Below are positions 1 through 64,000 of a stretch of DNA of 64,000 nucleotides, one piece after another. Position numbers and translations under genes: made by a program. The notes below the pieces were generated by a model. That model saw only the letters and a list, made by a program, of their open reading frames with translations. It had not been told where the DNA came from and ran no database searches. Origin of the DNA: Crambe crambe (taxonomy: Eukaryota > Porifera > Demospongiae > Poecilosclerida > Crambeidae). The stretch's first letter is position 1; every line of letters starts with the position of its first letter. The DNA is taken from positions 1,984,001-2,048,000 of the forward strand of contig OZ004582.1 in NCBI GenBank assembly GCA_963924555.1. The letters run 5' to 3'.

Positions 1-168
1 TAGGGTAAATTCTAGAAGTACATCAACCTCATCTCACTGACTTCCATTTACTCCACCATGAAGTTGTCATTCAAATAATGCTGCTACCTTTTATTCTCTA
101 TTCTCGAGGTGTATTGCAAGAGGTTGATCAGTAAGTTGTAACAGCATTTCTTTGTTATATATTCTCAG

Positions 169-412
169 TAATTTTTCCACAATGGATAAGAGGAGCTCAA
201 CATGATGCCCATGAATTTTTCACTTCTCTCCTTAGTAGACTTGATGATGAAATTGAGAGGTATAGCTTATTGCTTATGTACTTGCCTGCAAGTACTATTG
301 ATAGGAGAATCACTATCTTTTCTTCAGTAAACCCCAGAATTGTTCAATGGCAGATACTTTTGGTATTTCTCTTCAGAGTGGAGGTATAAAATCCAATCAG
401 TCCTGTGGTGGT
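169..412 (+). pseudogene. USP-type deubiquitinase fragment (Gln/Asp box and zinc-ribbon start)
   Basis: USP (C19) peptidases remove ubiquitin from proteins. An exon at 169-259 lies between an AG acceptor (167-168) and a GT donor (260-261) and reads GAQHDAHEFFTSLLSRL, the QQDAHEF-type box of USP catalytic cores. A second block begins after the AG at 326-327 and reads MADTFGISLQSGG, then QSCGGC, like the LFGG and CxxC part that starts the USP zinc ribbon. The phase between the two blocks fits (AG + T). The catalytic Cys box would lie before the window and no His box follows, so this is a fragment, or the edge of a gene whose 5' end is outside. It differs clearly from the second USP-like copy at 8.5-9.6 kb. 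Confidence 0.6.
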
Positions 413-511
413 TGTATGCATATAGCTAGCTGAGTGAGAAATATATTGTCTGTATGGTCTGTTATATATTTTATCATGCAATTCCACCATGCAGTTGGTC
501 ATCCATATACA

Positions 512-998
512 CTAGCTATAGCTCTCACAATTTTTTCTCTTTGTATAGTTATATGTAATGCATGCAAATGTGAATATCCTCCAATAGTCATTTACTGAAG
601 GAAGCCATGACGATAGAGGCAAATCTTTGATTTTCGTAGTGCTCGGGTGATCAGACAGATGTAATCCGAGAACATGGTGTTGGATGGCATACATATGAAA
701 CCAATGTAAGTCCTTGTCTCTCCTCTGAATGGTCTGATGAGAAGCATATTGATGAAGGTCCACATTATCACCCACACAAGAATAGAATGGTGCTCTAACC
801 AAACTGGATTCTATAAAAGTGATTTGCACATAAATCATTATTATAACTATAATGCATCCAAACAATACCTGAAATAAGGTCGGAATTAGAACCGAAAACA
901 AACTGTGTCAGCTGGTCCCTCCACTCTATAACTTTTTCGTCATGATTATGACCTAATTCGTGTACCTTTTTAAGAGTAGTGTCTGGGTGTACAGTCAA
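512..998 (-). pseudogene. DUF6589-like mobile-element protein fragment
   Basis: Two minus-strand exons. The first (about 998-870) reads HPDTTLKKVHELGHNHD. A short intron of about 60 bp (donor GTATTG, acceptor TTTTATAG) leads to the second, which reads VGDNVDLHQYASHQ and then KDLHWFHMYAIQHHV. The GDN(V/I)D and (L)HWFH..A signatures resemble the DUF6589-type proteins common in multicopy elements of cnidarians and sponges. No catalytic core can be defined and no further exons are seen, so this is a remnant. The assignment is from motif memory, not a search. Confidence 0.45.
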
Positions 999-1700
999 AC
1001 CAAGATGGTTCAGACAAACATGTGCCTAAACAAGTAGCTCGCAAAGGTTGGGGGTAGTTTGGAAGTGGAGGTGTGGAATGATTTATTAGATTTTGAATTC
1101 CTCTTCCCTCAAAAAGTCTGGGTATTGTGTTTGATACTATATTAAAACAGTTGTAAATGATAAATTAGTGTGGAAAGATTAGAAATTTTTACCTTGATGT
1201 GGTGGTTTAGGAAATAATTCCTTTCTGCAACTGGCAGATGGTTTTTTAGCCAATGGCGAAGCACCAGTGTGTACAGAGGACGGTGATAAATACCTTTTTT
1301 TGCTATTTTTTTTTTGTTTGTGGACTAGTCTAAGTTTTATAAGTATATGCTCCTTCAGATTAGCTAATTCTTTTATCCAGTGAACTGCACGTTTTATTTT
1401 GGAACTACAGGATTTTACAGACTATAAGATGTGTGTGTACACAAGTAAAATTTAGTTCAATATCTAATATTAGTTGTAATTCAGAACTATTAGTATTTAC
1501 TTTATCTACTAGCCTATATCGTTCATTTGCATGAATCAGACATGATTATTTACCACGTGTTTACATAACATGTGTGCGTGTAAACCACATCAGGTGGTTT
1601 GGCCATAGAGGAATTTGCATTGATATCTGCTAGACCCTTTTTTCCCCCCGCGTTTATTTTATTTTATTTTGAGGAAAAAAGGGCCACTAGTTGACGTTTA
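999..1700. other. AT-rich stretch without recognisable gene
   Basis: About 700 bp of AT-rich sequence with homopolymer runs (T-rich near 1300, a C run and T/A-rich run near 1640-1680). No convincing reading frame or repeat partner within the window was seen. Confidence 0.5.
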
Positions 1701-1707
1701 TGAGAAT

Positions 1708-1974
1708 CATGAACAATGAGCAGGCACCCATTGATCACCAGCTTGTTTCTGCCATGGCACAGCAAGTCCAGAAGAACCATGAAACAATTTCTTTAACACC
1801 TCTAAGCCAAGTTATTGGTAGATGCCCTGAGTCTACTGCTTGAAAGACTCGTTGATCAGTGCCGAACTCGCTGGGTTGCGAGACATAACTCTTTCCATAT
1901 TTTTGAAAAGCTATATGAAGCTGTAGTTGACACCTTCGAAGAGATAGTGTCACCTGGTAACCGCCAAAATTGGA
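1708..1974 (+). pseudogene. hAT-like transposase fragment
   Basis: One plus-strand frame at about 1820-1974 reads CRTRWVARHNSFHIFEKLYE followed by AVVDTFEEI. This is the C-x-TRW-x-R segment of the insertion region of hAT transposases (ZMYM1/DUF4371-like proteins). An in-frame stop just upstream separates it from a related stretch beginning near 1708. The catalytic residues and the C-terminal dimerisation region are not present downstream, so this is a short relic. Confidence 0.5.
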
Positions 1975-3180
1975 ATAAACAACACAATTAGCTCAGCTAC
2001 TTCGTTAAAGATTGTGCTCTTATAACTTGTGCTCCTGTAAGTGGTGCTAATTATCCATTCAAAAGTAATATCTGTCAATGCGGAGAAATGCCTGCCAATT
2101 GCACTTGATGACTCAACACGCCTCCTTTCCCATCTGCTCCAGCTGGCTTTCAGCATCAAGGTAAAGTCCGTAGGAGAAGCCTGGCTACATATTCTTGGTC
2201 CTCCCGTTCTAGAAGCTTCAACTTTCAACAGAGACAGCAAATAGCACAACCATGAAGAATCGCTCACAGTATCTTCGTATAACTTCTGTCTGGTACCAGC
2301 ACAAGAAAATTCGAACGGGAGAACCTGCCATACTTAGTATAAATAGAATATTTGTACTGCCATAAACTTACGTATTCAGGAAGGAAGAAATGACTAACAG
2401 CTGACTCAGCTCTTGATCTTATTAGTGACATTCGAGTATGCGCGTGAAGTATTTCAACACGTGGCGGCAATTTGGCGGAAATTATGAAGTTCTGTTTATT
2501 GTTAGCTATCTAATTCAAGATGGGAAGTAATAAAAACAAAGGAACAAACAGGCATAAAATGCATGCATATGGAAAATATAATAATCCAAAGAAGCCAAAA
2601 AAGGTATGATAATAATAATTATAATAAGTCACAAATTTCAGTAGCATGTAGACGCACATCAGCACGAGCACAATTAAAATTACGGGGTTGTGCGTTATTT
2701 AGAATTACAAGTAACAGATTCATGCAATTGGCAGGAAAAAATTGCCAGTGAACAATTATATTCTAGGCATTTCGTAAAAGCAGACGAGAGGCTCTTGAGA
2801 TCCGATGAGTTTCAACGCTTCACTTAGCGCATATAATAATATACTTCCGGTATCCTCATTAATATTATTCATGAACCTTTGTAGTTCTCACAACTTTCCA
2901 ACACCGTTTAGATAAGAAAAGGATACATATTAGCCTGGAAATTATGAACAATCTTTGTGGCTTACTGGACTAGCATGCAGCAGTACTGTAGCTATTCAAG
3001 CGCAGTGCTTATGTATACAATGAGCTATTCAGACTCTTCCGGGACAAACACCAACCTTATACAAATCCGTGCGGGATTCACGAGACTAAGTGCAAATCAG
3101 GGACAGTCCCGGAGGTTCCGGGACACTTGGAGGGTATGATTTGGTTGGCTGAAGACTCTCAACATCACTCTAGCCAGTTA
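1975..3180. other. No identified gene
   Basis: Short open frames occur on both strands. A possible minus-strand first exon starts with ATG at about 2470 and ends at a CGTAAGT-type donor near 2371. It has no family signature and no convincing partner exon. I see no repeat structure here. Confidence 0.35.
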
Positions 3181-3183
3181 AAG

Positions 3184-3340
3184 CAAACAACGGGCTCTGG
3201 CAAAAATTATTGCTGGAACGAATTTGAAAGCTGAATCGGGAGCATTTTCTTTCAGTGGTGACGGTGGTGGTGAAGTGATCCGTGAAGCACCATTTGTGTA
3301 TGTGCCAAATTTGAGCGAAAGTGGCCGACATGATAGCATC
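3184..3340 (+). pseudogene. RAG1-like element fragment (linker segment)
   Basis: The frame ends in GGGEVIREAPFVYVPNL, preceded by a stretch like the one read at about 48990-49150 in the RAG1-like element, which ends GGEEIREVPFVYVPNK. The shared, otherwise unusual string shows that the two come from the same element family. Only this linker survives. Stops flank it and no RING or DDE segment is adjacent. Confidence 0.55.
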
Positions 3341-3542
3341 TTATGAAAGGTTAAATTAGCTATAAAAATTGAATAGTGATTAATCAGTTTACTTATTAAT
3401 TGGACTCACTTGCTGCCTTTCAAATTCCTTTCATGAAGGAGTGGTGTTCAGTTGCTGAAGGGCTGCATTAGAAATCGGCTGTACAAGCAACTGGTGCTGT
3501 CACCAGCTGAACCGAGGTTTGAGGAGACACGCAAGACACAGG

Positions 3543-3668
3543 GTTTACAGGCGAAGGGGTTGTGAGAGTTTGAATTGGGGTGGGGTTTACAAGTGAAGGG
3601 GTTGTGAGAGTTTGAATTGGGGTGTGGTTTACAGGCGAAGGGGTTGAGACAGTTTGAATCGGATCAAG
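3543..3668 (+). repeat. 42-bp minisatellite, 3 copies
   Basis: GTTTACAGGCGAAGGGGTTG begins a 42-bp unit starting at 3543, 3585 and 3627. Copies differ at a few positions, and the last decays near 3668. Confidence 0.85.
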
Positions 3669-3919
3669 AGGGGTGACACCCTGAAATTGATCTACCGATT
3701 GTAATATGCAAACTTTAAGCGAAATTTAGTGTGCAAACATTTTGATTTTAACTTGTACCCTTCACATATGAACTTACTTGAGCAGCTAGATCAACCCTCA
3801 TTCGGGAAAAACTTGTTAATTTGACGTATTCCAATTTCAGTTTCGGAAGTAACGAAAGCCCACTAGATTTAACTAACATTGTAGAAATCAGATGATAGAG
3901 ATTTGTGAGATGATCCCAT

Positions 3920-4395
3920 TCAATGTACTCGTCGTTGATCTACATAGTTATGAGTAATATGAGACCAACAGTTACGCACTGTTTTTATAAGGTGAGGAGG
4001 ATTGGACACGAAATATATATCCCTCTTATCACTTGCATAGGGATTGATGGTCTTGTGGAAAAATTTACCCCCCTTGTGCAATTTGAAAAACTTGCGGTTG
4101 GGACTAGCCCCATCAGAAGTATACACATCACTTTCAGGCCAATTGTTTCAAGTTGCCCTACAACTTCCCATTAGTTGAGCCAACTCATCATTAATGGAAC
4201 CAAGAGATATCGAAAACTAGGTCTTCTTCAATCTTCATCTCATCAATTAATATCAATGAAACATAGCGACAATAGTCTTCAAGATCTTTAACTTCTTTAG
4301 AAAGTTGGACTAATATCTCCTTTTGGAAGCCAGGCTTCTCTTTAAAATAATGGGTGTAATCCCTAAGTGTTCTTTCTGAAGGAAGAGTAACAAAA
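3920..4395 (-). pseudogene. P-element/THAP9-like transposase, central fragment
   Basis: The minus strand reads LPSERTLRDYTHYFKEKPGF, then an IDEMKIEEDL segment, then SDGASPNRKFFKLH and NPPHLIKTVRNCWSH. These are conserved blocks of P-element-type transposases (THAP9 family). The first acidic residue of the RNase H-like core lies in the (I/F)DEMKI block. At least one stop or frameshift separates the blocks. The 5' continuation of the gene is displaced to 5672-5920 by insertions at 4396-5690. The C-terminal part is missing. Confidence 0.7.
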
Positions 4396-4440
4396 CCAGC
4401 ACTTTTTTATGCATGGTAGGCCCCACTTAGACACCACTTT

Positions 4441-4900
4441 ATCAGAGAGTGCGCTAGCACTCTCTAAGTAGGGATGGCGGGTCAAAGGTCATAAGACTGT
4501 ATAAACTAAAAGCTCTTCTTTCTCTTCTACCCTTACTCTACAGGTTCTCAGAAGGCTACAGTGAATTATTACATCTACAAAGAAGAGAGGAGAATGTTCA
4601 AAAAAAAATTCATTCGCTAACATAAGAAAAAATCGATGTCTAAAATTGACTTTTGTTCTTTTTCTTTATAATCAGAGAGTGCGCTAGCACTCTCTAAGTA
4701 GGGATGGCGGGTCAAAGGTCATAAGACTGTATATACTAAAAACTCTTCTTTCTCTTCTACCCTTACTCTACAGGTTCTCAGAAGGCTACAGTGAATTATT
4801 ACATCTACAAAGAAGAGAGGAGAATGTTCAAAAACCAAAAATTCATTCGCTAACATAAAAAATCGATGTCTAAAATTGACTTTTGTTCTTTTTCTTTATA
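4441..4900 (+). repeat. 230-bp tandem duplication with palindromic end
   Basis: Two nearly identical units, 4441-4670 and 4671-4900. Each starts with a palindrome of the form AGAGAGTGCGCTAGCACTCTCT, which also occurs in variant form at the ends of the non-autonomous elements at 6072 and 16172. The block is followed by a (TAA)n run. It looks like a MITE duplicated in tandem inside the P-like gene. Confidence 0.8.
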
Positions 4901-4920
4901 ATAATAATAATAATAATAAT

Positions 4921-5690
4921 GTATAAGATCGACGTACCGACTTACTGGCTATAGTCATCAAAATTCTGCTTTGGCCATCTGTTAGAGCGGCACCTAGAGG
5001 CTGATCTTTTGAGTTTTGACTAAGGCTCTACTTCACTATTCGAGCACTCGGAACACTAGCTAGTCTTTCGACGCCATTTTGAAGCGCACGTCGGTAGGGG
5101 GCTGTGCTTATGGGCGGAGCCACGTAGGTCTTCGTTTAGCTAGCTATTTTCAGTCACTCCTTGCTGAATAACAGTACAGATGCTCATACTCACTTCACCA
5201 TGCCTAGCTACATTGCTGTTGCTGTAAAGTTTTATATTAAATAATAGACAAAACTTAAATAGCTAAACAAATTCTTCAACCAGAGACTGTGTATGTACCT
5301 ACAAAAGAAAAAAAGATAAAGTTTATATAGAATCACTGCATGCATACTCTCAGTTGAAGTGACTGTCAATACTGCCACTCAATTCTTTACATACACTAAC
5401 TTCAAGCACTAAGAAAAAAGGATAGAAACAAGTGAGCGCAAAAAATTTCTTCTAAATAAATAGTGGATGTAAATGTAGGGATTGTTTTCATATGAGGCTG
5501 CAGTACATTATATAGCCAAGCTAGATTTCAAGCTATCCCTACTTAACCTTTTTATTTAGATGAAATTTTTTGCGCTCACTTGTAATAATAATGATAATAA
5601 TAATAATAATGTATAAGATCGACGTACCGACTTACTAGCTATAGTCATAAAAATTCTGCTTTGGCCATCTGTTAGAGCGGCTGATCTTTT
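4921..5690 (+). repeat. Pair of ~80-bp direct repeats flanking inserted sequence
   Basis: GTATAAGATCGACGTACCGA begins both 4921 and 5611, and about 80 bp match closely (4921-5000 and 5611-5690). Each is preceded by a (TAA)n tract. Between them lie about 430 bp of unassigned sequence and the foldback element at 5428-5583. This could be a partially duplicated MITE or an element with internal insertion. Confidence 0.7.
5428..5583. mobile_element. Foldback MITE, GTGAGCGC family (short copy)
   Basis: Ends are inverted repeats: ACAAGTGAGCGCAAAAAATT on the left and its near-complement TTTTTTGCGCTCACTTGT on the right. The interior also pairs in part (TAGGGAT/ATCCCTA). A longer copy of the same family lies at 61490-61843. 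No coding capacity. Confidence 0.8.
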
Positions 5691-5920
5691 GCATTGGAGC
5701 GACCTTTTGACCATTGATGGTATATGGCACGTAAAGTTGGACGATACTTTGAGCAGATTTCACATCTTAAAGTGTGGGTTACCAAGTGACATTCAGAAGT
5801 ACGAACTGTTTTTGAATACCAACTTCCATTCAAAAAGACAGGTGCATAACTTTCGACAGAAGATACAACCTTACCACTCGGTGATAGAATTTTTCCTTTT
5901 TTAGCGGAAACCATTGAAAC
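5672..5920 (-). pseudogene. N-terminal piece of P-like transposase gene
   Basis: The minus strand reads MVSAKKGKILSPSGKVVSS and continues to a C-x2-C-x2-YR-x2-LR motif (CEICSKYRPTLR) that I associate with the N-terminal region of P-like element proteins from cnidarians and sponges. It lies upstream, in transcription direction, of the blocks at 3920-4395. The two pieces probably belonged to one gene before the 4396-5690 insertions. The 5' side is cut by the (GA)n tract. Confidence 0.4.
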
Positions 5921-6019
5921 AATGACTGCCTGAAATAAAATATGATATTGTAGGCAGGAAAATCCTGTGGGTATTGAAAATTTTATCAAAGTGTGCTTCT
6001 GTTGGCAGGAAAATTTAAT

Positions 6020-6021
<2 letters not shown>

Positions 6022-6053
<32 letters not shown>
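6022..6053. repeat. (GA)n microsatellite
   Basis: Uninterrupted GA dinucleotides, about 16 copies. Confidence 0.95.
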
Positions 6054-6055
<2 letters not shown>

Positions 6056-6071
6056 ATAAGGGGTCACTTAA

Positions 6072-7255
6072 AGAGAGTGTGGTAGCACTCTCTATGTAAG
6101 GATGACTCGGACGGCCGTGCGCGCCACCTATAGACTAATACAAAAGTACTTAGACCGACCAAGTTTCAGGACCAGGGAGCTTACCATTTCAGAAATACGG
6201 CAAGCAGGTAAATCGCTGGATTCTTCTTCTTCTCTATTATTATTATTATTATTATTATCATTATTATTATTCTTAGACAATCATATCTCTCGAACCACTC
6301 AAGCTACAGCTATGATTTCTGGATAAATCCACTCCAAATTCTACGAACTACGATCTTTTCTACTCGTTGGTCCTCGAAAGAGTCGATGAAAAAGGAGACA
6401 CTACGGAACACTAATTCAATTAGGAAGCCATCTTTTCTATAATAAGCATGCACATGTATATGATATCGAAATTATAATATTACTCAGCTATCTCTAGCTG
6501 TCTAGCTAGCTAGCCAGCTAGCTCTAGATAATGGACTACACTATCTACCGGGGGATTTTAGATCCACCAATCCAGCTACCGGTAGACTCTATTTCAGCAT
6601 CTTCAACCTCCAACAATAACACAACACCTTGACTCGTTGCTATGATGATATTGGAAAACTATTCTTCTTCCATCTGTCCCCTGCATAGAAGAATGAACTC
6701 TCTAGACTATCATATCTCTCGAACCACTCAAGCTACAGCTATGATTTCTGGATAAATCCACTCCAAATTCTACGAACTACGATCTTTTCTACTCCGTTGG
6801 TCCTCGAAAGAGTCGATGAAAAAGGAGACACTACGGAACACAGCACTCGACTAATTCAATTAGGAAGCCATCTTTTCTATAATAAGCATGCACATGTATA
6901 TGATATCGAAATTATAATATTACTCGGCTATCTCTAGCTGTCTAGCTAGCTAGCCAGCTAGCTCTATCTACCGGGGGATTTTAGATCCACCAATCCAGCT
7001 ACCGGTAGACTCTATTTCAGCATCTTCGACCTCCAACAATAACACAACACCTTGACTCGTTGCTATGATGATATTGGAAAACTATTCTTCTTCCATCTGT
7101 CCCCTGCATAGAAGAATGAACTCTATACATAGCTAAAATCATAAAAGAGAGGAAAAAAGACCAGGAACAAGTAAGGAAAAAAGAATTTCGTGACATGAAA
7201 AAAGATGTAGGGATGACCACTGCTCAAAAAAGTAAGGAAACAAGAAGGATGGAAA
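6072..7255 (+). mobile_element. Non-autonomous element E1, copy 1 (with internal duplication)
   Basis: It begins with the palindrome AGAGAGTGTGGTAGCACTCTCT and ends in a half-copy of the AAGTAAGGGAAAAAGC foldback. The reverse complement of the same sequence lies at 15092-16172. An internal segment starting near 6280 (ATCATATCTCTCGAACCACT) is repeated from about 6708, giving a tandem duplication of about 425 bp. A (TTC)/(TTA)n tract lies at 6222-6272. There is no coding potential beyond short frames. The element must move by proteins supplied in trans. Confidence 0.75.
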
Positions 7256-7569
7256 TGGGATCAATCTTTACTCTATCACTGCATGTCATGGTAACATATA
7301 CATGATGCCTTGGTCTATCTATAAGAGAAGGGGGAAAGGGGAGAGGAACAAGAGAAAGGGAGAAAGAAATGGAAGGCCATTACTTTTATTTCTCAAGCAT
7401 CAATGAAGTGTGTATCTGATAAAAATTACGATGTCCCAAGTATCTTCTACCATGAATAATAGTAAATACATCAGGACCATATCTGCTACCATGACATGCA
7501 TTGTTCTCCCCCTCCTCCTCCTCTCCTTTATCTGCTCTATCTCACGCCTCTCTTTTTCCTCTTCCCCAG

Positions 7570-7791
7570 GGAAGTACTGCATGGTGTGCACGATCACAGC
7601 TAATATTGGTCAGCACTATGGTATCATTTGCTGCAAGGGATGCAAATGTTTCATCAAGAGAGCGCTAAGGCTCCAAAGGGACTATAAGTGTCCCTTCACA
7701 GGCAACTGCGATATCAGCAGAACAACACAATACCCAAAACGAATATGCAAAGGATGTCGATATAAAAAATGTAAAGAATCAGGCATGAACT
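7570..7791 (+). CDS. Nuclear-receptor-type DNA-binding-domain exon, divergent
   Basis: A 222-nt exon lies between a polypyrimidine tract with AG (7568-7569) and a GTGAGT donor (7792). It encodes a C4 double zinc finger of the nuclear-receptor class: CMVC, then QHYGIICCKGCKCFIKRAL, then YKCPFTGNCDIS, and ICKGCRYKKCKESGM. All eight metal-binding Cys can be placed. Several features are unusual: one extra residue in finger 1 (C-x2-C-x14-C), CKGCKCF in place of the usual CEGCKGF at the P-box, and 12 instead of 9 residues between the second and third Cys of finger 2. No ligand-binding domain is recognisable in the next 5 kb, and neighbouring exons are not identified. It may be a divergent live gene or a relic; there is no stop inside the exon. 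Confidence 0.75.
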
Positions 7792-7889
7792 GTGAGTCAG
7801 CAGTTATGTATATTTGCAGATGTAATTTTTTTTAAGAAGCAAAAATAACTGCTGGCCCCCTTATTGGTCACAGGTCTTAAGCTTATACA

Positions 7890-8105
7890 TTGGTAATGGA
7901 CTAGCTACCATTGGAAACAGACTAGTTATGTTTACATGGCAACTATTCTGTAACTAGTCTGTTTCTAGTCTGTTTCCAATGGTAGCTAATCTGTTTCAAA
8001 TGACAGTTAGTCTGTTTCCAATGGCAGCTAGTCTGTTTCTAATGGTAGCTAGTCATGTTCAATGGCAGCTAGTCTGTTTCTAATGGTAGCTAGTCATGTC
8101 CAATA
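7890..8105 (+). repeat. ~20-bp imperfect tandem repeat
   Basis: Degenerate copies of a unit like AATGGTAGCTAGTCTGTTTC run through about 200 bp just downstream of the receptor exon. Confidence 0.75.
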
Positions 8106-8547
8106 TTGAATGATAGTCCAGAAGTGTCGTCCTAAGCATCAGGACGTGAGTACCCTATGAATTGAGTTGTTATGGATCAATAGCCATTTATAGTCCAATT
8201 TTTTTTTCTACAGGTTTTTTTAAGAGATCATCTTGAACTTTTTTTTTGTTGTTGTTGTTGTTGTTCCCCCCTCCCCCCTTGCTGGTGTTGATCACATTTG
8301 TATAAAAAAATTTTTCCTATAATAAATCGCCGTGACTATTCATACGGCAGCCGTACACGAATGGCGAAATGCTATAAGTACGGCACCTTCACTGCGCATA
8401 GTCAATATAAGTTATATTTGGGAAATTTTTCCCACGCAAAATAATAACATTGATCTGCTGCTGCCAGTGTATAAAATGAAGTCTCAAAAATCCCTTCAGT
8501 GGAAGCATAATGCTAGCAACAGGAGTCCTTTACCAGTGGTCAATTGC
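8106..8547. other. Spacer with homopolymer runs
   Basis: T-rich and (GTT)n runs at 8200-8280, then a short open frame (8332-8577) without family signature. Its end overlaps the USP-like Cys-box exon in another frame. Confidence 0.4.
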
Positions 8548-9560
8548 CTATCCCACCTGGTTTCTACAATCGGTTGAATAACTGCTATGCCAATGATGTT
8601 TTCCAATGTTTCTTTAACATCCTACACCTGAAGAGTCTCTGCAATTGCTTGCTTGCCATCCATCCAGCATAGGGTTAAGTTGCTGTATAAAAAGTCTTCG
8701 TATGCTGAACACTCAGTATCGGATCAAGTTTAAGCCACCTTCAGTAGATCCAGCACCATTGTTGGAAAATCTGCAAGGTACGTACGCACATTTTAAATGA
8801 TATGCTCAAGAGTTTTTTCTTAAATTTGAAGAACATTTCACTGAAATTATTGGTGTTGAGACAACAGACACAGGTTTTTCCTATTATAGAGCTAACCAAA
8901 CTGTATGTAAATTACACCTTGCATACTCACTCTTAGTTGCGTGTAGAGACTGTGGATTAGTATCTTCAACACATACCATCATCGAGCAGTTTAAAGTTTC
9001 TGTATGTAGCAAATAACTATGTACATCACACGTACAACATACTATGATTATGGTACTTACAGGAGAATCAGCAGAATGTTACTGTACAAGATCTTCTGGA
9101 TTCTCACTTTAGTGAAGACTTTGTCTCGAGTAACTGTGAAAGGTATATTCCTAAAGTCAATATACTTCTTTATGAACAAAGCAATACAGATGCGAGAGAG
9201 AAACTATGAAAAGTAAGATTAAATATATATCTCAAAAGCCAAGTATGGTATTTGGAAGGGAGACAGGTAGCTAAAGAGTCACATACGTAGCAGTAACTAT
9301 CAATTAAAAATCTGTTTTCATTAGTGGGAACTCTAAAGTACACATTGAGGTAAACTCTGTGATGAGAATTCTTATAATAATTTAGTGGAAACATTCCAAA
9401 TTAGACAAGCACACACTCGGATCGTTCAAGGATTACTTGCAACCTTGTAGGATTAGTTGTACACCAAGGATGTGGGCATTATGTTGCTTTTGTGAGATTG
9501 AAATTGGACAGTGGCTATGTGCTGATGACACACAGGTTCATATCACAGTTAATTTCTTGA
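8548..9560 (+). pseudogene. USP-type deubiquitinase core (Cys, Gln, zinc and His boxes)
   Basis: All landmarks of a C19 catalytic core appear in order on the plus strand. The Cys box is at about 8548-8650 (NNCYANDVFQCFFNILHL; nucleophile codon TGC 8583-8585). The Q box is near 8806-8840 (YAQEFFLKFEEHFTE). The first zinc pair follows (VACRDCGLVSS, about 8950). A separate exon after CTTACAG (about 9069-9146) reads VTVQDLLDSHFSEDFVSSNC. The His box is at 9450-9510 (LVVHQGCGHYVAFVR; His codon 9477-9479), with WLCADDTQV in the next frame. Frameshifts between the Cys and Q boxes and after the His box, and a TGA beside the Q box, suggest decay, or introns I cannot place. It runs directly into Ulp1-like exons. 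Confidence 0.7.
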
Positions 9561-9695
9561 CACATATATATACACCTTCATTAACTTTAGGTAGGGATTG
9601 TAAGTGTCCCAATAGCAGGAAAAACATGTTGACTGATCAGGTTAGTTGATCCACAAATAATCAACATAATACATTATACATACCTACTCACTTAG

Positions 9696-11472
9696 ATAAT
9701 GCTACTCTAGTAGCAGCTGAAGCAGCTAAGGTAAAAATTAATCATTAGACATGATAAGAAGAAATGCAAAATTCTAGGGTGGCCTTTTATCTTTTTCACT
9801 AAATTCCTCAAAAGTGGCTACCCCGGTGTTGAACGGTGGTATAAGGAGGTCAGTTCCATACAGTGTGGTCCGCTTCACCATCATAATTGTAAGTAAATAT
9901 TCTACAGGAAGATTTGTTATTATTTCCCATCAACCAAGCCAGTATGCACTGGACATTGCTGGTATCACATGATACAATAATACCTGATATAATGATAATA
10001 ACTACGACACTATTTCACCAGGTGGTTGACATGAAAAAAAAAAAACAACAACAGAATATTATGACCCTTTGCATCATGATTCTCCCGCCTACTGGACACA
10101 TATGTGACCGGCTCTGGGAAAACCCTCTGTGTCTGGTGAAAATTAAAAAATTTTTGTTATGGTAAAATTTATTACACTTTGGCTCTTTATTGCGCAAATT
10201 TCAAAGCTATAGCTTTTATGACGCCTGAGGAACAGCTCTTAGAAAGATCGAGGTAGCGTCCATTTAGCGTTATTGTTTTTTCGAGAAAAGCTGACTAAGC
10301 AACGTGAACATTATTTCTGGACATGCCCGTGGACTATTAAATTGACGGTGGGTGGGGTTTCGAACTGTATAGTTAGTAAGAAGCTAGTTTCTTGCCTTTT
10401 GGCTCGAGAAAGGTCCAACCAAAGCTCCGAGAAGAGAAGCAAGGTACCGAAGGTAGCGCAGATAGCTTAGTAAGTTCATATTTCCCAGCGCATAAGCTGG
10501 AAAGCCTGCCTAAAGTTCAATGAATTTCAGCCTGACTAGAATCTCTGTGCACGAAGCTTCAATGGCTGACTAGCTAACTTTAGCGCTTCATTTGAAGCAT
10601 TTGTATTTGTAGTCTGAGCTCCAAACTTCATCTGTGCTTTGTTCAAATCATAGTTGTCATTTATGCTTAAAAAAAATTTTAGCCAAATTTTGGCACTGTC
10701 AACTAAACGTGCTCATATCTGATAATTGATTTTTGCACCGGACGGAGGGTATTATTAAGTAATCCCCAATTATACACTCCAGCATCTAATGACTGCCACT
10801 ACTATTTTCAGGTCCTATTTGGAAACAGAGTATGAAAATCATTTTAGGAATATGAACATAGAGAGGTATACGTAATTAAACTATACTTGTAAAACTAGTC
10901 GATTATGACTCCAGGATATACCTTTGCAAGAAAACTCCTTTGACTGTGGAGTATTTGTCTGTCAGTATATTCTCTATCGAACACTTGGACAGTCTATGAC
11001 CTTTCAGCAAGTAAGACTAGAATAATGTCGTAACTGCTTCAACTGAACATGTGAGTGAGTACAAGCTAATACAATTACATGCGTACTAATAATATCAACA
11101 ATTATCATTAGAACTCACTCCCAAAGAAAAAGAATATTAGAGTCTTATAACACTTTACACTTATTACGACTCTAAAATCTACCTTGAACCAGTATATACC
11201 AGAGGTCTTCATTATCCAATACCCAATACTTCTTTTCGACCATCAGCTAATCCATCCATTCAAAGTATCTCTTCTCGACCACCAGCCAATCTGCACCCTC
11301 AAAGTATGTCTTCTCAACTATCAGCTAATCCATGCCCTCAAATCTCTTCTCAACCATCAGCCAATCCACACCCTCAAATGTCTTCTCAACCATCAGCCAA
11401 TGAAAGCATGTCTTTGCAACCATCAGCCAATCCATCCTACTTACCTTCCATGTCCACTGAGTCATCAGGCTA
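9696..11472 (+). CDS. Ulp1/SENP-type (C48) protease exons with Ser/Pro/Asn/Gln-rich tail
   Basis: C48 proteases process or remove SUMO-like modifiers. Exon 9696-9730 is small. Exon 9778-9888 reads FFTKFLKSGYPGVERWYKE, the substrate-binding region. Exon 9908-9961 reads LLLFPINQASMHWTLL, the catalytic-His block (CAC 9947-9949). Exon 10915-11010 reads DIPLQENSFDCGVFVCQYIL, the Cys block (TGT 10945-10947), and ends at GTAAGA. The catalytic Asp (YD) is seen only out of frame near 10001-10020, so the His exon boundary is uncertain. The last coding stretch, 11190-11472, is a repeat of SxQPSANPxPQ-like units ending at a TAA beside a TIR-element insertion. It starts about 140 bp after the USP His box on the same strand, so one composite gene is possible. 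Confidence 0.65.
10101..10143. repeat. Repeated element terminus (TGTGACCGGCTC motif)
   Basis: TGTGACCGGCTCTGGGAAAA, with ACCCTCTGTG following, matches the reverse complement of 55292-55331 and partly the end at 10729-10750 (GCACCGGACGGAGGG). It probably marks the edge of a DNA element lying in the Ulp1-like intron (about 10.1-10.75 kb). The element's other end is only weakly complementary. Confidence 0.45.
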
Positions 11473-11645
11473 ATTAGCCTCGTTCCCAGGCTCTCAGTGA
11501 AACAGGAAATGTGGGGGCGGAAAGGAGAGCCTGGTTTCTACTGCACGCATGGGCGTGTAAATTTTGACCACATAATTATATAATTATATTCATAACATGA
11601 TTGATGATGTAATTAAGTAAACGTCACAATTAGTACAAACGCGCA

Positions 11646-11860
11646 ATGGATGCATGTCGCTTGTGTGAGCAGAGTGCAGCTATTGCCTTGTTTAGCAGTT
11701 CTGGATTATCATAGAAGTAGGATCAACAAACTCCTGGATGTCCCTGAGCTAGCTCCAGATGACCCCTTCCCATCACACATCTGTCAAGCTTGCAAGAGGA
11801 GAATACTTTCCTTGGAGAAGGCAACTGCAAACATTACTAGCTTCAAAGAGCTGGCCAGAT
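11646..11860 (+). pseudogene. ZAD-like zinc-finger gene start inside the TIR element
   Basis: ATG at 11646 begins MDACRLCEQSAAIALFS. After a frameshift the downstream frame reads RINKLLDVPELAPDDPFPSH followed by ICQACKRR. The CRLC ... D(D)-P-F/LP-x2-IC-x2-C layout matches the zinc-associated (ZAD-type) N-terminal fold. Only this domain is left. It is followed head-on by the RecQ-like fragment. Confidence 0.5.
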
Positions 11861-11892
11861 CTTCTTTGCGGAGATCCCTTGAGAGCAGGGGC

Positions 11893-12092
11893 ACGAACAC
11901 ATCCTTGCCATCAAATACAGCTCGGATAGCCAGCTTCTGCTCTTCCTTCAGCAACAGTTCGGGTAAACCAAGCATTGACAGGGCATGAGAAAGCGCTTGC
12001 GGATAGTGGGAACTTGAATCGCTTGAAGAAACGCTAGAAGAAACACTCTCAGAAACGAACTCATCTTGCACAAAAAAACGCTGATTAGACAA
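11893..12092 (-). pseudogene. RecQ-like helicase gene start inside the TIR element
   Basis: The minus strand starts MSNQRFFVQDEF, runs through a Ser-rich stretch, and reads LLLKEEQKLAIRAVFDGKDV. This is the motif 0/Q-motif region of RecQ-type DEAH helicases (L-x3-Q-x2-A-I-x8-GKDVFV). The Walker A motif that should follow is lost at the junction near 11893. The coding start sits close to the right TIR, as expected if the parent element carried a helicase gene reading inwards from that end. Confidence 0.55.
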
Positions 12093-12205
12093 AAATTATA
12101 ATTATGATGAAATCAAGAACGGGAAAGTACGGAGGGAATCCAAATCCCCCGGAATGTGAGGGATCCGACATTTCCCGTTTCACTGAGAGCCTGGGAACGA
12201 GGCTA

Positions 12206-12680
12206 CAGGCTAATATACCTGCAGTTCCTTCCATCAAGAGTCCTTCTCCTCCAGCATTAGCATCATCTGACACTCCACAGCTACCAGTTGCCATCTCAAA
12301 TCACTACCCCCTCTTCAATCTCTAATTCACAGTTCTCAATTCTCAAACATATCACCAATAATTATTGTCAGTCACTCACCCTTTAAAACACCACGATTCT
12401 CTGTCACCAACTATATCAACCCTAGATATGTACAGTCATCCATCAAAAGCTTTGTCAGTCACTGCGTCTCCTATCTTGCAGATGAATAGAACATTTGAAT
12501 CAATAACAGAGTTCCAAGAAGATACGAAGAAACACATTATTGCAAACTATACAGAAGAAGATCACGAACAATTGAATCAGCCTTGAAAAGAAAACCGAAA
12601 AAAAAATTAATCATAAAATCAAGTTTACTGAAATGGAGATATGCTGCATTCATGGAAAAAGACCAAATCAAATGTAAGTA
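12206..12680 (+). pseudogene. Continuation of low-complexity coding region
   Basis: After the TIR insertion, plus-strand frames encode Pro/Ser-rich sequence (NIPAVPSIKSPSPPALASSD at the start), then a charged stretch (TKKHIIANYTEEDHEQLNQP, 12365-12586). A different frame gives a basic end, SALKRKPKKKLIIKSSLLKW, closing at a TAG beside a GTAAG near 12675. Frame changes suggest decay or unrecognised small introns. It is probably the 3' part of the Ulp1-like gene. No domain recognised. Confidence 0.35.
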
Positions 12681-13349
12681 GACTTGCAACAGATTCATGC
12701 ATGTGGGTGGGATAAAACTATGATGCAGTCATTTAACAAAAAAAAACAACAAACTATCCAACTTCCAAACACTTATAAAGTGCACATGGCATTGGCTCAA
12801 CCTCTTTATTAACCCTCTGCGCATGCACGAGAGGGTTGTTTGTTTATTTGGTGCCACACCCCTTTCAGGTCCAGGATTTGAACCTGTAGCACATGCTTAC
12901 TGCAGCGTGGAGGGTTTGCACTTTAATAGTACTTTCATTTGAACCCCTACTTGGACCCATTGATAGAGGATAAAGCTGAAGTTGGATAATTTTTTTTTCC
13001 ACTAATTAAATTTTGTACTTATGGCAAGTGATAAACCTGATATGAGAGAGGCAAATATCAAATTTGGCCTATTCAAAAACATACCATTTTACACTATTGT
13101 AGGACTTACTGTTCATGGTTCATTATTTTGTTGTATCATAGTTCAATTTTTCTCTGCTTAATTGGAGTTCTCTTTATGACCATAAGATAAAATGGTGAAA
13201 GTGTGGGCTGGTTTAATCTAAGAGAGAGTCGAACATTTTTTGGTCCTTCGAGCCGGATTCTGTCTTAGATCACACTGTGAGAACTCTCGAAATTGGTCCG
13301 TTCCGGAACATCAGTCTGTCCACGTGTATACTATCGTTGCCTGTCAACA
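12681..13349. other. AT-rich spacer before the BEL/Pao element
   Basis: No gene seen. ACCCTCTGCGCATGCACGAG at about 12814-12833, with its own complement nearby (GAGAGGGT), is a short palindrome-like feature, also met in variant form near 61035. GGTTCAAATCC on the minus strand near 12870 looks like a pol III B box, but no A box was found. Confidence 0.35.
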
Positions 13350-14580
13350 ATGGATGAAGCGAACGTGTCCCGACTACGGAAACATCGAGGTGTGTCTAGA
13401 GCATCTATTAAGTAAGAGACATCAAAGACGCTGCCAGAGACGCAGAGGCGGTCGACACTGCTCAACGCTACAAGGAAAGGTTAATTGCTTTGAATGCTGA
13501 GTTCAAGACTCACCACTACAGCATTATCGATGCAGTTGATGATCAGAAGATTATCAAATCCAACCTACCTGCAGCCAGTGCTAGTACCAAAGACATTCAG
13601 TCCAGGAAACTAAGCCACCTAGGACGAGCTCTTGAGTTAGTGGGTACTGAAATTCAATCAATACCAGAAGATTCTGATGACACTTATCTTCTACAGCAGT
13701 ACAGTGATCGTCTGGATGAGTTCAAGACTGAATTGAAAGCTATCCATGCAGAACTTTTCGCTTTCGGACCGGAAGAAACTGATGACCTGTTCAATGTGTA
13801 TGCCAGACTCTCAAAGAAGATTTTCGATTCTTGCCACAAAGTCAAGAAGTCACTGGGTGAACGTGAAACACTTGCTAATCATGGATTCAAAGGCGTGTAA
13901 CTACCCAAGTTGGAAGTCCCAACATTTGATGGGAATGTTCTCAATTGGACCACCTTTTGGGAGCAATTTTCAATATCAGTTCATGATCGTACCAACATAT
14001 CAGAACCAGAGAAGTTGGTTTATTTGCAGCAGGCATTGAAAGACGGCTCTGCCAAACACACAATAGAAGGATTATCACGTTCGGGTAATCAATACAATGA
14101 AACTGTGGATTGCCTACAACAGAGATATGACCGTCCCAGATTGATACATCGCACTCATGTTCAGATGATTGTCGAGATTCCTCCACTCAAGGAAGGAACG
14201 GGTAGAGAAATTCGTCGATTACATGACAAAGTCCAACAACATTTAAGGGCTTTGAAATCCATGGGAAAGGAGCCACCTGGTTCTTTTATTACCTCTGTGT
14301 TGGAGCTGAAACTTGATGCAAGTACCATGTTCGAGTGGCAGAAGACTCTACCGAAGTTCCCCACTACAACGAGGTGCTTGAATTTCTGAATATGCGGGCT
14401 CAGAAGTCTCCGACCATGGAAAGAAAACTAGCAAGAGTACTGCCAATTGTGTATTGTGTAAGAATGACCGGCATCCCCTCTATGTATGCCCAAAGTTTAA
14501 GAATCTATCCCATGAGCAAATGATCACAGCACTGAAAGAGCATTCTGTGTGCATGAATTGTAACTGTTCATTCAACACTC
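13350..14580 (+). pseudogene. BEL/Pao gag-like polyprotein
   Basis: ATG 13350 begins MDEANVSRLRKHRGVSRASI, with a stop a few codons on and a frame change. From 13490 the frame is long and continues past one stop at 13898 into the DUF1759 region, LPKLEVPTFDGNVLNWTTFW, then NETVDCLQQRYDRPRLIHRT. After another frame change come CKNDRHPLYVCPKF and HSVCMNCNCSFNTHGC, the paired zinc-binding motifs of Pao gag. It would package the RNA. Three or more frame breaks make it non-functional. Confidence 0.75.
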
Positions 14581-15090
14581 ATGGATGTGCTACTAAGATT
14601 CAGATTCTACAGAGTAGCACTGATCGCTGATGTAAGCAGAATGTACAGAGTGGTGCAGTTGTCCGAACCAGATAAGGATCTTCATAGGTTCGTCTGGAGA
14701 GAAGACGCCGGGAAGCCACTGCAAGACTTCCGTACGACCCGTGTGACATTTGGAGTATCAGCATCACCCTTTGCAGCTAATATGGTTGTAAAACAAAACA
14801 CCAGTGAGCTAGCCATCCAGTACCCTCTTGCTGCAAAAGCTGTTACCAAGTCTTTTTATGTGGACGACTGTCTATCTGGTGCAGATACCGTGAGTGATGC
14901 TGTGGAAATGCAGGCACAACTGCAAGAAATGTTTGAAAAGGGAGGTTTCTTACTTCGGAAGTGGAACTCCAGTGAAAAGGCTGTGTTAGAACATGTTTCA
15001 TCTTTAACAAATCAGTTCACCTGCTCTCAGATCCACAGCAGTTTACAAAGACACTAGGAATTCAGTGGAATTCCTGTCAAGATAGCTTCC
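14581..15090 (+). pseudogene. BEL/Pao reverse transcriptase, first part
   Basis: The frame reads ALIADVSRMYRVVQLSEPDK (RT block A with its catalytic Asp), then TRVTFGVSASPFAANMV, and SFYVDDCLSGAD (block C YVDD). The downstream frame shifts at about 15025 and continues as TKTLGIQWNSCQDSFL until the E1 insertion at 15092. Gag joins this region without a protease, indicating an internal deletion. Confidence 0.8.
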
Positions 15091-15091
15091 T

Positions 15092-16172
15092 ACAAGTAAG
15101 GGAAAAAGCATTTCGTGAAATGAAAAAAGATGTAGGGATGACCACTGCTCAAAAAAGTAAGGAAACAAGAAGGATGGAATCTTTGTTCTGTATATCCAGC
15201 CAACAATCCCTACATGTACGTACATTAGCTACTACACTATAATCTGAAGCTACCCGACGTATATGTAGGGATTGTTGGCTGGATATACAGAACAAAGATT
15301 CCATCCTTCTTGTTTCCTTACTTTTTTGAGCAGTGGTCATCCCTACATCTTTTTTCATTTCACGAAATGCTTTTTCCCTTACTTGTTCCTGGTCTTTTTT
15401 CCTCTCTTTTATGGTTTTAGCTATGTATAGAGTTCATTCTTCTATGTGTATGCAGGGACAGATGAAAGAAGAATAGTTCTCCAATAGCATACCAGCCCAA
15501 TCATTATCAACGAGTCAAGGTGGAGGTAGAAGATGCTGAAATAGAGTCTACCTTGTTGAATCTAAATCCCCGAGTCGAAACAGTAGTCTATCATCATCAT
15601 CATCATTATTCTAGCTACATATACCTATACCTAGGACCTAGCTAGCTAGCTAGCTAGCTAGAGGCAGCTGAGTAATATTATAATTTCGAATAATTGGATA
15701 TCAAATACATGCGCATGCGTATTATAGAAAAGATGGCTTCCTAATTGAATTAGTCGAGTGCTGTGCTCCTTAGTGTCTCCTTTTTCATCGACTCTTTCGA
15801 GGATCAACGAGTAGAAAAGATCGTAGTTCGTAGAATTTGGAGTGGATTTGTCCAGAAATCATAGCTGTAGCTTGAGTGGTTCGAGAGATATGGTTGTCTA
15901 AGAAGAATAATAAGAAGAAGAATAATAATAATAATAGAGAAGAAGAAGAATATAGCGATTTACCTGCTTGCCGTATTTCTGAAACGGTAAGCTCCCTGGT
16001 CCTGAAACTTGGTCTGCACATTGTAGTAGGCTCTAGTAGGCTGGATAATCATTCACAGTAGCTTTTGTTAGGTCTAAGTGGGGAAACTGGAATTTCACTT
16101 TTGTATTAGTCTATAGGCGGCGCGCGCGGCCGTCCGAGTCATCCCTACATAGAGAGTGCTACCGCACTCTCT
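15092..16172 (-). mobile_element. Non-autonomous element E1, copy 2, inside Pao pol
   Basis: The reverse complement of 6072-7255, without the internal duplication. The left part is a 295-bp near-perfect hairpin (15092-15386) with arms beginning ACAAGTAAGGGAAAAAGCAT. The right end is AGAGAGTGCTACCGCACTCT. Pao coding stops at 15090 (...QDSFLQ) and resumes at 16175 (EVLKPDNQKEVTKR), so the insertion postdates the retrotransposon. No clear target duplication was found. Confidence 0.8.
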
Positions 16173-16174
16173 GA

Positions 16175-17340
16175 TTGGAAGTACTCAAACCCGACAACCA
16201 AAAGGAAGTAACGAAACGTGCATTAGTTTCTGATATTGGAAAGACATTCGACGTTCTTAGCTGGTACTCTTCCACGATAATCAAGGCGAAAATTTTATTG
16301 CAGAGAGTGTGGGAGGCAAAAGTCGACTGGGATGAGGTAGTGCCACAACCAATCCTCGACGAGTGGTTACAGTGGAGATCAGAGTTGACAAAGATCACTG
16401 AGATGAGCATTCCTCGTTTTATTATCCAAAATCTGTGAGAATTCGATCATTTCAACTACATGGATTTGCAGATGCTTCTGAGTTAGCCTATGCTGGCGTA
16501 GCTTATCTTCGGATGACAGATACAGATGGTTGCATTTTAGCTCCAAGACCAAGGTTGCACCAATTAAACGTTTAACACTTCCCAGACTGGAGCTTTGTGA
16601 ATCTAATCTACTTGCCAAGTTGTTATCACATGTCAAAGAAGCACTGAATTTACCACTCCAAGAAGTCTATGCTTGGACAGATAGTACAATAGTCCTGAAT
16701 TGGTTGGATGGTAATCCTCGAAGATTTTTAAACCGTGTATCCTGTATCATGGAGCTCATTACCATGTTAGTGGTATTCAAAATCCAGCAGACTGTGCATC
16801 TCGTGGTCTGTTCCCTTCTGAGTTGATGGAGCACACTCTTTGGTGGAATGGGCCCGAGTGGCTAGCAAAGACCTCGGACCATTGGCCTAAACTCAATAAA
16901 GATAGTATTGAGATGACTATTATGATTGAAGACACTGAAATTTGTCTATCTGTGATAGCAAGGCCTGTAGATCCAGTCATTGATGTTAGTCCAATTTCAA
17001 GTTTCACTACCCTCAAACGAGTCACAGCATGGATACTGCGTTTTGTAAATAACTGTTTTAGAGATAGGCAGAAAGAATCCTCTTATCTGACTGCAAGAGA
17101 GATTGAAGCAGCTGAACGTTATTGGCTCTCTGTATCACAGCATGATCACTTTCTGGAAGAAATTGAAATCCTGAAAAGGGGAAAATCTCGCAAAATCTAG
17201 TTGTCTTTGCACCTTCATCCATTCCTGGATTCATAATCGTTGTTACGTGTTGGTGGTAGGGAACAAAGTACCAAGAAATCAAGTTCAAGCCAGCATCCAG
17301 TCATTGTTCTGGAAAACATTCTGTTGCAAAACTACTGATT
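16175..17340 (+). pseudogene. BEL/Pao RT end, RNase H and integrase N-terminus
   Basis: After the insertion: KRALVSDIGKTFDVLSWYSS and WEAKVDWDEVVPQPILDEW (RT thumb/connection). RNase H follows at about 16450-16760 ([51 protein letters not shown]). Then come LWWNGPEWL and the zinc-binding/integrase N-terminal region, and HPFLDS...RVGGR near 17215-17260. Frame breaks at 16438, 16530 and 16826. The integrase catalytic core is absent. Confidence 0.75.
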
Positions 17341-17470
17341 CGGTCTGAGATTACTCCATGCTCCTGACTTCTATGCTGAGTCAACGTTTTCACAGAGTAT
17401 GTGACTCTGATTGTTTGTTGGTACCCCCAAAAAAAAATTACTGATGATATTTACAGCTGAAATTCATCTC
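17103..17470 (+). repeat. Inverted-duplication arm 1 (Pao 3' fragment)
   Basis: This 368-bp arm is matched in reverse complement by 19176-19543. Both include the integrase N-terminal coding and the downstream GGTACCAACAAACAATCAGA segment. A YR gene copy lies between the arms. Confidence 0.85.
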
Positions 17471-18072
17471 TATGGCTTTAGAGATAGGTTGTACTCCAGA
17501 TCTGCAAAACACTATACTGCGCATGCACATGTCGAATATTGAAACCCTGAGTCAGCATAATTAACCTCAACGTTTCTGCAGCCAGCTTTAATTTGGAAGT
17601 AGACTAGGAGTGGTAGATATCGCCTAGCTAGTTAGTAGATTGCAGCGGCAGAGTGTGCTGCTTTTGGGGGCAAGAGTCAAAGTTAGAGTGGATCATCTGA
17701 TTTTAGTATCTTTGGACGGTCGTTGTTTTCGCTGCTGCAGACAGCCAGTAGACTCCAGCTGCCCAACTCTCGGTGTGCCACTTTGCACAGCACAGGCCTA
17801 CCCAAAGAAGGCAAGGTTAGCCTCCGCTGTTGTTTTGTCTCTGCACAGCTGTGTCCGGCGATTGGTGGTAGTCAATTATTGAGGTTTTGCTCTATAGAGT
17901 GAGCGGCCGTCCTTCTGTACTTTTGGTAATCCCAAAGCAAATATCTTTGCTGATCCAGACACATCAATGAGAATGTTTGGGCTATAAAAAAATGTATCAC
18001 CTTTTATATCACTATCCTAACTTACGAGAATGATTGATTACATTTTAAATAAAAAGAACTGTTGGATTGCTG
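17471..18072. other. Unassigned sequence between the arms
   Basis: About 600 bp with only short frames. It lies just beyond the stop codon of the minus-strand YR gene, so part may be its 3' region. Confidence 0.4.
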
Positions 18073-19232
18073 TCACTTGCTCTGCTTTATTATGTTTTTG
18101 ATCTTGTCCTGTATATTTTGTGGTGTCCTTCCCTCAAACTGCATATCACACTCAGAAAGTTTTGCCACTTTAGACCTCTCTCCGCCAATGTCGAAATATC
18201 TCTTTAGGATTGAGTATTCTTCTTCGGAATAGAGTCGTCTCTTTTTTGCTGGTGGTTGATGAGGGTGTAGTGCGTCATATGGCTGGCTGTGGTTTCAGCC
18301 TGCGCTACGGATGTTGCTATCTGTTTTCTTGCCCACTCGGAACTTCTTCCCAAAATGTTCAGATAGTTTTTCAAGCTCGGTTCCCACGTGTGTCACTCTC
18401 TCTGAATATCAGATCGGCTCCAGCCTTCTCTCCGGCATATTTGGTTAGTAGCTGATGCACTCTATTGTGCATTGCGATGTTAGCTGATCAATGGGAGGCA
18501 GTCGTCTTGTGCTGCCACACCTTGACGACATGAAAATTGGCGGTTTTCTGCGAGTTTTCTACCTCCGAGGCAGTCATGTTGGCCACAGCCTCCTGCCGCT
18601 GGAAGTTAGTATAAGTGAGATGGCACATCAAGAACCTGGACAGTAATAGTAGTGGCAGTGTCATTAGTAGAAGCAGTGGTATAGTTACACATTAGTAGCA
18701 GCAATCGTGGTATTGACTTACCTCCTAAATTTCTAATATCTTCTCGAATGTCGAGTCGGCCACAAGGAAGTTTGTTAGTTCTGTTGGTGGCGTTGAGCTG
18801 CAACTCGCAAAGTCTTTCTTCTTTGCAGCCATTATTTTTTTTCTTTATTGAGTCCTTTTTTCATTGAGGCCGTCTTTATGCTCGCTCTGGCAGCCAATTT
18901 CTCATTTGCTTCGCTTGGCTCATCTGGCATGCTGTAGAAATGTTTTTAATGTATGCAGCATCGTCAATGCTTATCGTTGCTTACCGGTAGACGATGAAAC
19001 TCTGCGCAAAGCAGAGCGTGTTGAGCTTTGATATTATCCAACTTGGCCCCAGTCTCCTTTGTCTGAGCTCCTCAACGAATGCCTCTATTTTTTTTATGCT
19101 GATAACTTGTTCGATGTCTATCTCCTCTGGATGAGCAAAGAAAAGGTACTTGGAGAGGTAGAAAAGGTACTTGGAGAGATGAATTTCAGCTGTAAATATC
19201 ATCAGTAATTTTTTGGGGGGGGTACCAACAAA
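18073..19232 (-). pseudogene. Crypton-like tyrosine recombinase with SANT-like tail (YR-A)
   Basis: The minus strand begins with a helical N-terminal core-binding segment (KIEAFVEELRQRR ... SKLNTLCFAQSF), ending at a GTAAG donor near 18985. The next exon reads CSSTPPTELTNFLVAD. The one after has RFLMCHLTYTNFQRQEAVAN (arm-I Arg region) and VVKVWQHKTTASH. Later frames carry SHMTHYTLINHQQ, which could be the C-terminal HxxH/W and Tyr segment. The end, RRLYSEEEYSILKRYFDIGG ... IQDKIKNI, resembles a Myb/SANT helix set and stops at 18073-18075. Frameshifts are present. YR proteins cut and join DNA through a Tyr nucleophile. Related to YR-B and YR-C. Confidence 0.6.
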
Positions 19233-19543
19233 CAATCAGAGTCACATACTCTGTGAAAACGTTGACTCAGCATAGAAGTCAGGAGCATGGAGTAATCTCA
19301 GACCGAATCAGTAGTTTTGCAACAGAATGTTTTCCAAAACAATGACTGGATGCTGGCTTGAACTTGATTTCTTGGTACTTTGTTCCCTACAACCAACACG
19401 TAACAACGATTATGAATCCAGGAATGGATGAAGGTGCAAAGACAACTAGATTTTGCGAGATTTTCCCCTTTTCAGGATTTCAATTTCTTCCAGAAAGTGA
19501 TCATGCTGTGATACAGAGAGCCAATAACGTTCAGCTGCTTCAA
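19176..19543 (-). repeat. Inverted-duplication arm 2 (Pao 3' fragment)
   Basis: Reverse complement of 17103-17470, same length. It contains the start of the YR-A frame at its inner edge. Confidence 0.85.
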
Positions 19544-19544
19544 T

Positions 19545-19775
19545 GGGTTGCTATCTTATATAGTTTCGTGAGCCAGAATCCTGATGCCCTGTTGCTGAAC
19601 TATCCGCGCAACATGTCCTGTTGCACAACGGGCCTGCTGCACAACAGGTCGCTACCTTATAGTCACGAGCCAGAATCCAGATGCCCTGTTGCAGAACTAC
19701 ATGTCCTGTTGCACAACGGGCCTGTTGCACAATGGGTTGCTATCTTATAGTCTCGCAAGCCAGAATCCTGAGATT
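19545..19775 (+). repeat. ~95-bp minisatellite
   Basis: The unit contains GGGTTGCTATCTTATA, AGCCAGAATCC and CCTGTTGCACAACGGGCCTG; about 2.3 copies. Confidence 0.8.
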
Positions 19776-20199
19776 TTTTGTGTACATATCCACGACTTCC
19801 TGTAATACCGGATTAAAAGTGCAGCAAGTTCAGTAGTGCTGTTTACAAGCTTCAGTCGTTGGCTTAAATCCATATACCTATATATATATATATATATATA
19901 CAAATTTCTGATAGCTATACTTAAATAACTCACTCTTCTCCTCCCCTCAGTTTTGAACTGAGATACCAAGCTTCTACAATACTTCACTGCTTCATCATAT
20001 TTTGTATTTAACTTTTCCTTCTTCTTTTAGTACTTTTACGATTGCATCCTGTTCCAATACATTATTATTATCTGATAAACTAAGTACTAGCTATTAATAC
20101 CTTGAAATTAATCTCTTCCCTGAGCTCACCAGTGATAATGTGATGACCTTAAGGGTGTATTAGTTATTGGGGCCAGCATAGGCTGTGAGGGTTTGCTTA
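19776..20199. other. Spacer with (TA)n
   Basis: A TA dinucleotide run at about 19876-19900. No gene recognised. Confidence 0.5.
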
Positions 20200-21850
20200 T
20201 CTGGATTTTGGTGCACTTCATTCATATCGGCTGTTGAGGCCTTTGGGGTACATTTGCTTTATCCAGTGGCTTTCTCTTTCCTTCAGAGAGTCCATTTTGG
20301 TCTTTTCCAAGATGGTGAATGTGACATCCTTCTCGAAGTCGTGGAGGGGATCTGTAAAGTGCTTATATAGGGGAAGATTAGTCTTTGTTTTGCTGGCCGC
20401 TCTGTGGCCAGCAAATCTTGTGCCTATTGTTCTTTGCGTCTGTCCCACATATTGGTTTCTTTTGGGGCATTGGTGGTCTGACAGTTTGTGTGTTTTGGGG
20501 TGGGGAAGGTTTTGTTGTTTTGATTAAATGTGACTCTGGGTTTCCTGGACATTCTCCTGCAGCACTTGCAGCAAGGTGTGGCACATGCTGCCGAGTTGCC
20601 ATTGAGGTTAGGGGTTATTGGGATGTTTATCTCAAGTTTCACTCTGACGAGTTTCTGAGACAGGTTCCTTGGCTTTTTGAGGCTGAGGCACGGGGTTGGG
20701 ACCTGTTGCTCTTCACTCTGGTTAGGTTTCAGGGTCTGTCTGAGTTGTTTGATATCGAGGTCTGGGGTGTATTCCATTCCCAGGAACGTGTCCTATTTTC
20801 TAGTGCTCTTTGCAGTAGTGTTTTGGGGTAGTTCCTGTCTCTGAAAGATTTTATGTACTCTTGTTTATCTGAACAGGCCCTGAGCAGTCTGGTCAGTTCC
20901 CCTCTAACTATGCCACCAAAGGTGTTTCTGGGGTGGGAGTATTTCAAGTATTGGAACTTGTTGGTCTTTTTGAAAAAGGGTTTGAAATCTAGTATTCCCG
21001 TATCATGGTACCTTTTTCCTTTGTAGATGGTCACATCGAGGAAGTCCACTGTGGTTTCTGAGCATTCGTATGTGAACTTTATCGTCCCGTGTGACCCGTT
21101 GAGGAACCTGATGAATTCCTTCAGTGAATCCAGAGGGCCCGGCCAGATGCACAGGATGTCGTCAATGTATCTCTATGTTAGGCAGGGGCCATCTTGGTCC
21201 CCATTGCCGTGCCCTGTACTTGGTGGTACATTTTGCCAGCAAATTGAAAGTGATTTCTTGTGAGGACAATGTTTAATAGGTCGGTCATTGTTCCGGTCGG
21301 TAAGGGATGTCATCCAAATTAGGGTTGTTTGTATAGAGTCTGTTTCTGACTGCCTCATTGTGTGGGATGTTGAGGTACAGGGCACTGACATCAATAGTTG
21401 CTAGCGTGCAGTTTGTAGGGAGTTTGGTTTTTTCTAGTATATTTATCAGGTGACCCGTGTTGTCTATGTGGGAGTCTATTGTGTGGACAAACGGTTGTAG
21501 GTGGAGGTCCACCAGTTGGGAGATTTTTTCTGTGGGTCCTCGGTCTCACCGATATGGGGTCCTTGTGTATTTTCTTGAGGAAGTACAGCTGTTGGGTTCT
21601 TGGCGTTTTATCCTCTTTGAAGGTCAGGTAGTCTTAGGTAGTCTGATCTATGGTGCCTCTCTTGTACATGGAGGTCACGTATCTGTTGATAGCTTTTGCC
21701 AGTTGTGGTGTGGGGTCCTGGTCTATCTCTCTGTAGATTTTCTGATCCAACACGTATTTGTCTGTGTCTTCCACTACTATTCCAGAGCCTTTGTCGGCAC
21801 TCTCGATGACCAGGTCCTGGCTGGATGCCAGTCTGTTTAGTATGGAGCGT
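20200..21850 (-). mobile_element. Penelope-like retroelement, RT plus GIY-YIG endonuclease (decayed)
   Basis: Read on the minus strand from 21850: VIESADKGSGIVVEDTDKYV (typical Penelope N-terminal RT block), HQVQGTAMGTKMAPA, RYIDDILCIWPGP (catalytic RT motif near 21160), VDFLDVTIYKGKRYHDTG, a Cys-rich linker, then YVGQTQRTIGTRFAGHRA and HWIKQMYPKGLN, which are the GIY-YIG nuclease motifs. Several frameshifts. Penelope elements use this RT/nuclease pair to prime reverse transcription at a nick. Its 5' edge abuts minisatellite array A. Confidence 0.8.
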
Positions 21851-21865
21851 TATCAGTGTCAAAAA

Positions 21866-22112
21866 AATGCTAGCGATCTGAAACATACGGAGGTCGATCT
21901 GGAGGTCGGTCTGAAACTTACGGGGTCGATCTGAAACGTATGGAGATCGGTGTAAATTTACGGAGGTTGGTCTGTAAGGCAAGTTGGTCTGAAACTTACG
22001 GAGGTCGTCTGCTGAAACTTACGAAGGGCTGTCTGTAAGGAGGTCGGTCTGAAAGGAGTTCAGTCTGTGAAACTTACGGAGGTCGGTCCTGAAACTTACG
22101 GAGGTGGATCTA
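21866..22112 (+). repeat. Minisatellite array A, ~21-bp unit (GAAACTTACGGAGGTCGGTCT)
   Basis: About ten imperfect copies of GAAACTTACGGAGGTCGGTC. The reverse-complement array lies at 26745-27000, so the two arrays face each other across the HECT-like gene. Confidence 0.85.
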
Positions 22113-22281
22113 AGAGATATGAGATAGGTATGGTCTTTATGAGAGCGATCTGCGATCTGAAGTGAGCTTCATAAGTCAAGTCAAGCAACGATCGTACGCG
22201 CATGCGCATTCTGGTCACACCCTCCACGATCCAAAGGCGCGGTTATATTGGTGTGGCCTAGTGCTACACGTGGACACTAAA

Positions 22282-23137
22282 ATGGCAGATCATACTTTTG
22301 AGCGGGCTAAAAATCTTCTGTTGCAGGCAGTTAATACTGTTATCGAGGTAGCATCTTCACAAGCTTCACCGGTACCACAAGCTTCACATCAAGAAGTGCA
22401 GGCTTCATCTCGCCCTTCTATTACTCCATCTTCAAGTGGAGTCACACTTGGGCACACCCCCCTTACTCCACACAGCAGCAGCAGCAGTTCAAGTCGTGCT
22501 GTTAAAGAACATAGACATGTCTTTGGGTACAAGCCACTGAAAGGTAAAGGCCCAAGTAAAGGGAAAGGTCGTGCCGTTAAAGCTAAACCATGGCGAAAAG
22601 ATTGTATTTGTCTTTATGACTGCGAGCAAACATGGAAGCCATCACCCGAAGAAAAAATCGAGCTAGCTAGAATGGGACTAGGATTGAGAAGCAACTTAAT
22701 GTTTGATAACAATGGAGATGCTCAACATATTCACAGTGTTATAATGAAGGAGTTTCCAGTTTTAACAACGTGTGGAGGATATACGCTTCTACGTCTAGCA
22801 GAAAATTCTCATAATATGGTTGAAATTGAAGGACCAGATAATGGAATGACGGTTCAATACCTCAAGGATATCTTAAATCATGCGAAGCTATACATCAGAC
22901 CACTGCAAAAGGATATAACTAATGAAGATATGAAACCTTATTCAACTCCACAAGTAAGACTGGAAGATTATTATTTTGGTTTAATATTTTTGCAGATAGC
23001 TATTGAGCTAGCTATATATAGCTACTGACTTGAAAATATTTGTAAGCAAGACATGTGATACTATGCTTCCTTTATCTCAGCTAAGAAAACATGTGGCTAG
23101 TTGTAAAGAGAAACATCAAAGTGCATCTCTGAGTCCT
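22282..23137 (+). CDS. G2E3/HECT-like gene, N-terminal exons
   Basis: I choose ATG 22282 (MADHTFERAKNLLLQAVNTV), not the upstream in-frame ATG at 22162, because the first 40 codons upstream look non-coding. The exon runs to a CAA|GTAAGA donor at 22953. It encodes a Ser/Pro-rich part, a basic segment (KGPSKGKGRAVKAKPWRK), and ELARMGLGLRSNLMFD ... VLTTCGGYTLLRLAE ... YIRPLQ. I recognise this arrangement from the multicopy 'G2/M-phase E3 ligase-like' proteins of cnidarians and sponges. A second exon near 23018-23137 reads KTCDTMLPLSQLRKHVASC, a C2HC-like finger. The HECT part is at 25450-25930. Presumed role: ubiquitin transfer; no substrate can be inferred. Confidence 0.6.
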
Positions 23138-23249
23138 CCTAGGTTATTGCTAGCTCTTTTAAGGCACTAAATTTTCAAGGATATTATAGCTATACCACAG
23201 GGTGAAAGGAAAACCTTGAAAATTAAGTTCCTCAAGAATAGAAATGCTA

Positions 23250-23610
23250 TAAATAATGAGCTTATTATATAGATTGAAGAACAAGAAAAAAAAGCAGCAG
23301 GATGATTCAGATGATTTTATAATGCCTCATGATAGCTCTATATACAATTGCAGATCTAAGAAGAGGAGAGGAACTAAGACAAGATCTAGATCGGCAAATG
23401 ATATTTCCGAGGAGAGCTCAAGTGACAGTAGAACATCTCACATGTAGGTATACATTAATGAATTTGCAACTTTTTAAAAGGATAAAAGAGGACGGTCCAT
23501 CATATTATGTAGAAATAAGGAGTTCTAGTGATGATGATGATAACTTACCTCAAATAAGGTACACTATTATGGGTTTAGCCAACTCCTATAATTATTATGC
23601 TGAAGTATAA
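23250..23610 (+). pseudogene. Low-complexity coding stretch of the HECT-like locus
   Basis: Overlapping frames give a Lys/Arg- and Ser-rich stretch (RSKKRRGTKTRSRSANDISE) and a second frame with RSSSDDDDNLPQ. This could be a linker exon of the HECT-like gene. No domain is recognisable and the frame is not settled. Confidence 0.3.
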
Positions 23611-23699
23611 TTGATCGTTTAGTGTGACTACCAATTCCTGAACCTATATCTCCTATTATAAAAGAACGACAGTATGGGAGTACAACTTATTAGACCAGG

Positions 23700-24225
23700 T
23701 TTATTTATGTGAAAAGGGCCACAACTATGGACCACATTTTTTGGTGTGGCCTACCCACCTCATCATAAAAATGTGTTGCTGGCGGGTCTGGGGTGTGGCT
23801 TTGTACCCGAAATCCCTTAATTAGTGCCACCATTACCGAAAAACCTATTTTGGTCAATATCTGCATAACCGTACATGCTAACACCACAAGTAAAGTATCT
23901 ATACCCATGTTTTCATGGTTAGGGATTGCAGTTTTTGTGTTTATCTAAGTAATTAGGATGCCTCATGATGGCCCAAAGGCTAAATTAATTGATGTAGCTC
24001 TATAATAACAAGAAACCGGAGGACCACAATGGTGTACCCTATTTATTTGGTGCGGTCTACTCACCTCATTATAAAAATGTGTTACTGCTGGGCCTGGAAT
24101 GTGGCTTTGCACCTGAAATCCCTTGATAATAGTGACACTAGCTATTACTGAAAACTCAACATCTGCACAACAGTATAGCTACATGCATTTATACCCATAC
24201 ATAAAACTCTAACGAAGCATTCATA
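23700..24225 (+). repeat. Two direct, diverged copies of a ~240-bp repeat
   Basis: 23710-23950 and 24015-24220 share TGTGGCTTTG, CTGAAATCCCTT, CCTCATNATAAAAATGTGTT and the following order. They lie in the HECT-like locus, just upstream of the nested nuclease-like element. Confidence 0.75.
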
Positions 24226-24229
24226 TGCA

Positions 24230-25320
24230 ATAATGGCTAGGGATCTTCTGGTGAAGATTTGTTCATTTCATGGAGAACAGGTCCACTTAATCAAAGATGC
24301 TGAGCGTAACCTGGTATTCCTCAAGCTTTCAACATTACCGGGCCTGACCAGGCCCAACGACAAGTGGTGTAGAACTGCTCAAAAATATTTTATTCAAACA
24401 AGCGTTTGCCAACTTTCTCATTGAGGAATGGAAGAAACCCCCAATCATTAGAAGCAAGATAGTGTATATTTCACATGGGTGGTACATGAAGGTGAACAAC
24501 AAAGAAGGAGTAGTAGAAGAGGAAGTACTATATGCTGGAAACAGAAAAACAAATCACCTCCAATGTCAATATGAAGAAGCTAGCTAACACTCTCCTTGCA
24601 TTTCATACGAACAGCATTTCCAGTGTGACTATTCTGGTAAGGTCCACTGATACAGACGTCCTCATCATTCTTCTTGGACTTGCTGGAAGGTCAGAAGAAA
24701 TTAACATCATCCTAGACTGCAACCACCGAAGGTATATTGGAATCTCATAACTAGCTGCTATACTTGAAGAGAAACAGCCTGGCTTGATTGAAGCACTAAT
24801 GGCCTACATGCCTTGACAGGCTGTGACTTCACTTCATATTTCTTCAGGAAAGGAAAGGTGAAGCCCTTTCAGTGGCTGGAGGCACATCAGGAACATGTCA
24901 TGGCACTACAATCCCTCTGATGAAGTGGACATTCCGGGTGTTACTGCTTTTGTCTGCTCGCTATATGGATCCAAAACATCTGATATTACTGATGCGCGAT
25001 ACAAGGCCTTCATGAGTATGAGTGATGATAAAGGCAAAGAAGATCAACTGTGCTTCTCTGCCACCATGTGCCAAAACACTTCTCAATCACATCAAAAGAG
25101 CACAATATGTAGCAAGAATGTGGAGGGCTGATGAGACCAGTGAAGTTAGTCCAACTGACTATGGATGGAAGTTAACTACTTTGAACCAGGAAGTTCTGTT
25201 CCAGAGTCCCTCAGGCCTGCAGATGAAGGCAAAGATATGCAGGCTACATCATCAGATGATGAGGAACCAGAATCTGACAACGCTTGGAGTGATAATAGTG
25301 ACAGTGATGACAGATGAGGA
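24230..25320 (+). pseudogene. Nested element gene with PIN/FEN-like signature, copy 1
   Basis: Successive frames read EEWKKPPIIRSKIVYISHG, then ILVRSTDTDVLIILLGLAG (acidic D-x-D-V strand), then LHALTGCDFTSYFFRKGKVK, then LPPCAKTLLNHIKRAQYVAR, and an acidic tail, DDEEPESDNAWSDNSDSDD, ending at 25316. The (S/T)-x-DTDVL and H-ALTGCD-x-(T/S) pair are conserved in a widespread multicopy family of early animals that resembles FEN/PIN nuclease folds. Four frame breaks. AATAAA follows at about 25369. It sits between HECT-like exons on the same strand. Confidence 0.55.
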
Positions 25321-25449
25321 AATGTGAACAATTTATTGTATCTGTGCTATCTTGGGGTATCTTTCATTAATAAACACTTTTTAACACAAGAACTGCAATC
25401 CCTGACCATAGATGTCCAAACAATGTTCATAAAGTAATAAATTATTTTT

Positions 25450-25930
25450 GTGCTGTGCATAGCTCTTTTGTTAACCTCATTGATGATGATGATGAATGGC
25501 TGAAGGATCCTACAGTGCAGAATATTATCGAACAATCAGTTGTCAAGAGTGATGAGATATCAAGGTATAATAATAATTCAGATTAATATTTTTTCTGTGA
25601 CTACCGTTTAATTATTATAGTGATGAATTGACTCTTGAAGGAGTGATAAAGCAGCACAGAGCCCAGATTATTACAGGAGACCCTGATAATCCTCATCGTA
25701 TAACAGTAGGAAGAAGTAGCATTTTGGAGGATACTCTAGAAGATATTTGTTTTGGCTTTGATGAGAGCAAGCATTTTCGTGTTACTTTTCTGGGCGACCC
25801 TGCTGTAGATCAAGGAGAGCCAAAAAGAGAATTTTTTATGCTTTTGATGGGTGCCATTGCAAACAGTGGTTCCCTTTTAGATGGTCCACCAGATCGGAGA
25901 ATTTTAAGACATAATGCAAATGCTTTTCAG
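25450..25930 (+). pseudogene. G2E3/HECT-like gene, start of HECT domain
   Basis: Exon at about 25450-25554 reads DDDDEWLKDPTVQNIIEQSV and ends at AG|GTATAA. Exon 25621-25930 reads RITVGRSSILEDTLEDICFG, VTFLGDPAVDQGEPKREFFM and GSLLDGPPDRRILRHNANAF. This is the N-lobe start of a HECT domain (R-x-I-x-V-R, VxFxGE-x2-D-x-G-G-x2-REFF), ending at a CAG|GTTAGG donor. The later HECT parts, including the catalytic Cys, were not found before the next repeat array, so the gene appears 3'-truncated. Confidence 0.6.
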
Positions 25931-26744
25931 GTTAGGATGCTAAGCTGCATGTTCAAGGGATGAGTAGCTGCCTCGTTGTTAACATTATAGAAATAACTAT
26001 CCCATACAACTGGACAGAATCAATCAACACAACCATCAACTCAAATACAAGCAGTTTGTTCCACGAACTTTCTGGCCATGAAAATTGTTCTTGAGGCCCT
26101 TTCCCCCTAGCTACATCAAGCAGAGATACTAGGTCTGAACTTGCTGAGAAGGGAGAAGGAACATGAAATAGTATTCTCGAGCACCAAAGGGAATAGCCAT
26201 GTAGCTCACTCCACCCCTCCTAGTTTCTCTCCTGTCAGTTCCTTTTTATTGCTCTATATTTATATTTCTTATACACTCTTGCTATGGGACCTTGAGTCTG
26301 ACTCTTATTTCTTTTTGATCACCATTTGTTTATTTGTCACTTCAGAAATAATTGGTTCCCATGCCTCAAGCTTCTCTCTGGTAAACTACTCATTTTATAC
26401 AGACACTACAGCTTCACTTTATCTCTTTAAGGCTAGGCTTCTTCTGACAAGGATTCAGTATAATGTACTCATCCTCCTTGGCTTCTAGCTCTGTGTGTAG
26501 CTAGAAAACATACATTTTTAGTCATACCTAACACAGAGCTAGATTTGCTTACCAGTGAAGGGGTCTTGGTTCTGGCTTCACTAACTCCTTCTCAGAGAAA
26601 CAAAACAAAATGAAAGGCCTGGGAACATTCATCTCCCATTGTCATGGGCATGCGCACAACTTGGTTCAAAGGTCAATGGAGAAGTCTGAAAAATTTTCTA
26701 AGTCAAAACCTCGTCCAAAAAAAAAAATCGCCCGCGCCGGACGA
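25931..26744. other. No identified gene
   Basis: A hydrophobic open frame at 26141-26488 has no family signature. AGCTAGAAAACATAC and T/C-rich tracts only. Confidence 0.4.
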
Positions 26745-27000
26745 GTTTCAGACCAACCTTAAGTTTCAGATCGACCTCCGTACGTTTCAGACCGACCTCC
26801 GTAAGTTTCAGATCGATCTCCAGACCGCTAGCATAACTTACGCTCCATACAGACCGACCTCTGTAAATTTTAGACCGACCTCCGTAAGTTTCCGATCGAC
26901 CTCCGTAAGTTTTAGACCGCTAGCACTCCATACAGACCGACCTCCGTACATTTTAGATCGACCTCCGAAGTTCCAGATCGATCTTTGTAAATACAGCTAA
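26745..27000 (-). repeat. Minisatellite array B, inverse of array A
   Basis: Copies of AGTTTCAGACCGACCTCCGT, the reverse complement of the 21866-22112 unit. Confidence 0.85.
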
Positions 27001-27690
27001 TTGAACACCGTGGTTCTAGGCAACAGATATCCATGGCTCATTAGCCAAATGGCTAATTGACCAACGTGGTTCTTTTGGCTCATTAGCCAAAAAGCCCTAA
27101 ACCCTAAACCAGCGTAATTGACCACCGTGGTTCTTTTATTCTTTGGCCACAGATATCTATGGCTCATTAGCCAAAGAGCCCTAAACCAGCCCCTAATATG
27201 GCTAATTGACCACTGTGGTTCTTTTATTCTTTGGCCACAGATATCCATGGTTCATTAGCCAAAGAGCCCTAAACCAGCCCTTAATACGGCTAATTGACCA
27301 CCGTGGTTCTTTTATACTTTGGCCACAGATATCTATGGCTCATTTGCCAAAGAGCCCTAAACCAGTCCCTAATACGGCTAATTGACCACCGTGGTTCTTT
27401 TATTCTTTGACCACAGATATCCACGATTCATTAGCCAAAGGAGCCTCAAACCAGCCCCAAGTGACCACCGTGGTTCTTTTATTCTTTAGCCACAGATATC
27501 CATGGTTCATTAGCCGAAAAGCCCCAAACCAGCCCCAAGTGACCACCGTGGTTCTTTTATTCTTTAGCCACAGATATCCATGGCTCACAGCCCCAAACCA
27601 GCCCCAAGTGACTACCGTGGCTCTTTTATTCTTTAGCCACAGATATCCATGGCTCATGTGCCAAAAAGCCCCAAAATCTGTGGCTCTCTG
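27001..27690 (+). repeat. Satellite S1, ~75-100-bp units, about eight copies
   Basis: The unit contains GACCACCGTGGTTCTTTTAT, TCTTTGGCCACAGATATCCA and AGCCAAAGAGCCCTAAACCA. Unit length varies (75-105 bp), so open frames across it are chance products. Confidence 0.9.
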
Positions 27691-27699
27691 TGGCCCTAA

Positions 27700-28110
27700 G
27701 GCTAAAAGCAATGGCTCAAAATTAGCTTTTTTTTTAGAAATTGAAATATCTCAAAAAATTTAATAGTTAGACAAAATCCGATTGAAGATTTGGAAACCAT
27801 ATTACCATATAAGGAAAAAAAATTAATAACTCCGGAAATATTGAGTTTATGGAAAATCCATAGGGACCAAAATGCTCCCACGCATGCATGGTTTACGAAT
27901 ATCTAGTAACCCCAGCTGTAGCTACTTTCATTTTCGCTGTGGCTGAATTTGGGGCTACCGTGGCCAAGTTTTTAGCCACGCCCCCAATCCACTCTACAGG
28001 TGATGTCATGCACGTAGGCGGGAGCCGCAGTCCATGGCCCTGAGCGTGGATGGGGCTAGGGCTAGGGCTAGGGCTAGTGCTGGGTTAGGGGTTGGGCTGG
28101 AGCGTGTTTT
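27700..28110. other. Spacer with GGGCTA repeats
   Basis: No gene. GGGCTAGGGCTAGGGCTAGG and one TTAGGGG at 28050-28090 resemble a degenerate telomere-like tract of a few units. Confidence 0.5.
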
Positions 28111-28114
28111 GCTC

Positions 28115-28870
28115 CTAGTTGTAGTGCGGAGTACACCCACGCCTATCTGTGTCTGGTTTTGTTTCTTTTTCAGTGTCTTCGACATCTGGACGGACGAGAA
28201 TGGAATTGTATAGATAGAAAAATTTATTCAAAAAGAGTTCCGACGTTTCGGACTTAAATTGTCCTTTATCAAGGTCTGAATGTTCTATATCTACACATGG
28301 TGTGTTTTTATATCTATCTATGTGAGTATTTGATTGGTCAGTCCTGGGAGGGATCTGATTGGTTGGCCATTCTCGTGATCGACTTAGCGTCCAGGTGGGC
28401 GTGGCTTCGTCGATCTCTGTTGTGTCTCGGGTGGATTCTGGTTGATTCTTTGGTTTCTTTGGAGTGTGGAGGTCCTGCATATGTAGTGGAGGTGTATGGA
28501 AGTGTGGAGGAAAGAGTGCTAAGGGGTTGGTTTCCGTTTGTTTGTCAGTCTGGCTGAGTTTGGTGCTCATGTACAGTTACTGACAGTTGGTGTGTGGATG
28601 TCAGCCCTTGTCGTGTCAGGGTGGATTCCACGTAAGTGCTGTCCAGTGTATGGTGCTGGACTAGCTTATGAGGTCTGTGTTTGGTGTGTAGGTCTTCCCT
28701 TTTTTTTTTTTTTTTTTTTGACGATCTGCAAATCAGTGTATATTATTATATTATGACAATACAGTGTAGGAGAATACAGTGTAGGAGATAAAATAGTGTA
28801 GAAGATGGATAAAACAGTGTAGAGGATAAAACAGTGTAGAGGATTAAAAAACAAAAGTGAAAAAAGGGTC
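28115..28870 (-). mobile_element. Penelope-like terminal (pseudo-LTR) region, copy 1
   Basis: CGACGTTTCGGAC and TCCTTTATCAAGGTCTGAAT, followed by a long GTGTGG-rich stretch, recur at 31140, 33845 and in part elsewhere, all in the same orientation. On the minus strand the sequence DLDKGQFKSETSELFLNKFF gives the end typical of Penelope-family element regions. A T18 run lies at about 28700-28718. No ORF of its own. Confidence 0.6.
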
Positions 28871-28884
28871 AACAATTCATGTGT

Positions 28885-30791
28885 TCAGTCTGTATATCCT
28901 GCTTCCGAGGATGCAAGGTCAACAGGAGGGAGGGGATCTCTGGCTGCCCGTCCAGCAGCTGAGCGGGCCCCTCTGATACACTGGATGGACGATCGTAGAA
29001 GGGCAAAGCTCAGCGAGCATCTCAGCCAGGCCATGGTGGAGCTGTACGTCTGATCTCTTTTCTGGGCAAGCATAGAGGCCAGCCTCTTATAGCACACTGT
29101 TGCTGCAGCTCCCATGCCTCCAGTCAGGGATAGTACTAAAGGTGTAAATGTGCCATGTTCTATCTCCCTCACCCGCTGGTCATAGGCCCGTTTTTTGAGA
29201 TTTTCATGCTTTCGATAGCAAGAAGCAATGGGCTGGCTGTTTGACTGTGCGTGGGGGTTGAACACCCGGATGTCGAAAAATGCCTTCTCATGTCTACCTC
29301 CCCAGAATCCATTGGCGGCCACGTCCAACCTGGCACCATCGGTGGCAATTGCAGATGCTCCATCAAGGGTCTCCCCAGACAGCGGTTGCAAATGTGGTTC
29401 AGTGCATACATCATGACAGACCTCCGACAGTAGTGTGGCCGTGAAGTCTCTCACTTCATTATGGCGCAGGGTGGGGAAGCCACCCTTGGGGCATGAAAGG
29501 GCATGTTGGATGGAGAACGACACACCACAAGCACAGTGAGTTGGAGTGTGAAGAGGAGACCAACCATATCTCAGAGCAAGGGCATCACGAAACGCACCCT
29601 TATGGAGGGAGAAACCAAGCTCCCTGATTGGGAGGGACGTTAGCCAGCTCGAGGCACCCCTTTCTTGGGCCAAGTCCATGGCCCGCTGCAGGGAACCTGG
29701 TAACAAGTTCTGGACAGCCGACGCAGCCTCTGTCTCCTGGGTCCTTTTGCTGGTCTTCAGTTCAGATTTTGCGGAAATTTCAGCAATGCACTCATAGGAG
29801 TACTCATCACACTAGGTTGAGATTTGGGTGGCTAATGGACCTGCAATGGCTGTTGAAGCAGCGTACTCGTGCAGAGAGGCCTTGGTGGGATTTACAATGG
29901 CCAGCCCCCCCCCCAACCTTGTAGGGAGAGCAAGAAGGTCACGTACGGTATCATCTGGAGGGGCCCTGCCAGTCAGTGCCGGAATAAAGGTGGTACGTAG
30001 AAAATCCTCCAGAGGCTCCAATTGGGGGGCTATGTCAGGAGTAGATCTGCAGAGATACGAGAACTTATGCAGGAAGCCGTGGGTGAAGGCTGCATAGGCT
30101 GCGTGAGGCTGAGACTTGGTAATGTCCACTAGAACCTGCAATTCACTGACCCAGCTGTTAACCTTCTCTCAGTTTCGCAGACCCCGATGGGGCGCACACC
30201 CGGGCACTTGTCGAGGGCAATCAGCCGACAGGCCAGGAAACTTGAGAGACCCTTGGGATCCACCAGGGAGGTGCAAAGGCGTCTTGCAAAGAGGGCGAGA
30301 GAGTGGCACAGCTCCTGTGAGGGGGCATGAAAGGATGTACATAGCCTTCTCCAGCAATGAGCATCAAGACCAGAAGGGCCTGCAGCACCCTTGGTCGATA
30401 AGGCTGCCGAGCGGATGGAGCTCGCATCAATGTTGTCAAAGATGACAGGATGTATGGTTGGTGGATCGGGACAGTTTGCAAGAAGAGTATCAGTAGAGGC
30501 AGGCTTGGCAGAAGGGTGCTTGGACTTTAATACATCCAGGACGGTGGATGACAATGGGTCATCCTTGTTGACGTGGTCCGATACTCGAAGCACACCTCCT
30601 GCCCCCCTACTTGTGAGGAGGTCCAAAGCAGCACCAGTCTTGCCCCTGAACATCAAGTTGGAAAAAATCCTTGCCACATTCTGGTCCTGCTTCTGGCGCG
30701 GGGCTCCCCTGGGGCCCTTGGATAATCGCTGCTGAAGACACCTGCCTTCTTCCAGGAGAGTACAGATATCACCCTTTGTCCAGAGACCCAT
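28885..30791 (-). mobile_element. Non-LTR retroelement with restriction-like endonuclease tail, RT core deleted
   Basis: The minus strand reads, in order, HPVIFDNIDASSIRSAALST and GPSGLDAHCWRRLCTSFHAP with CRLIALDKCPGVRPIG (N-terminal RT blocks, 30129-30791). After a deletion comes a thumb-like segment (PTRLGGGLAIVNPTK, 29812-30141), then 273 codons (28885-29706) with CACGVSFSIQHALSCPKGG (zinc-binding motif) and DGARLDVAA...FFDIRVFNPHA, a PD-(D/E)xK-like pattern as in REL-endo retroelements. The YxDD block is lost. It is embedded in Penelope repeats. The endonuclease reading is inference from the motif. Confidence 0.7.
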
Positions 30792-30799
30792 GCGGCGCT

Positions 30800-31690
30800 C
30801 TAGACAAGCAATTAGCTCGTCTTCCCTTGTTTGGTTTTTGGACCTAGAACCAGCCTATGATTTGGCTAAGGCTATCAGAGGGGTGTGGTTTCCCTATGGG
30901 TGTATTGAGGGGTTTGGTCCTTCTTACATGATGTTTGTTAGGACTGCTAGGTGTCCATTGTTCGGATTGATAGGGCCCTTTTGTTTGGTTTTCGGGCTAG
31001 GGGCTAGTCTGGTCTGGGGTAGGCCCACGCCTGTCTTCTTCTGCTGGTTTTTTGGTTTGATGGTCTGTGACATCGTTGGCTGGTAGTGGGAGAATGGCTG
31101 GTAATATATTATCGATAGATAAAAGTTTATAAAAAAGAACCGACGTTTCGGACGCTAGCGTCCTTTATCAAGGTCTAGAATGTTCTGTGTCTACACGTGG
31201 TGTGCTTTTATATCTATCTAAATGGTTGTTCTGATTGGTCAGGATCTGATTGGTTGGCCATTCTCGTGATCGACGTAGCATCCGGGTGGGCGTGGCTTCA
31301 TCAATCTCTGTAGTGTCACGGGTGGATTTTGTCAATTGTTGGTTGATTCTTTGGTTTCTTTGGAGTGTGGAAGTCCTGCATGTGTGGTGGAGGTGTATGG
31401 GGGTATGGAGGAGAGGGGGAGGGAGTGTTAAGGGATTGGTTTCCGTTTAGTTTGTCTGAGTTTGGTGCTCATGACAGTTTGTGTGTGGATGTCAGACCTA
31501 GAACCAGCAATATATGTAAGGGTTTGGCTAAGGCCACCAGAGAGGATGTGGTTATCTTCGGGGCTATATGTGGCAGTATTCTGACTGCTAGGGATCCTTT
31601 ATTCGGATTGCTAGGTGTATAGGGCCCTGTTTGTTTGGTTTTCGGACCTAGAACCAGCATGTGGGTAAGGGTTCGGCTAAGGCCACCAGA
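30800..31690 (-). mobile_element. Penelope-like non-coding repeats
   Basis: Repeats of TTTGGTTTTCGGACCTAGAA and AAGGCCACCAGAGAGGATGT (30830, 31490, 31640) and the CGACGTTTCGGACGCTAGCG block at 31141. The tandem arrangement of these blocks is what Penelope-like terminal duplications produce. Confidence 0.55.
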
Positions 31691-31699
31691 GAGGATGTG

Positions 31700-32390
31700 G
31701 TTATCTTTTGGGGTGTATTAGTTATTGGGGCCAGCATAGGCTGTGAGGGTTGCTTATCTGGATTTTGGTGCACTTCATTCATATCGGCTGTTGAGGCCTT
31801 TAGGGTAGATTGTGTCCATTTGCTTTATCCAGTGGCTTTCTCTTACCTTCAGAGAGTCCGTTGGTCTTTTCCAAGATGATGAATGTGACATCCTTCTCGA
31901 AGTCATGGAGGGGATCTGTAAAGTGCTAATATAGGGGAAGATTAGTCTTTGTTTTGCTGGCCGCTCTGTGGCCAGCAAATCTTGTGCCTATTGTTCTTTG
32001 TGTCTGTCCTTTCTTTTGGGGCATCTCGTGCATTCCAGGAGGTATATAACATTGGTGGTCTGGCAGTTTGTGTGTTTTGGTGTGGTTTGTTGTTCTGATT
32101 AGATGTGACTTTGGGTTTCCTGGACATTCTCCTACAGCACTTGCAGCCAGGTGTAGCACATGCAGCCGAGTTGCCATTGAAGTTAGGGGTTATTGGGATG
32201 TTCATCTCTAGTGTGGATTGTGGTGGGTCTGGAAACTGTCTCAGTTTCGCTCTGACGAGTTTCTGAGACAGGTTCTTCGGCCTCTTAAGGCTAAGGCACG
32301 GGGTAGGAACCTGTTTCTCTTCGCTCTGTTTAGGTTTCAGGGTCTGTCCATGAGTCAACATGCTCATGGAACCAATACTATCCAGTCTTG
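31700..32390 (-). mobile_element. Penelope-like endonuclease end, copy 2
   Basis: Nearly identical to 20190-20790. It reads GQTQRTIGTRFAGHRAASKT with the Cys-rich linker, and a variant of the HWIKQM...YPKGLN end. Cut on the 5' side at about 32390, where element X1 begins. Confidence 0.7.
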
Positions 32391-32393
32391 ACA

Positions 32394-33176
32394 TTTCTTT
32401 TCAGTGGTCAGCTCTATGCAGACTACATTAGGATGAATGAGTGGTTGGGACTCCCGACTTGCTCAGACAAACAGTGGCACCGGATAATAGAGAGGCTTGA
32501 GCAGCATGTCACCGAGTTGGCAGAGTGGTCCTCTAGTCGGGTAAGGCAAATGATAGTACAGAGGGGTGATGCAAAGAAGTGGGTAGCTTCATTTGATGGG
32601 TTTTACCTGACACGGGGCCACTACTCCAACAATGCCTCAGCTACCATCCACGATTTCAAATCAAGTGATATTATGTGGTTCACCCACCACACAAAGAGAG
32701 GACCAGGGCATAACTGGGAAGGTACCTCTGGAGGAGCAGAGGGTGACATGCTGGATGAGTTGATGGGAAAGGTGAAGGATTCTGGTTTTTCCATCAAGGA
32801 AATAATTACCGATAAGGATTCATCCACAAATGCCATCTTCTGCAGACACTTTCCTGAGGGCCGACATCCTAGCAATGTCACTCATCCCTCCTTAGTCAGT
32901 TGTCTCTCCAAACTTCCCACTCGCTCTCCAAAGAAGCAGATGAATGCGTGGATTGAGCAAAAGAGAACCTTCCAAAGAACAACTGCCCTCATCAAGTCTC
33001 TAGGGAAGCCTACCATCACCAAACCTCAGGCCAAACGACTGGATGATTTGGGTTTCACTTATGAAGATCTTGTGAAGCTTCGATCCAAACACAAGGACAG
33101 AGAAGTCTTCCAGCAAGTCCTAAAGGACAAGGGCGTGAATAGCAAGCCGAAGCTGTCGAAGTTTCTTCGCCCTTAG
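32394..33176 (+). CDS. Element X, copy X1: transposase-like protein with exonuclease-type C-terminus
   Basis: After an AG acceptor (TTTTCAG, about 32403) one open frame encodes LYADYIRMNEWLGLPTCSDK, WVASFDGFYLTRGHYSNNAS, KRGPGHNWEGTSGGAEGDML and EIITDKDSSTNAIFCRHFPE. The two conserved Asp (FDG and TDKD) in RNase H-like context suggest a DDE/D transposase, distantly Mutator-like; the third acid is not seen. At about residue 165 the frame jumps to HPSLVSCLSKL, the start of the C-terminal region that in X2 follows a DEDDh exonuclease motif, so an internal piece is deleted here. It ends SKPKLSKFLRP. A histone-type stem-loop follows 88 bp later. Confidence 0.6.
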   Translation, partial: FLFSGQLYADYIRMNEWLGLPTCSDKQWHRIIERLEQHVTELAEWSSSRVRQMIVQRGDAKKWVASFDGFYLTRGHYSNNASATIHDFKSSDIMWFTHHTKRGPGHNWEGTSGGAEGDMLDELMGKVKDSGFSIKEIITDKDSSTNAIFCRHFPEGRHPSNVTHPSLVSCLSKLPTRSPKKQMNAWIEQKRTFQRTTALIKSLGKPTITKPQAKRLDDLGFTYEDLVKLRSKHKDREVFQQVLKDKGVNSKPKLSKFLRP

Positions 33177-33263
33177 TCACCGGCACGACTACCTGAGCCC
33201 TCGCCAACTTCAGCCTTCTCTCTGGGATCTCTCTTCGTGATCGCCTCGACCTGTTTTTCAACC

Positions 33264-33279
33264 GGCTCTTTTCAGAGCC
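33264..33279 (+). terminator. Histone-mRNA-type 3' stem-loop downstream of X1
   Basis: GGCTCTTTTCAGAGCC is an exact match to the replication-dependent histone mRNA stem-loop (6-bp stem, TTTC loop), followed by ACCA as in histone genes. The orientation agrees with X1. In histone genes it binds SLBP and replaces poly(A) addition. No histone gene is nearby. Confidence 0.8.
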
Positions 33280-33836
33280 ACCATAGCTACAGGAGATTTC
33301 ACTCGCACGCACAATTATTAAGGGGGCGTGGCTAGCAATAATGTTAGTGGGCAGATTTATATATAGGTTCTACAGTTCTAGCTACTCTAACTCAGGAACG
33401 AAGTATGGGATTCGGCCCATATGTTACATGCTGCTAGTAAGTGTTAAGATGAATAAAGTTACGTTTCCTTTTTATGCATATACGGTCTAGAATTTGTATG
33501 GCAGCTGAATATACAGGGTCATATACAGATAAATAGAAAAGTAAAGTTTAAATCAACAAAAGCTAAACGTAACTTTGTAGGAGACTAGAATAGAAGGTAG
33601 TAGAGCAAAAATCAGCGATTGCCTGCTAGCGATCGTTTAGATGGAGTGCCGTTTATCTTGAAAATGACATAGCTCATAACCTTGGTAAGAATTATCCATT
33701 TCCCTTCATTTTTGCCGTGTGTAGTATTCCTTTAGCACTTCACAGTCCTGTGCTTGTTAGAAGATCCTGCTGAAGACAATTGTTGAGATATTTTCCCATA
33801 GCAACCATGCGTGGGCGTATGTCCGACCACCTTTAA
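33280..33836 (+). other. 3' flank of element X1
   Basis: Non-coding, about 550 bp, recognisably homologous to 50589-51095 behind X2. Shared landmarks include GATAAATAGAAAA, AAAAATCAGC, CCCTTCATTTTTG and ATGCGTGGGCG. It ends where Penelope sequence starts at about 33836. Confidence 0.65.
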
Positions 33837-34570
33837 AAAGAACCGACGTTTCGGACGTTAGCGTCCTTTATCAAGGTCCAGAATGTTCTGTGTCTACACG
33901 TGGTGTGCTTTTATATCTATCTAAATGGTGGTTCTGATTGGTCAGTCCTGGGAGGGATCTGATTGGTTGGCCATTCTCGTGGTGTCACGGGTGGATTTTG
34001 TCAATTGTTGGTTGATTCTTTGGTTTCTTTGGAGTGTGGAAGTCCTGAATGTGTGGTGTATGTGTATGGGGGGGGTATGGAGGAGAGGGGGAGGGAGTGT
34101 TTTCATTTAGTTTGTCTGAGTTTGGTGCTCATGCACAGTTACTGACAGTTTGTGTGTGGATGTCAGCCCTGATTGTGGTGTCAGGGTGCATTCCACGTAG
34201 GTGCTGTCCAGTGTGTGGTGCTGGACTAGCTTATGGGGTCTGTCTTTGGCGTGTGGGCCTTCCCTTGTTTGGTTTTTGGAGCTGGCCTATGTGTGTAAGG
34301 GTTTGGTTAAGGCCACCCGAGGGGTGTGGTTTCTCTAAGGATGTATTAGGGTGTTTGGTCTGTACCATGGACTACTGGGTGTTTGTTATTTGGATTGCTA
34401 GGTGTATAGGCCCCTGTTTGTTTGGTTTTCGGACCTAGAACCACTAATGTAGGTAAGGGTTGGTGTTTGGGGCCAGACCCGAACATAGCTGTGATAGTGT
34501 TCAGTGTTTGGGGCTGGACAGTTATCTCGGCTTTGTTTGTACAGGGAGACGAATGAGGGGTTTTATAGCC
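33837..34570 (-). mobile_element. Penelope-like terminal region, copy 3
   Basis: Same CGACGTTTCGGACGTTAGCG and TATCAAGGTC blocks as at 31140, then the GTGTGG-rich tract and GGTTTTCGGACCTAGAACCA. It ends with a GGTGTTTGGGGCCAGACCCG segment also found at 40920 and 41125. Confidence 0.6.
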
Positions 34571-34599
34571 CCCTCAGCCCCCCTGGTTCCTATGCCCTG

Positions 34600-35065
34600 A
34601 TAGAGACTACGGATGTAGTAATGCAAAGTCCACGTCCCTCAAGTCTATTCCGATATTTAGAGATATTACCAAGTACACGTAAGTCCCCCAAGTCCAGATA
34701 AAGACATGCAAAGTCCCTCAAGGCCTGATAGAGGCTACGGAAGTCCCTCATGGTAATGCAGAGTAGATGTCCCTCAAGTCTATTCCGATATTTAGAAGTA
34801 TTACTGAGTACACGTAAGTCCCTCAAGTCCAGATAAAGACATGCAAAGTCGACTACGGAAGTCTCTCAAGTCATGGTAATGTACAGTCCATGTCCCTCAA
34901 GTCTATCCAAGTGCACGTAAGTCCCCCAAATCCAGATAAAGACATGCTCAATGCCTGATAGAGACAACGGAAGTCTCTCAAGTCATGGTAATGCACAGTC
35001 CAAATCTATACCGATAATTAGAAGTATTACCAAGTACACATAAGTCCAGATAGTCCCTTAAGTCG
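34600..35065 (+). repeat. Satellite S2, ~135-145-bp unit (array 1)
   Basis: Units contain TCCCTCAAGTCTATTCCGAT, AGAAGTATTACC, and AGTCCAGATAAAGACATGCA. About three copies. A related array occupies 41930-42365. Confidence 0.85.
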
Positions 35066-35308
35066 AGATCTTGGATGTCAAATAAATTTGGGACACAAAT
35101 AGTCCTTAGAATTAGGATTGAACCCGGAATAAATTGGTAGAAAGCAAATTTTTATATCATTCAATAGCAAATTTTTTGTCTGGCTTCAAGCACAAGTCAT
35201 ACAAATGCGGTATCTGCGAAAATATTTATTTTCACTCCCTATTGAAATTGTATTTCGAAAATTTTGGACGCGAAATTAAAAAAAAATTTCATAAAAATAC
35301 ACGTAAAG

Positions 35309-35905
35309 CTAAAAAAAATTCTGATATCTCATCTTGTTCTTCATCATAAGTAAATTCATCAAGCTCGGTGTTCTGACAGTCTTTTCCATGACAATCACCA
35401 CCACAAGCAGACACACACTTCTTATGACAAGAGCAAACATTGGAACTACACAGATTTTTTGTTGACAGTTTGCACTTCCACCTAATAAATTCAGTAGACC
35501 TTCTGGTGCTGGATCAAAGTCTGTCATAATTGGGTGTAGTGAAGTGTTTTCTGCTTTCCAGCCCCACTGAATAGCAGGTAAGTTTATTGAGGATACCATT
35601 ATTTGTAAATGAACCCGCAGGCTATGAAAAAAAAGCAACTCTTGTAGCAGGTGGGAGTTCGTGTGGTTCTATTTTTTTGGAAGCTGTCACCATTATTTTG
35701 CATATACTTAAACATAATGAAGATTAGTCAAAGAATCATTCTTCTTGCCTCCATCATAACAAAAAGTTTGCAACCAGCCTCACCAACCATTTCTGTGTCT
35801 GCATTTTCGTCATTCATAACAGATGCTAGATCTTGTACTTCTGCTGATTGCTTCAATTTTTTCAATAGAGCTAGTTTGCCAACCATTCCATGCATGTAGA
35901 AACAG
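35309..35905 (-). pseudogene. PIN/FEN-like element gene, copy 2, C-terminal part with Cys-rich tail
   Basis: The minus strand reads HGMVGKLALLKKLKQSAEVQ, later LPPATRVAFFFHSLRVHLQI, IQWGWKAENTSLHPIMTDFD, and in a shifted frame CSSNVCSCHKKCVSACGGDC with CHGKDCQNTELDE. The order (LPP-x4-A..H..R, WGW, MTD, then a C-x-C cysteine cluster) matches the C-terminal half of the element seen at 24230-25320. Frame breaks at the Cys cluster and near 35650. Upstream exons are missing. Confidence 0.5.
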
Positions 35906-36146
35906 TAGATTAGACTTTACTACAGGTCCTGCTTCTATAACTTTTCGCGGATACCACATAAGTATGACTTGGAAATTGTGCAGACAATATAACTACGTTT
36001 CCCCAAGGTGGATTTTGGTGGATTTTGGATATGTTGTTCTACAAAAATTTGCTATTGGATGGTATAAAATTTGATAGAGAGGGGTGGAGTCATTTTTGCA
36101 AGGTACATCTTTTATCTTAATGAGGTCATAAACATGAAGAAATATC

Positions 36147-38209
36147 TTGTACTTTACACAGAAACAACCTGTGCTGAGGATCACTGATTTTCTGAAAGAG
36201 GTCCAGCATGTCAGTGAGTCGGAAATCGAGGACGACTCTTTCCAGATGACAGGTTTCTCCGACGACGAGGACTTCTCTGAAGTAGTAAGATCCCAATCCA
36301 ATACCCTAGGTCCTCGTCAATATAATGCTATCACATGACAGACCAAGGTCAAGGCAGATTCCTCATCAACATCTGACGACTCTGATTCCTCTGGGAAAGA
36401 GTCAATCAGGAGCGAGGTAAGCATTTCAATCAGTTACCAATTGGATTTAATCTATCATCACACGACAGGCCAAGATTGAGGCAGATTCTACGTCTGATGG
36501 CAACAGGGACAGCAGTGAAGTAAGTATTTCGATCGGTAACCTATAGCATTTACAGCATCTGGATTGAAGGATGAAGGTGGAGAAGATGGGATGTCTGTGT
36601 CCAAGGTGCTTCTGCGTGCCAGTGACTACTTTTCGAGCGAGGTAAACATTTTAATAATTTACTGATAACATTTACAACTATTTCTGCATTGAAGAGTGAT
36701 GATGCAGATTGCATTTGCGTTGGGAGTGATCCCCCAATCAAAGAAGCTGAATCGTGTGACGAGGTGAGAGTTATATTAGTCTTGTATCCAATCTGTGTCC
36801 CATTTTTGAAATATTTGTGTCCCATTTCTGCAACTACGTGATTTCTTAGGACTCGGTACATGTCGAGTGACAGTGAGGATGATGAGGACGAACAGCCGAG
36901 AAAGAAGTGGAGGGGCACGTGAGTGGTTGTTCATCATTTAAATTTTTTTTCAAAGACTGTTGTAACACAGTGGCAAGTACAACCGGGAGAAGTACAGAAA
37001 GTACCGCCTCTGCCCCATCCCGGGATGCACATCCAAACCTCAGAAGAAACTCCCCAATCACCTCACTGCCTATCACCCACGTCTAACCAAGACAGGAATC
37101 AGTCGGTCCTCAGTTTCCGAAAATCAAGTCTTTCTCTCACGGTAAGTCATGTGGGGTAATCCTTCATCCTGTCTTGCTATGTCGTCATTCAGTCCTCAGG
37201 AGCAGAGCCCACTCGCGAGATTCCTTCCTCGTCTGGCGGCCACAGAGGAGCCACAAGATCGATATCCCGCTACAAGGCAAGTGAGCCAGAGATGGTGGGA
37301 TTCCATTCATTCCTCTGTTCTGTGAGTGGGGGAGCACAGGAACCAGAGGTGGCCAAACAGATAGTCACTGACGTGTCCAAGGTCTTATACTTTTTGGATC
37401 TGACAGAAATTGACTGGACAAAGTTAGCGGACGAAATTAACGTCTTACAATACTTCAACAAGCTGCAACAGATCACTAAATTGGACCGCATCGGCAGTGC
37501 TCTCAAGTACATTAAAGAAATCTGTGGGCAGCAGTTAGCAGATGGAATCATGGATTCCAAAGACTACTTGCGGTCAGTTGGCATCCTGGAGAGAATGTCC
37601 ACCAGTGTGAAGAATTGGAAGTCCTCCCTCCGCAAAGATAAAAGGCGCCTGGCCCAGGGCAGATTGGAAGACCTCAGCGAACTGTCCAATGACATGAGTG
37701 AGATAAGCAGGATCGTGGACAACAAGGAGATATGGGACAGATTCCATTCCATTGTGAAAAAGGCCAGAGGCGGCAGTTCCCCATCGAAAGACCAGCTGAG
37801 GTTTGGGATGAGCTGTGTGCTGGTATCTCTGCTCTACTCAAGCTACCAGAGGCCAGGGGCTGCATGCAACTGCGAGTTCCTGGCAGCAGCAGAAGTGGAA
37901 AAGGGATACCACGCAATCAGCGTGAGGCAGCACAAGACGGGTCAACACGGGACGGCCAAATTGACATTAGACGATCGACTGATGCACAGACAACGACTCT
38001 ACTACAAGAACATCAGGCCACTACTCGTCAGGCCAGGCCACGACATAAACTTGCTTTTCATCTTGCCAGGCTCAAAGAAAATCGACAAATTCACCGACAT
38101 CGTCTCTCGACTGGAAAGGGCATTGCAGATAGACATACCCAATCCAACCATGGTCCGCAAGATCGGCTGCACGAGTGAAGTACAAGTCCTCTACATATCT
38201 ACATGGTGA
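36147..38209 (+). CDS. C2H2 finger + Crypton-like tyrosine recombinase gene (YR-B)
   Basis: A series of small acidic exons with GT-AG borders (36147-36900, for example one ending TTTTCGAGCGAG|GTAAAC) precedes a C2H2 exon (about 36970-37141: YRLCPIPGCTSKPQKKLPNH ... AYHPRLTKT), a short exon (about 37196-37279), and a long frame to 38209. The long frame has a helical core-binding part (TEIDWTKLADEINVLQYFNK), LYSSYQRPGAACNCEFLA (first catalytic Arg), SVRQHKTGQHGTAKLTLDD (Lys hairpin), LLFILPGSKKIDKF and NPTMVRKIGCTSE. The final His/Tyr segment is not found, so the gene is C-terminally truncated or has a further exon. It is the best preserved YR copy here. Confidence 0.65.
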
Positions 38210-38317
38210 TATTAATTGATAACTCTCCTTGTGGTATATTTTTCCTAGCCCAGTCCTATGGATAGAGAATTTCCAAGACTTACACATTTCATTACAGCAT
38301 CCATAGTTGTAGCTCAG

Positions 38318-38537
38318 TTCCACCGACACCTATTTTCCTTATTCTTCTGCCATTAAACCTTTTTTTTTAACACGAGGCAGTTGATTGACCTGTAGTACTC
38401 ACTGTCACCTTTATTCCATTTTGTCTCTTCCACCGACACCTATTTTCCTTATTCTTCAGTCATTAAACCTTTTTTTTAAACACGAGGCAGTTGACTGACC
38501 CGTAATACTCACTGTCACCTTTATTCCATTATGTCTC
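38318..38537 (+). repeat. 110-bp tandem duplication
   Basis: TTCCACCGACACCTATTTTC starts at 38318 and 38428; the copies differ at a few bases. Confidence 0.9.
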
Positions 38538-38764
38538 GTGCTATAAAGCAATAACAATAATAGTTGCTATGTAAACTGTACTATCCTCAGGTGTGATTTG
38601 AGCCACAATGTGTAAAAAAGAGTGTCTGCTGTCTACCTGCCAAGTTTAGTGCAAACAAATGTAGTGCAAAGCTTCATTTCTTCAAATGTCACCATTCTTC
38701 TGTACATATCTGCATTGTATCAATTGATCCTTATGACATCTTGGGTCCAATGGATATCTATTTC

Positions 38765-39480
38765 TCAGGTATGCAAATTTGGGACACAAAGGACACAATA
38801 ATGGCCACAAAAAATCATCCCTTACAAGAAACCTTAAAATGCAGTAACAAGTGTGAGTTATAAAGGACTTTCAAAGTCCCAAATATTGCTCATCGACAAT
38901 AGAGCAATAAAAGGGACACGAAATGGCTGCAAAGGGTAATCTGCTACAAAAAGCCTTAAAATGTGGTATCGAGAAAGGGACACAAAAAATTCACTTGCAA
39001 AAAATTCACTCACACAGCCTAGACTTTCAAAGAGTCTCATTTGATCATAAATAATTGCTTATCTACAGTGGTACAATAAAAGGGACACAAAAAGGCCACA
39101 AAGAGTCATCTGCTACAAAAAGCCTTAAAATGTGGTATCGAGGAAGGGACACAAAAAATTCACTTGCAAAAATCACTCACACAGCCTAGACTTTCAAAGA
39201 GTCTCATTTGATCATAAATATTGCTTATCTACAGTGGTACAATAAAAGGGACACAAAAAGGCCACAAAGAGTCATCTGCTACAAAAGGCCATAAAAATCC
39301 AGTATCCAGGAAGGGACACAAAAAGTTCTCTGCAAAAAATCACTCACACAGCCTAGACTTTCAAAGAGTCTCATTTGATCAAATGCAGCATTGAGGGAGA
39401 ATTATAAAGGACACAAAATTCCTCAAAATAAAAACCAAAAAGAGCGCATACACAGCCTAAACATTCCTAGAGTCTCTCAA
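38765..39480 (+). repeat. Satellite S3, ~155-170-bp unit, about four copies
   Basis: Units carry AAAAGGGACACAAAAAGGCC, CATCTGCTACAAAAAGCCTT and CTAGACTTTCAAAGAGTCTC. The last copy decays after 39400. Confidence 0.9.
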
Positions 39481-40106
39481 TTCTTCACAAAGATCCATTC
39501 AAGTTAACGTAACGACAAAAGGGACACAAAAATGGCCACAAATGGGACACAATGCCCTGAAAAACCTGTCCAAAAAAAATTTACTGAAAAAATAGCTTTT
39601 TTGACTTAAAAATGGCATAGAAAGCGTGGGCTGGTGATAGCCACGAAATTAGCACGAAAAAACCACATCTACAGCTTTAGGACGCAAAAATTTAGAAGGT
39701 CCCAATTCCACAAAAAAGGAGCCGCCTGTGGGGCTCACTGCCATACGAAATTAGCGCACTTATAGACAAATTTTAATTTTGCAGTAGCCACGCGGCCACA
39801 GAAAGGACACACCCCCATCCGGTCAGGCATGCGCAGTAGTACTTCCTGTGTGAAAGCCCCACTAAATTTTTCCCAGGGCATGGGCTAGTGCATCCAATTT
39901 GGTCTTAAGCGAACCCACGCCTTGGTTGATATTCTTCTTTGGGTAGTTCTTCTTCCTTGTAGTTGCATTGGTTGCCATTGTTCTTGATAAGTCTGGTAGG
40001 TAGGAAAATTCTGGTAGATAAAGTTCTGTATCTGGTAAAGCGATGCAGAGTGGTCTCTGCCACAGTTCAATAGCCGGTAATAAATTAAGTAGAGAGGGGA
40101 GCCTAT
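39481..40106. other. Spacer
   Basis: Residual GGGACACAAAA motifs, then unassigned sequence. No gene. Confidence 0.5.
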
Positions 40107-40540
40107 ACCATAAAAAATAAAAAATTTAAAACGTCCATATCTTCATTATACTAACTTTACACCCCCCCATTATATGGAAGACCTGACATGACCTCATTAA
40201 ATAAAAAAATTCTTTTAAATTACCACATACTTAGGAGGCCTTTGATACTCCTATCATATACCCCCCCCCCCCCCCCCCCCCCCTTGAAATCCCTTCGTTC
40301 ATTCAAAGCAGCTAGGCCCATAGAAGCTATGATCAAAGGCCTCCTAAGTATGTGGTAATTTAAAAGAATTTTCTTATTTAATCATGTCAGGTCTTCCATA
40401 TATGGGGGGTGTAAAGTTGTAACTAAGTACACTATTGGAAAGCTCTCAAAGAGAGCTCTCTTTTGAGACCTAAATCAAGCTTATAGGGGGTAGTATAATG
40501 AAGATATGGACATTTTAAAATTTTTATTTTTTATGGTGTA
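40107..40540. mobile_element. Foldback element with C23 run
   Basis: The left arm (40107-40240) and right arm (40330-40540) are complementary, for example TACCACATACTTAGGAGGCC against GGCCTCCTAAGTATGTGGTA, and ACGTCCATATCTTCATTATA against the end near 40500. The loop holds 23 consecutive C (40261-40283). The right arm has an extra ~70 bp containing GAGAGCTCTCTTTTGAGACC. Confidence 0.8.
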
Positions 40541-40559
40541 GGACACCCTTTTAACGGTA

Positions 40560-41735
40560 TTAGTCTTTTTCAAGGTGATATGAATAGAGCACGTGGCGTG
40601 TGTGTCTTCTATACCTAGCTATATGAGTGTTCTGATTGGTCAACGTTTGGCGAGTCTGATTGGTCGGCTATGACGTATTGGCAATGACACATTGGCATTC
40701 GGCTCCGTCTGGTGGGTGTGGTCTTTTTCTCGGTCTTGTGTTGGGAGGAGAACTTGTTTCTTTTCTGTCTCTGCTGGGTCGTTTTCTCTGTTGTTGGGTG
40801 TCCTTTGGTGGGGTTTGGGTGGGATCCTGCAAGTAGTAGTGAGGGATTGTCAGAGGGTGTCTGCTTGGTGATTCTCCGTGTCAGAGGTGTCTCATTGGGT
40901 GTGGTGCTTGGTTCTGGTCTGGTGTTTGGGGCCAGACCTGAACATAGCCGTGATAGTGTCCAGTGTTTGGGGCTGGACAGTTATCTCGGCTTTGTTTGTA
41001 GCAGGGAGACGAATGAGGGGTTTTATTGGGCCAGTTGGGTCTGTAGTGTTTTGTCAAAGGGTGTTTGCTTGGTGGTTCTCCACGTCGGAGATGTCTCATT
41101 GGGTGTGGTGCTTGGTTCTGGTCTGGTGTTTGGGGCCAGACCCGAACACAGCCGTGATAGTGTCCAGTGTTTGGGGCTGGACAGTTGTCTTGGCTTTGTT
41201 GGTAGCAAGGTTAGGTTTGTACGGTCAAAGGCTTGGCTAGGGCCAGGGGAAGAGCTAGAGTGGGTGTGGTCTTGTGACCACTTCTAGGTGTACAAGGGTG
41301 GTTTTCTCAGTGTTGTGACAACTTCTGGGTGTATGGGATGTACTTGTGTTGATTTCTTGACTCCAAGGCTAGGTTTGTATGGTCAAAGGGCTTAGCTAGG
41401 GCCAGGGGAAGAGGTAGAGAGGGTGTGGTCTTGTGACCACTTCTAGGTGTACAGGGGTGGTTTTCTCACAGTGTTGTGACTACATCTGGGTGTATGGGAT
41501 GTACTTGTGTTGATTTCTTGACTCCAAGGCTAGGTTTGTATAGCCAAAGGGCTTAGCTAGGGCCAGGGGAAGAGCTAGAGAGGGTGTGGTCTTGTGACAA
41601 CCTCTAGGTGTACAGGGGTCGTTTTCTGACAGTGTTGTGACAACATCTGGGTGTATGGGATGTACTTGTGTTGATTTCTTGACTCCAAGGCTAGGTTTGT
41701 ATGGCCAAAAGGGCTTAGCTAGGGCCAGGGCCTTG
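40560..41735 (+). repeat. Penelope-like non-coding repeats and 159-bp tandem array
   Basis: 40880-41205 holds two copies of a ~200-bp unit with GGTGTTTGGGGCCAGACC and TGTCCAGTGTTTGGGGCTGG. From 41215 to 41735 a ~159-bp unit (CCAAGGCTAGGTTTGTA ... TTGATTTCTTGACT) repeats about 3.3 times. Open frames across it are repeat products. Confidence 0.75.
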
Positions 41736-41929
41736 GAGTCACGTCCCTCAATATACCTTAAATATATATTATTATCCTTTATTTTCATATATTTAAGGGT
41801 TTTACCCTTTAAATTTTTGCGTTTTGTCCCTTAGGACCATATACTTGAAGTATTTTACCCTTAATTAAACTTGGACTCAAAGGATGAAAAATTTTCTCGA
41901 TTTAGAGGTAAAATAGCCATGAGGTGAGG

Positions 41930-42365
41930 TTAAATAGTCCCTCAAGTCCAGATAATGCACAGTTGACGTCCCTCAAGTCTATTCCGAAAGTTAGAAGTAT
42001 TACCAAGTATGCTTAAGTCCCTCAGGTCAAGGTAAAGACCTCTGAAGTCCCTCAAAGACCGATATAGATAACCAAAGTCCCTCAAGTCCAGATAAAGACC
42101 TCTGAAGTCCCTCAAGGTCTACCAAAGTCCCTCAAGTCATGGCAACGCTCCCTCAATACTTGGAAGTATTACAAAGCATGCTGAAGTCCCTCAGGTCAAG
42201 GTAAAGACCTCTGAAGTCCCTCAAGGACTGATAGAGATTACCAAAGTCCCTCAAATCATGCCTCAATACTTGGAAGTATTATAAAGCATGCTGAAGTCCC
42301 TCAGGTCAAGGTAAAGACCTCTGAAGTCCCTCAAAGACTGATAGAGATTACCAAAGGCCCTCAAC
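41930..42365 (+). repeat. Satellite S2 (array 2)
   Basis: Units with AAGTCCCTCAGGTCAAGGTA and ACTTGGAAGTATTA, clearly related to 34600-35065 but with a different consensus. The two are separated by 7 kb. Confidence 0.8.
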
Positions 42366-42690
42366 TCATAGCCAACCTGGAAGACATTTGGACAGCCCCC
42401 CTTACTCCCCTTCAGGCAGATTGAGCCAACCTGGAAGACATTTGGAGAGCCCCCCAGTCTGCATCAAACTACCCTTTAAGCTAGGCAAGAACTTTGAACC
42501 ATCATGGGACACCAACGAGTCTGTCTTTGACACCCATTACGTACTTGACATCCTCATAGCCATATATTGTCATAAAGATATTCTATAGCCTACATCAGCT
42601 ATTCATAAGGTGTACTGTTGCATACACGTAATTGGGTAAAACACAAATACATATTACACACATCACATCAAGATCTCAGCCAATCTAAAG
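42366..42690. other. Short spacer
   Basis: AACCTGGAAGACATTTGGA occurs twice (42375 and 42428). No gene recognised. Confidence 0.4.
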
Positions 42691-43803
42691 AATTGACCAC
42701 ATCCCTTCTCCTCTCTCCGTAGTCAAACAACAATTCCTCCCCTACAGAAATGTCTCTGGAGGAAAACAGGCAGAAGTAAGTTGTCCCCTTAATCTCCACG
42801 TTTTTTGATACAGCATTGTAACTCAATTGAGCTGTGGTTTACTAGACATCCCAGTCGACCACTCTCCCTCGTTGCATCCACACTGTAAGAACGATCATAC
42901 AGAGTCACTATCGGTCTATCTGCTGTAATACCCCACATACCATAATTTGTTAGACTTGTGGACAAAGTAGTACTATGCTGCTATCTTTGACGTACTCTTT
43001 CTCCCTCTTCCTCGCTTCTAATTCAGCAATCCTCTCTCCCGCATATTCACATAGAAAGTCACCAGCAGAAAATGGTCTAGCAGCAATGACACCCCTTCCT
43101 TTGCCTTCAACCTCCACCTGTATCAAGCCATCCTCCAATCCTCCCGAGATTTTTCTCTCCAACTCTTTGTCAACAGCATCCTAATACAAATTAATGAAGC
43201 CATCTCGAAATGAAATACGATTCATACCTCGAGGAGAGAATTGCAAAGTCTTCTACATCTGGCAGGGAAATCATACGACTGTACAAGTACCATTACGGTA
43301 ATAATAAATTTCTACTAGAAAACTTGAAACTACCTTGGACGACGCTGCTGTAGTCTTCCACCTTGACTGGAAGCAAGGTCCTCTCCTTTTCCAACAGGTC
43401 ATCCTCCTCCATCCTGTGCGATATGTCCAATAACAAACGCCGCAGTCTCTGCCATCCAGTGCCTATCAAGCGATGAGATGTTGTTAGGTGGTCAGCCAGC
43501 CTGGAGTATTTCCTTGATCCGCAGTTTAGAAAGGGGCAAGGATAGCTGTACCTGTTGGGCTTTGTGTGACCACTGGCTCCCTCTACTCCTAATCTCTCTG
43601 CATATAATACAGGCATAAAGCATGCAGCAGACACCGAATGCACTCACTTATAATCCTGAGGTCAGGTGTCTTCTCTTTCGCTTCCTTCATGTAAGGCTCT
43701 CTTTCTTCCGTGGTTGTGCCTTGGCCAGGTGGTCTGTCAGCTTGCAGTAAGTCTTGGCACAGATTGGGCACTCTCTCTTGGCTCTTTTCGGCGCTGGTTC
43801 CAT
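42690..43803 (-). pseudogene. C2H2-finger + SET domain (KMT5A/SET8-like) methyltransferase gene
   Basis: ATG at 43803 (minus) gives MEPAPKRAKRECPICAKTYC...TDHLAK. After an intron ending TATGCAG comes YPCPFLNCGSRKYSRLADHL...H, a second finger. A short exon follows, then DAVDKELERKISGGLEDGLI and KGRGVIAARPFSAGDFLCEY (SET start), YYFVHKSN, an intron GTATGT...TTACAG, CVDATRESGRLGCLVNHS (the NHS cofactor-pocket motif), and SSRDISVGEELLFDYGER (SET end, 42700-42760). The order and motifs are those of H4K20 monomethyltransferase KMT5A. Three single-base frame breaks (first finger, before YYF, after NHS) argue for decay, or sequence error. The gene faces away from YR-C across a shared 450-bp upstream region. 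Confidence 0.65.
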
Positions 43804-43829
43804 CGTTAATAAGCCATGGCCGCGATGAC

Positions 43830-44252
43830 ACTAACTATCTATAGCTGACCTCGTACGTACACGTGGTGACGTCAACTCGTAGTAATTGCCTAGGAGCCCG
43901 CATGGCTGTAACTATAAATACTAAACCTATAAATAGTAACCTCGTGCGCCATCAAGGCCAGGCTAGCTACTTAGGTGACCTCTTCAGCTGCGCATGCGCT
44001 CGCCGCGTGGTGATCTAAACCTCGCAGTAATTGAACATTAATTGAACAGGCACCCTCGTGGCTATGACTATAAATAGAAAACCCATAAATAGTAACCTCG
44101 TGGCCCTCAAGGCCAGGCAAGTAGGTGACCTCGTGTGCCGCGCATGCGCTCGCCGCGTGGTGAGATCATATTCGCGACCTCTTATAAATAGCGCCCTCGA
44201 GGCTAGAGCTGATACAGTCGACCTCGTGGCAGATATCGTCAAATCACGGAAG
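43830..44252. promoter_or_regulatory. Shared divergent promoter with duplicated TATA-like boxes
   Basis: Between the SET gene start (minus, 43803) and the YR-C start (plus, 44253). About 135 bp is tandemly repeated: GGCTRTAACTATAAATA, TAGTAACCTCGTGCG, AAGGCCAGGC, GCATGCGCTCGCCGCGTGGT near 43900-44015 and 44055-44165. CTTATAAATAG at 44181-44191 is a good TATA for the plus gene. CTATAAATA boxes at about 43913, 43929, 44070 and 44086 could serve either direction. Confidence 0.5.
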
Positions 44253-46480
44253 ATGCAGTCCATCAAAGCGTACGTCGACGACCGTCCAGTAACACTGGAT
44301 ATCCACGATGGCGATGACTTATCGTCAATCGCATGCGAGCTGGAGGGGAAAGGCTATGGCATCAGCGCTGCCTTCCCAAAGGTCAGCGCTGACGGGAAGA
44401 AGCTGTCATTTGAAGACCTCTTCCAGAAAGTCGACCTGAGCATGCGTACTCTATCTTATTCTATTCTAGTCACCGACTCAGCAATATCCTTTGACCAGAC
44501 CCTCGACCCCAACGCTGCAGGCTCTGCAGCCTCTGCCAGCCATAAAACTCACCGTAAGATCTCCGGCCTCCGATAAACAGGCTAAAGATCAAACTCTACC
44601 GGCCTCCGATGAACAGGCCACACTTCAAACTCCATCCTCTCCAACTACACCAGCCTCATCTCAAACTCTACTGGCCTCCGAACTTGCCTCAGCCCCGAAA
44701 CCCGACAGTCCACCGGTCACCTCTAAACAAGACAACACCGGACACAAAAAGGGTAAGAGTATGTGGCTCGATGGTTATCTAGCTGCTCATGTCATATGCA
44801 GAGAGGTACTATCTGTGTCAAGTTCCGGGATGCAGCGCAAAGATCAAGCGGCCCTGGAATCACATCAGCCAGGGCTGGTTGCACAGAGATCTTGCACCAG
44901 ACTAGTAGAAAATCTATATCGAGCTGACCAAGACAGCCGGTCTGGTAAGACATCCAGCCCATCGAAGTGGGAGGCAGAGGTTTGGTAGCACTAAATCAAT
45001 GAAGTCCCATCCCGTAGATACTCCCATCTTGGTAGAGTTTAAGAAGTAAGTAAATTCCTCATTAGATTAGGCAATTGAACTCGGTCATCTCTAGATTCCT
45101 TGGCTCTCTTGCTGGCGGCCAGAAGAAGCCCAACCAGCAAAGGAAGATGGCCGTTGACTTGGGGAAGTTCCTCCACTTCTCCTCACCAGAATCCATCGAT
45201 GTAACTGATGTCACCAAGATGAAATGCATTGAGGCCTACGTGGAGGAGCTACAAAAGAGGAGGATAGAGCCCAGTGGAATCACCAACAAGTTGAACACGC
45301 TGTGCTTTGCACAGACCTTCTTAATTCAACGGTAAGACAACAATATGTCACAAACTACTGTTAGTGATACTTATTTCCTCAAAGAAGATGAATCTCTGGC
45401 CTCTAAGGCCCAGATATGCCGAGTAAAAACAAATTCATTGAAGAAGGGCCTGGCAAGGCACAAAAACCTATTATCTGCCAAAAAGAAAGATCTGCTGTCT
45501 TGACAGCTGCAGCCACCAGAAGACCTGACAATGTTCCTGCAGTCTCAGTGGCGGATCCAGAAAAATGGAAAGGAGGGTTCAAATTGTATCCGCGCACAAG
45601 CGCGGAAAATTTTTAGCTTAGCCACGCCCACTTTACCTAACCACACCCTTTTGGTTAAACTTTACCCACTATAGGCTGTATACAGGTTGCTTGACACTAG
45701 TACTTCAGCCACCGAGGTCACATGGACCAATCAGATTTGTAGGCAATGATATGATGTCAGCATGAATCTGATTGGTCCATGTGACCTTGCTGGCTGAAGT
45801 ACAGAGGATTTCACGATCTTTGCAACGGGAAAGCCAAAAGCGGAAGTAATTGAACCCTACTGATTGGTCAGATTCCTCATATTGATCACGTGACTGGCTT
45901 TTGCAGTTGCAAAGATCGTGAAATCTTCTGTACTAGTGTCAAGCGACATGCAATCCACCGCTAGCTGTTGGTGCTTATAAACAACACGTAGCAGTGGGAA
46001 ATTCCCTTTCTAGCTAAACAGTTCCGGAAAAGGCGGAGCCCGCGATCGATCGTAGAATAAGAAGATCGAATTAGTAGTACGTAGGTTAGGAGACTCTTAT
46101 AAGTTGCTTAGAGTCTCTGCCAAGATTCTGCCAGCCTTATTGTATGAAAGGGGGGGTTCCATGGAACCCTAGGAACCACCCTAAATCCGCCACTGAGTCT
46201 GACGAGACTTTCGAAGAGATACTGAAGATTGCCCACAGGGACCCAAAGGACATTGTTGTTAGAAGGTATGTGACTACATGTGCACGTCTTCTACAGCCAG
46301 TGTCCATTCTATGATTTCACTTGCAGATTCCTCATGTGCTACCTCGTGTACACCAATTTTCAACGCCAAGGAGCAGTGGCAAACATGACCGCTGGGGAGG
46401 TACTCTCCGCGGACAAGTATAACAATTACAAAATCGTGATGGTTTCGGGGGCGGATCCAGGACTTATGAAAGGGGGGGGG
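44253..46480 (+). pseudogene. C2H2 finger + Crypton-like tyrosine recombinase gene (YR-C), interrupted
   Basis: I start at ATG 44253 (MQSIKAYVDDRPVTLDIHDG), about 65 bp after a TATA box. A Ser/Thr/Pro-rich region follows in the next frame (TLPASDEQATLQTPSSPTTP), then a finger in the third frame (YYLCQVPGCSAKIKRPWNHI), an exon to GTAAG at about 45332 (KFLHFSSPESIDVTDVTKMK, KLNTLCFAQTFLI), then DETFEEILKIAHRDPKDIV and RFLMCYLVYTNFQRQGAVAN (Arg box). It breaks off at about 46445, where another element begins. A MITE sits inside it at 45546-46195. Same family as YR-A and YR-B. Confidence 0.6.
45546..46195. mobile_element. 650-bp hAT-type MITE with 5-bp target duplication
   Basis: TIRs are CAGTGGCGGATCCAG (45546-45560) and, inverted, CTAAATCCGCCACTG (46181-46195). 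AGTCT is duplicated at 45541-45545 and 46196-46200. The TIR start CAGTGGCGGATC is typical of hAT families, and the 5-bp duplication fits the hAT5 subgroup. It contains a pair of complementary segments (CACTAGTACTTCAGC.../...). Removing it restores the YR-C exon frame neighbourhood. Confidence 0.8.
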
Positions 46481-47400
46481 AGGGCAAAGTTATGATTGGG
46501 ATTACACAATACAGCCCCCCAATGGTCTTTTTTATTGAGCAGACTGAAGGTTTATGTAGCTAAGAATAATTATATAGAGTTTGATTAAAAATAGCAAATT
46601 GGTTGGCATCGGGCAAATTCATCAATCACCTCCTCTGCATTGACTGTAATGTTGTGATGATACTGCATTAATGCTAATGCGTTCAATCGTTCTTCCCCCA
46701 TTGCACTCCGTAAGTTTGTCATAATATGCCTCAATAAACTTATAGAGCGTTCACATTCACAACTGGTTACGGGTAATGTTACCATAAGCATCATGATTGC
46801 ATGAATATTGGGAAAATAGTCTCGATCTGTATGACTCAAGGATTTTTCAGCAGTATTTAGGGTTTTTGCCAATACAATTTCACGTTTCCATTTATTTTGC
46901 CACAGGTCTAATTCCACATCCAAAGAACGTGAAGAAGGAAGATCATCTTCATAAAGTTCTAATATCCTAGGAATACACCTAGTAGTTATACTTGAAGTAC
47001 ATACTGAAGAGGGTAATAATTTCATAAACTCAGTTGATCTAAAAGTGGTATGGCCAGGTTTTTCTTGTAGTGTTCTCACACACTATCTGTAGAAATATTG
47101 GAGCGGTGCTGCTGTCGGCCAGCTAGGCGTGGTCTAGATTCTTCAATATCAACAGTTTCACAGAGAAGAAGCCAGTCCTGATAAACTCTATTATAAAATC
47201 CATCCACTTTAGATCTACATTCTTTTAAATCACACATAACAGACTCAATATCCTGGTGAGCTCGGGCAATATCCACATACCGACCTTGTGATTTCACACT
47301 AAGTCCTTTTGTGTAAGCCAAAATGTTTTGTGTTAGCATAAGAGTAATAACAAATGAAAACTGTGACACAGCTAGCAGAAATGAATGTGCTTCAGCTCGA
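46449..47400 (-). mobile_element. hAT element with transposase C-terminal half
   Basis: It starts with GGGCGGATCCAGG, like the MITE terminus. The minus-strand coding 47369-46585 reads SVKSQGRYVDIARAHQDIES, ELYEDDLPSSRSLDVELDLW, TLPVTSCECERSISLLRHIM and RLNALALMQYHHNI. The last two form the hAT C-terminal dimerisation domain (P-V-(T/S)-S-C-E-C-E-R). One stop at 47079. The DDE part upstream of 47400 is missing. It is inserted at the break of YR-C. The opposite TIR was not found. Confidence 0.7.
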
Positions 47401-47606
47401 GTGTCTCTGTTTCAAATTGCGGTCAAGCCAGGAAAACTACCTTTGTTGATCGGCATCTGGAATTTCTTGGGCAGTGCTTCAGGCCACATTCTTGAGGTTA
47501 GGAACCACAATATGAATAGTATTAACTATCTAAACAGGAAATGTGGTGCTACTATTTAACAGACGATAGTATAGCAATTAAAAGTAACAATATTCAAATA
47601 CATAGG

Positions 47607-49180
47607 ATGGAATTTCACCAGCAGCAGTTAGATAAACATTGCAGGATCTGTGGGAAAAGATTAAGCAAACTGAAAAGCCATGCATCTATTTATTTGTGCA
47701 CTAAGTTCCAGGCATCTCTGCTCTCCACCTTTGGGGTTGATATCAGGAAGGATATCCAAGGAGTCCATCCTGAGAAATTTTGTAATCCCTGTTACGCTGT
47801 GACGAAAAGAGCAGCAACAGCTCACGCAAGTGGGCTCCCCTACAACCACACCACCAAAGCTATGGAATGAGTGCACATGAGGACAGTGATTGCCTGGTAA
47901 ATCACACACTATCACAGCATACATAAAATATCATAGCTAGATACAAACAGCATGCACAGTACTATATTGATGTAATTCTTATGCACAGGTCTGTGAACAC
48001 CTGAAAAGTTGTTCCTATGGTGGAGGTAAAAACTGTAAGGTGGTGAAACATCTAGGCAGACCCTCAGGAGAAACACCCAAAACAGTGCTTGCTCACATTG
48101 AAAAAATAGCACCTCAGCCATTCTTACCCCCTAATGATCCAGAACCTACTCTGTACCAACACACCACTACAGAACCACTTTGTCCTATTTGCACCCAGCT
48201 ACTCGACAGGCCAATATAGTTAGGATGTGGCACTATAATCTGCCTGAGATGCTGCAGGAACTGGATTGAATTCCATTTCCCTCCTTTGTTCTGTCCCTGC
48301 TGCTATAGTGTCCGTCTTGATAGCACACACATCACGCCTCCACCACCATTAGTAGTGTCACTAGTGGAAGGTCTCCTTGTCAGCTGTGTGAGGGGGTGTG
48401 GGAAAATAGTGAAGGTAAGCAAATATCAACAACACCTCCAGGGAACATGCCAGAGCCACTACCATCAGCGAGTGAACTCACCTTCCAAAATGACTATCAC
48501 TGATGTCCTTTCCCGGCCCACCACATCACCAGCAACCCCAGTTGAAGTGAAGGTTGCAGAACATCTTGTCCGCAAAATCATGGACCAAAGCAGTGAGTCT
48601 GATGTGAGTAAACCCTGTGCAGCATATGCACTTCTATCGATAAAATTTTATAATAGCAAATCACCTTGGTACAAGTGGCAAACTGTAGAGTTCCGAGCTC
48701 TGAGGCCAGCAAATGGACTTTGAGGCGCCGTACCAATGACATCCACAGGGTACGTTCCATCAGTAGCAGAGGAGAAAACACAGCTAGCAGATGAGATGAA
48801 GTCACTGTCAAGGGAAGAAAAGGAGAAATTGTTATCAGAGGCCAAGCTACCCATTCTCATTCCCACTGACATGCTCTGGCACTTAAAGCAGACTAATCCA
48901 TCCCATGGAACAAATTGAGGGTCCTTAGAAGGTACTCTATAACTGAATAAGCCTGTATTACTTGAGCCACACCCCTTTTAGATGGTTCAAAGCACACGGT
49001 GTTTGCATTGCCAGTGAAAGGCAACAGCGGAAGTTGGCACAGGAAGTTCTGGGGCACAATGTGGTAGCTGAGATGGGGGCCTTAACGTTTCCTATGGATA
49101 AAGGTGGAGAGGAGATAAGGGAGGTTCCCTTTGTCTACGTCCCCAACAAATTGCCTTACCTAATACCCTCTTTTTTATAG
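47607..49180 (+). pseudogene. RAG1-like element: zinc-binding N-terminus, RING and linker
   Basis: From ATG 47607: HCRICGKRLSKLK, then FGVDIRKDIQGVHPEKFCNP with CYAVTKR, laid out like the RAG1 non-core zinc region. The next exon (from a CACAG acceptor near 47989) has VCEHLKSCSYGGGKN and KHLGRPSGE, a RING of RAG1 order (LCPICTQLLDRP, CGTIICLRCCRNW, FCPCCYSVRL), and VRGCGKIVKVSKYQQHLQGT, the finger that follows the RING in RAG1. A TAG (48217-48219) breaks the RING. Later frames give LSREEKEKLLSEAKLPILIP, then RWFKAHGVCIASERQQRKLA and EEIREVPFVYVPNK. Element X2 is inserted next; the C-terminal part resumes at 51100. Confidence 0.7.
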
Positions 49181-49227
49181 TGCGCGTTAATATAACAACT
49201 TCGTGGTAGTTTGGGCGCGCGAATTAC

Positions 49228-50485
49228 TCCGAGATGTCTGCCAGGAAAAGGAAACTCCAGGTGCAAACAGCCTTATCAGCCAGGAAGTGGTTTTGCACTG
49301 ACAGAAGAGGTAGTATAAATGTATACAATAGTATCATACAATAATCAACTATGCATAAATAGAGGCTAGGGGGATCCAGGACCAGGTTCCATCAGAAGAT
49401 GCTATGATCCATGTTCTGATTCCAGTGGAAACACCGTCTGTTGAAAGTGCAGCACTCAAAGCAACACTACAGAAGGTGGAGGATGTTGCCAAAAATCTGC
49501 AAATTCCCACTGACTACAGGACCCACCTCTCTTTGTGTCCACAATTCCACACACTCATGGGATAGGTATTACAGTGTACTCTCCTTCCTTTTGAATGGCC
49601 ATTTATTTTCTGAGTATGAGAAGTTGAGTGGGATGCTAGGGCTACCATCATGCTCACACACTACCTGGGAGAAAATTGTGGAGGATTTGGAGCTGCATGT
49701 AACAAGGTTAGCAGAGTGGTCGTGTAATAATGTGCGAGAGATCCTCAAAAATGGATTGCGTCCTTCGATGGCTTCTACCTTACTCGGGGACATTACTCAA
49801 ACAACTCTTCAGCCACCCTCCACGATTTTGAGTCTGGCAAGATTGCCTGGTTCACCCATCGGACAAAGAGGGGATGACAATCCATCATCCTTTGAGGTGC
49901 ACGACATCCACTTCAGTGATTCATTGCCCCTTCTGCGGAAGGTATAAAGTGCATTATCATCCACACTAATATTATCTATCTTCTCTATCATAGATGCAGA
50001 AAGATGGAGACGAAAGGCTCAAAGCTGGGGATGGAAGCTCTCTACAAGCACATGTTCAAGTGTGAATTACCAGGTATCTAAAAGTATTATGTTGGCATTT
50101 AGCTACCTATCTGTATTTCAACACAGGAGCTCATAGGGCCCTAGCAGATGTAGAGGCCACGAAGGCAGTGCTCACTCACCCTTCTCTCGTGAACTGCCTT
50201 GCCAGTTTTCAGGTCTGCTCCCCAAGCAAACAGCTCAAGTTATGGGCCAGTCAGAAGAAGCTTCACCAATTGACAACTTCCCTCATCACTTCCCTGGGGA
50301 AACCCAGTGTCACTGCTCCTCAGGCAAAGAGGCTAGATGCCCTTGGATTCACTCATGCTGGACTCGTGAAACTTCGCTCTGAGGCCAAGGATGAGGAGGA
50401 TTTCTCTGAGACACTGAAGGCTAGGGGCGTGAACAGCAAACCCCTTCGAGCGAAGTTGTCGAAGCTTCTAGCGTCCAAGGTCTAG
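49228..50485 (+). pseudogene. Element X, copy X2: transposase-like and DEDDh exonuclease-like gene
   Basis: ATG 49228 starts MSARKRKLQVQTALSARKWF. Exons follow with DQVPSEDAMIHVLIPVE, GMLGLPSCSHTTWEKIVEDL and, after a frameshift at about 49740, WIASFDGFYLTRGHYSNNSS. The Asp-2 region present in X1 is deleted. Then come HDIHFSDSLPLLRK, an intron (49947 to about 49993), MQKDGDERLKAGDGSSLQAH, a second intron, and GAHRALADVEATKAV, the H-x4-D ExoIII motif of DEDDh (DnaQ/TREX-like) 3'-5' exonucleases. The end, KLSKLLASKV, matches X1. X1 and X2 lack complementary internal parts. Together they imply a full-length protein with a DDE-like core plus exonuclease domain. Confidence 0.6.
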
Positions 50486-50551
50486 ATCACCACGACACTG
50501 GCTCCTAGTCTCCTTTCTTCTTCAGCGCTGCCTCCAGGATCTACTTAAACC

Positions 50552-50567
50552 AGCTCTTTTCAGAGCT
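50552..50567 (+). terminator. Histone-type 3' stem-loop behind X2 (first)
   Basis: AGCTCTTTTCAGAGCT is a 6-bp stem with TTTC loop, the histone stem-loop with a compensatory outer pair change (G-C to A-T). Orientation agrees with X2. Confidence 0.65.
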
Positions 50568-50572
50568 ACACC

Positions 50573-50588
50573 GGCTCTTTTCAGAGCC
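50573..50588 (+). terminator. Histone-type 3' stem-loop behind X2 (second)
   Basis: GGCTCTTTTCAGAGCC, identical to the loop behind X1, five bases after the first. It is followed by CCCCAAATAGACAAAAGATT; ACAAAAGA lies where a purine-rich downstream element would sit. Confidence 0.8.
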
Positions 50589-51095
50589 CCCAAATAGACA
50601 AAAGATTCATCCGCGCGCACGAATAATACACACAAAAAGGGGTGGGGCACTAGAACTAAAGTAATGCGACCAAGCTGCATAGTATAGGATCGTGTATCTC
50701 TGGAACCGCTAATGGGAATGAGCCCATTTTTGCAGCTGGCTTCCACCTGATAACATACTCAAAAATAACAGTTCGTTTTTATCCGTACCCGGTCTGGAAA
50801 TGCTCTAAACACACCCTGTGATACTGATAAATAGAAAAATAAAATCAAAATGGGAAAAACTCACTGTTATGTTGTAGAGTACCTAGAGAGGAGTCTCTGA
50901 AACAAAAATCAGCCATGTAAGTCCGGAGGTCAACGAGATCTCGAGACGTTTAACATCTACAGAAATCATCCTTTTTCCCTTCATTTTTGTTGTGTGTGTG
51001 GTAGTTGTAGTGGTCTATAGTTAGGTGCTTGTTTCATTTTGCTTCTAGAAATAGTTCTGGTACCCTAGCAACGCGGTGCGTGGGCGGGTTGCGAG
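50589..51095 (+). other. 3' flank of element X2
   Basis: Homologous to 33280-33836 (see X1), non-coding. It ends at the point where RAG1-like coding resumes, so the right edge of the X insertion is about 51070-51100. Confidence 0.6.
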
Positions 51096-51099
51096 CACC

Positions 51100-51742
51100 C
51101 TTAAGCTCAAAAATGTCAGGAAGCTGATGGCTGAAATTGACAAGGTCACTGAAGAACACTGTGTCACATATCCTGACCTTCTTAAAGATGGAAAATCTGT
51201 AATAAAAAAATTCAGAACACTGATGCAATTTTTTAGGAAGTGCCATCGGGGATATAACTCCGCTACATACATGTCAGATAGTGATATTGACCAGCTTGGT
51301 AAGTGTTAATGATTGACAATGCCATACTGATGACCTACACTTCCCAATCACAGAAAAGGACATTAAAACCTTTATGGCCTTTTATAGAGAAGAGTTTCCC
51401 TGGGCTACCATTCTTCCCAAGATGCATGTGATGGAAGATCACGTCATCCCTTGGCTCAGACACTTCCACGTTGGAGCAGGGCTGATGGGTGAGCAAGGGG
51501 CAGAGTCCATCCATGCCCTTATGATGAAGCTGGAGAGGAACTTTCAAAGCATCCCCAATGAACTAGACAGGCTCAAATACATTGTCAAGGAGCAAGCACT
51601 AGCAACAGCTCCTTCATTGCTGACATTAAGGCCTCCTATCAAGAAAAGGAAAGTGGGTGAGAGCTCTGATGAGGATGAGAGCTCTGATGAGGATGATGAA
51701 GAGCAAGAGGATAGCTCTTTAGTCCATCCCATGCCCAGTTAG
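51100..51742 (+). CDS. RAG1-like element: C-terminal DDE segment
   Basis: Coding resumes with VRKLMAEIDKVTEEHCVTYP and runs to an LG|GTAAGT donor near 51300. After the intron it continues (acceptor AATCACAG, 51353) with EKDIKTFMAFYREEFPWATI, PKMHVMEDHVIPWLRHFHVG and GLMGEQGAESIHALMMKLER, then an acidic tail. The GEQGAESIH box is placed like the third catalytic Glu region of RAG1/Chapaev-type transposases (RAG1 has an E-G-N-E-S-G-N-K box there). The reading frames are intact in both exons. This and 47607-49180 were probably one gene before X2 inserted. Confidence 0.6.
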
Positions 51743-52283
51743 CTAGCTGTACTACTTGTAATATATTCATGTACCTTGCATAATAATGGATGCTGAATTC
51801 CACTCGAAAGAAAAATAGTAGGGTAAAAGAATGATTTTCACAACCTTCACTTGACCTTTGGCTACCTCCAAACTTTTATCTTCCATCCTGAAACATCTCC
51901 TAAAAAGCGCTATAACCACTTAAAAACTGTATCTTCACATGTCATTTGCACCTTCAACACGTGGCGTTTTTTTTACCAGACTTGCACTAATAATGTAGAT
52001 CCACACCTCCCCTTTTTATTCAAACTAAGCACATGGCTTGGCTTAGTAACTAGGTGCATAAGCAGGCAAGCTAATGGTTAATACATCCAGTTGTCATGGC
52101 TGTTGCTAAGGATATGTAATCTGGGGAAAAAAATTTGTGGGTGTGTCAAAGTGCACCCATGCGCAATTGATGAAACAGGCGTGTTTGGAGAGCAATGAAA
52201 GAATCTATAGAGAGAATCGATCCTCTCCATCATATTAAGTTGGTGAGATGCACAGTGCTCCTGACAGGCGACTTTATCACACT
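51743..52283. other. Possible 5' LTR region of the gypsy element
   Basis: No gene identified. If the primer-binding site at 52284 is correct, the 5' LTR should end close to ...TTTATCACA at about 52281. No second LTR copy is present downstream to prove it. Confidence 0.3.
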
Positions 52284-52300
52284 TGGTGGCAACGGTGGGA
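52284..52300 (+). other. Candidate tRNA primer-binding site
   Basis: TGGTGGCAACGGTGGGA starts with the TGG complementary to a tRNA CCA end and sits about 160 bp before gag. The matching tRNA is not determined. Confidence 0.4.
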
Positions 52301-52444
52301 TTAATCGAAGACAGTTGTTCGTTCGAGATCCACGAGAGAGAGGTGCATGTCGAAGACTAGGACAGGAAGAGTCTACAGAGCAGAGTCAGCTGAACAAGAA
52401 ACAGAGAGTGGTGAAAGAGAAGATCTAGAAAAACAGGAGCTGGA

Positions 52445-53392
52445 ATGACGGAGCTACTACAGATGCTGTTGGAGGATCGTCGAAAGCGTGACGAGGAAGC
52501 AGCGGCGGGAGCTAGAGAGCGAGAAGAAGAGAATCGGAGATGAAAACGAGAGAGAACCGAAGAGCAGGAGCGTCGGGAGAGAGAGAACGAGCAGTGAGTG
52601 AGGCTAATGCAAAAACAGATCGAGATGATGAAGACAGATTCAGGAGGAAGCAAGGACCAAGCGGGCAGAAGATCTACGACACTTGACGCTATCAAAGCTG
52701 ACGACATCGAGGCATATCTGACCACCTTTGAACGGATGATGAAAGCGTTTGAGGTCAAGAGGGAGAAGTGGGTCTTCAAGTTGGCTCCTCAGCTCACCGG
52801 GAAGGCACAGCAGGCCTTCGCAGCGATGAATCCAGAGAATACTGCTGAGGTGAAGAAAGCCATTCTACGACGCTACGATATCAGCGAGGAAACCTATCGT
52901 CAGCGCTTCCGGACTGCAAAGAAGGCAGAGGGGGAGGCATACTTGGAGCTGGCAACAAGACTGAGAGATCTACTTGAGAAGTGGACGGCTAGCTGTACCA
53001 CACTAGAGGCACTCAAGGAGAAGATCGTGGTGGAACAATTGTTGGAGATGATGCCAAGGGACCTGAGGATATGGATCAACAACAGGAAGCCCACAACCGG
53101 AGAAGAAGCAGGAAAACTGGCAGACAGCTACATCCATTCCCGTCGACTAGAGTCCCAGGAGCCATCAAGGGAGACAAATCGATCCAGCAGTGAGTCAGAA
53201 GTAACCAGAAGATGCCACTATTGCAAAAAGAAGGGTCATCTTGCCAAAGAATGCAGGAAGGCGATAGCTGACAAAGCCAATGAGAGCGGGGCCAGCAAGC
53301 TGAAGACAGAGAAGAGCAAAATCAGGTGCTACAACTGCCAGGAGATGGGACATATTGCAGCAAAATGCCCTAGCAAGCCAGCACTAAGTTGA
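52445..53392 (+). pseudogene. Ty3/gypsy gag with two CCHC knuckles
   Basis: One frame from ATG 52445 (MTELLQMLLEDRRKRDEEAA) to TGA 53390-53392, broken only by two TGA codons (near 52541 and 52593). Both read as CGA-to-TGA changes in Arg-rich context. It contains a capsid-like region (DDIEAYLTTFERMMKAFEVK, WVFKLAPQLTGKAQQAFAAM) and two zinc knuckles, CHYCKKKGHLAKEC and CYNCQEMGHIAAKC, for RNA binding. It is about 315 codons, normal for gypsy gag. Confidence 0.8.
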
Positions 53393-53399
53393 TGAAATC

Positions 53400-53735
53400 G
53401 TGTACATGAATGGAGATGTAGAAGCAAGTCAACCTGTGGATCCTAGGATCACAAGGTCCGGCACTATAGAAGGTAAGACCGTGGAAGACATCGTCCTTGA
53501 CGGCCGTGTTCGTATCCGATGTGCTCATGGAGATACCAGAGAATACCCCCTTTCCAGTATTGAGATTGGAATCGGTGAAGCAAAATTTCAGGTGGAAGCA
53601 GCAGCTTGCCAGAACCAGAAGGAGGACTTGACATTCCAGACATCTCTCCATGATACAATACTGAGAAGATGCTCCACACTTAGTCACCCTAGCTTGAAGG
53701 CTGCTCCTTTTTTTAGAGGGAAAGCAGTGATGTGA
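53400..53735 (+). pseudogene. Ty3/gypsy protease start, internally deleted
   Basis: The next frame reads TRSGTIEGKTVEDIVLDG followed by RVRIRCAHGDTREYPLSSIE. The aspartyl-protease active site should lie between these two; DTG and the following ~15 residues are gone. The element stops after 53735 with no RT, so it is truncated. Confidence 0.65.
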
Positions 53736-53739
53736 AGAG

Positions 53740-54608
53740 GCAGTGATTCTAGTGCAGGTATAAAAATTTAACAGTGACGGTGGTGATCAAGAGCTCCCAT
53801 GCAGTGAAGAAAGTAGTGCACTATCATGTTAAGGCACTATCACAGTGAAAGTAGTGATTGTATGCTGTGAAACCAGTGATCACAATCGAAAGGAACTCGC
53901 AATTATTTTGGCAGCATTGCCTTCTTGATTCCATAATCTCTCACTGCCTTCTCTCCATGTGCGAGATCACTGCCTTTGAGGGTGATCACTGCTAGATCAC
54001 AGAGAATAACAACTCTGCATGAGTTAGCTATTATGGTCACTGAGGATATGACTAGTTTAAAGTCAGTGAAAAATAATAGTTTGTAGCTAGCTAGCTACCC
54101 CGTGTGAAGACCTCGTAGCTAGATGCAGAATGTCCACTTCAGCCAAAAATTATTGCAGTAGCTATATAGCACAGCTTCCTTTTCAGGGGAACAGGAGAAT
54201 TTAAAAATCACATTAGTGAAGTCTCCACTGATCTGGACTATTGAGTCTCAAACCCTAGACTCACTTTCACAAGTGTAGCTACTGCATAATACTTATTAGC
54301 TATACATTGTCTTTTAACCACAAATGTACTATATGCACCAAACTCCATTAGCATCATTGTGATATGGTTTATAGTAGCTACGTAGAGTTAGTGTATGAGA
54401 CTCAGGGGTCTCATTGTATCATGATCATCACTAACTGTATGGTTATAGGCCTAGTGCAAACCTCAGCCGCGCCAGCTGATGTTGGGGGTGTGGCCTGCAT
54501 GGTATTGAGAGCAGATGGGCCTGACTCTATTCGTATGTGGCTTGGCTCAGAGCAGATGTGAGCCATTATTTCCCCAAGATGACCATATCTAGCTGGTCCT
54601 TGCTGAGC
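53740..54608. other. No identified gene
   Basis: Scattered CAGTGAT/ATCACTG motifs in both orientations at 53760-54000, and short frames only. Confidence 0.4.
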
Positions 54609-55114
54609 TCAGTGCATTGCTCCCGCACATGGTGAGTTTGGGGTCAGAATCTTCCTCCTGATAGTACAAGTAAAACAGAATGTTGTTGTTGTTTTTTTGT
54701 TATTGTAAACATTTCTTTTCTTTTTTACCAAGCTGCTTTCACACTGGTCCTGCCGAAAAGCTGGTGTTAATGATGGCTGGACTGTCACTGGTGTAGTTGG
54801 GGGCTGCTCTGGCTGCAGCTGAAGGGGTGAAATGTCTAACTGACTAATTAAAGCCTCCCTGTCTGTGAAAAATGGCACATCCTCCTCCTCTCCAACTGCA
54901 GACTCCATCTCTCTCTCTACCTGAGAAATTCTGGCTGCTACAGTTTGTTAACTATACCGTCGTTGATGTTGGTAAATTCCTCATCATTGTCAGGAAGTTC
55001 CTGCTCCACCTCTTCCTCCATGAATTCCATTAGGGCGGAGCAGTCTTCACTAGAGAGAAAGTCACACCCATTTCTTGAAAGTCTGTTGAGACCCTGTGCG
55101 ATCTGATCAGCCAT
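54609..55114 (-). pseudogene. N-terminal exons of an unknown element protein
   Basis: ATG at 55114 (minus) gives MADQIAQGLNRLSRNGCDFL ... EEEVEQELPDNDEEF and stops near 54948. A following frame gives VGEEEDVPFFTDREALISQL and a Pro-rich part. Further on (about 54620-54560), ELSKDQLDMVILGK and MAHTC-like sequence resemble the start of a multicopy sponge/cnidarian integrase-like element protein. Function not assigned. Confidence 0.35.
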
Positions 55115-55749
55115 TGTTCAAAGAAAGAAGCTGGAGCTGTTCACAAAGAGGCTGGCATCAAAGTTTTGGCGGGTATTTAATACGGCATAGTATACAAGAA
55201 AGGTTGTTTTATCACTTGGTGTGTTATAAATAGTTTTCATGAATTTCGACAATTTTTTTTAACACGGCGTATAGAAAAATTAATTATAAGCACCGGACGG
55301 AGGGTTTTCCTGGAGCCGGTCACAATATGTGACTGTATTACGACTCCAACTTTTACCCTATGTGACCCACCCATGCAGGCAGCACACTCCCACCTGTTTG
55401 GAGTGCATTTCAACAGTCCATTCTACGGACAGAGAGGGGGCGGGGCATTAACAAAGCCTCATTTCAATCACCAATGAGTAATGGGGGGTCATCTTCACCT
55501 TCTGCTACACTATAGCCAATTGGAATGCAAAGAGTGGGGTAGTACAGGCATAGTTAATGGTAGTTCGACTTTGTGGACCTCTGGAGCTTGGATGTTAAAA
55601 GTATAGTCCACTAATTTGTTAGATAGTGATCATTCATACGTACATATGTACCTTTTAAGCGTGCCTGTACCCAGAATGTTCAAAAATCTAAATGAATGTA
55701 ATGATCAGTTCAGCTAGTTATTCTGATCAGATGGTGTTCTACAATAAAC
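55115..55749. other. Spacer with element terminus
   Basis: CACCGGACGGAGGGTTTTCC TGGAGCCGGTCACA at 55292-55325 is the inverted match of 10101-10140. No gene recognised. Confidence 0.45.
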
Positions 55750-56060
55750 CTTTTAATCTGCAGAAAAAGAATATCAGACAGTCCAATAGTCTTAGAGATG
55801 AGTTGAAAAAATATTGTGCAAGTCTCATAGAGATGAGTTGAAAAAATATTGTGCTGATTATAACAAGTCTCAGAGATGAGTTGAAAAAATATTGCGCTTA
55901 TTATTACAAGTCTCTTATAGCACTAACTATAATAAGTCTTATAGGCAAGACCTGAAAGCTTATTTTAAGCAGTACTATAATAGATACAGCGCAAATATAA
56001 AAGCTGCTAGATGCCAATACTATTCTCTCCATTAAAGGTAAAGAAATTGCTGCTGCAAAG
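55750..56060 (+). repeat. Coding-like tandem repeat (~57-60 bp)
   Basis: GAGATGAGTTGAAAAAATAT recurs three times (55797, 55834 and 55877 regions). In frame it gives SLRDELKKYCA-type repeats and then related Tyr/Lys-rich sequence (YNRYSANIKAA). It resembles the short repeats found at the N-terminus of some sponge element proteins. Frame breaks present. Confidence 0.5.
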
Positions 56061-56639
56061 GCTTATAAATTAAGCTAAGGTGGGCATGAAAGTTTTATGC
56101 TCAGAATAGTGCGACGATATAATCTTACTGACCTAAACCTCTTAAAAAGCAAAAAATTATCCTGGAAATAACCAAAAAAATAATCACAAACAGTCAATCC
56201 TCTAGACAAATGCTGCAGTCCTAGCATGAAAAAATAGCTGTAAGAATACTGCAGCAACCTGAGTGATTTGGGTGAGGGCCGAGATGATTATAACAGTCGG
56301 CCATCGGCCAAAAACCGTTCAATACCTTGAATACTCTCTTGGATACCAGGCTCTCTTTCCCCCCGCCCCAAGAAAAAGAAAAGAGAGGCTGGGTTCGAGG
56401 CTACGGCATGGTGTGATTTTGGGCAGGCTTATCAGACCAGAGACTCTGCTTATACTTTTGCTCAGAGTCGTTTATTGTCAAAAAGATGATGTTGCTAAAG
56501 AGATAAAAACGTGTGCCAGGTATGGACAGTCTTAGTGGCAGCACTTGGTTAAATATCTGCATGAAAATAGGAATAGAAATAATTTTAAAACCTTAATTTT
56601 CAAATTCCCCTCCCATATCAATTTAATCAACTTATCTTT
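56061..56639. other. Spacer with TIR-like palindrome
   Basis: ATACCAGGCTCTCTTTCC and GGCTGGGTTCGAGGCTACGG (56341-56405) recall the TAGCCTCGTTCCCAGGCTCT termini at 11475 and 12205. Probably a very short relative of that element. Confidence 0.4.
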
Positions 56640-56840
56640 TGTATTAGGTATTTCCATGTATTGGAACCTGATGCTGATGGACTTGTATCATGATTAGGGA
56701 AAGTCCTGAAAGATATGGGAATTGATGACATTCTCGATAGTGCTAATGTACTTAGTGTGCAAGAACATCCTATCCTTGTTGGTGGTGGTACAGATGGTGC
56801 CTCTGCCTATGGCCCAAAAATGTACTATAACTGCATGCAA
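56640..56840 (+). pseudogene. hAT-like (DUF4371-type) fragment
   Basis: The frame reads LKDMGIDDILDSANVLSVQE and ILVGGGTDGASAYG. The (G)-x-G-(T/S)-DGAS box is the first catalytic-Asp region of ZMYM/DUF4371 hAT-like transposases. It is interrupted by the foldback at 56842, and nothing clear follows. Confidence 0.5.
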
Positions 56841-56841
56841 G

Positions 56842-56989
56842 AGAGTGAACTTAGTGAAGTAATCCCTTACCCATCACCAAGTACGAGATATTATTCCTAC
56901 TTCACTCCCTTTGCCTGTCATGGGAGTGAAGTAGGAATAGTATCTCGTACTTGGTGATGGGTAAGGGATTACTTCACTAAGTTCACTCT
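56842..56989. mobile_element. 148-bp near-perfect foldback
   Basis: Arms start AGAGTGAACTTAGTGAAGTA and end with the complement. Loop near 56915. Sequence related to the interior of 61490-61843 (GGTGATGGGTAAGGGATTAC). Confidence 0.85.
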
Positions 56990-57132
56990 TGGGGCCATAG
57001 CTACTGCTTTGATGTTGCAGTGCAGCTAGATTTTTGGGGCATATAGCTAACTTGGTTTCATAATGAAGCTGCATGTGCTAAGTTTCCATTCTTTTTCTTT
57101 GTGATTATGAAAATTGATAGATATTTAAGGTA

Positions 57133-57379
57133 TAAGGGAAAAAGCATTTCGTGAAATGAAAAAAAGATGTAGGGATGACCACTGCTCAAAAAAGAAGTAT
57201 GGAAATGGGATCAATCTTTGTTACGTATATCCAGCCAACAATCCCTACATAAAGATTGATCCCATTTCCATCCTTCTTGTTTCCTTACTTTTTTGAGCAG
57301 TGGTCATCCCTACATCTTTTTTTCATTTCACGAAATGCTTTTTCCCTTACTTGTTCCTGGTCTTTTTTCCTCTCTTTTA
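57133..57379. mobile_element. AAGGGAAAAAGCATTTCG foldback, copy B
   Basis: Arms 57133-57240 and 57245-57348, complementary. Same sequence as the hairpin in E1 copy 2, plus 30 bp of E1 body (TTCCTGGTCTTTTTTCCTCT). Confidence 0.85.
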
Positions 57380-58383
57380 ACACTAAGGAACCACACAACT
57401 TACACTTGATTATCTATGTCCTTTGAATAAATACCCCTGGTCATCTTAATAAACACAGAGGTATCCCCACTCCTTCATATCTACCATACCCTCCTCACAT
57501 AATCCACATAGCTACTATAAACAGACACCATACAATCGAACCAGCTTTAGCATGTGGTAAATATACCCACTTCAGCAAACAAGATTGTATTTATTCCCTT
57601 CATTGAATTTGAAGTTTAATTAATCCAAATCAAGCCCAACAGCAAGGTTTAGGCTACAGCTCACATCAAGCATGTCCCAAGTCACATTCTAGCTACCATC
57701 TCTTCAATACATCATTATTCACTTTTCATACAAATAGCGAACCATCCACCGGCCTAGTATAAATCAGAATTACAACTACCTTTATGTATCATTATGATAT
57801 AAGTAACAAAAAATCAAACAAACTGAACACAATCAAATCAGATCAGTCACCTAGCTGCAATAATCGTTATCCATGCTTCTCTCCACAAATTCAAAAACAA
57901 TCCCTAAGCACTACTCTTTCTCACAACATGTATCTGTAGCTGTGCTTAATCCATTAAAAATCAATTACAAATCATTCAATCATCACTTTTCTGTATGAAT
58001 CAAGGCAGAATTTGTACTTTGGACAAGCTCAAATAAGTGCTTTCTATCTGTACTCTCCAATGTAGTGCACTACAAGAGGTCACAACATCCTGTGAGTTAC
58101 GCACTTAGATCGATGCGCTACATCACTAGGTACCAACAGCTCTTATGTCACCAATACCATTTCACTAGCAAACCAATACTGCACATATCCCCTACTTCCT
58201 TATGCAGGAAAACAATAGTGTGCCTTCTAATAATCGTAAACAAATATACTATCTACACGATAATAAGCCTCTGTTCATAATCATAAACCTTCTAGCAAAC
58301 AACACAGCATCCAGCTACCTTCCTGTACATCTAGCTATGCATATCTCTGTTGTGAGTGTCTGATCTATACCACCTGTATGTAT
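57380..58383. other. AT-rich spacer
   Basis: No gene. AGAGGTCACAACATCCTGTG and TACCAACAGCTCT near 58068-58143 recur at 58659-58756, so the sequence around the next hairpin is a direct duplication of about 590 bp. Confidence 0.5.
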
Positions 58384-58642
58384 ACAAGTAAGGGAAAAAG
58401 CATTTCGTGAAATGAAAAAAGATGTAGGGATGACCACTGCTCAAAAAAGTAAGGAAACAAGAAGGATGATCCAGCCAACAATCCCTACATGTACGTACAT
58501 TACTACACTATAATCTGAAGCTACCCGACGTATATGTAGGGATTGTTGGCTGGATATACAGAACAAAGATTCCATCCTTCTTGTTTCCTTACTTTTTTGA
58601 GCAGTGGTCATCCCTACATCTTTTTTCATTTCACGAAATGCT
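58384..58642. mobile_element. AAGGGAAAAAGCATTTCG foldback, copy C
   Basis: Complementary arms as in copies at 15092-15386 and 57133-57348. The right arm lacks its outer ~18 bp. Confidence 0.85.
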
Positions 58643-59110
58643 GCAGTACTGCAGTACGTATAAGAGGTCACAACATCCTGTGAACTACCACATATAATTA
58701 TTCATTATTCACCACTTACATTGATGAACTAGATGGCTATGTACCAACAGCTCTCGCAGGTATAATGATGTACTCATCCATTCCAGCCATGCAATCCCTT
58801 CTAAAAAAAAAACAATAAATAATATACACTCTTCAACTAATCTGCTAAATTCTGCATCACACAACTTACACATCTAGGACCCTTGCATCCACACTTAATT
58901 ATGTGCTTTCCCTCTCTGTCATCTTAAAGGATAAGAGTATCCCCACCACATGAACGTACTTTTACTTACCCATTACAATCCTAACTTGCTTTGATACAGG
59001 ACTTTACCACAACAATTCACCAACTGCCGTGACGCAATATGCAATCCAAGCTCATTCACGCGCGCATGCGCACCAAGGTCCAAAGACTAACTCAGCCCAT
59101 CACAGCACTA

Positions 59111-59120
59111 ATATAAAAAC
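59111..59120 (+). promoter_or_regulatory. TATA-box candidate
   Basis: ATATAAAAAC, with a TCAGTC initiator-like site about 28 bp on, then a GTAAGT donor at 59165. It lies upstream of the micro-exon gene. Confidence 0.35.
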
Positions 59121-59664
59121 AAGATTTCCTCAGTCCTTCCCACTGCTGTACTTGAATTGAAATAGTAAGTCACATATTACTTTACCACCATACTGCCATC
59201 CCTTGCTAAACCCCTGCAGAAATAAAAATTCATCACTGCAAAGTGGTAAGTCATGTCTACCCAAAACTAGCTATGTATCATAACTGCATGCCTCACACAC
59301 AATTTCTCATAATTTCTTTGCAAATCCTTACCTTCAGCCTTGATCCTTAAACATTACTAAGTTATCATATGACCACTATTGATTTACACCTCATTTCATG
59401 ATTGCACTTGATGCTGCTGCACCCTAACCTACAATTTGTCACAGCCCTGTGCTGCTACATCTAGATTTTGTAACTTCTCCCTATAATACATAGCTAATCA
59501 TGTCATTTCAATTCATCATGCCTATTATATCATTCACATGTATAAATAATTGAGATCAAGTAGCAAATCATTCTGAAATGTAAGTTGCCTGACTGCTTCA
59601 CTTCTCACATGCATGATATATGTATATATGACACATTTCATGATCTTACAATTACATCAACCAG

Positions 59665-60339
59665 TGCCACCTCCAGCTGCACACCCCCTCCCAGAAGGTA
59701 AGCAACTATATATAAATAACAATTATTTCATTACTCTTATATCCAGTGCCACCTCCAGCTGTGCACCCAGAAGGTAAGCAACTACATGTATATATGAAAC
59801 ATTCCACAATCTTACAATTACATCATCCAGTGCCACCTCCCATTGCACACCCCCTCCCAGAAGGTAAGTAACTAAAGATAACAATTTCATTACTCATACA
59901 ATTACATCATCCAGTGCCACCTCCAGCTGTGCGCCCCCTCCCAGAAGGTAAAGAATTATACATAGATAACATTATTTCATTACTCTTATATCCAGTGCCA
60001 CTTCCAGCTGCGCACCCCCTCCCAGAAGGTAAGCAATTATAGATAACACATTTCATTACTCTTACAATTACGTCATCCAGTGCCACCTGCTGCACGCCCC
60101 CTTGGCCTCCCAGAAGGTAAGCAACTATAAATAAAACATTTCATGATCTTACGATTACATCATCCAGTGCCACCTCCAGCTGTGCACCCCCTCCCAGAAG
60201 GTAAGCAACTAACTATAGATAGCATCTTACAATTACTTCATCCAGTGCCACTTCCAACTGCACACCCTCACCCAGGGTGGAGGGCCAGGGCCAGGCGGAG
60301 GGGGAGGGGGAGGGGTGCTCGATTTTGCCCGTTTCCATG
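59665..60339 (+). CDS. Array of tandem 33-nt proline-rich micro-exons
   Basis: Seven short exons, each after a CATCCAG- or TATCCAG-type acceptor and before GTAAG: 59665-59697, 59747-59773, 59831-59863, 59915-59947, 59996-60028, 60081-60116 and 60168-60200. Sizes are 33, 27, 33, 33, 33, 36 and 33 nt, all multiples of three, and all introns are phase 1. Each encodes a version of VPPPAAHPLPE. An eighth, longer exon (60246-60339) encodes VPLPTAHPHPG and an Arg/Gly-rich part up to GTGAGT. Further tiny exon candidates lie at 59219-59244, 60409-60431 and 60492-60521. No start codon could be fixed and no domain is known. The non-random point is that both splice sites and the reading frame are kept in every copy. 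Confidence 0.5.
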
Positions 60340-60521
60340 TGAGTACATACTTAACCATTTTCCACCAACACATATATAACATGTATCACCATAATCTTTA
60401 ATTCCAGACCCTAATATGTATCGCGGACACTGTAAGTAATATAAAACATTACAAAATCACTTAGCTATATATAGCTACTTGTCTTTCCCAGTACATTTCC
60501 ATTATCATCGAAAATAAAAAG

Positions 60522-61489
60522 TAAGTCACGCACTCAAACACTATAAAACATTTCATTTGCATCTCAATACTTGCAGAAATTCCTGAACTCAAGGCAAGCA
60601 TAAAGCTGCTATAGCTTGGCTTCATTTAACCCTATTCCTTTACACTTGCAGAACTCAATATTGATTCATTTACTTATAGATATGTATCTCGCGATCATCA
60701 CGTACACAAACAGCAGATCTCTATACTAAGCTTCTGCACAAAATCCTGCTACATCAAATGTGCATGCGCATCACAAATTGCTACTCTCATTTGCTCATTC
60801 CCCATACCCTTCCTCGTGCAAGACAACCAAACCTCAACACTCATTTGCACTGCACATGCTCATCCCTCATACCCTCCTCCCTCATATACAAGACAACAAA
60901 ACCTCAACAACTATTATTAATTCATTTCCTTCTGCTCCTCCACTCTAATGTTTTCACTCCTCAGTACTGTATTCACTACAGATATACTCTCCTCCCTCAA
61001 GACAACAAAACATTCTTCACTCCTATGCTTACAAACAATAAACCCTCAGCACACATGCATGAGAGGGTACTCTCAATAAAAAAGCTGCCCAACCACTCCT
61101 TATCGCACATGCCCCCACACATTAATTGAAAAAAGAAAAAAAAACACCAATAGGTAATTAGCTAAGTGTCCAGCCATTCATTTCTTCCAGGTTCTTCTTC
61201 ACTACTGCACCTTCACGTTCTGAAGCCTCCTCATCAGTCAATCATCCCTGAGGAATATAACATTCAAAATTAATCATTCAGCTTTTCTTAGCAAGGGAAT
61301 GCATAGGTGCAGGGTATGAAGGAATAACTACTTCTTATGAATATGAATAATACACAAATATTGTTAATAATCTTCCATATCCAGTGCTAGCTATGTACTT
61401 ACCAAATTAAGAACATTTCAGAAAATATATTTTTTTATTTTTAAATATTATCAATTTATAATAGCTAATTACAAAGAAAAAGAATGGAA
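60522..61489. other. Spacer with short repeats
   Basis: Imperfect repeats of CATACCCTCCTCCCTCATAT and ACAAGACAACAAAACCTCAAC between 60790 and 61010. Open frames here are low-complexity. No gene supported. Confidence 0.5.
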
Positions 61490-61843
61490 ACAAGTAAGTG
61501 CAAAAAATTTCTTCTAAATAAAAAGTGAAATAGGGATAGCCATAAAATTTAGCTGCATTCCTATCACAAGGAGTGAAGTAGGCCTAGGAGTGAAGTAGGA
61601 GTAGTAGTTTTGTAATAATATGATTGCTGTGATTCTTGAGTTTGGTGATGGGTATGGGTAAGGGATTACTTGACTCACTTATTGCTGAAGGGGAAGTGAA
61701 GAGTAGGGATTTATGTAAGTTGGGTATATATATGGGCATGGATATTGAAATTAGGAGGGGTAGGAGTGATAGGAATGCAGCTAAATTTTATGGCTATCCC
61801 TACTTCACTTTTTATTTAGAAGAAATTTTTTGCACTTACTTGT
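61490..61843. mobile_element. Foldback MITE, GTAAGTGC family (long copy)
   Basis: Arms begin ACAAGTAAGTGCAAAAAATT and TAGGGATAGCCATAAAATTT and end with their complement. Related to 5428-5583. The interior shares GATGGGTAAGGGATTAC with 56842-56989. Confidence 0.85.
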
Positions 61844-61904
61844 AATAAGATAGAAATGAATGTAAAAGATAAATATACTTTACACAGAATTATCATAATT
61901 ATTA

Positions 61905-62680
61905 GGTATTATTCTGGGACCAGACGAACCTCCAACTCACATTAACAGCTTCCTCCAACCACTAGTTGATGACCTGCTAGAGTAGTGGAAAGGAACCCCA
62001 CTCAATCCAGATGGATCACACAGAGCTGCTCTTCTAGCTGTAGCTACAGCATGCGAAAAATAACATAATTCCTTGGCCATAAGGCCGATTTTGGTTGTTC
62101 TAGGTGCAAGTTTCAGGCCGAACGGGAACCAGGCACTGTAGGGGCATCTGGGAAAATGTCATACTACACATCAACATCGATTATAGCAAGAGCTCATGAA
62201 AAGGTACTCACACAGGCCGAAGAATTCAAATGTGCGACCACACGAGTAGAAGCCACACGAAGAATGGGGTGAGGTACTCGGAACTAACCAGGCTCCCGTA
62301 CTTTGACATTGTCCGAATGACAACGGTTGATCCTATGCACACCTTTCTTCTTGGGATGAGAGACAGAGCTGAGTTGTCATCCAGAGAAAAATATGAGTTG
62401 GTACGGAGGTTGAAAAGCATAAGGATCCTGTACGCATGAGTCTCGATTTACCTGACATCATCCTTGACCTCGGTCCACCACATACCTTTGGTGTTTTAGC
62501 TATGGGAGGTTAAATGGTGTGATGGCAGGTACACCTAACAGCAACAGGTCAGTAGAAGTTGAAGTGGCCAACAGGTTTATGAGAGGCTCATTGTCCTTCA
62601 ACTCAAATCTCCCAAATATAGAAGCTTCTCTAGCTTGAAAGAGTTCGTAGACACACCAGCAGACAGTGATCCACAGCTCC
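61905..62680 (+). pseudogene. CACTA/EnSpm (Tnp2-like) transposase fragment
   Basis: Successive plus frames read GPDEPPTHINSFLQPLVDDL, CKFQAEREPGTVGASGKM, GVRYSELTRLPYFDIVRMTT with DPMHTFLLGMRD, and GRLNGVMAGTPNSNRSVEVE. These are the conserved blocks of Tnp2-type transposases (ExGP-x-EP, the D-x-MHNLFLG box and the ERxNG..NN+xVE box) in the right order. Several stops and frame changes; no TIRs found. Confidence 0.65.
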
Positions 62681-62866
62681 ATTCCTACCCACGGACCTTT
62701 TGGGTTCTCTCTGTATAGTTGGGATAATAAAAATTTAACTATAACTACTGAAGTGGTTGTGGAGCTACCTGCTGAATCACCATTGTAATTTCACTGAGAC
62801 GTGGCATCAGCTTTAGCGCCTATAGCTAATTATTTTGACACACACATGTACACAACCAAAAAAATT

Positions 62867-63795
62867 CTATGAAATGGTTATAAAGAAGTCAGTTATGTTC
62901 TTTTGCACACCTGGTTCTTCAGGTTGATGTGGGAGTTCTTTTGTCCTCGCAGTTATATGTGTTCTTGATTTTCTGACATGCTGGTTGACAACTTTTACAG
63001 CTGGTGATCCACCCCAAGTTGGACACCATAGAAAACTCCAGGTAGCGTCCATTATATAGCGTTTTAATTTTTTAGAGAAAAAGCTGAATAAGCAACATGA
63101 ACGCTTTGTGCCTGTAGAGTTCGAGTCACTGTTACTAGGTGATAAAGGACGTTTTCTTGAGGTGGTGGTAAGGGGATTATCCTCTACTTCTGACTTCATA
63201 TAACACCACAGAAGGATTTCACGTTTAATTTTCTTATCTAGTAACACATACATTTCATCTAACTCTTCTTGTGATCCTAGCCATACCTGCTTACCCTTGG
63301 CACCATGACCAGGTTCAATGTAACCAATATCTTTCATAGCCACATCGATAGACTGCAACTCTGCACGCAAATCATCCGTGGAGCCAAACCGTCCTGTATA
63401 TTGAAGTCTTTTAATAACATACTCAGATTTCTTTGCACGATTCACAACTTTGACTCTATAAGTATATGTCTGCCGTGTTGACACTCGAAACTGTGTAGAA
63501 TTCTCCGAATTACACTGTAAATTAATGAACTAATGGCCTTGCACTTTACACCTGCAGCTGTACACTGTCACCCACTCACAATAGGGTCTAACTAGCTAGC
63601 GCTAACTCAACCCTAGCCTCGATCCCAGATCCTCTTTCTAGCTCAACCCTAATTCTAAATAAAGCACCTCACCTGGATTTCTACATCTTTCTCCAAAACC
63701 TGCACCCCTGTAGGAAGCGCCAGGCGAGTATTGTGTGATGAATCACAGTAGGCATATCTAACTCCTGCCTCATAAGGTCGCTCTCGATCTTCCAT
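62867..63795 (-). CDS. First two exons of an element gene (unknown family)
   Basis: Exon 1: ATG 63795 (MEDRERPYEAGVRYAYCDSS) to a CAG|GTGAGG donor near 63673. Exon 2 starts after CTACACAG near 63492 and is open for 205 codons: STRQTYTYRVKVVNRAKKSE, FGSTDDLRAELQSID, HGAKGKQVWLGSQEELDEMY, a Ser-rich linker, and a basic stretch. The (K/R)xW(L)..EEL(D)xMY pattern is common at the N-terminus of multicopy element proteins in cnidarians and sponges. The segment at about 63040-63105 also occurs near 10250-10310. It lies opposite to and just beyond the CACTA-like remnant. No catalytic part within the window. Confidence 0.5.
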
Positions 63796-64000
63796 GTTCT
63801 CAGCTCAGCTAGTAGCATAGATAGTATATTACCGCCCCGGGATTGGAAACGGAACCAATTCCACGGGCAATCCGTGTTATGAAGTCAACGCGCGCGCGCT
63901 TAAATCTAATAATTATTACAGAACATACAGTGATAATGTGCAATACATACAGTGCATGCTACTAGTGATGTGATGGACTCTTCTTCCTCTCCTTATTCAT

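What the first reader, a model, noticed from the sequence alone, without database searches (positions are those of the whole stretch)
33264..33279. Canonical histone-mRNA 3' stem-loop behind element X1
The 16-nt sequence is identical to the replication-dependent histone stem-loop and sits in the right orientation 88 bp after the X1 stop codon, with ACCA following. No histone gene is near. An element that ends its mRNA the histone way could tie its expression to S phase and avoid polyadenylation.
Basis: partly seen in the sequence, partly recalled or inferred. Interest (0 to 1): 0.85.

Follow-up and report, generated by a model that had tools for sequence, protein, structure and literature searches.

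The report
Transposon with a histone-type mRNA ending
A family of jumping genes carries, just behind its protein-coding part, what looks like the complete signal that histone genes use to end their messages, which suggests that the jumping gene's message is made when cells copy their DNA.

Summary
The stem-loop at 33264-33279 is real, exact and oriented as described, and it is not a lone chance match. X1 is a decayed copy of a Kolobok-superfamily DNA transposon (TTAA target sites, GG...CC ends). An intact relative encodes an 885-aa transposase fused to a DEDDh exonuclease, as in the published KolobokD lineage. In this 143-Mb genome 27 of 41 loci with X's last coding domain have the stem-loop behind it on the same strand; most of the others that I read show disrupted remnants. 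The stem-loop is followed by a downstream element resembling, in sequence and spacing, that of the host's own histone genes. X1's element pairs at -24 kcal/mol with a candidate host U7 snRNA, against -14.5 to -17.3 for eight histone genes; four X subfamilies show no such pairing. An SLBP gene is present. Of 55 Rfam histone-stem-loop matches I assign 8 to histone genes, 33 to X and 10 to other repeated or transposon-like sites. Best reading: X transposase pre-mRNA is cut by the histone machinery. Transcript ends, S-phase expression and SLBP binding are untested; the U7 candidate is only moderately supported. My paper searches found no description of such a transposon.

The parts
33264..33279 (+). 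histone-type stem-loop behind X1
33280..33283 (+). ACCA, expected cut region of histone pre-mRNA (inferred)
   Evidence: cut position inferred from the histone pathway (recalled)
33289..33304 (+). histone downstream element, predicted to pair with the candidate U7 snRNA at -24.2 kcal/mol
32347..33831 (+). X1: 5'-truncated and internally deleted KolobokD copy; its 3' end reads CCACC before TTTAAA
32406..33176 (+). X1 coding remnant: PF20700 transposase part joined to the C-terminal domain, exonuclease lost
33452..33457 (+). AATAAA, possible back-up polyadenylation signal
50552..50567 (+). first of two tandem stem-loops behind X2, A-T closing pair
50573..50588 (+). second, exact stem-loop behind X2
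50598..50613 (+). downstream element of X2, predicted pairing -20.2 kcal/mol (end approximate)
50838..50843 (+). AATAAA downstream of X2
51087..51104 (+). 3' end of X2 (GAGCACCC) and the TTAA behind it

Best explanation
X1 is a decayed copy of a Kolobok-superfamily DNA transposon of the KolobokD type. The family's transposase-exonuclease gene ends in a histone pre-mRNA 3' signal: stem-loop, cut region and downstream element. Most likely SLBP and the U7 snRNP cut the transposase pre-mRNA behind the stem-loop, giving a message without poly(A). By analogy with histone mRNA it would be made and kept mainly in S phase, so that the transposase acts while DNA is being copied, when cut-and-paste jumps can add copies. 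Shown from sequence: the signal, its recurrence across diverged subfamilies, its likeness to the host histone genes' signal, predicted pairing with a candidate U7, and a host SLBP gene. Inferred: cleavage, lack of poly(A), S-phase timing and benefit to the element.
For: 30 exact sites against 0 backward controls, of which 26 lie in X elements and 1 probably. 27 of 41 X C-terminal loci have a same-strand stem-loop within 400 bp. Among nine stem-loop-bearing subfamily representatives the stem-loop is 97% identical, the flanks 27-28%. Downstream pairing starts 8-13 nt behind the stem-loop, mostly 9-10, in histone genes and in most X copies. 39 of 66 stem-loop sites reach -15 kcal/mol in that window against 9 of 66 further downstream and 1 of 66 upstream. 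SLBP RNA-binding domain in two exons on C15.
Against: No RNA data. Subfamilies D, G, H and I pair with the candidate U7 no better than shuffles. AATAAA lies 172-250 nt downstream in A, B, E and F. The U7 candidate scores only 16.1 bits with Rfam's model and its promoter matches one of three U2 genes well (17 of 22) but the other two only 13 of 22. The X gene has ten exons, unlike typical histone genes (recalled). Both copies in the window are defective.
Confidence: 0.75

Rival explanations
1. Passenger: the transposon once captured the 3' end of a host histone gene and the stem-loop has stayed by descent without function.
For: The module behind other elements is 82% identical over 61 bp to the 3' end of the host H3 gene, so capture is plausible. 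14 of 41 X loci lack a pattern match.
Against: Stem-loop 97% identical among representatives whose flanks no longer align (the representatives were chosen because they have a stem-loop). Paired changes G-C to A-T of the closing pair. Downstream element kept at the right spacing in many copies.
Confidence: 0.13
2. Mixed ends: the histone-type cut is used in dividing cells and the AATAAA further downstream gives polyadenylated messages otherwise. This overlaps with the best explanation.
For: AATAAA at +172/+173 in A and B, +250 in E, +236 in F. Polyadenylated transcripts of histone genes are described in an abstract seen in a search listing (PMC3661734).
Against: No AATAAA within 600 nt in subfamily G or in copy L013; for C, D, H and I only about 200 nt were read.
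Confidence: 0.35
3. A cis-acting DNA site for transposition, such as a subterminal palindrome bound by the transposase, not an RNA signal.
For: The stem-loop sits 545-582 bp inside the 3' end in eight of the nine copies whose 3' end was found (437 in L010), and copies that lost coding sequence keep it (L001, L042, L044).
Against: It lies behind the gene on the coding strand, and a downstream element of histone type follows at histone spacing. The host histone genes have the same structure.
Confidence: 0.06

Closest known systems
KolobokD lineage of Kolobok DNA transposons (PMC9587614, passages read)
   Same: TTAA target sites, 5'-RR and YY-3' ends, transposase with a DEDDh exonuclease
   Different: The paper's main text contains neither 'stem-loop' nor 'histone' and lists molluscs, arthropods and cnidarians for KolobokD; here the gene ends in a histone-type 3' signal in what is probably a sponge (inference)
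Replication-dependent histone genes' 3' end (Rfam RF00032)
   Same: Stem-loop, AACC before and ACCA-like sequence behind it, downstream element at the same spacing
   Different: The gene is a ten-exon transposase; pairing with the candidate U7 is stronger in several X subfamilies and absent in others
Other PF20700 (Mutator-like) elements of this genome, C5/C14 and C3:205.6k
   Same: Stem-loop plus U7-complementary element behind the gene
   Different: A protein 97% identical to the C5 one has PF20700 only, without the exonuclease; stem-loops differ from X's: GGCTTTTCTAAAAGCC, a one-base-shorter form on C5, or GGTTCTTTTCAGAGCC

Membership tests
Kolobok / KolobokD transposons | TTAA target-site duplication | tested here: met
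   TTAA at both ends in 5 of the 13 loci examined: L003, L010, L017, L018, L019; for the other 8 one or both ends were missing or not found
Kolobok / KolobokD transposons | termini 5'-RR and YY-3' | tested here: met
   GGGTG...CACCC in the same five copies
Kolobok / KolobokD transposons | DDE transposase of this clan | tested here: met
   PF20700 met by X1, by the transposase exon of several X copies and by homologues. The joined 885-aa protein itself passed only PF00929. Catalytic residues and a tree were not tested
Kolobok / KolobokD transposons | DEDDh (DnaQ) exonuclease downstream of the transposase | tested here: met
   PF00929 at residues 598-784, E 2.6e-17, in the intact copy L003; absent from X1, which has lost that part
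Histone-type 3' end | 16-nt stem-loop of RF00032 | tested here: met
   exact 16-mer; 33.7 bits against a gathering score of 34 for the 46-nt model
Histone-type 3' end | downstream element complementary to U7 snRNA | tested here: inconclusive
   strong predicted pairing for X1 and X2 with the candidate U7, but the identity of that U7 is only moderately supported
Histone-type 3' end | mRNA ends behind the stem-loop without poly(A); SLBP binds | not testable with these tools
   no RNA or binding data; an SLBP gene is present

The most novel reading that the evidence does not exclude
Histone-type 3' ends are a strategy taken up more than once by different DNA transposons (KolobokD, two other PF20700 lineages, perhaps a piggyBac-like remnant and an unclassified element) to tie transposase synthesis to S phase. 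In this genome transposons own more histone processing signals than the histone genes do, with stronger predicted U7 pairing in several families.
Probability: 0.35. Interest if true: 0.95.

Novelty: new variant of a known kind. Interest (0 to 1): 0.85.

Why it matters
The histone stem-loop is known almost only from histone genes (recalled). A transposon family that carries the whole signal would have a direct way to read the cell cycle, and it would give a mechanism for timing jumps to replication, when a cut-and-paste element can gain copies. The prediction can be tested with total-RNA data from the host; libraries selected for poly(A) would miss such messages.

Tried and rejected
Chance palindrome: rejected (30 exact sites against 0 backward controls). 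Rfam U7 search of the genome: two hits near 18 bits, not usable. The U7 pattern search gave 7 places against 5 for its backward control, so the pattern alone is not specific. L062 stood out by a hairpin and by a promoter match to one U2 gene that I picked after looking; with the other two U2 genes it reaches only 13 of 22, and L065 reaches 13-14, so I call it a moderate case. Relatives' DNA elsewhere: none in viral contigs or genome contigs, so the signal could not be tested outside this genome. piggyBac as a general carrier: not supported; 1 of 62 PF13843 matches lies within 1.5 kb of a listed stem-loop. Other PF20700 places: 1 of 33 non-X places, merged by eye, has a listed stem-loop within 1.5 kb; the C5 copies have a one-base-shorter form that the pattern misses. 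P-element-like pieces beside L079 are named from recall; Pfam showed nothing. The exact stem-loops at C13:4366936 and C13:4447502 lack ACC and U7 pairing and are set aside. Of the 14 of 41 X loci without a same-strand pattern match, 11 were read: L029 has it inverted, L036 has one loop change, L051, L053, L054, L055, L056 and L059 show remnants, L052, L057 and L058 show none; three were not fetched. Only 100 of the 107 degenerate matches were listed and used. L033 and L040 are counted as transposon-like by resemblance of their 3' sequence only, which is weak.

Full report
What is there. The 16-mer at 33264-33279 is exact, on the + strand, 87 nt behind the X1 stop codon and followed by ACCA. 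A second exact copy, with a variant directly before it, lies at 50552-50588 behind another X gene in the same window. In the genome that holds the window (143 Mb, 119 contigs) the 16-mer occurs 30 times against 0 for the backward pattern. All 30 places were read: 26 lie in X elements by coding or 3' sequence, one (L023) probably does, one is behind a histone H4 gene (L028), and two are near-identical unrelated places on C13. Rfam's histone stem-loop family gives 55 matches at E up to 10, four of them over the gathering score; only 75 of 27315 candidates were scored, and the 14 bacterial and archaeal control genomes also ring below the cut-off. By the loci read I assign 8 to histone genes (seven by protein match, one H1-like by its lysine-rich frame, by eye), 33 to X at 30 loci (L023 included), 10 to other repeated or transposon-like 3' ends (L008, L012, L016, L026, L031, L033, L039, L040, L043, L045) and 4 to none of these. 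A transposase-like protein was identified only at L008, L012 and L045 of the ten.

What X is. X1 matches PF20700 and is truncated and internally deleted. The copy on C13 (L003) has an unbroken gene: ten exons with GT-AG borders, 885 aa, with an RNase_T exonuclease domain (E 2.6e-17). Its best matches among solved structures are chains named exodeoxyribonuclease III, PolC-type exonuclease, TREX2 and TREX1 (E 4.5e-7 to about 2e-3). Five of 13 examined copies (L003, L010, L017, L018, L019) have GGGTG...CACCC ends between TTAA sites. These are the marks of the Kolobok superfamily, and the exonuclease is that of the KolobokD lineage (PMC9587614, passages read). Thirteen homologues of 41-53% identity were found in the protein collection, one named from Dysidea avara, a sponge; the host is therefore probably a sponge (inference). 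X1 shares its internal deletion breakpoint with L002 on C5, so this short form was probably itself spread.

The signal recurs across the family. Of 41 loci with X's C-terminal domain, 27 have a same-strand stem-loop within 400 bp. Of the other 14, 11 were read: one inverted, one with a single loop change, six with remnants, three with none. Nine subfamily representatives, chosen because they have a stem-loop, show 97% mean pairwise identity in it, 28% in -90..-13, 44% in -12..-1, 64% in +1..+4, 32% in +12..+30 and 27% in +31..+90, ungapped. Changes of the closing pair from G-C to A-T keep pairing in several tandem copies; among 15 stem-loop variants three have an unpaired A-C closing pair and one a T-T mismatch. 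In the tandem copies with a downstream element it is the second stem-loop that has it at +10.

The downstream element. The host's histone genes have AAGATTTCAC-like sequence behind the stem-loop, and so do many X copies. A search for its complement followed by a U7-type Sm site gave seven places, no more than chance would (control 5). One, L062 on C14, has a hairpin directly behind the Sm-like site and, 87 nt upstream, 17 of 22 bases of the promoter element of one host U2 gene (reached by 0 of 2000 and 1 of 1000 shuffles). That element was picked after looking at three U2 genes; against the other two L062 has 13 of 22, which is not special, and another candidate, L065, reaches 13-14. Rfam's U7 model gives L062 16.1 bits, far below its cut-off. 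I take it as the likely but unproven U7 gene. Its 5' part pairs with the eight histone genes at -14.5 to -17.3 kcal/mol, one of them not better than shuffles (p 0.098). With X subfamilies A, B, C and K it pairs at -22 to -24, E and F at about -20, J at -18, B2 at -16; with D, G, H and I it pairs no better than with shuffles. Of 66 stem-loop sites 39 reach -15 in the expected window, 9 do so 100 nt further on and 1 upstream. The pattern that found the candidate was drawn from these elements, so nine of the paired bases are partly circular; the fixed spacing and the direct likeness of X and histone elements do not depend on the candidate.

Other elements. An unbroken PF20700 frame of 642 aa on C5 has, about 190 nt behind its stop, a one-base-shorter stem-loop and a downstream element. 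The same 3' module stands behind a decayed relative on C14 and behind an unclassified protein on C1, C9 and C19; its core is 82% identical over 61 bp to the 3' end of the host H3 gene. A further lineage at C3:205.6k, 33% identical to the C5 protein at its C terminus, has its own stem-loop and downstream element. A piggyBac-like remnant, L008, has one too, but 61 of 62 PF13843 matches have none listed nearby, and 32 of 33 non-X PF20700 places have none by the pattern. So the trait is frequent in X and occurs in a few other elements; capture from histone genes is a likely source.

Histone controls. Of 12 PF00125 matches five lie beside a stem-loop; an intron-bearing H3-type gene on C17 and an H2A-H2B pair at C14:572343-573180 are among those without one.

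How it most likely works. Shown: the signal, its recurrence, its likeness to the host's own, and a host SLBP gene. Inferred from the histone pathway: SLBP and U7 snRNP cut the transposase pre-mRNA behind the stem-loop, the message has no poly(A) and is made and kept mainly in S phase, and the transposase then acts on replicating DNA. Against it: no RNA data, AATAAA motifs further on in subfamilies A, B, E and F, introns in the gene, and four subfamilies without recognisable U7 pairing.

What is known. Ten full-text searches were made. Those that combine histone stem-loop, SLBP or downstream element with transposon, transposase or transposable element gave no paper whose listing or abstract describes such a transposon; none of those papers was opened (in one search only 15 of 32 were listed). 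The only held paper naming KolobokD contains neither 'histone' nor 'stem-loop' in its main text. Subscription papers and supplements were not searched.

Noticed in passing
G000:C3:200000-5000000: 14 of the 30 exact stem-loops of the genome lie in the first 5 Mb of the contig that holds the window, an arm rich in X elements.
   Followed up: no
L062:1488-1546: Candidate U7 snRNA gene: Sm-like site, 3' hairpin and a promoter element like that of one U2 gene.
   Followed up: partly
L060 (G000:C14:572000-573500): A divergent H2A-H2B gene pair without a match to the stem-loop pattern, unlike the pair at C14:6979-6980k.
   Followed up: no
window 52598-53389: An open frame with a SCAN domain and two zinc knuckles, gag-like.
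   Followed up: no
L002, L050 and window 32347-33831: Internally deleted X copies on C5 and C3; L002 and X1 share the breakpoint, a short non-autonomous form that seems to have spread.
   Followed up: partly
L008 (G000:C3:1512100-1522000): A piggyBac-like remnant whose 3' part shares repeats and a stem-loop with other elements.
   Followed up: partly
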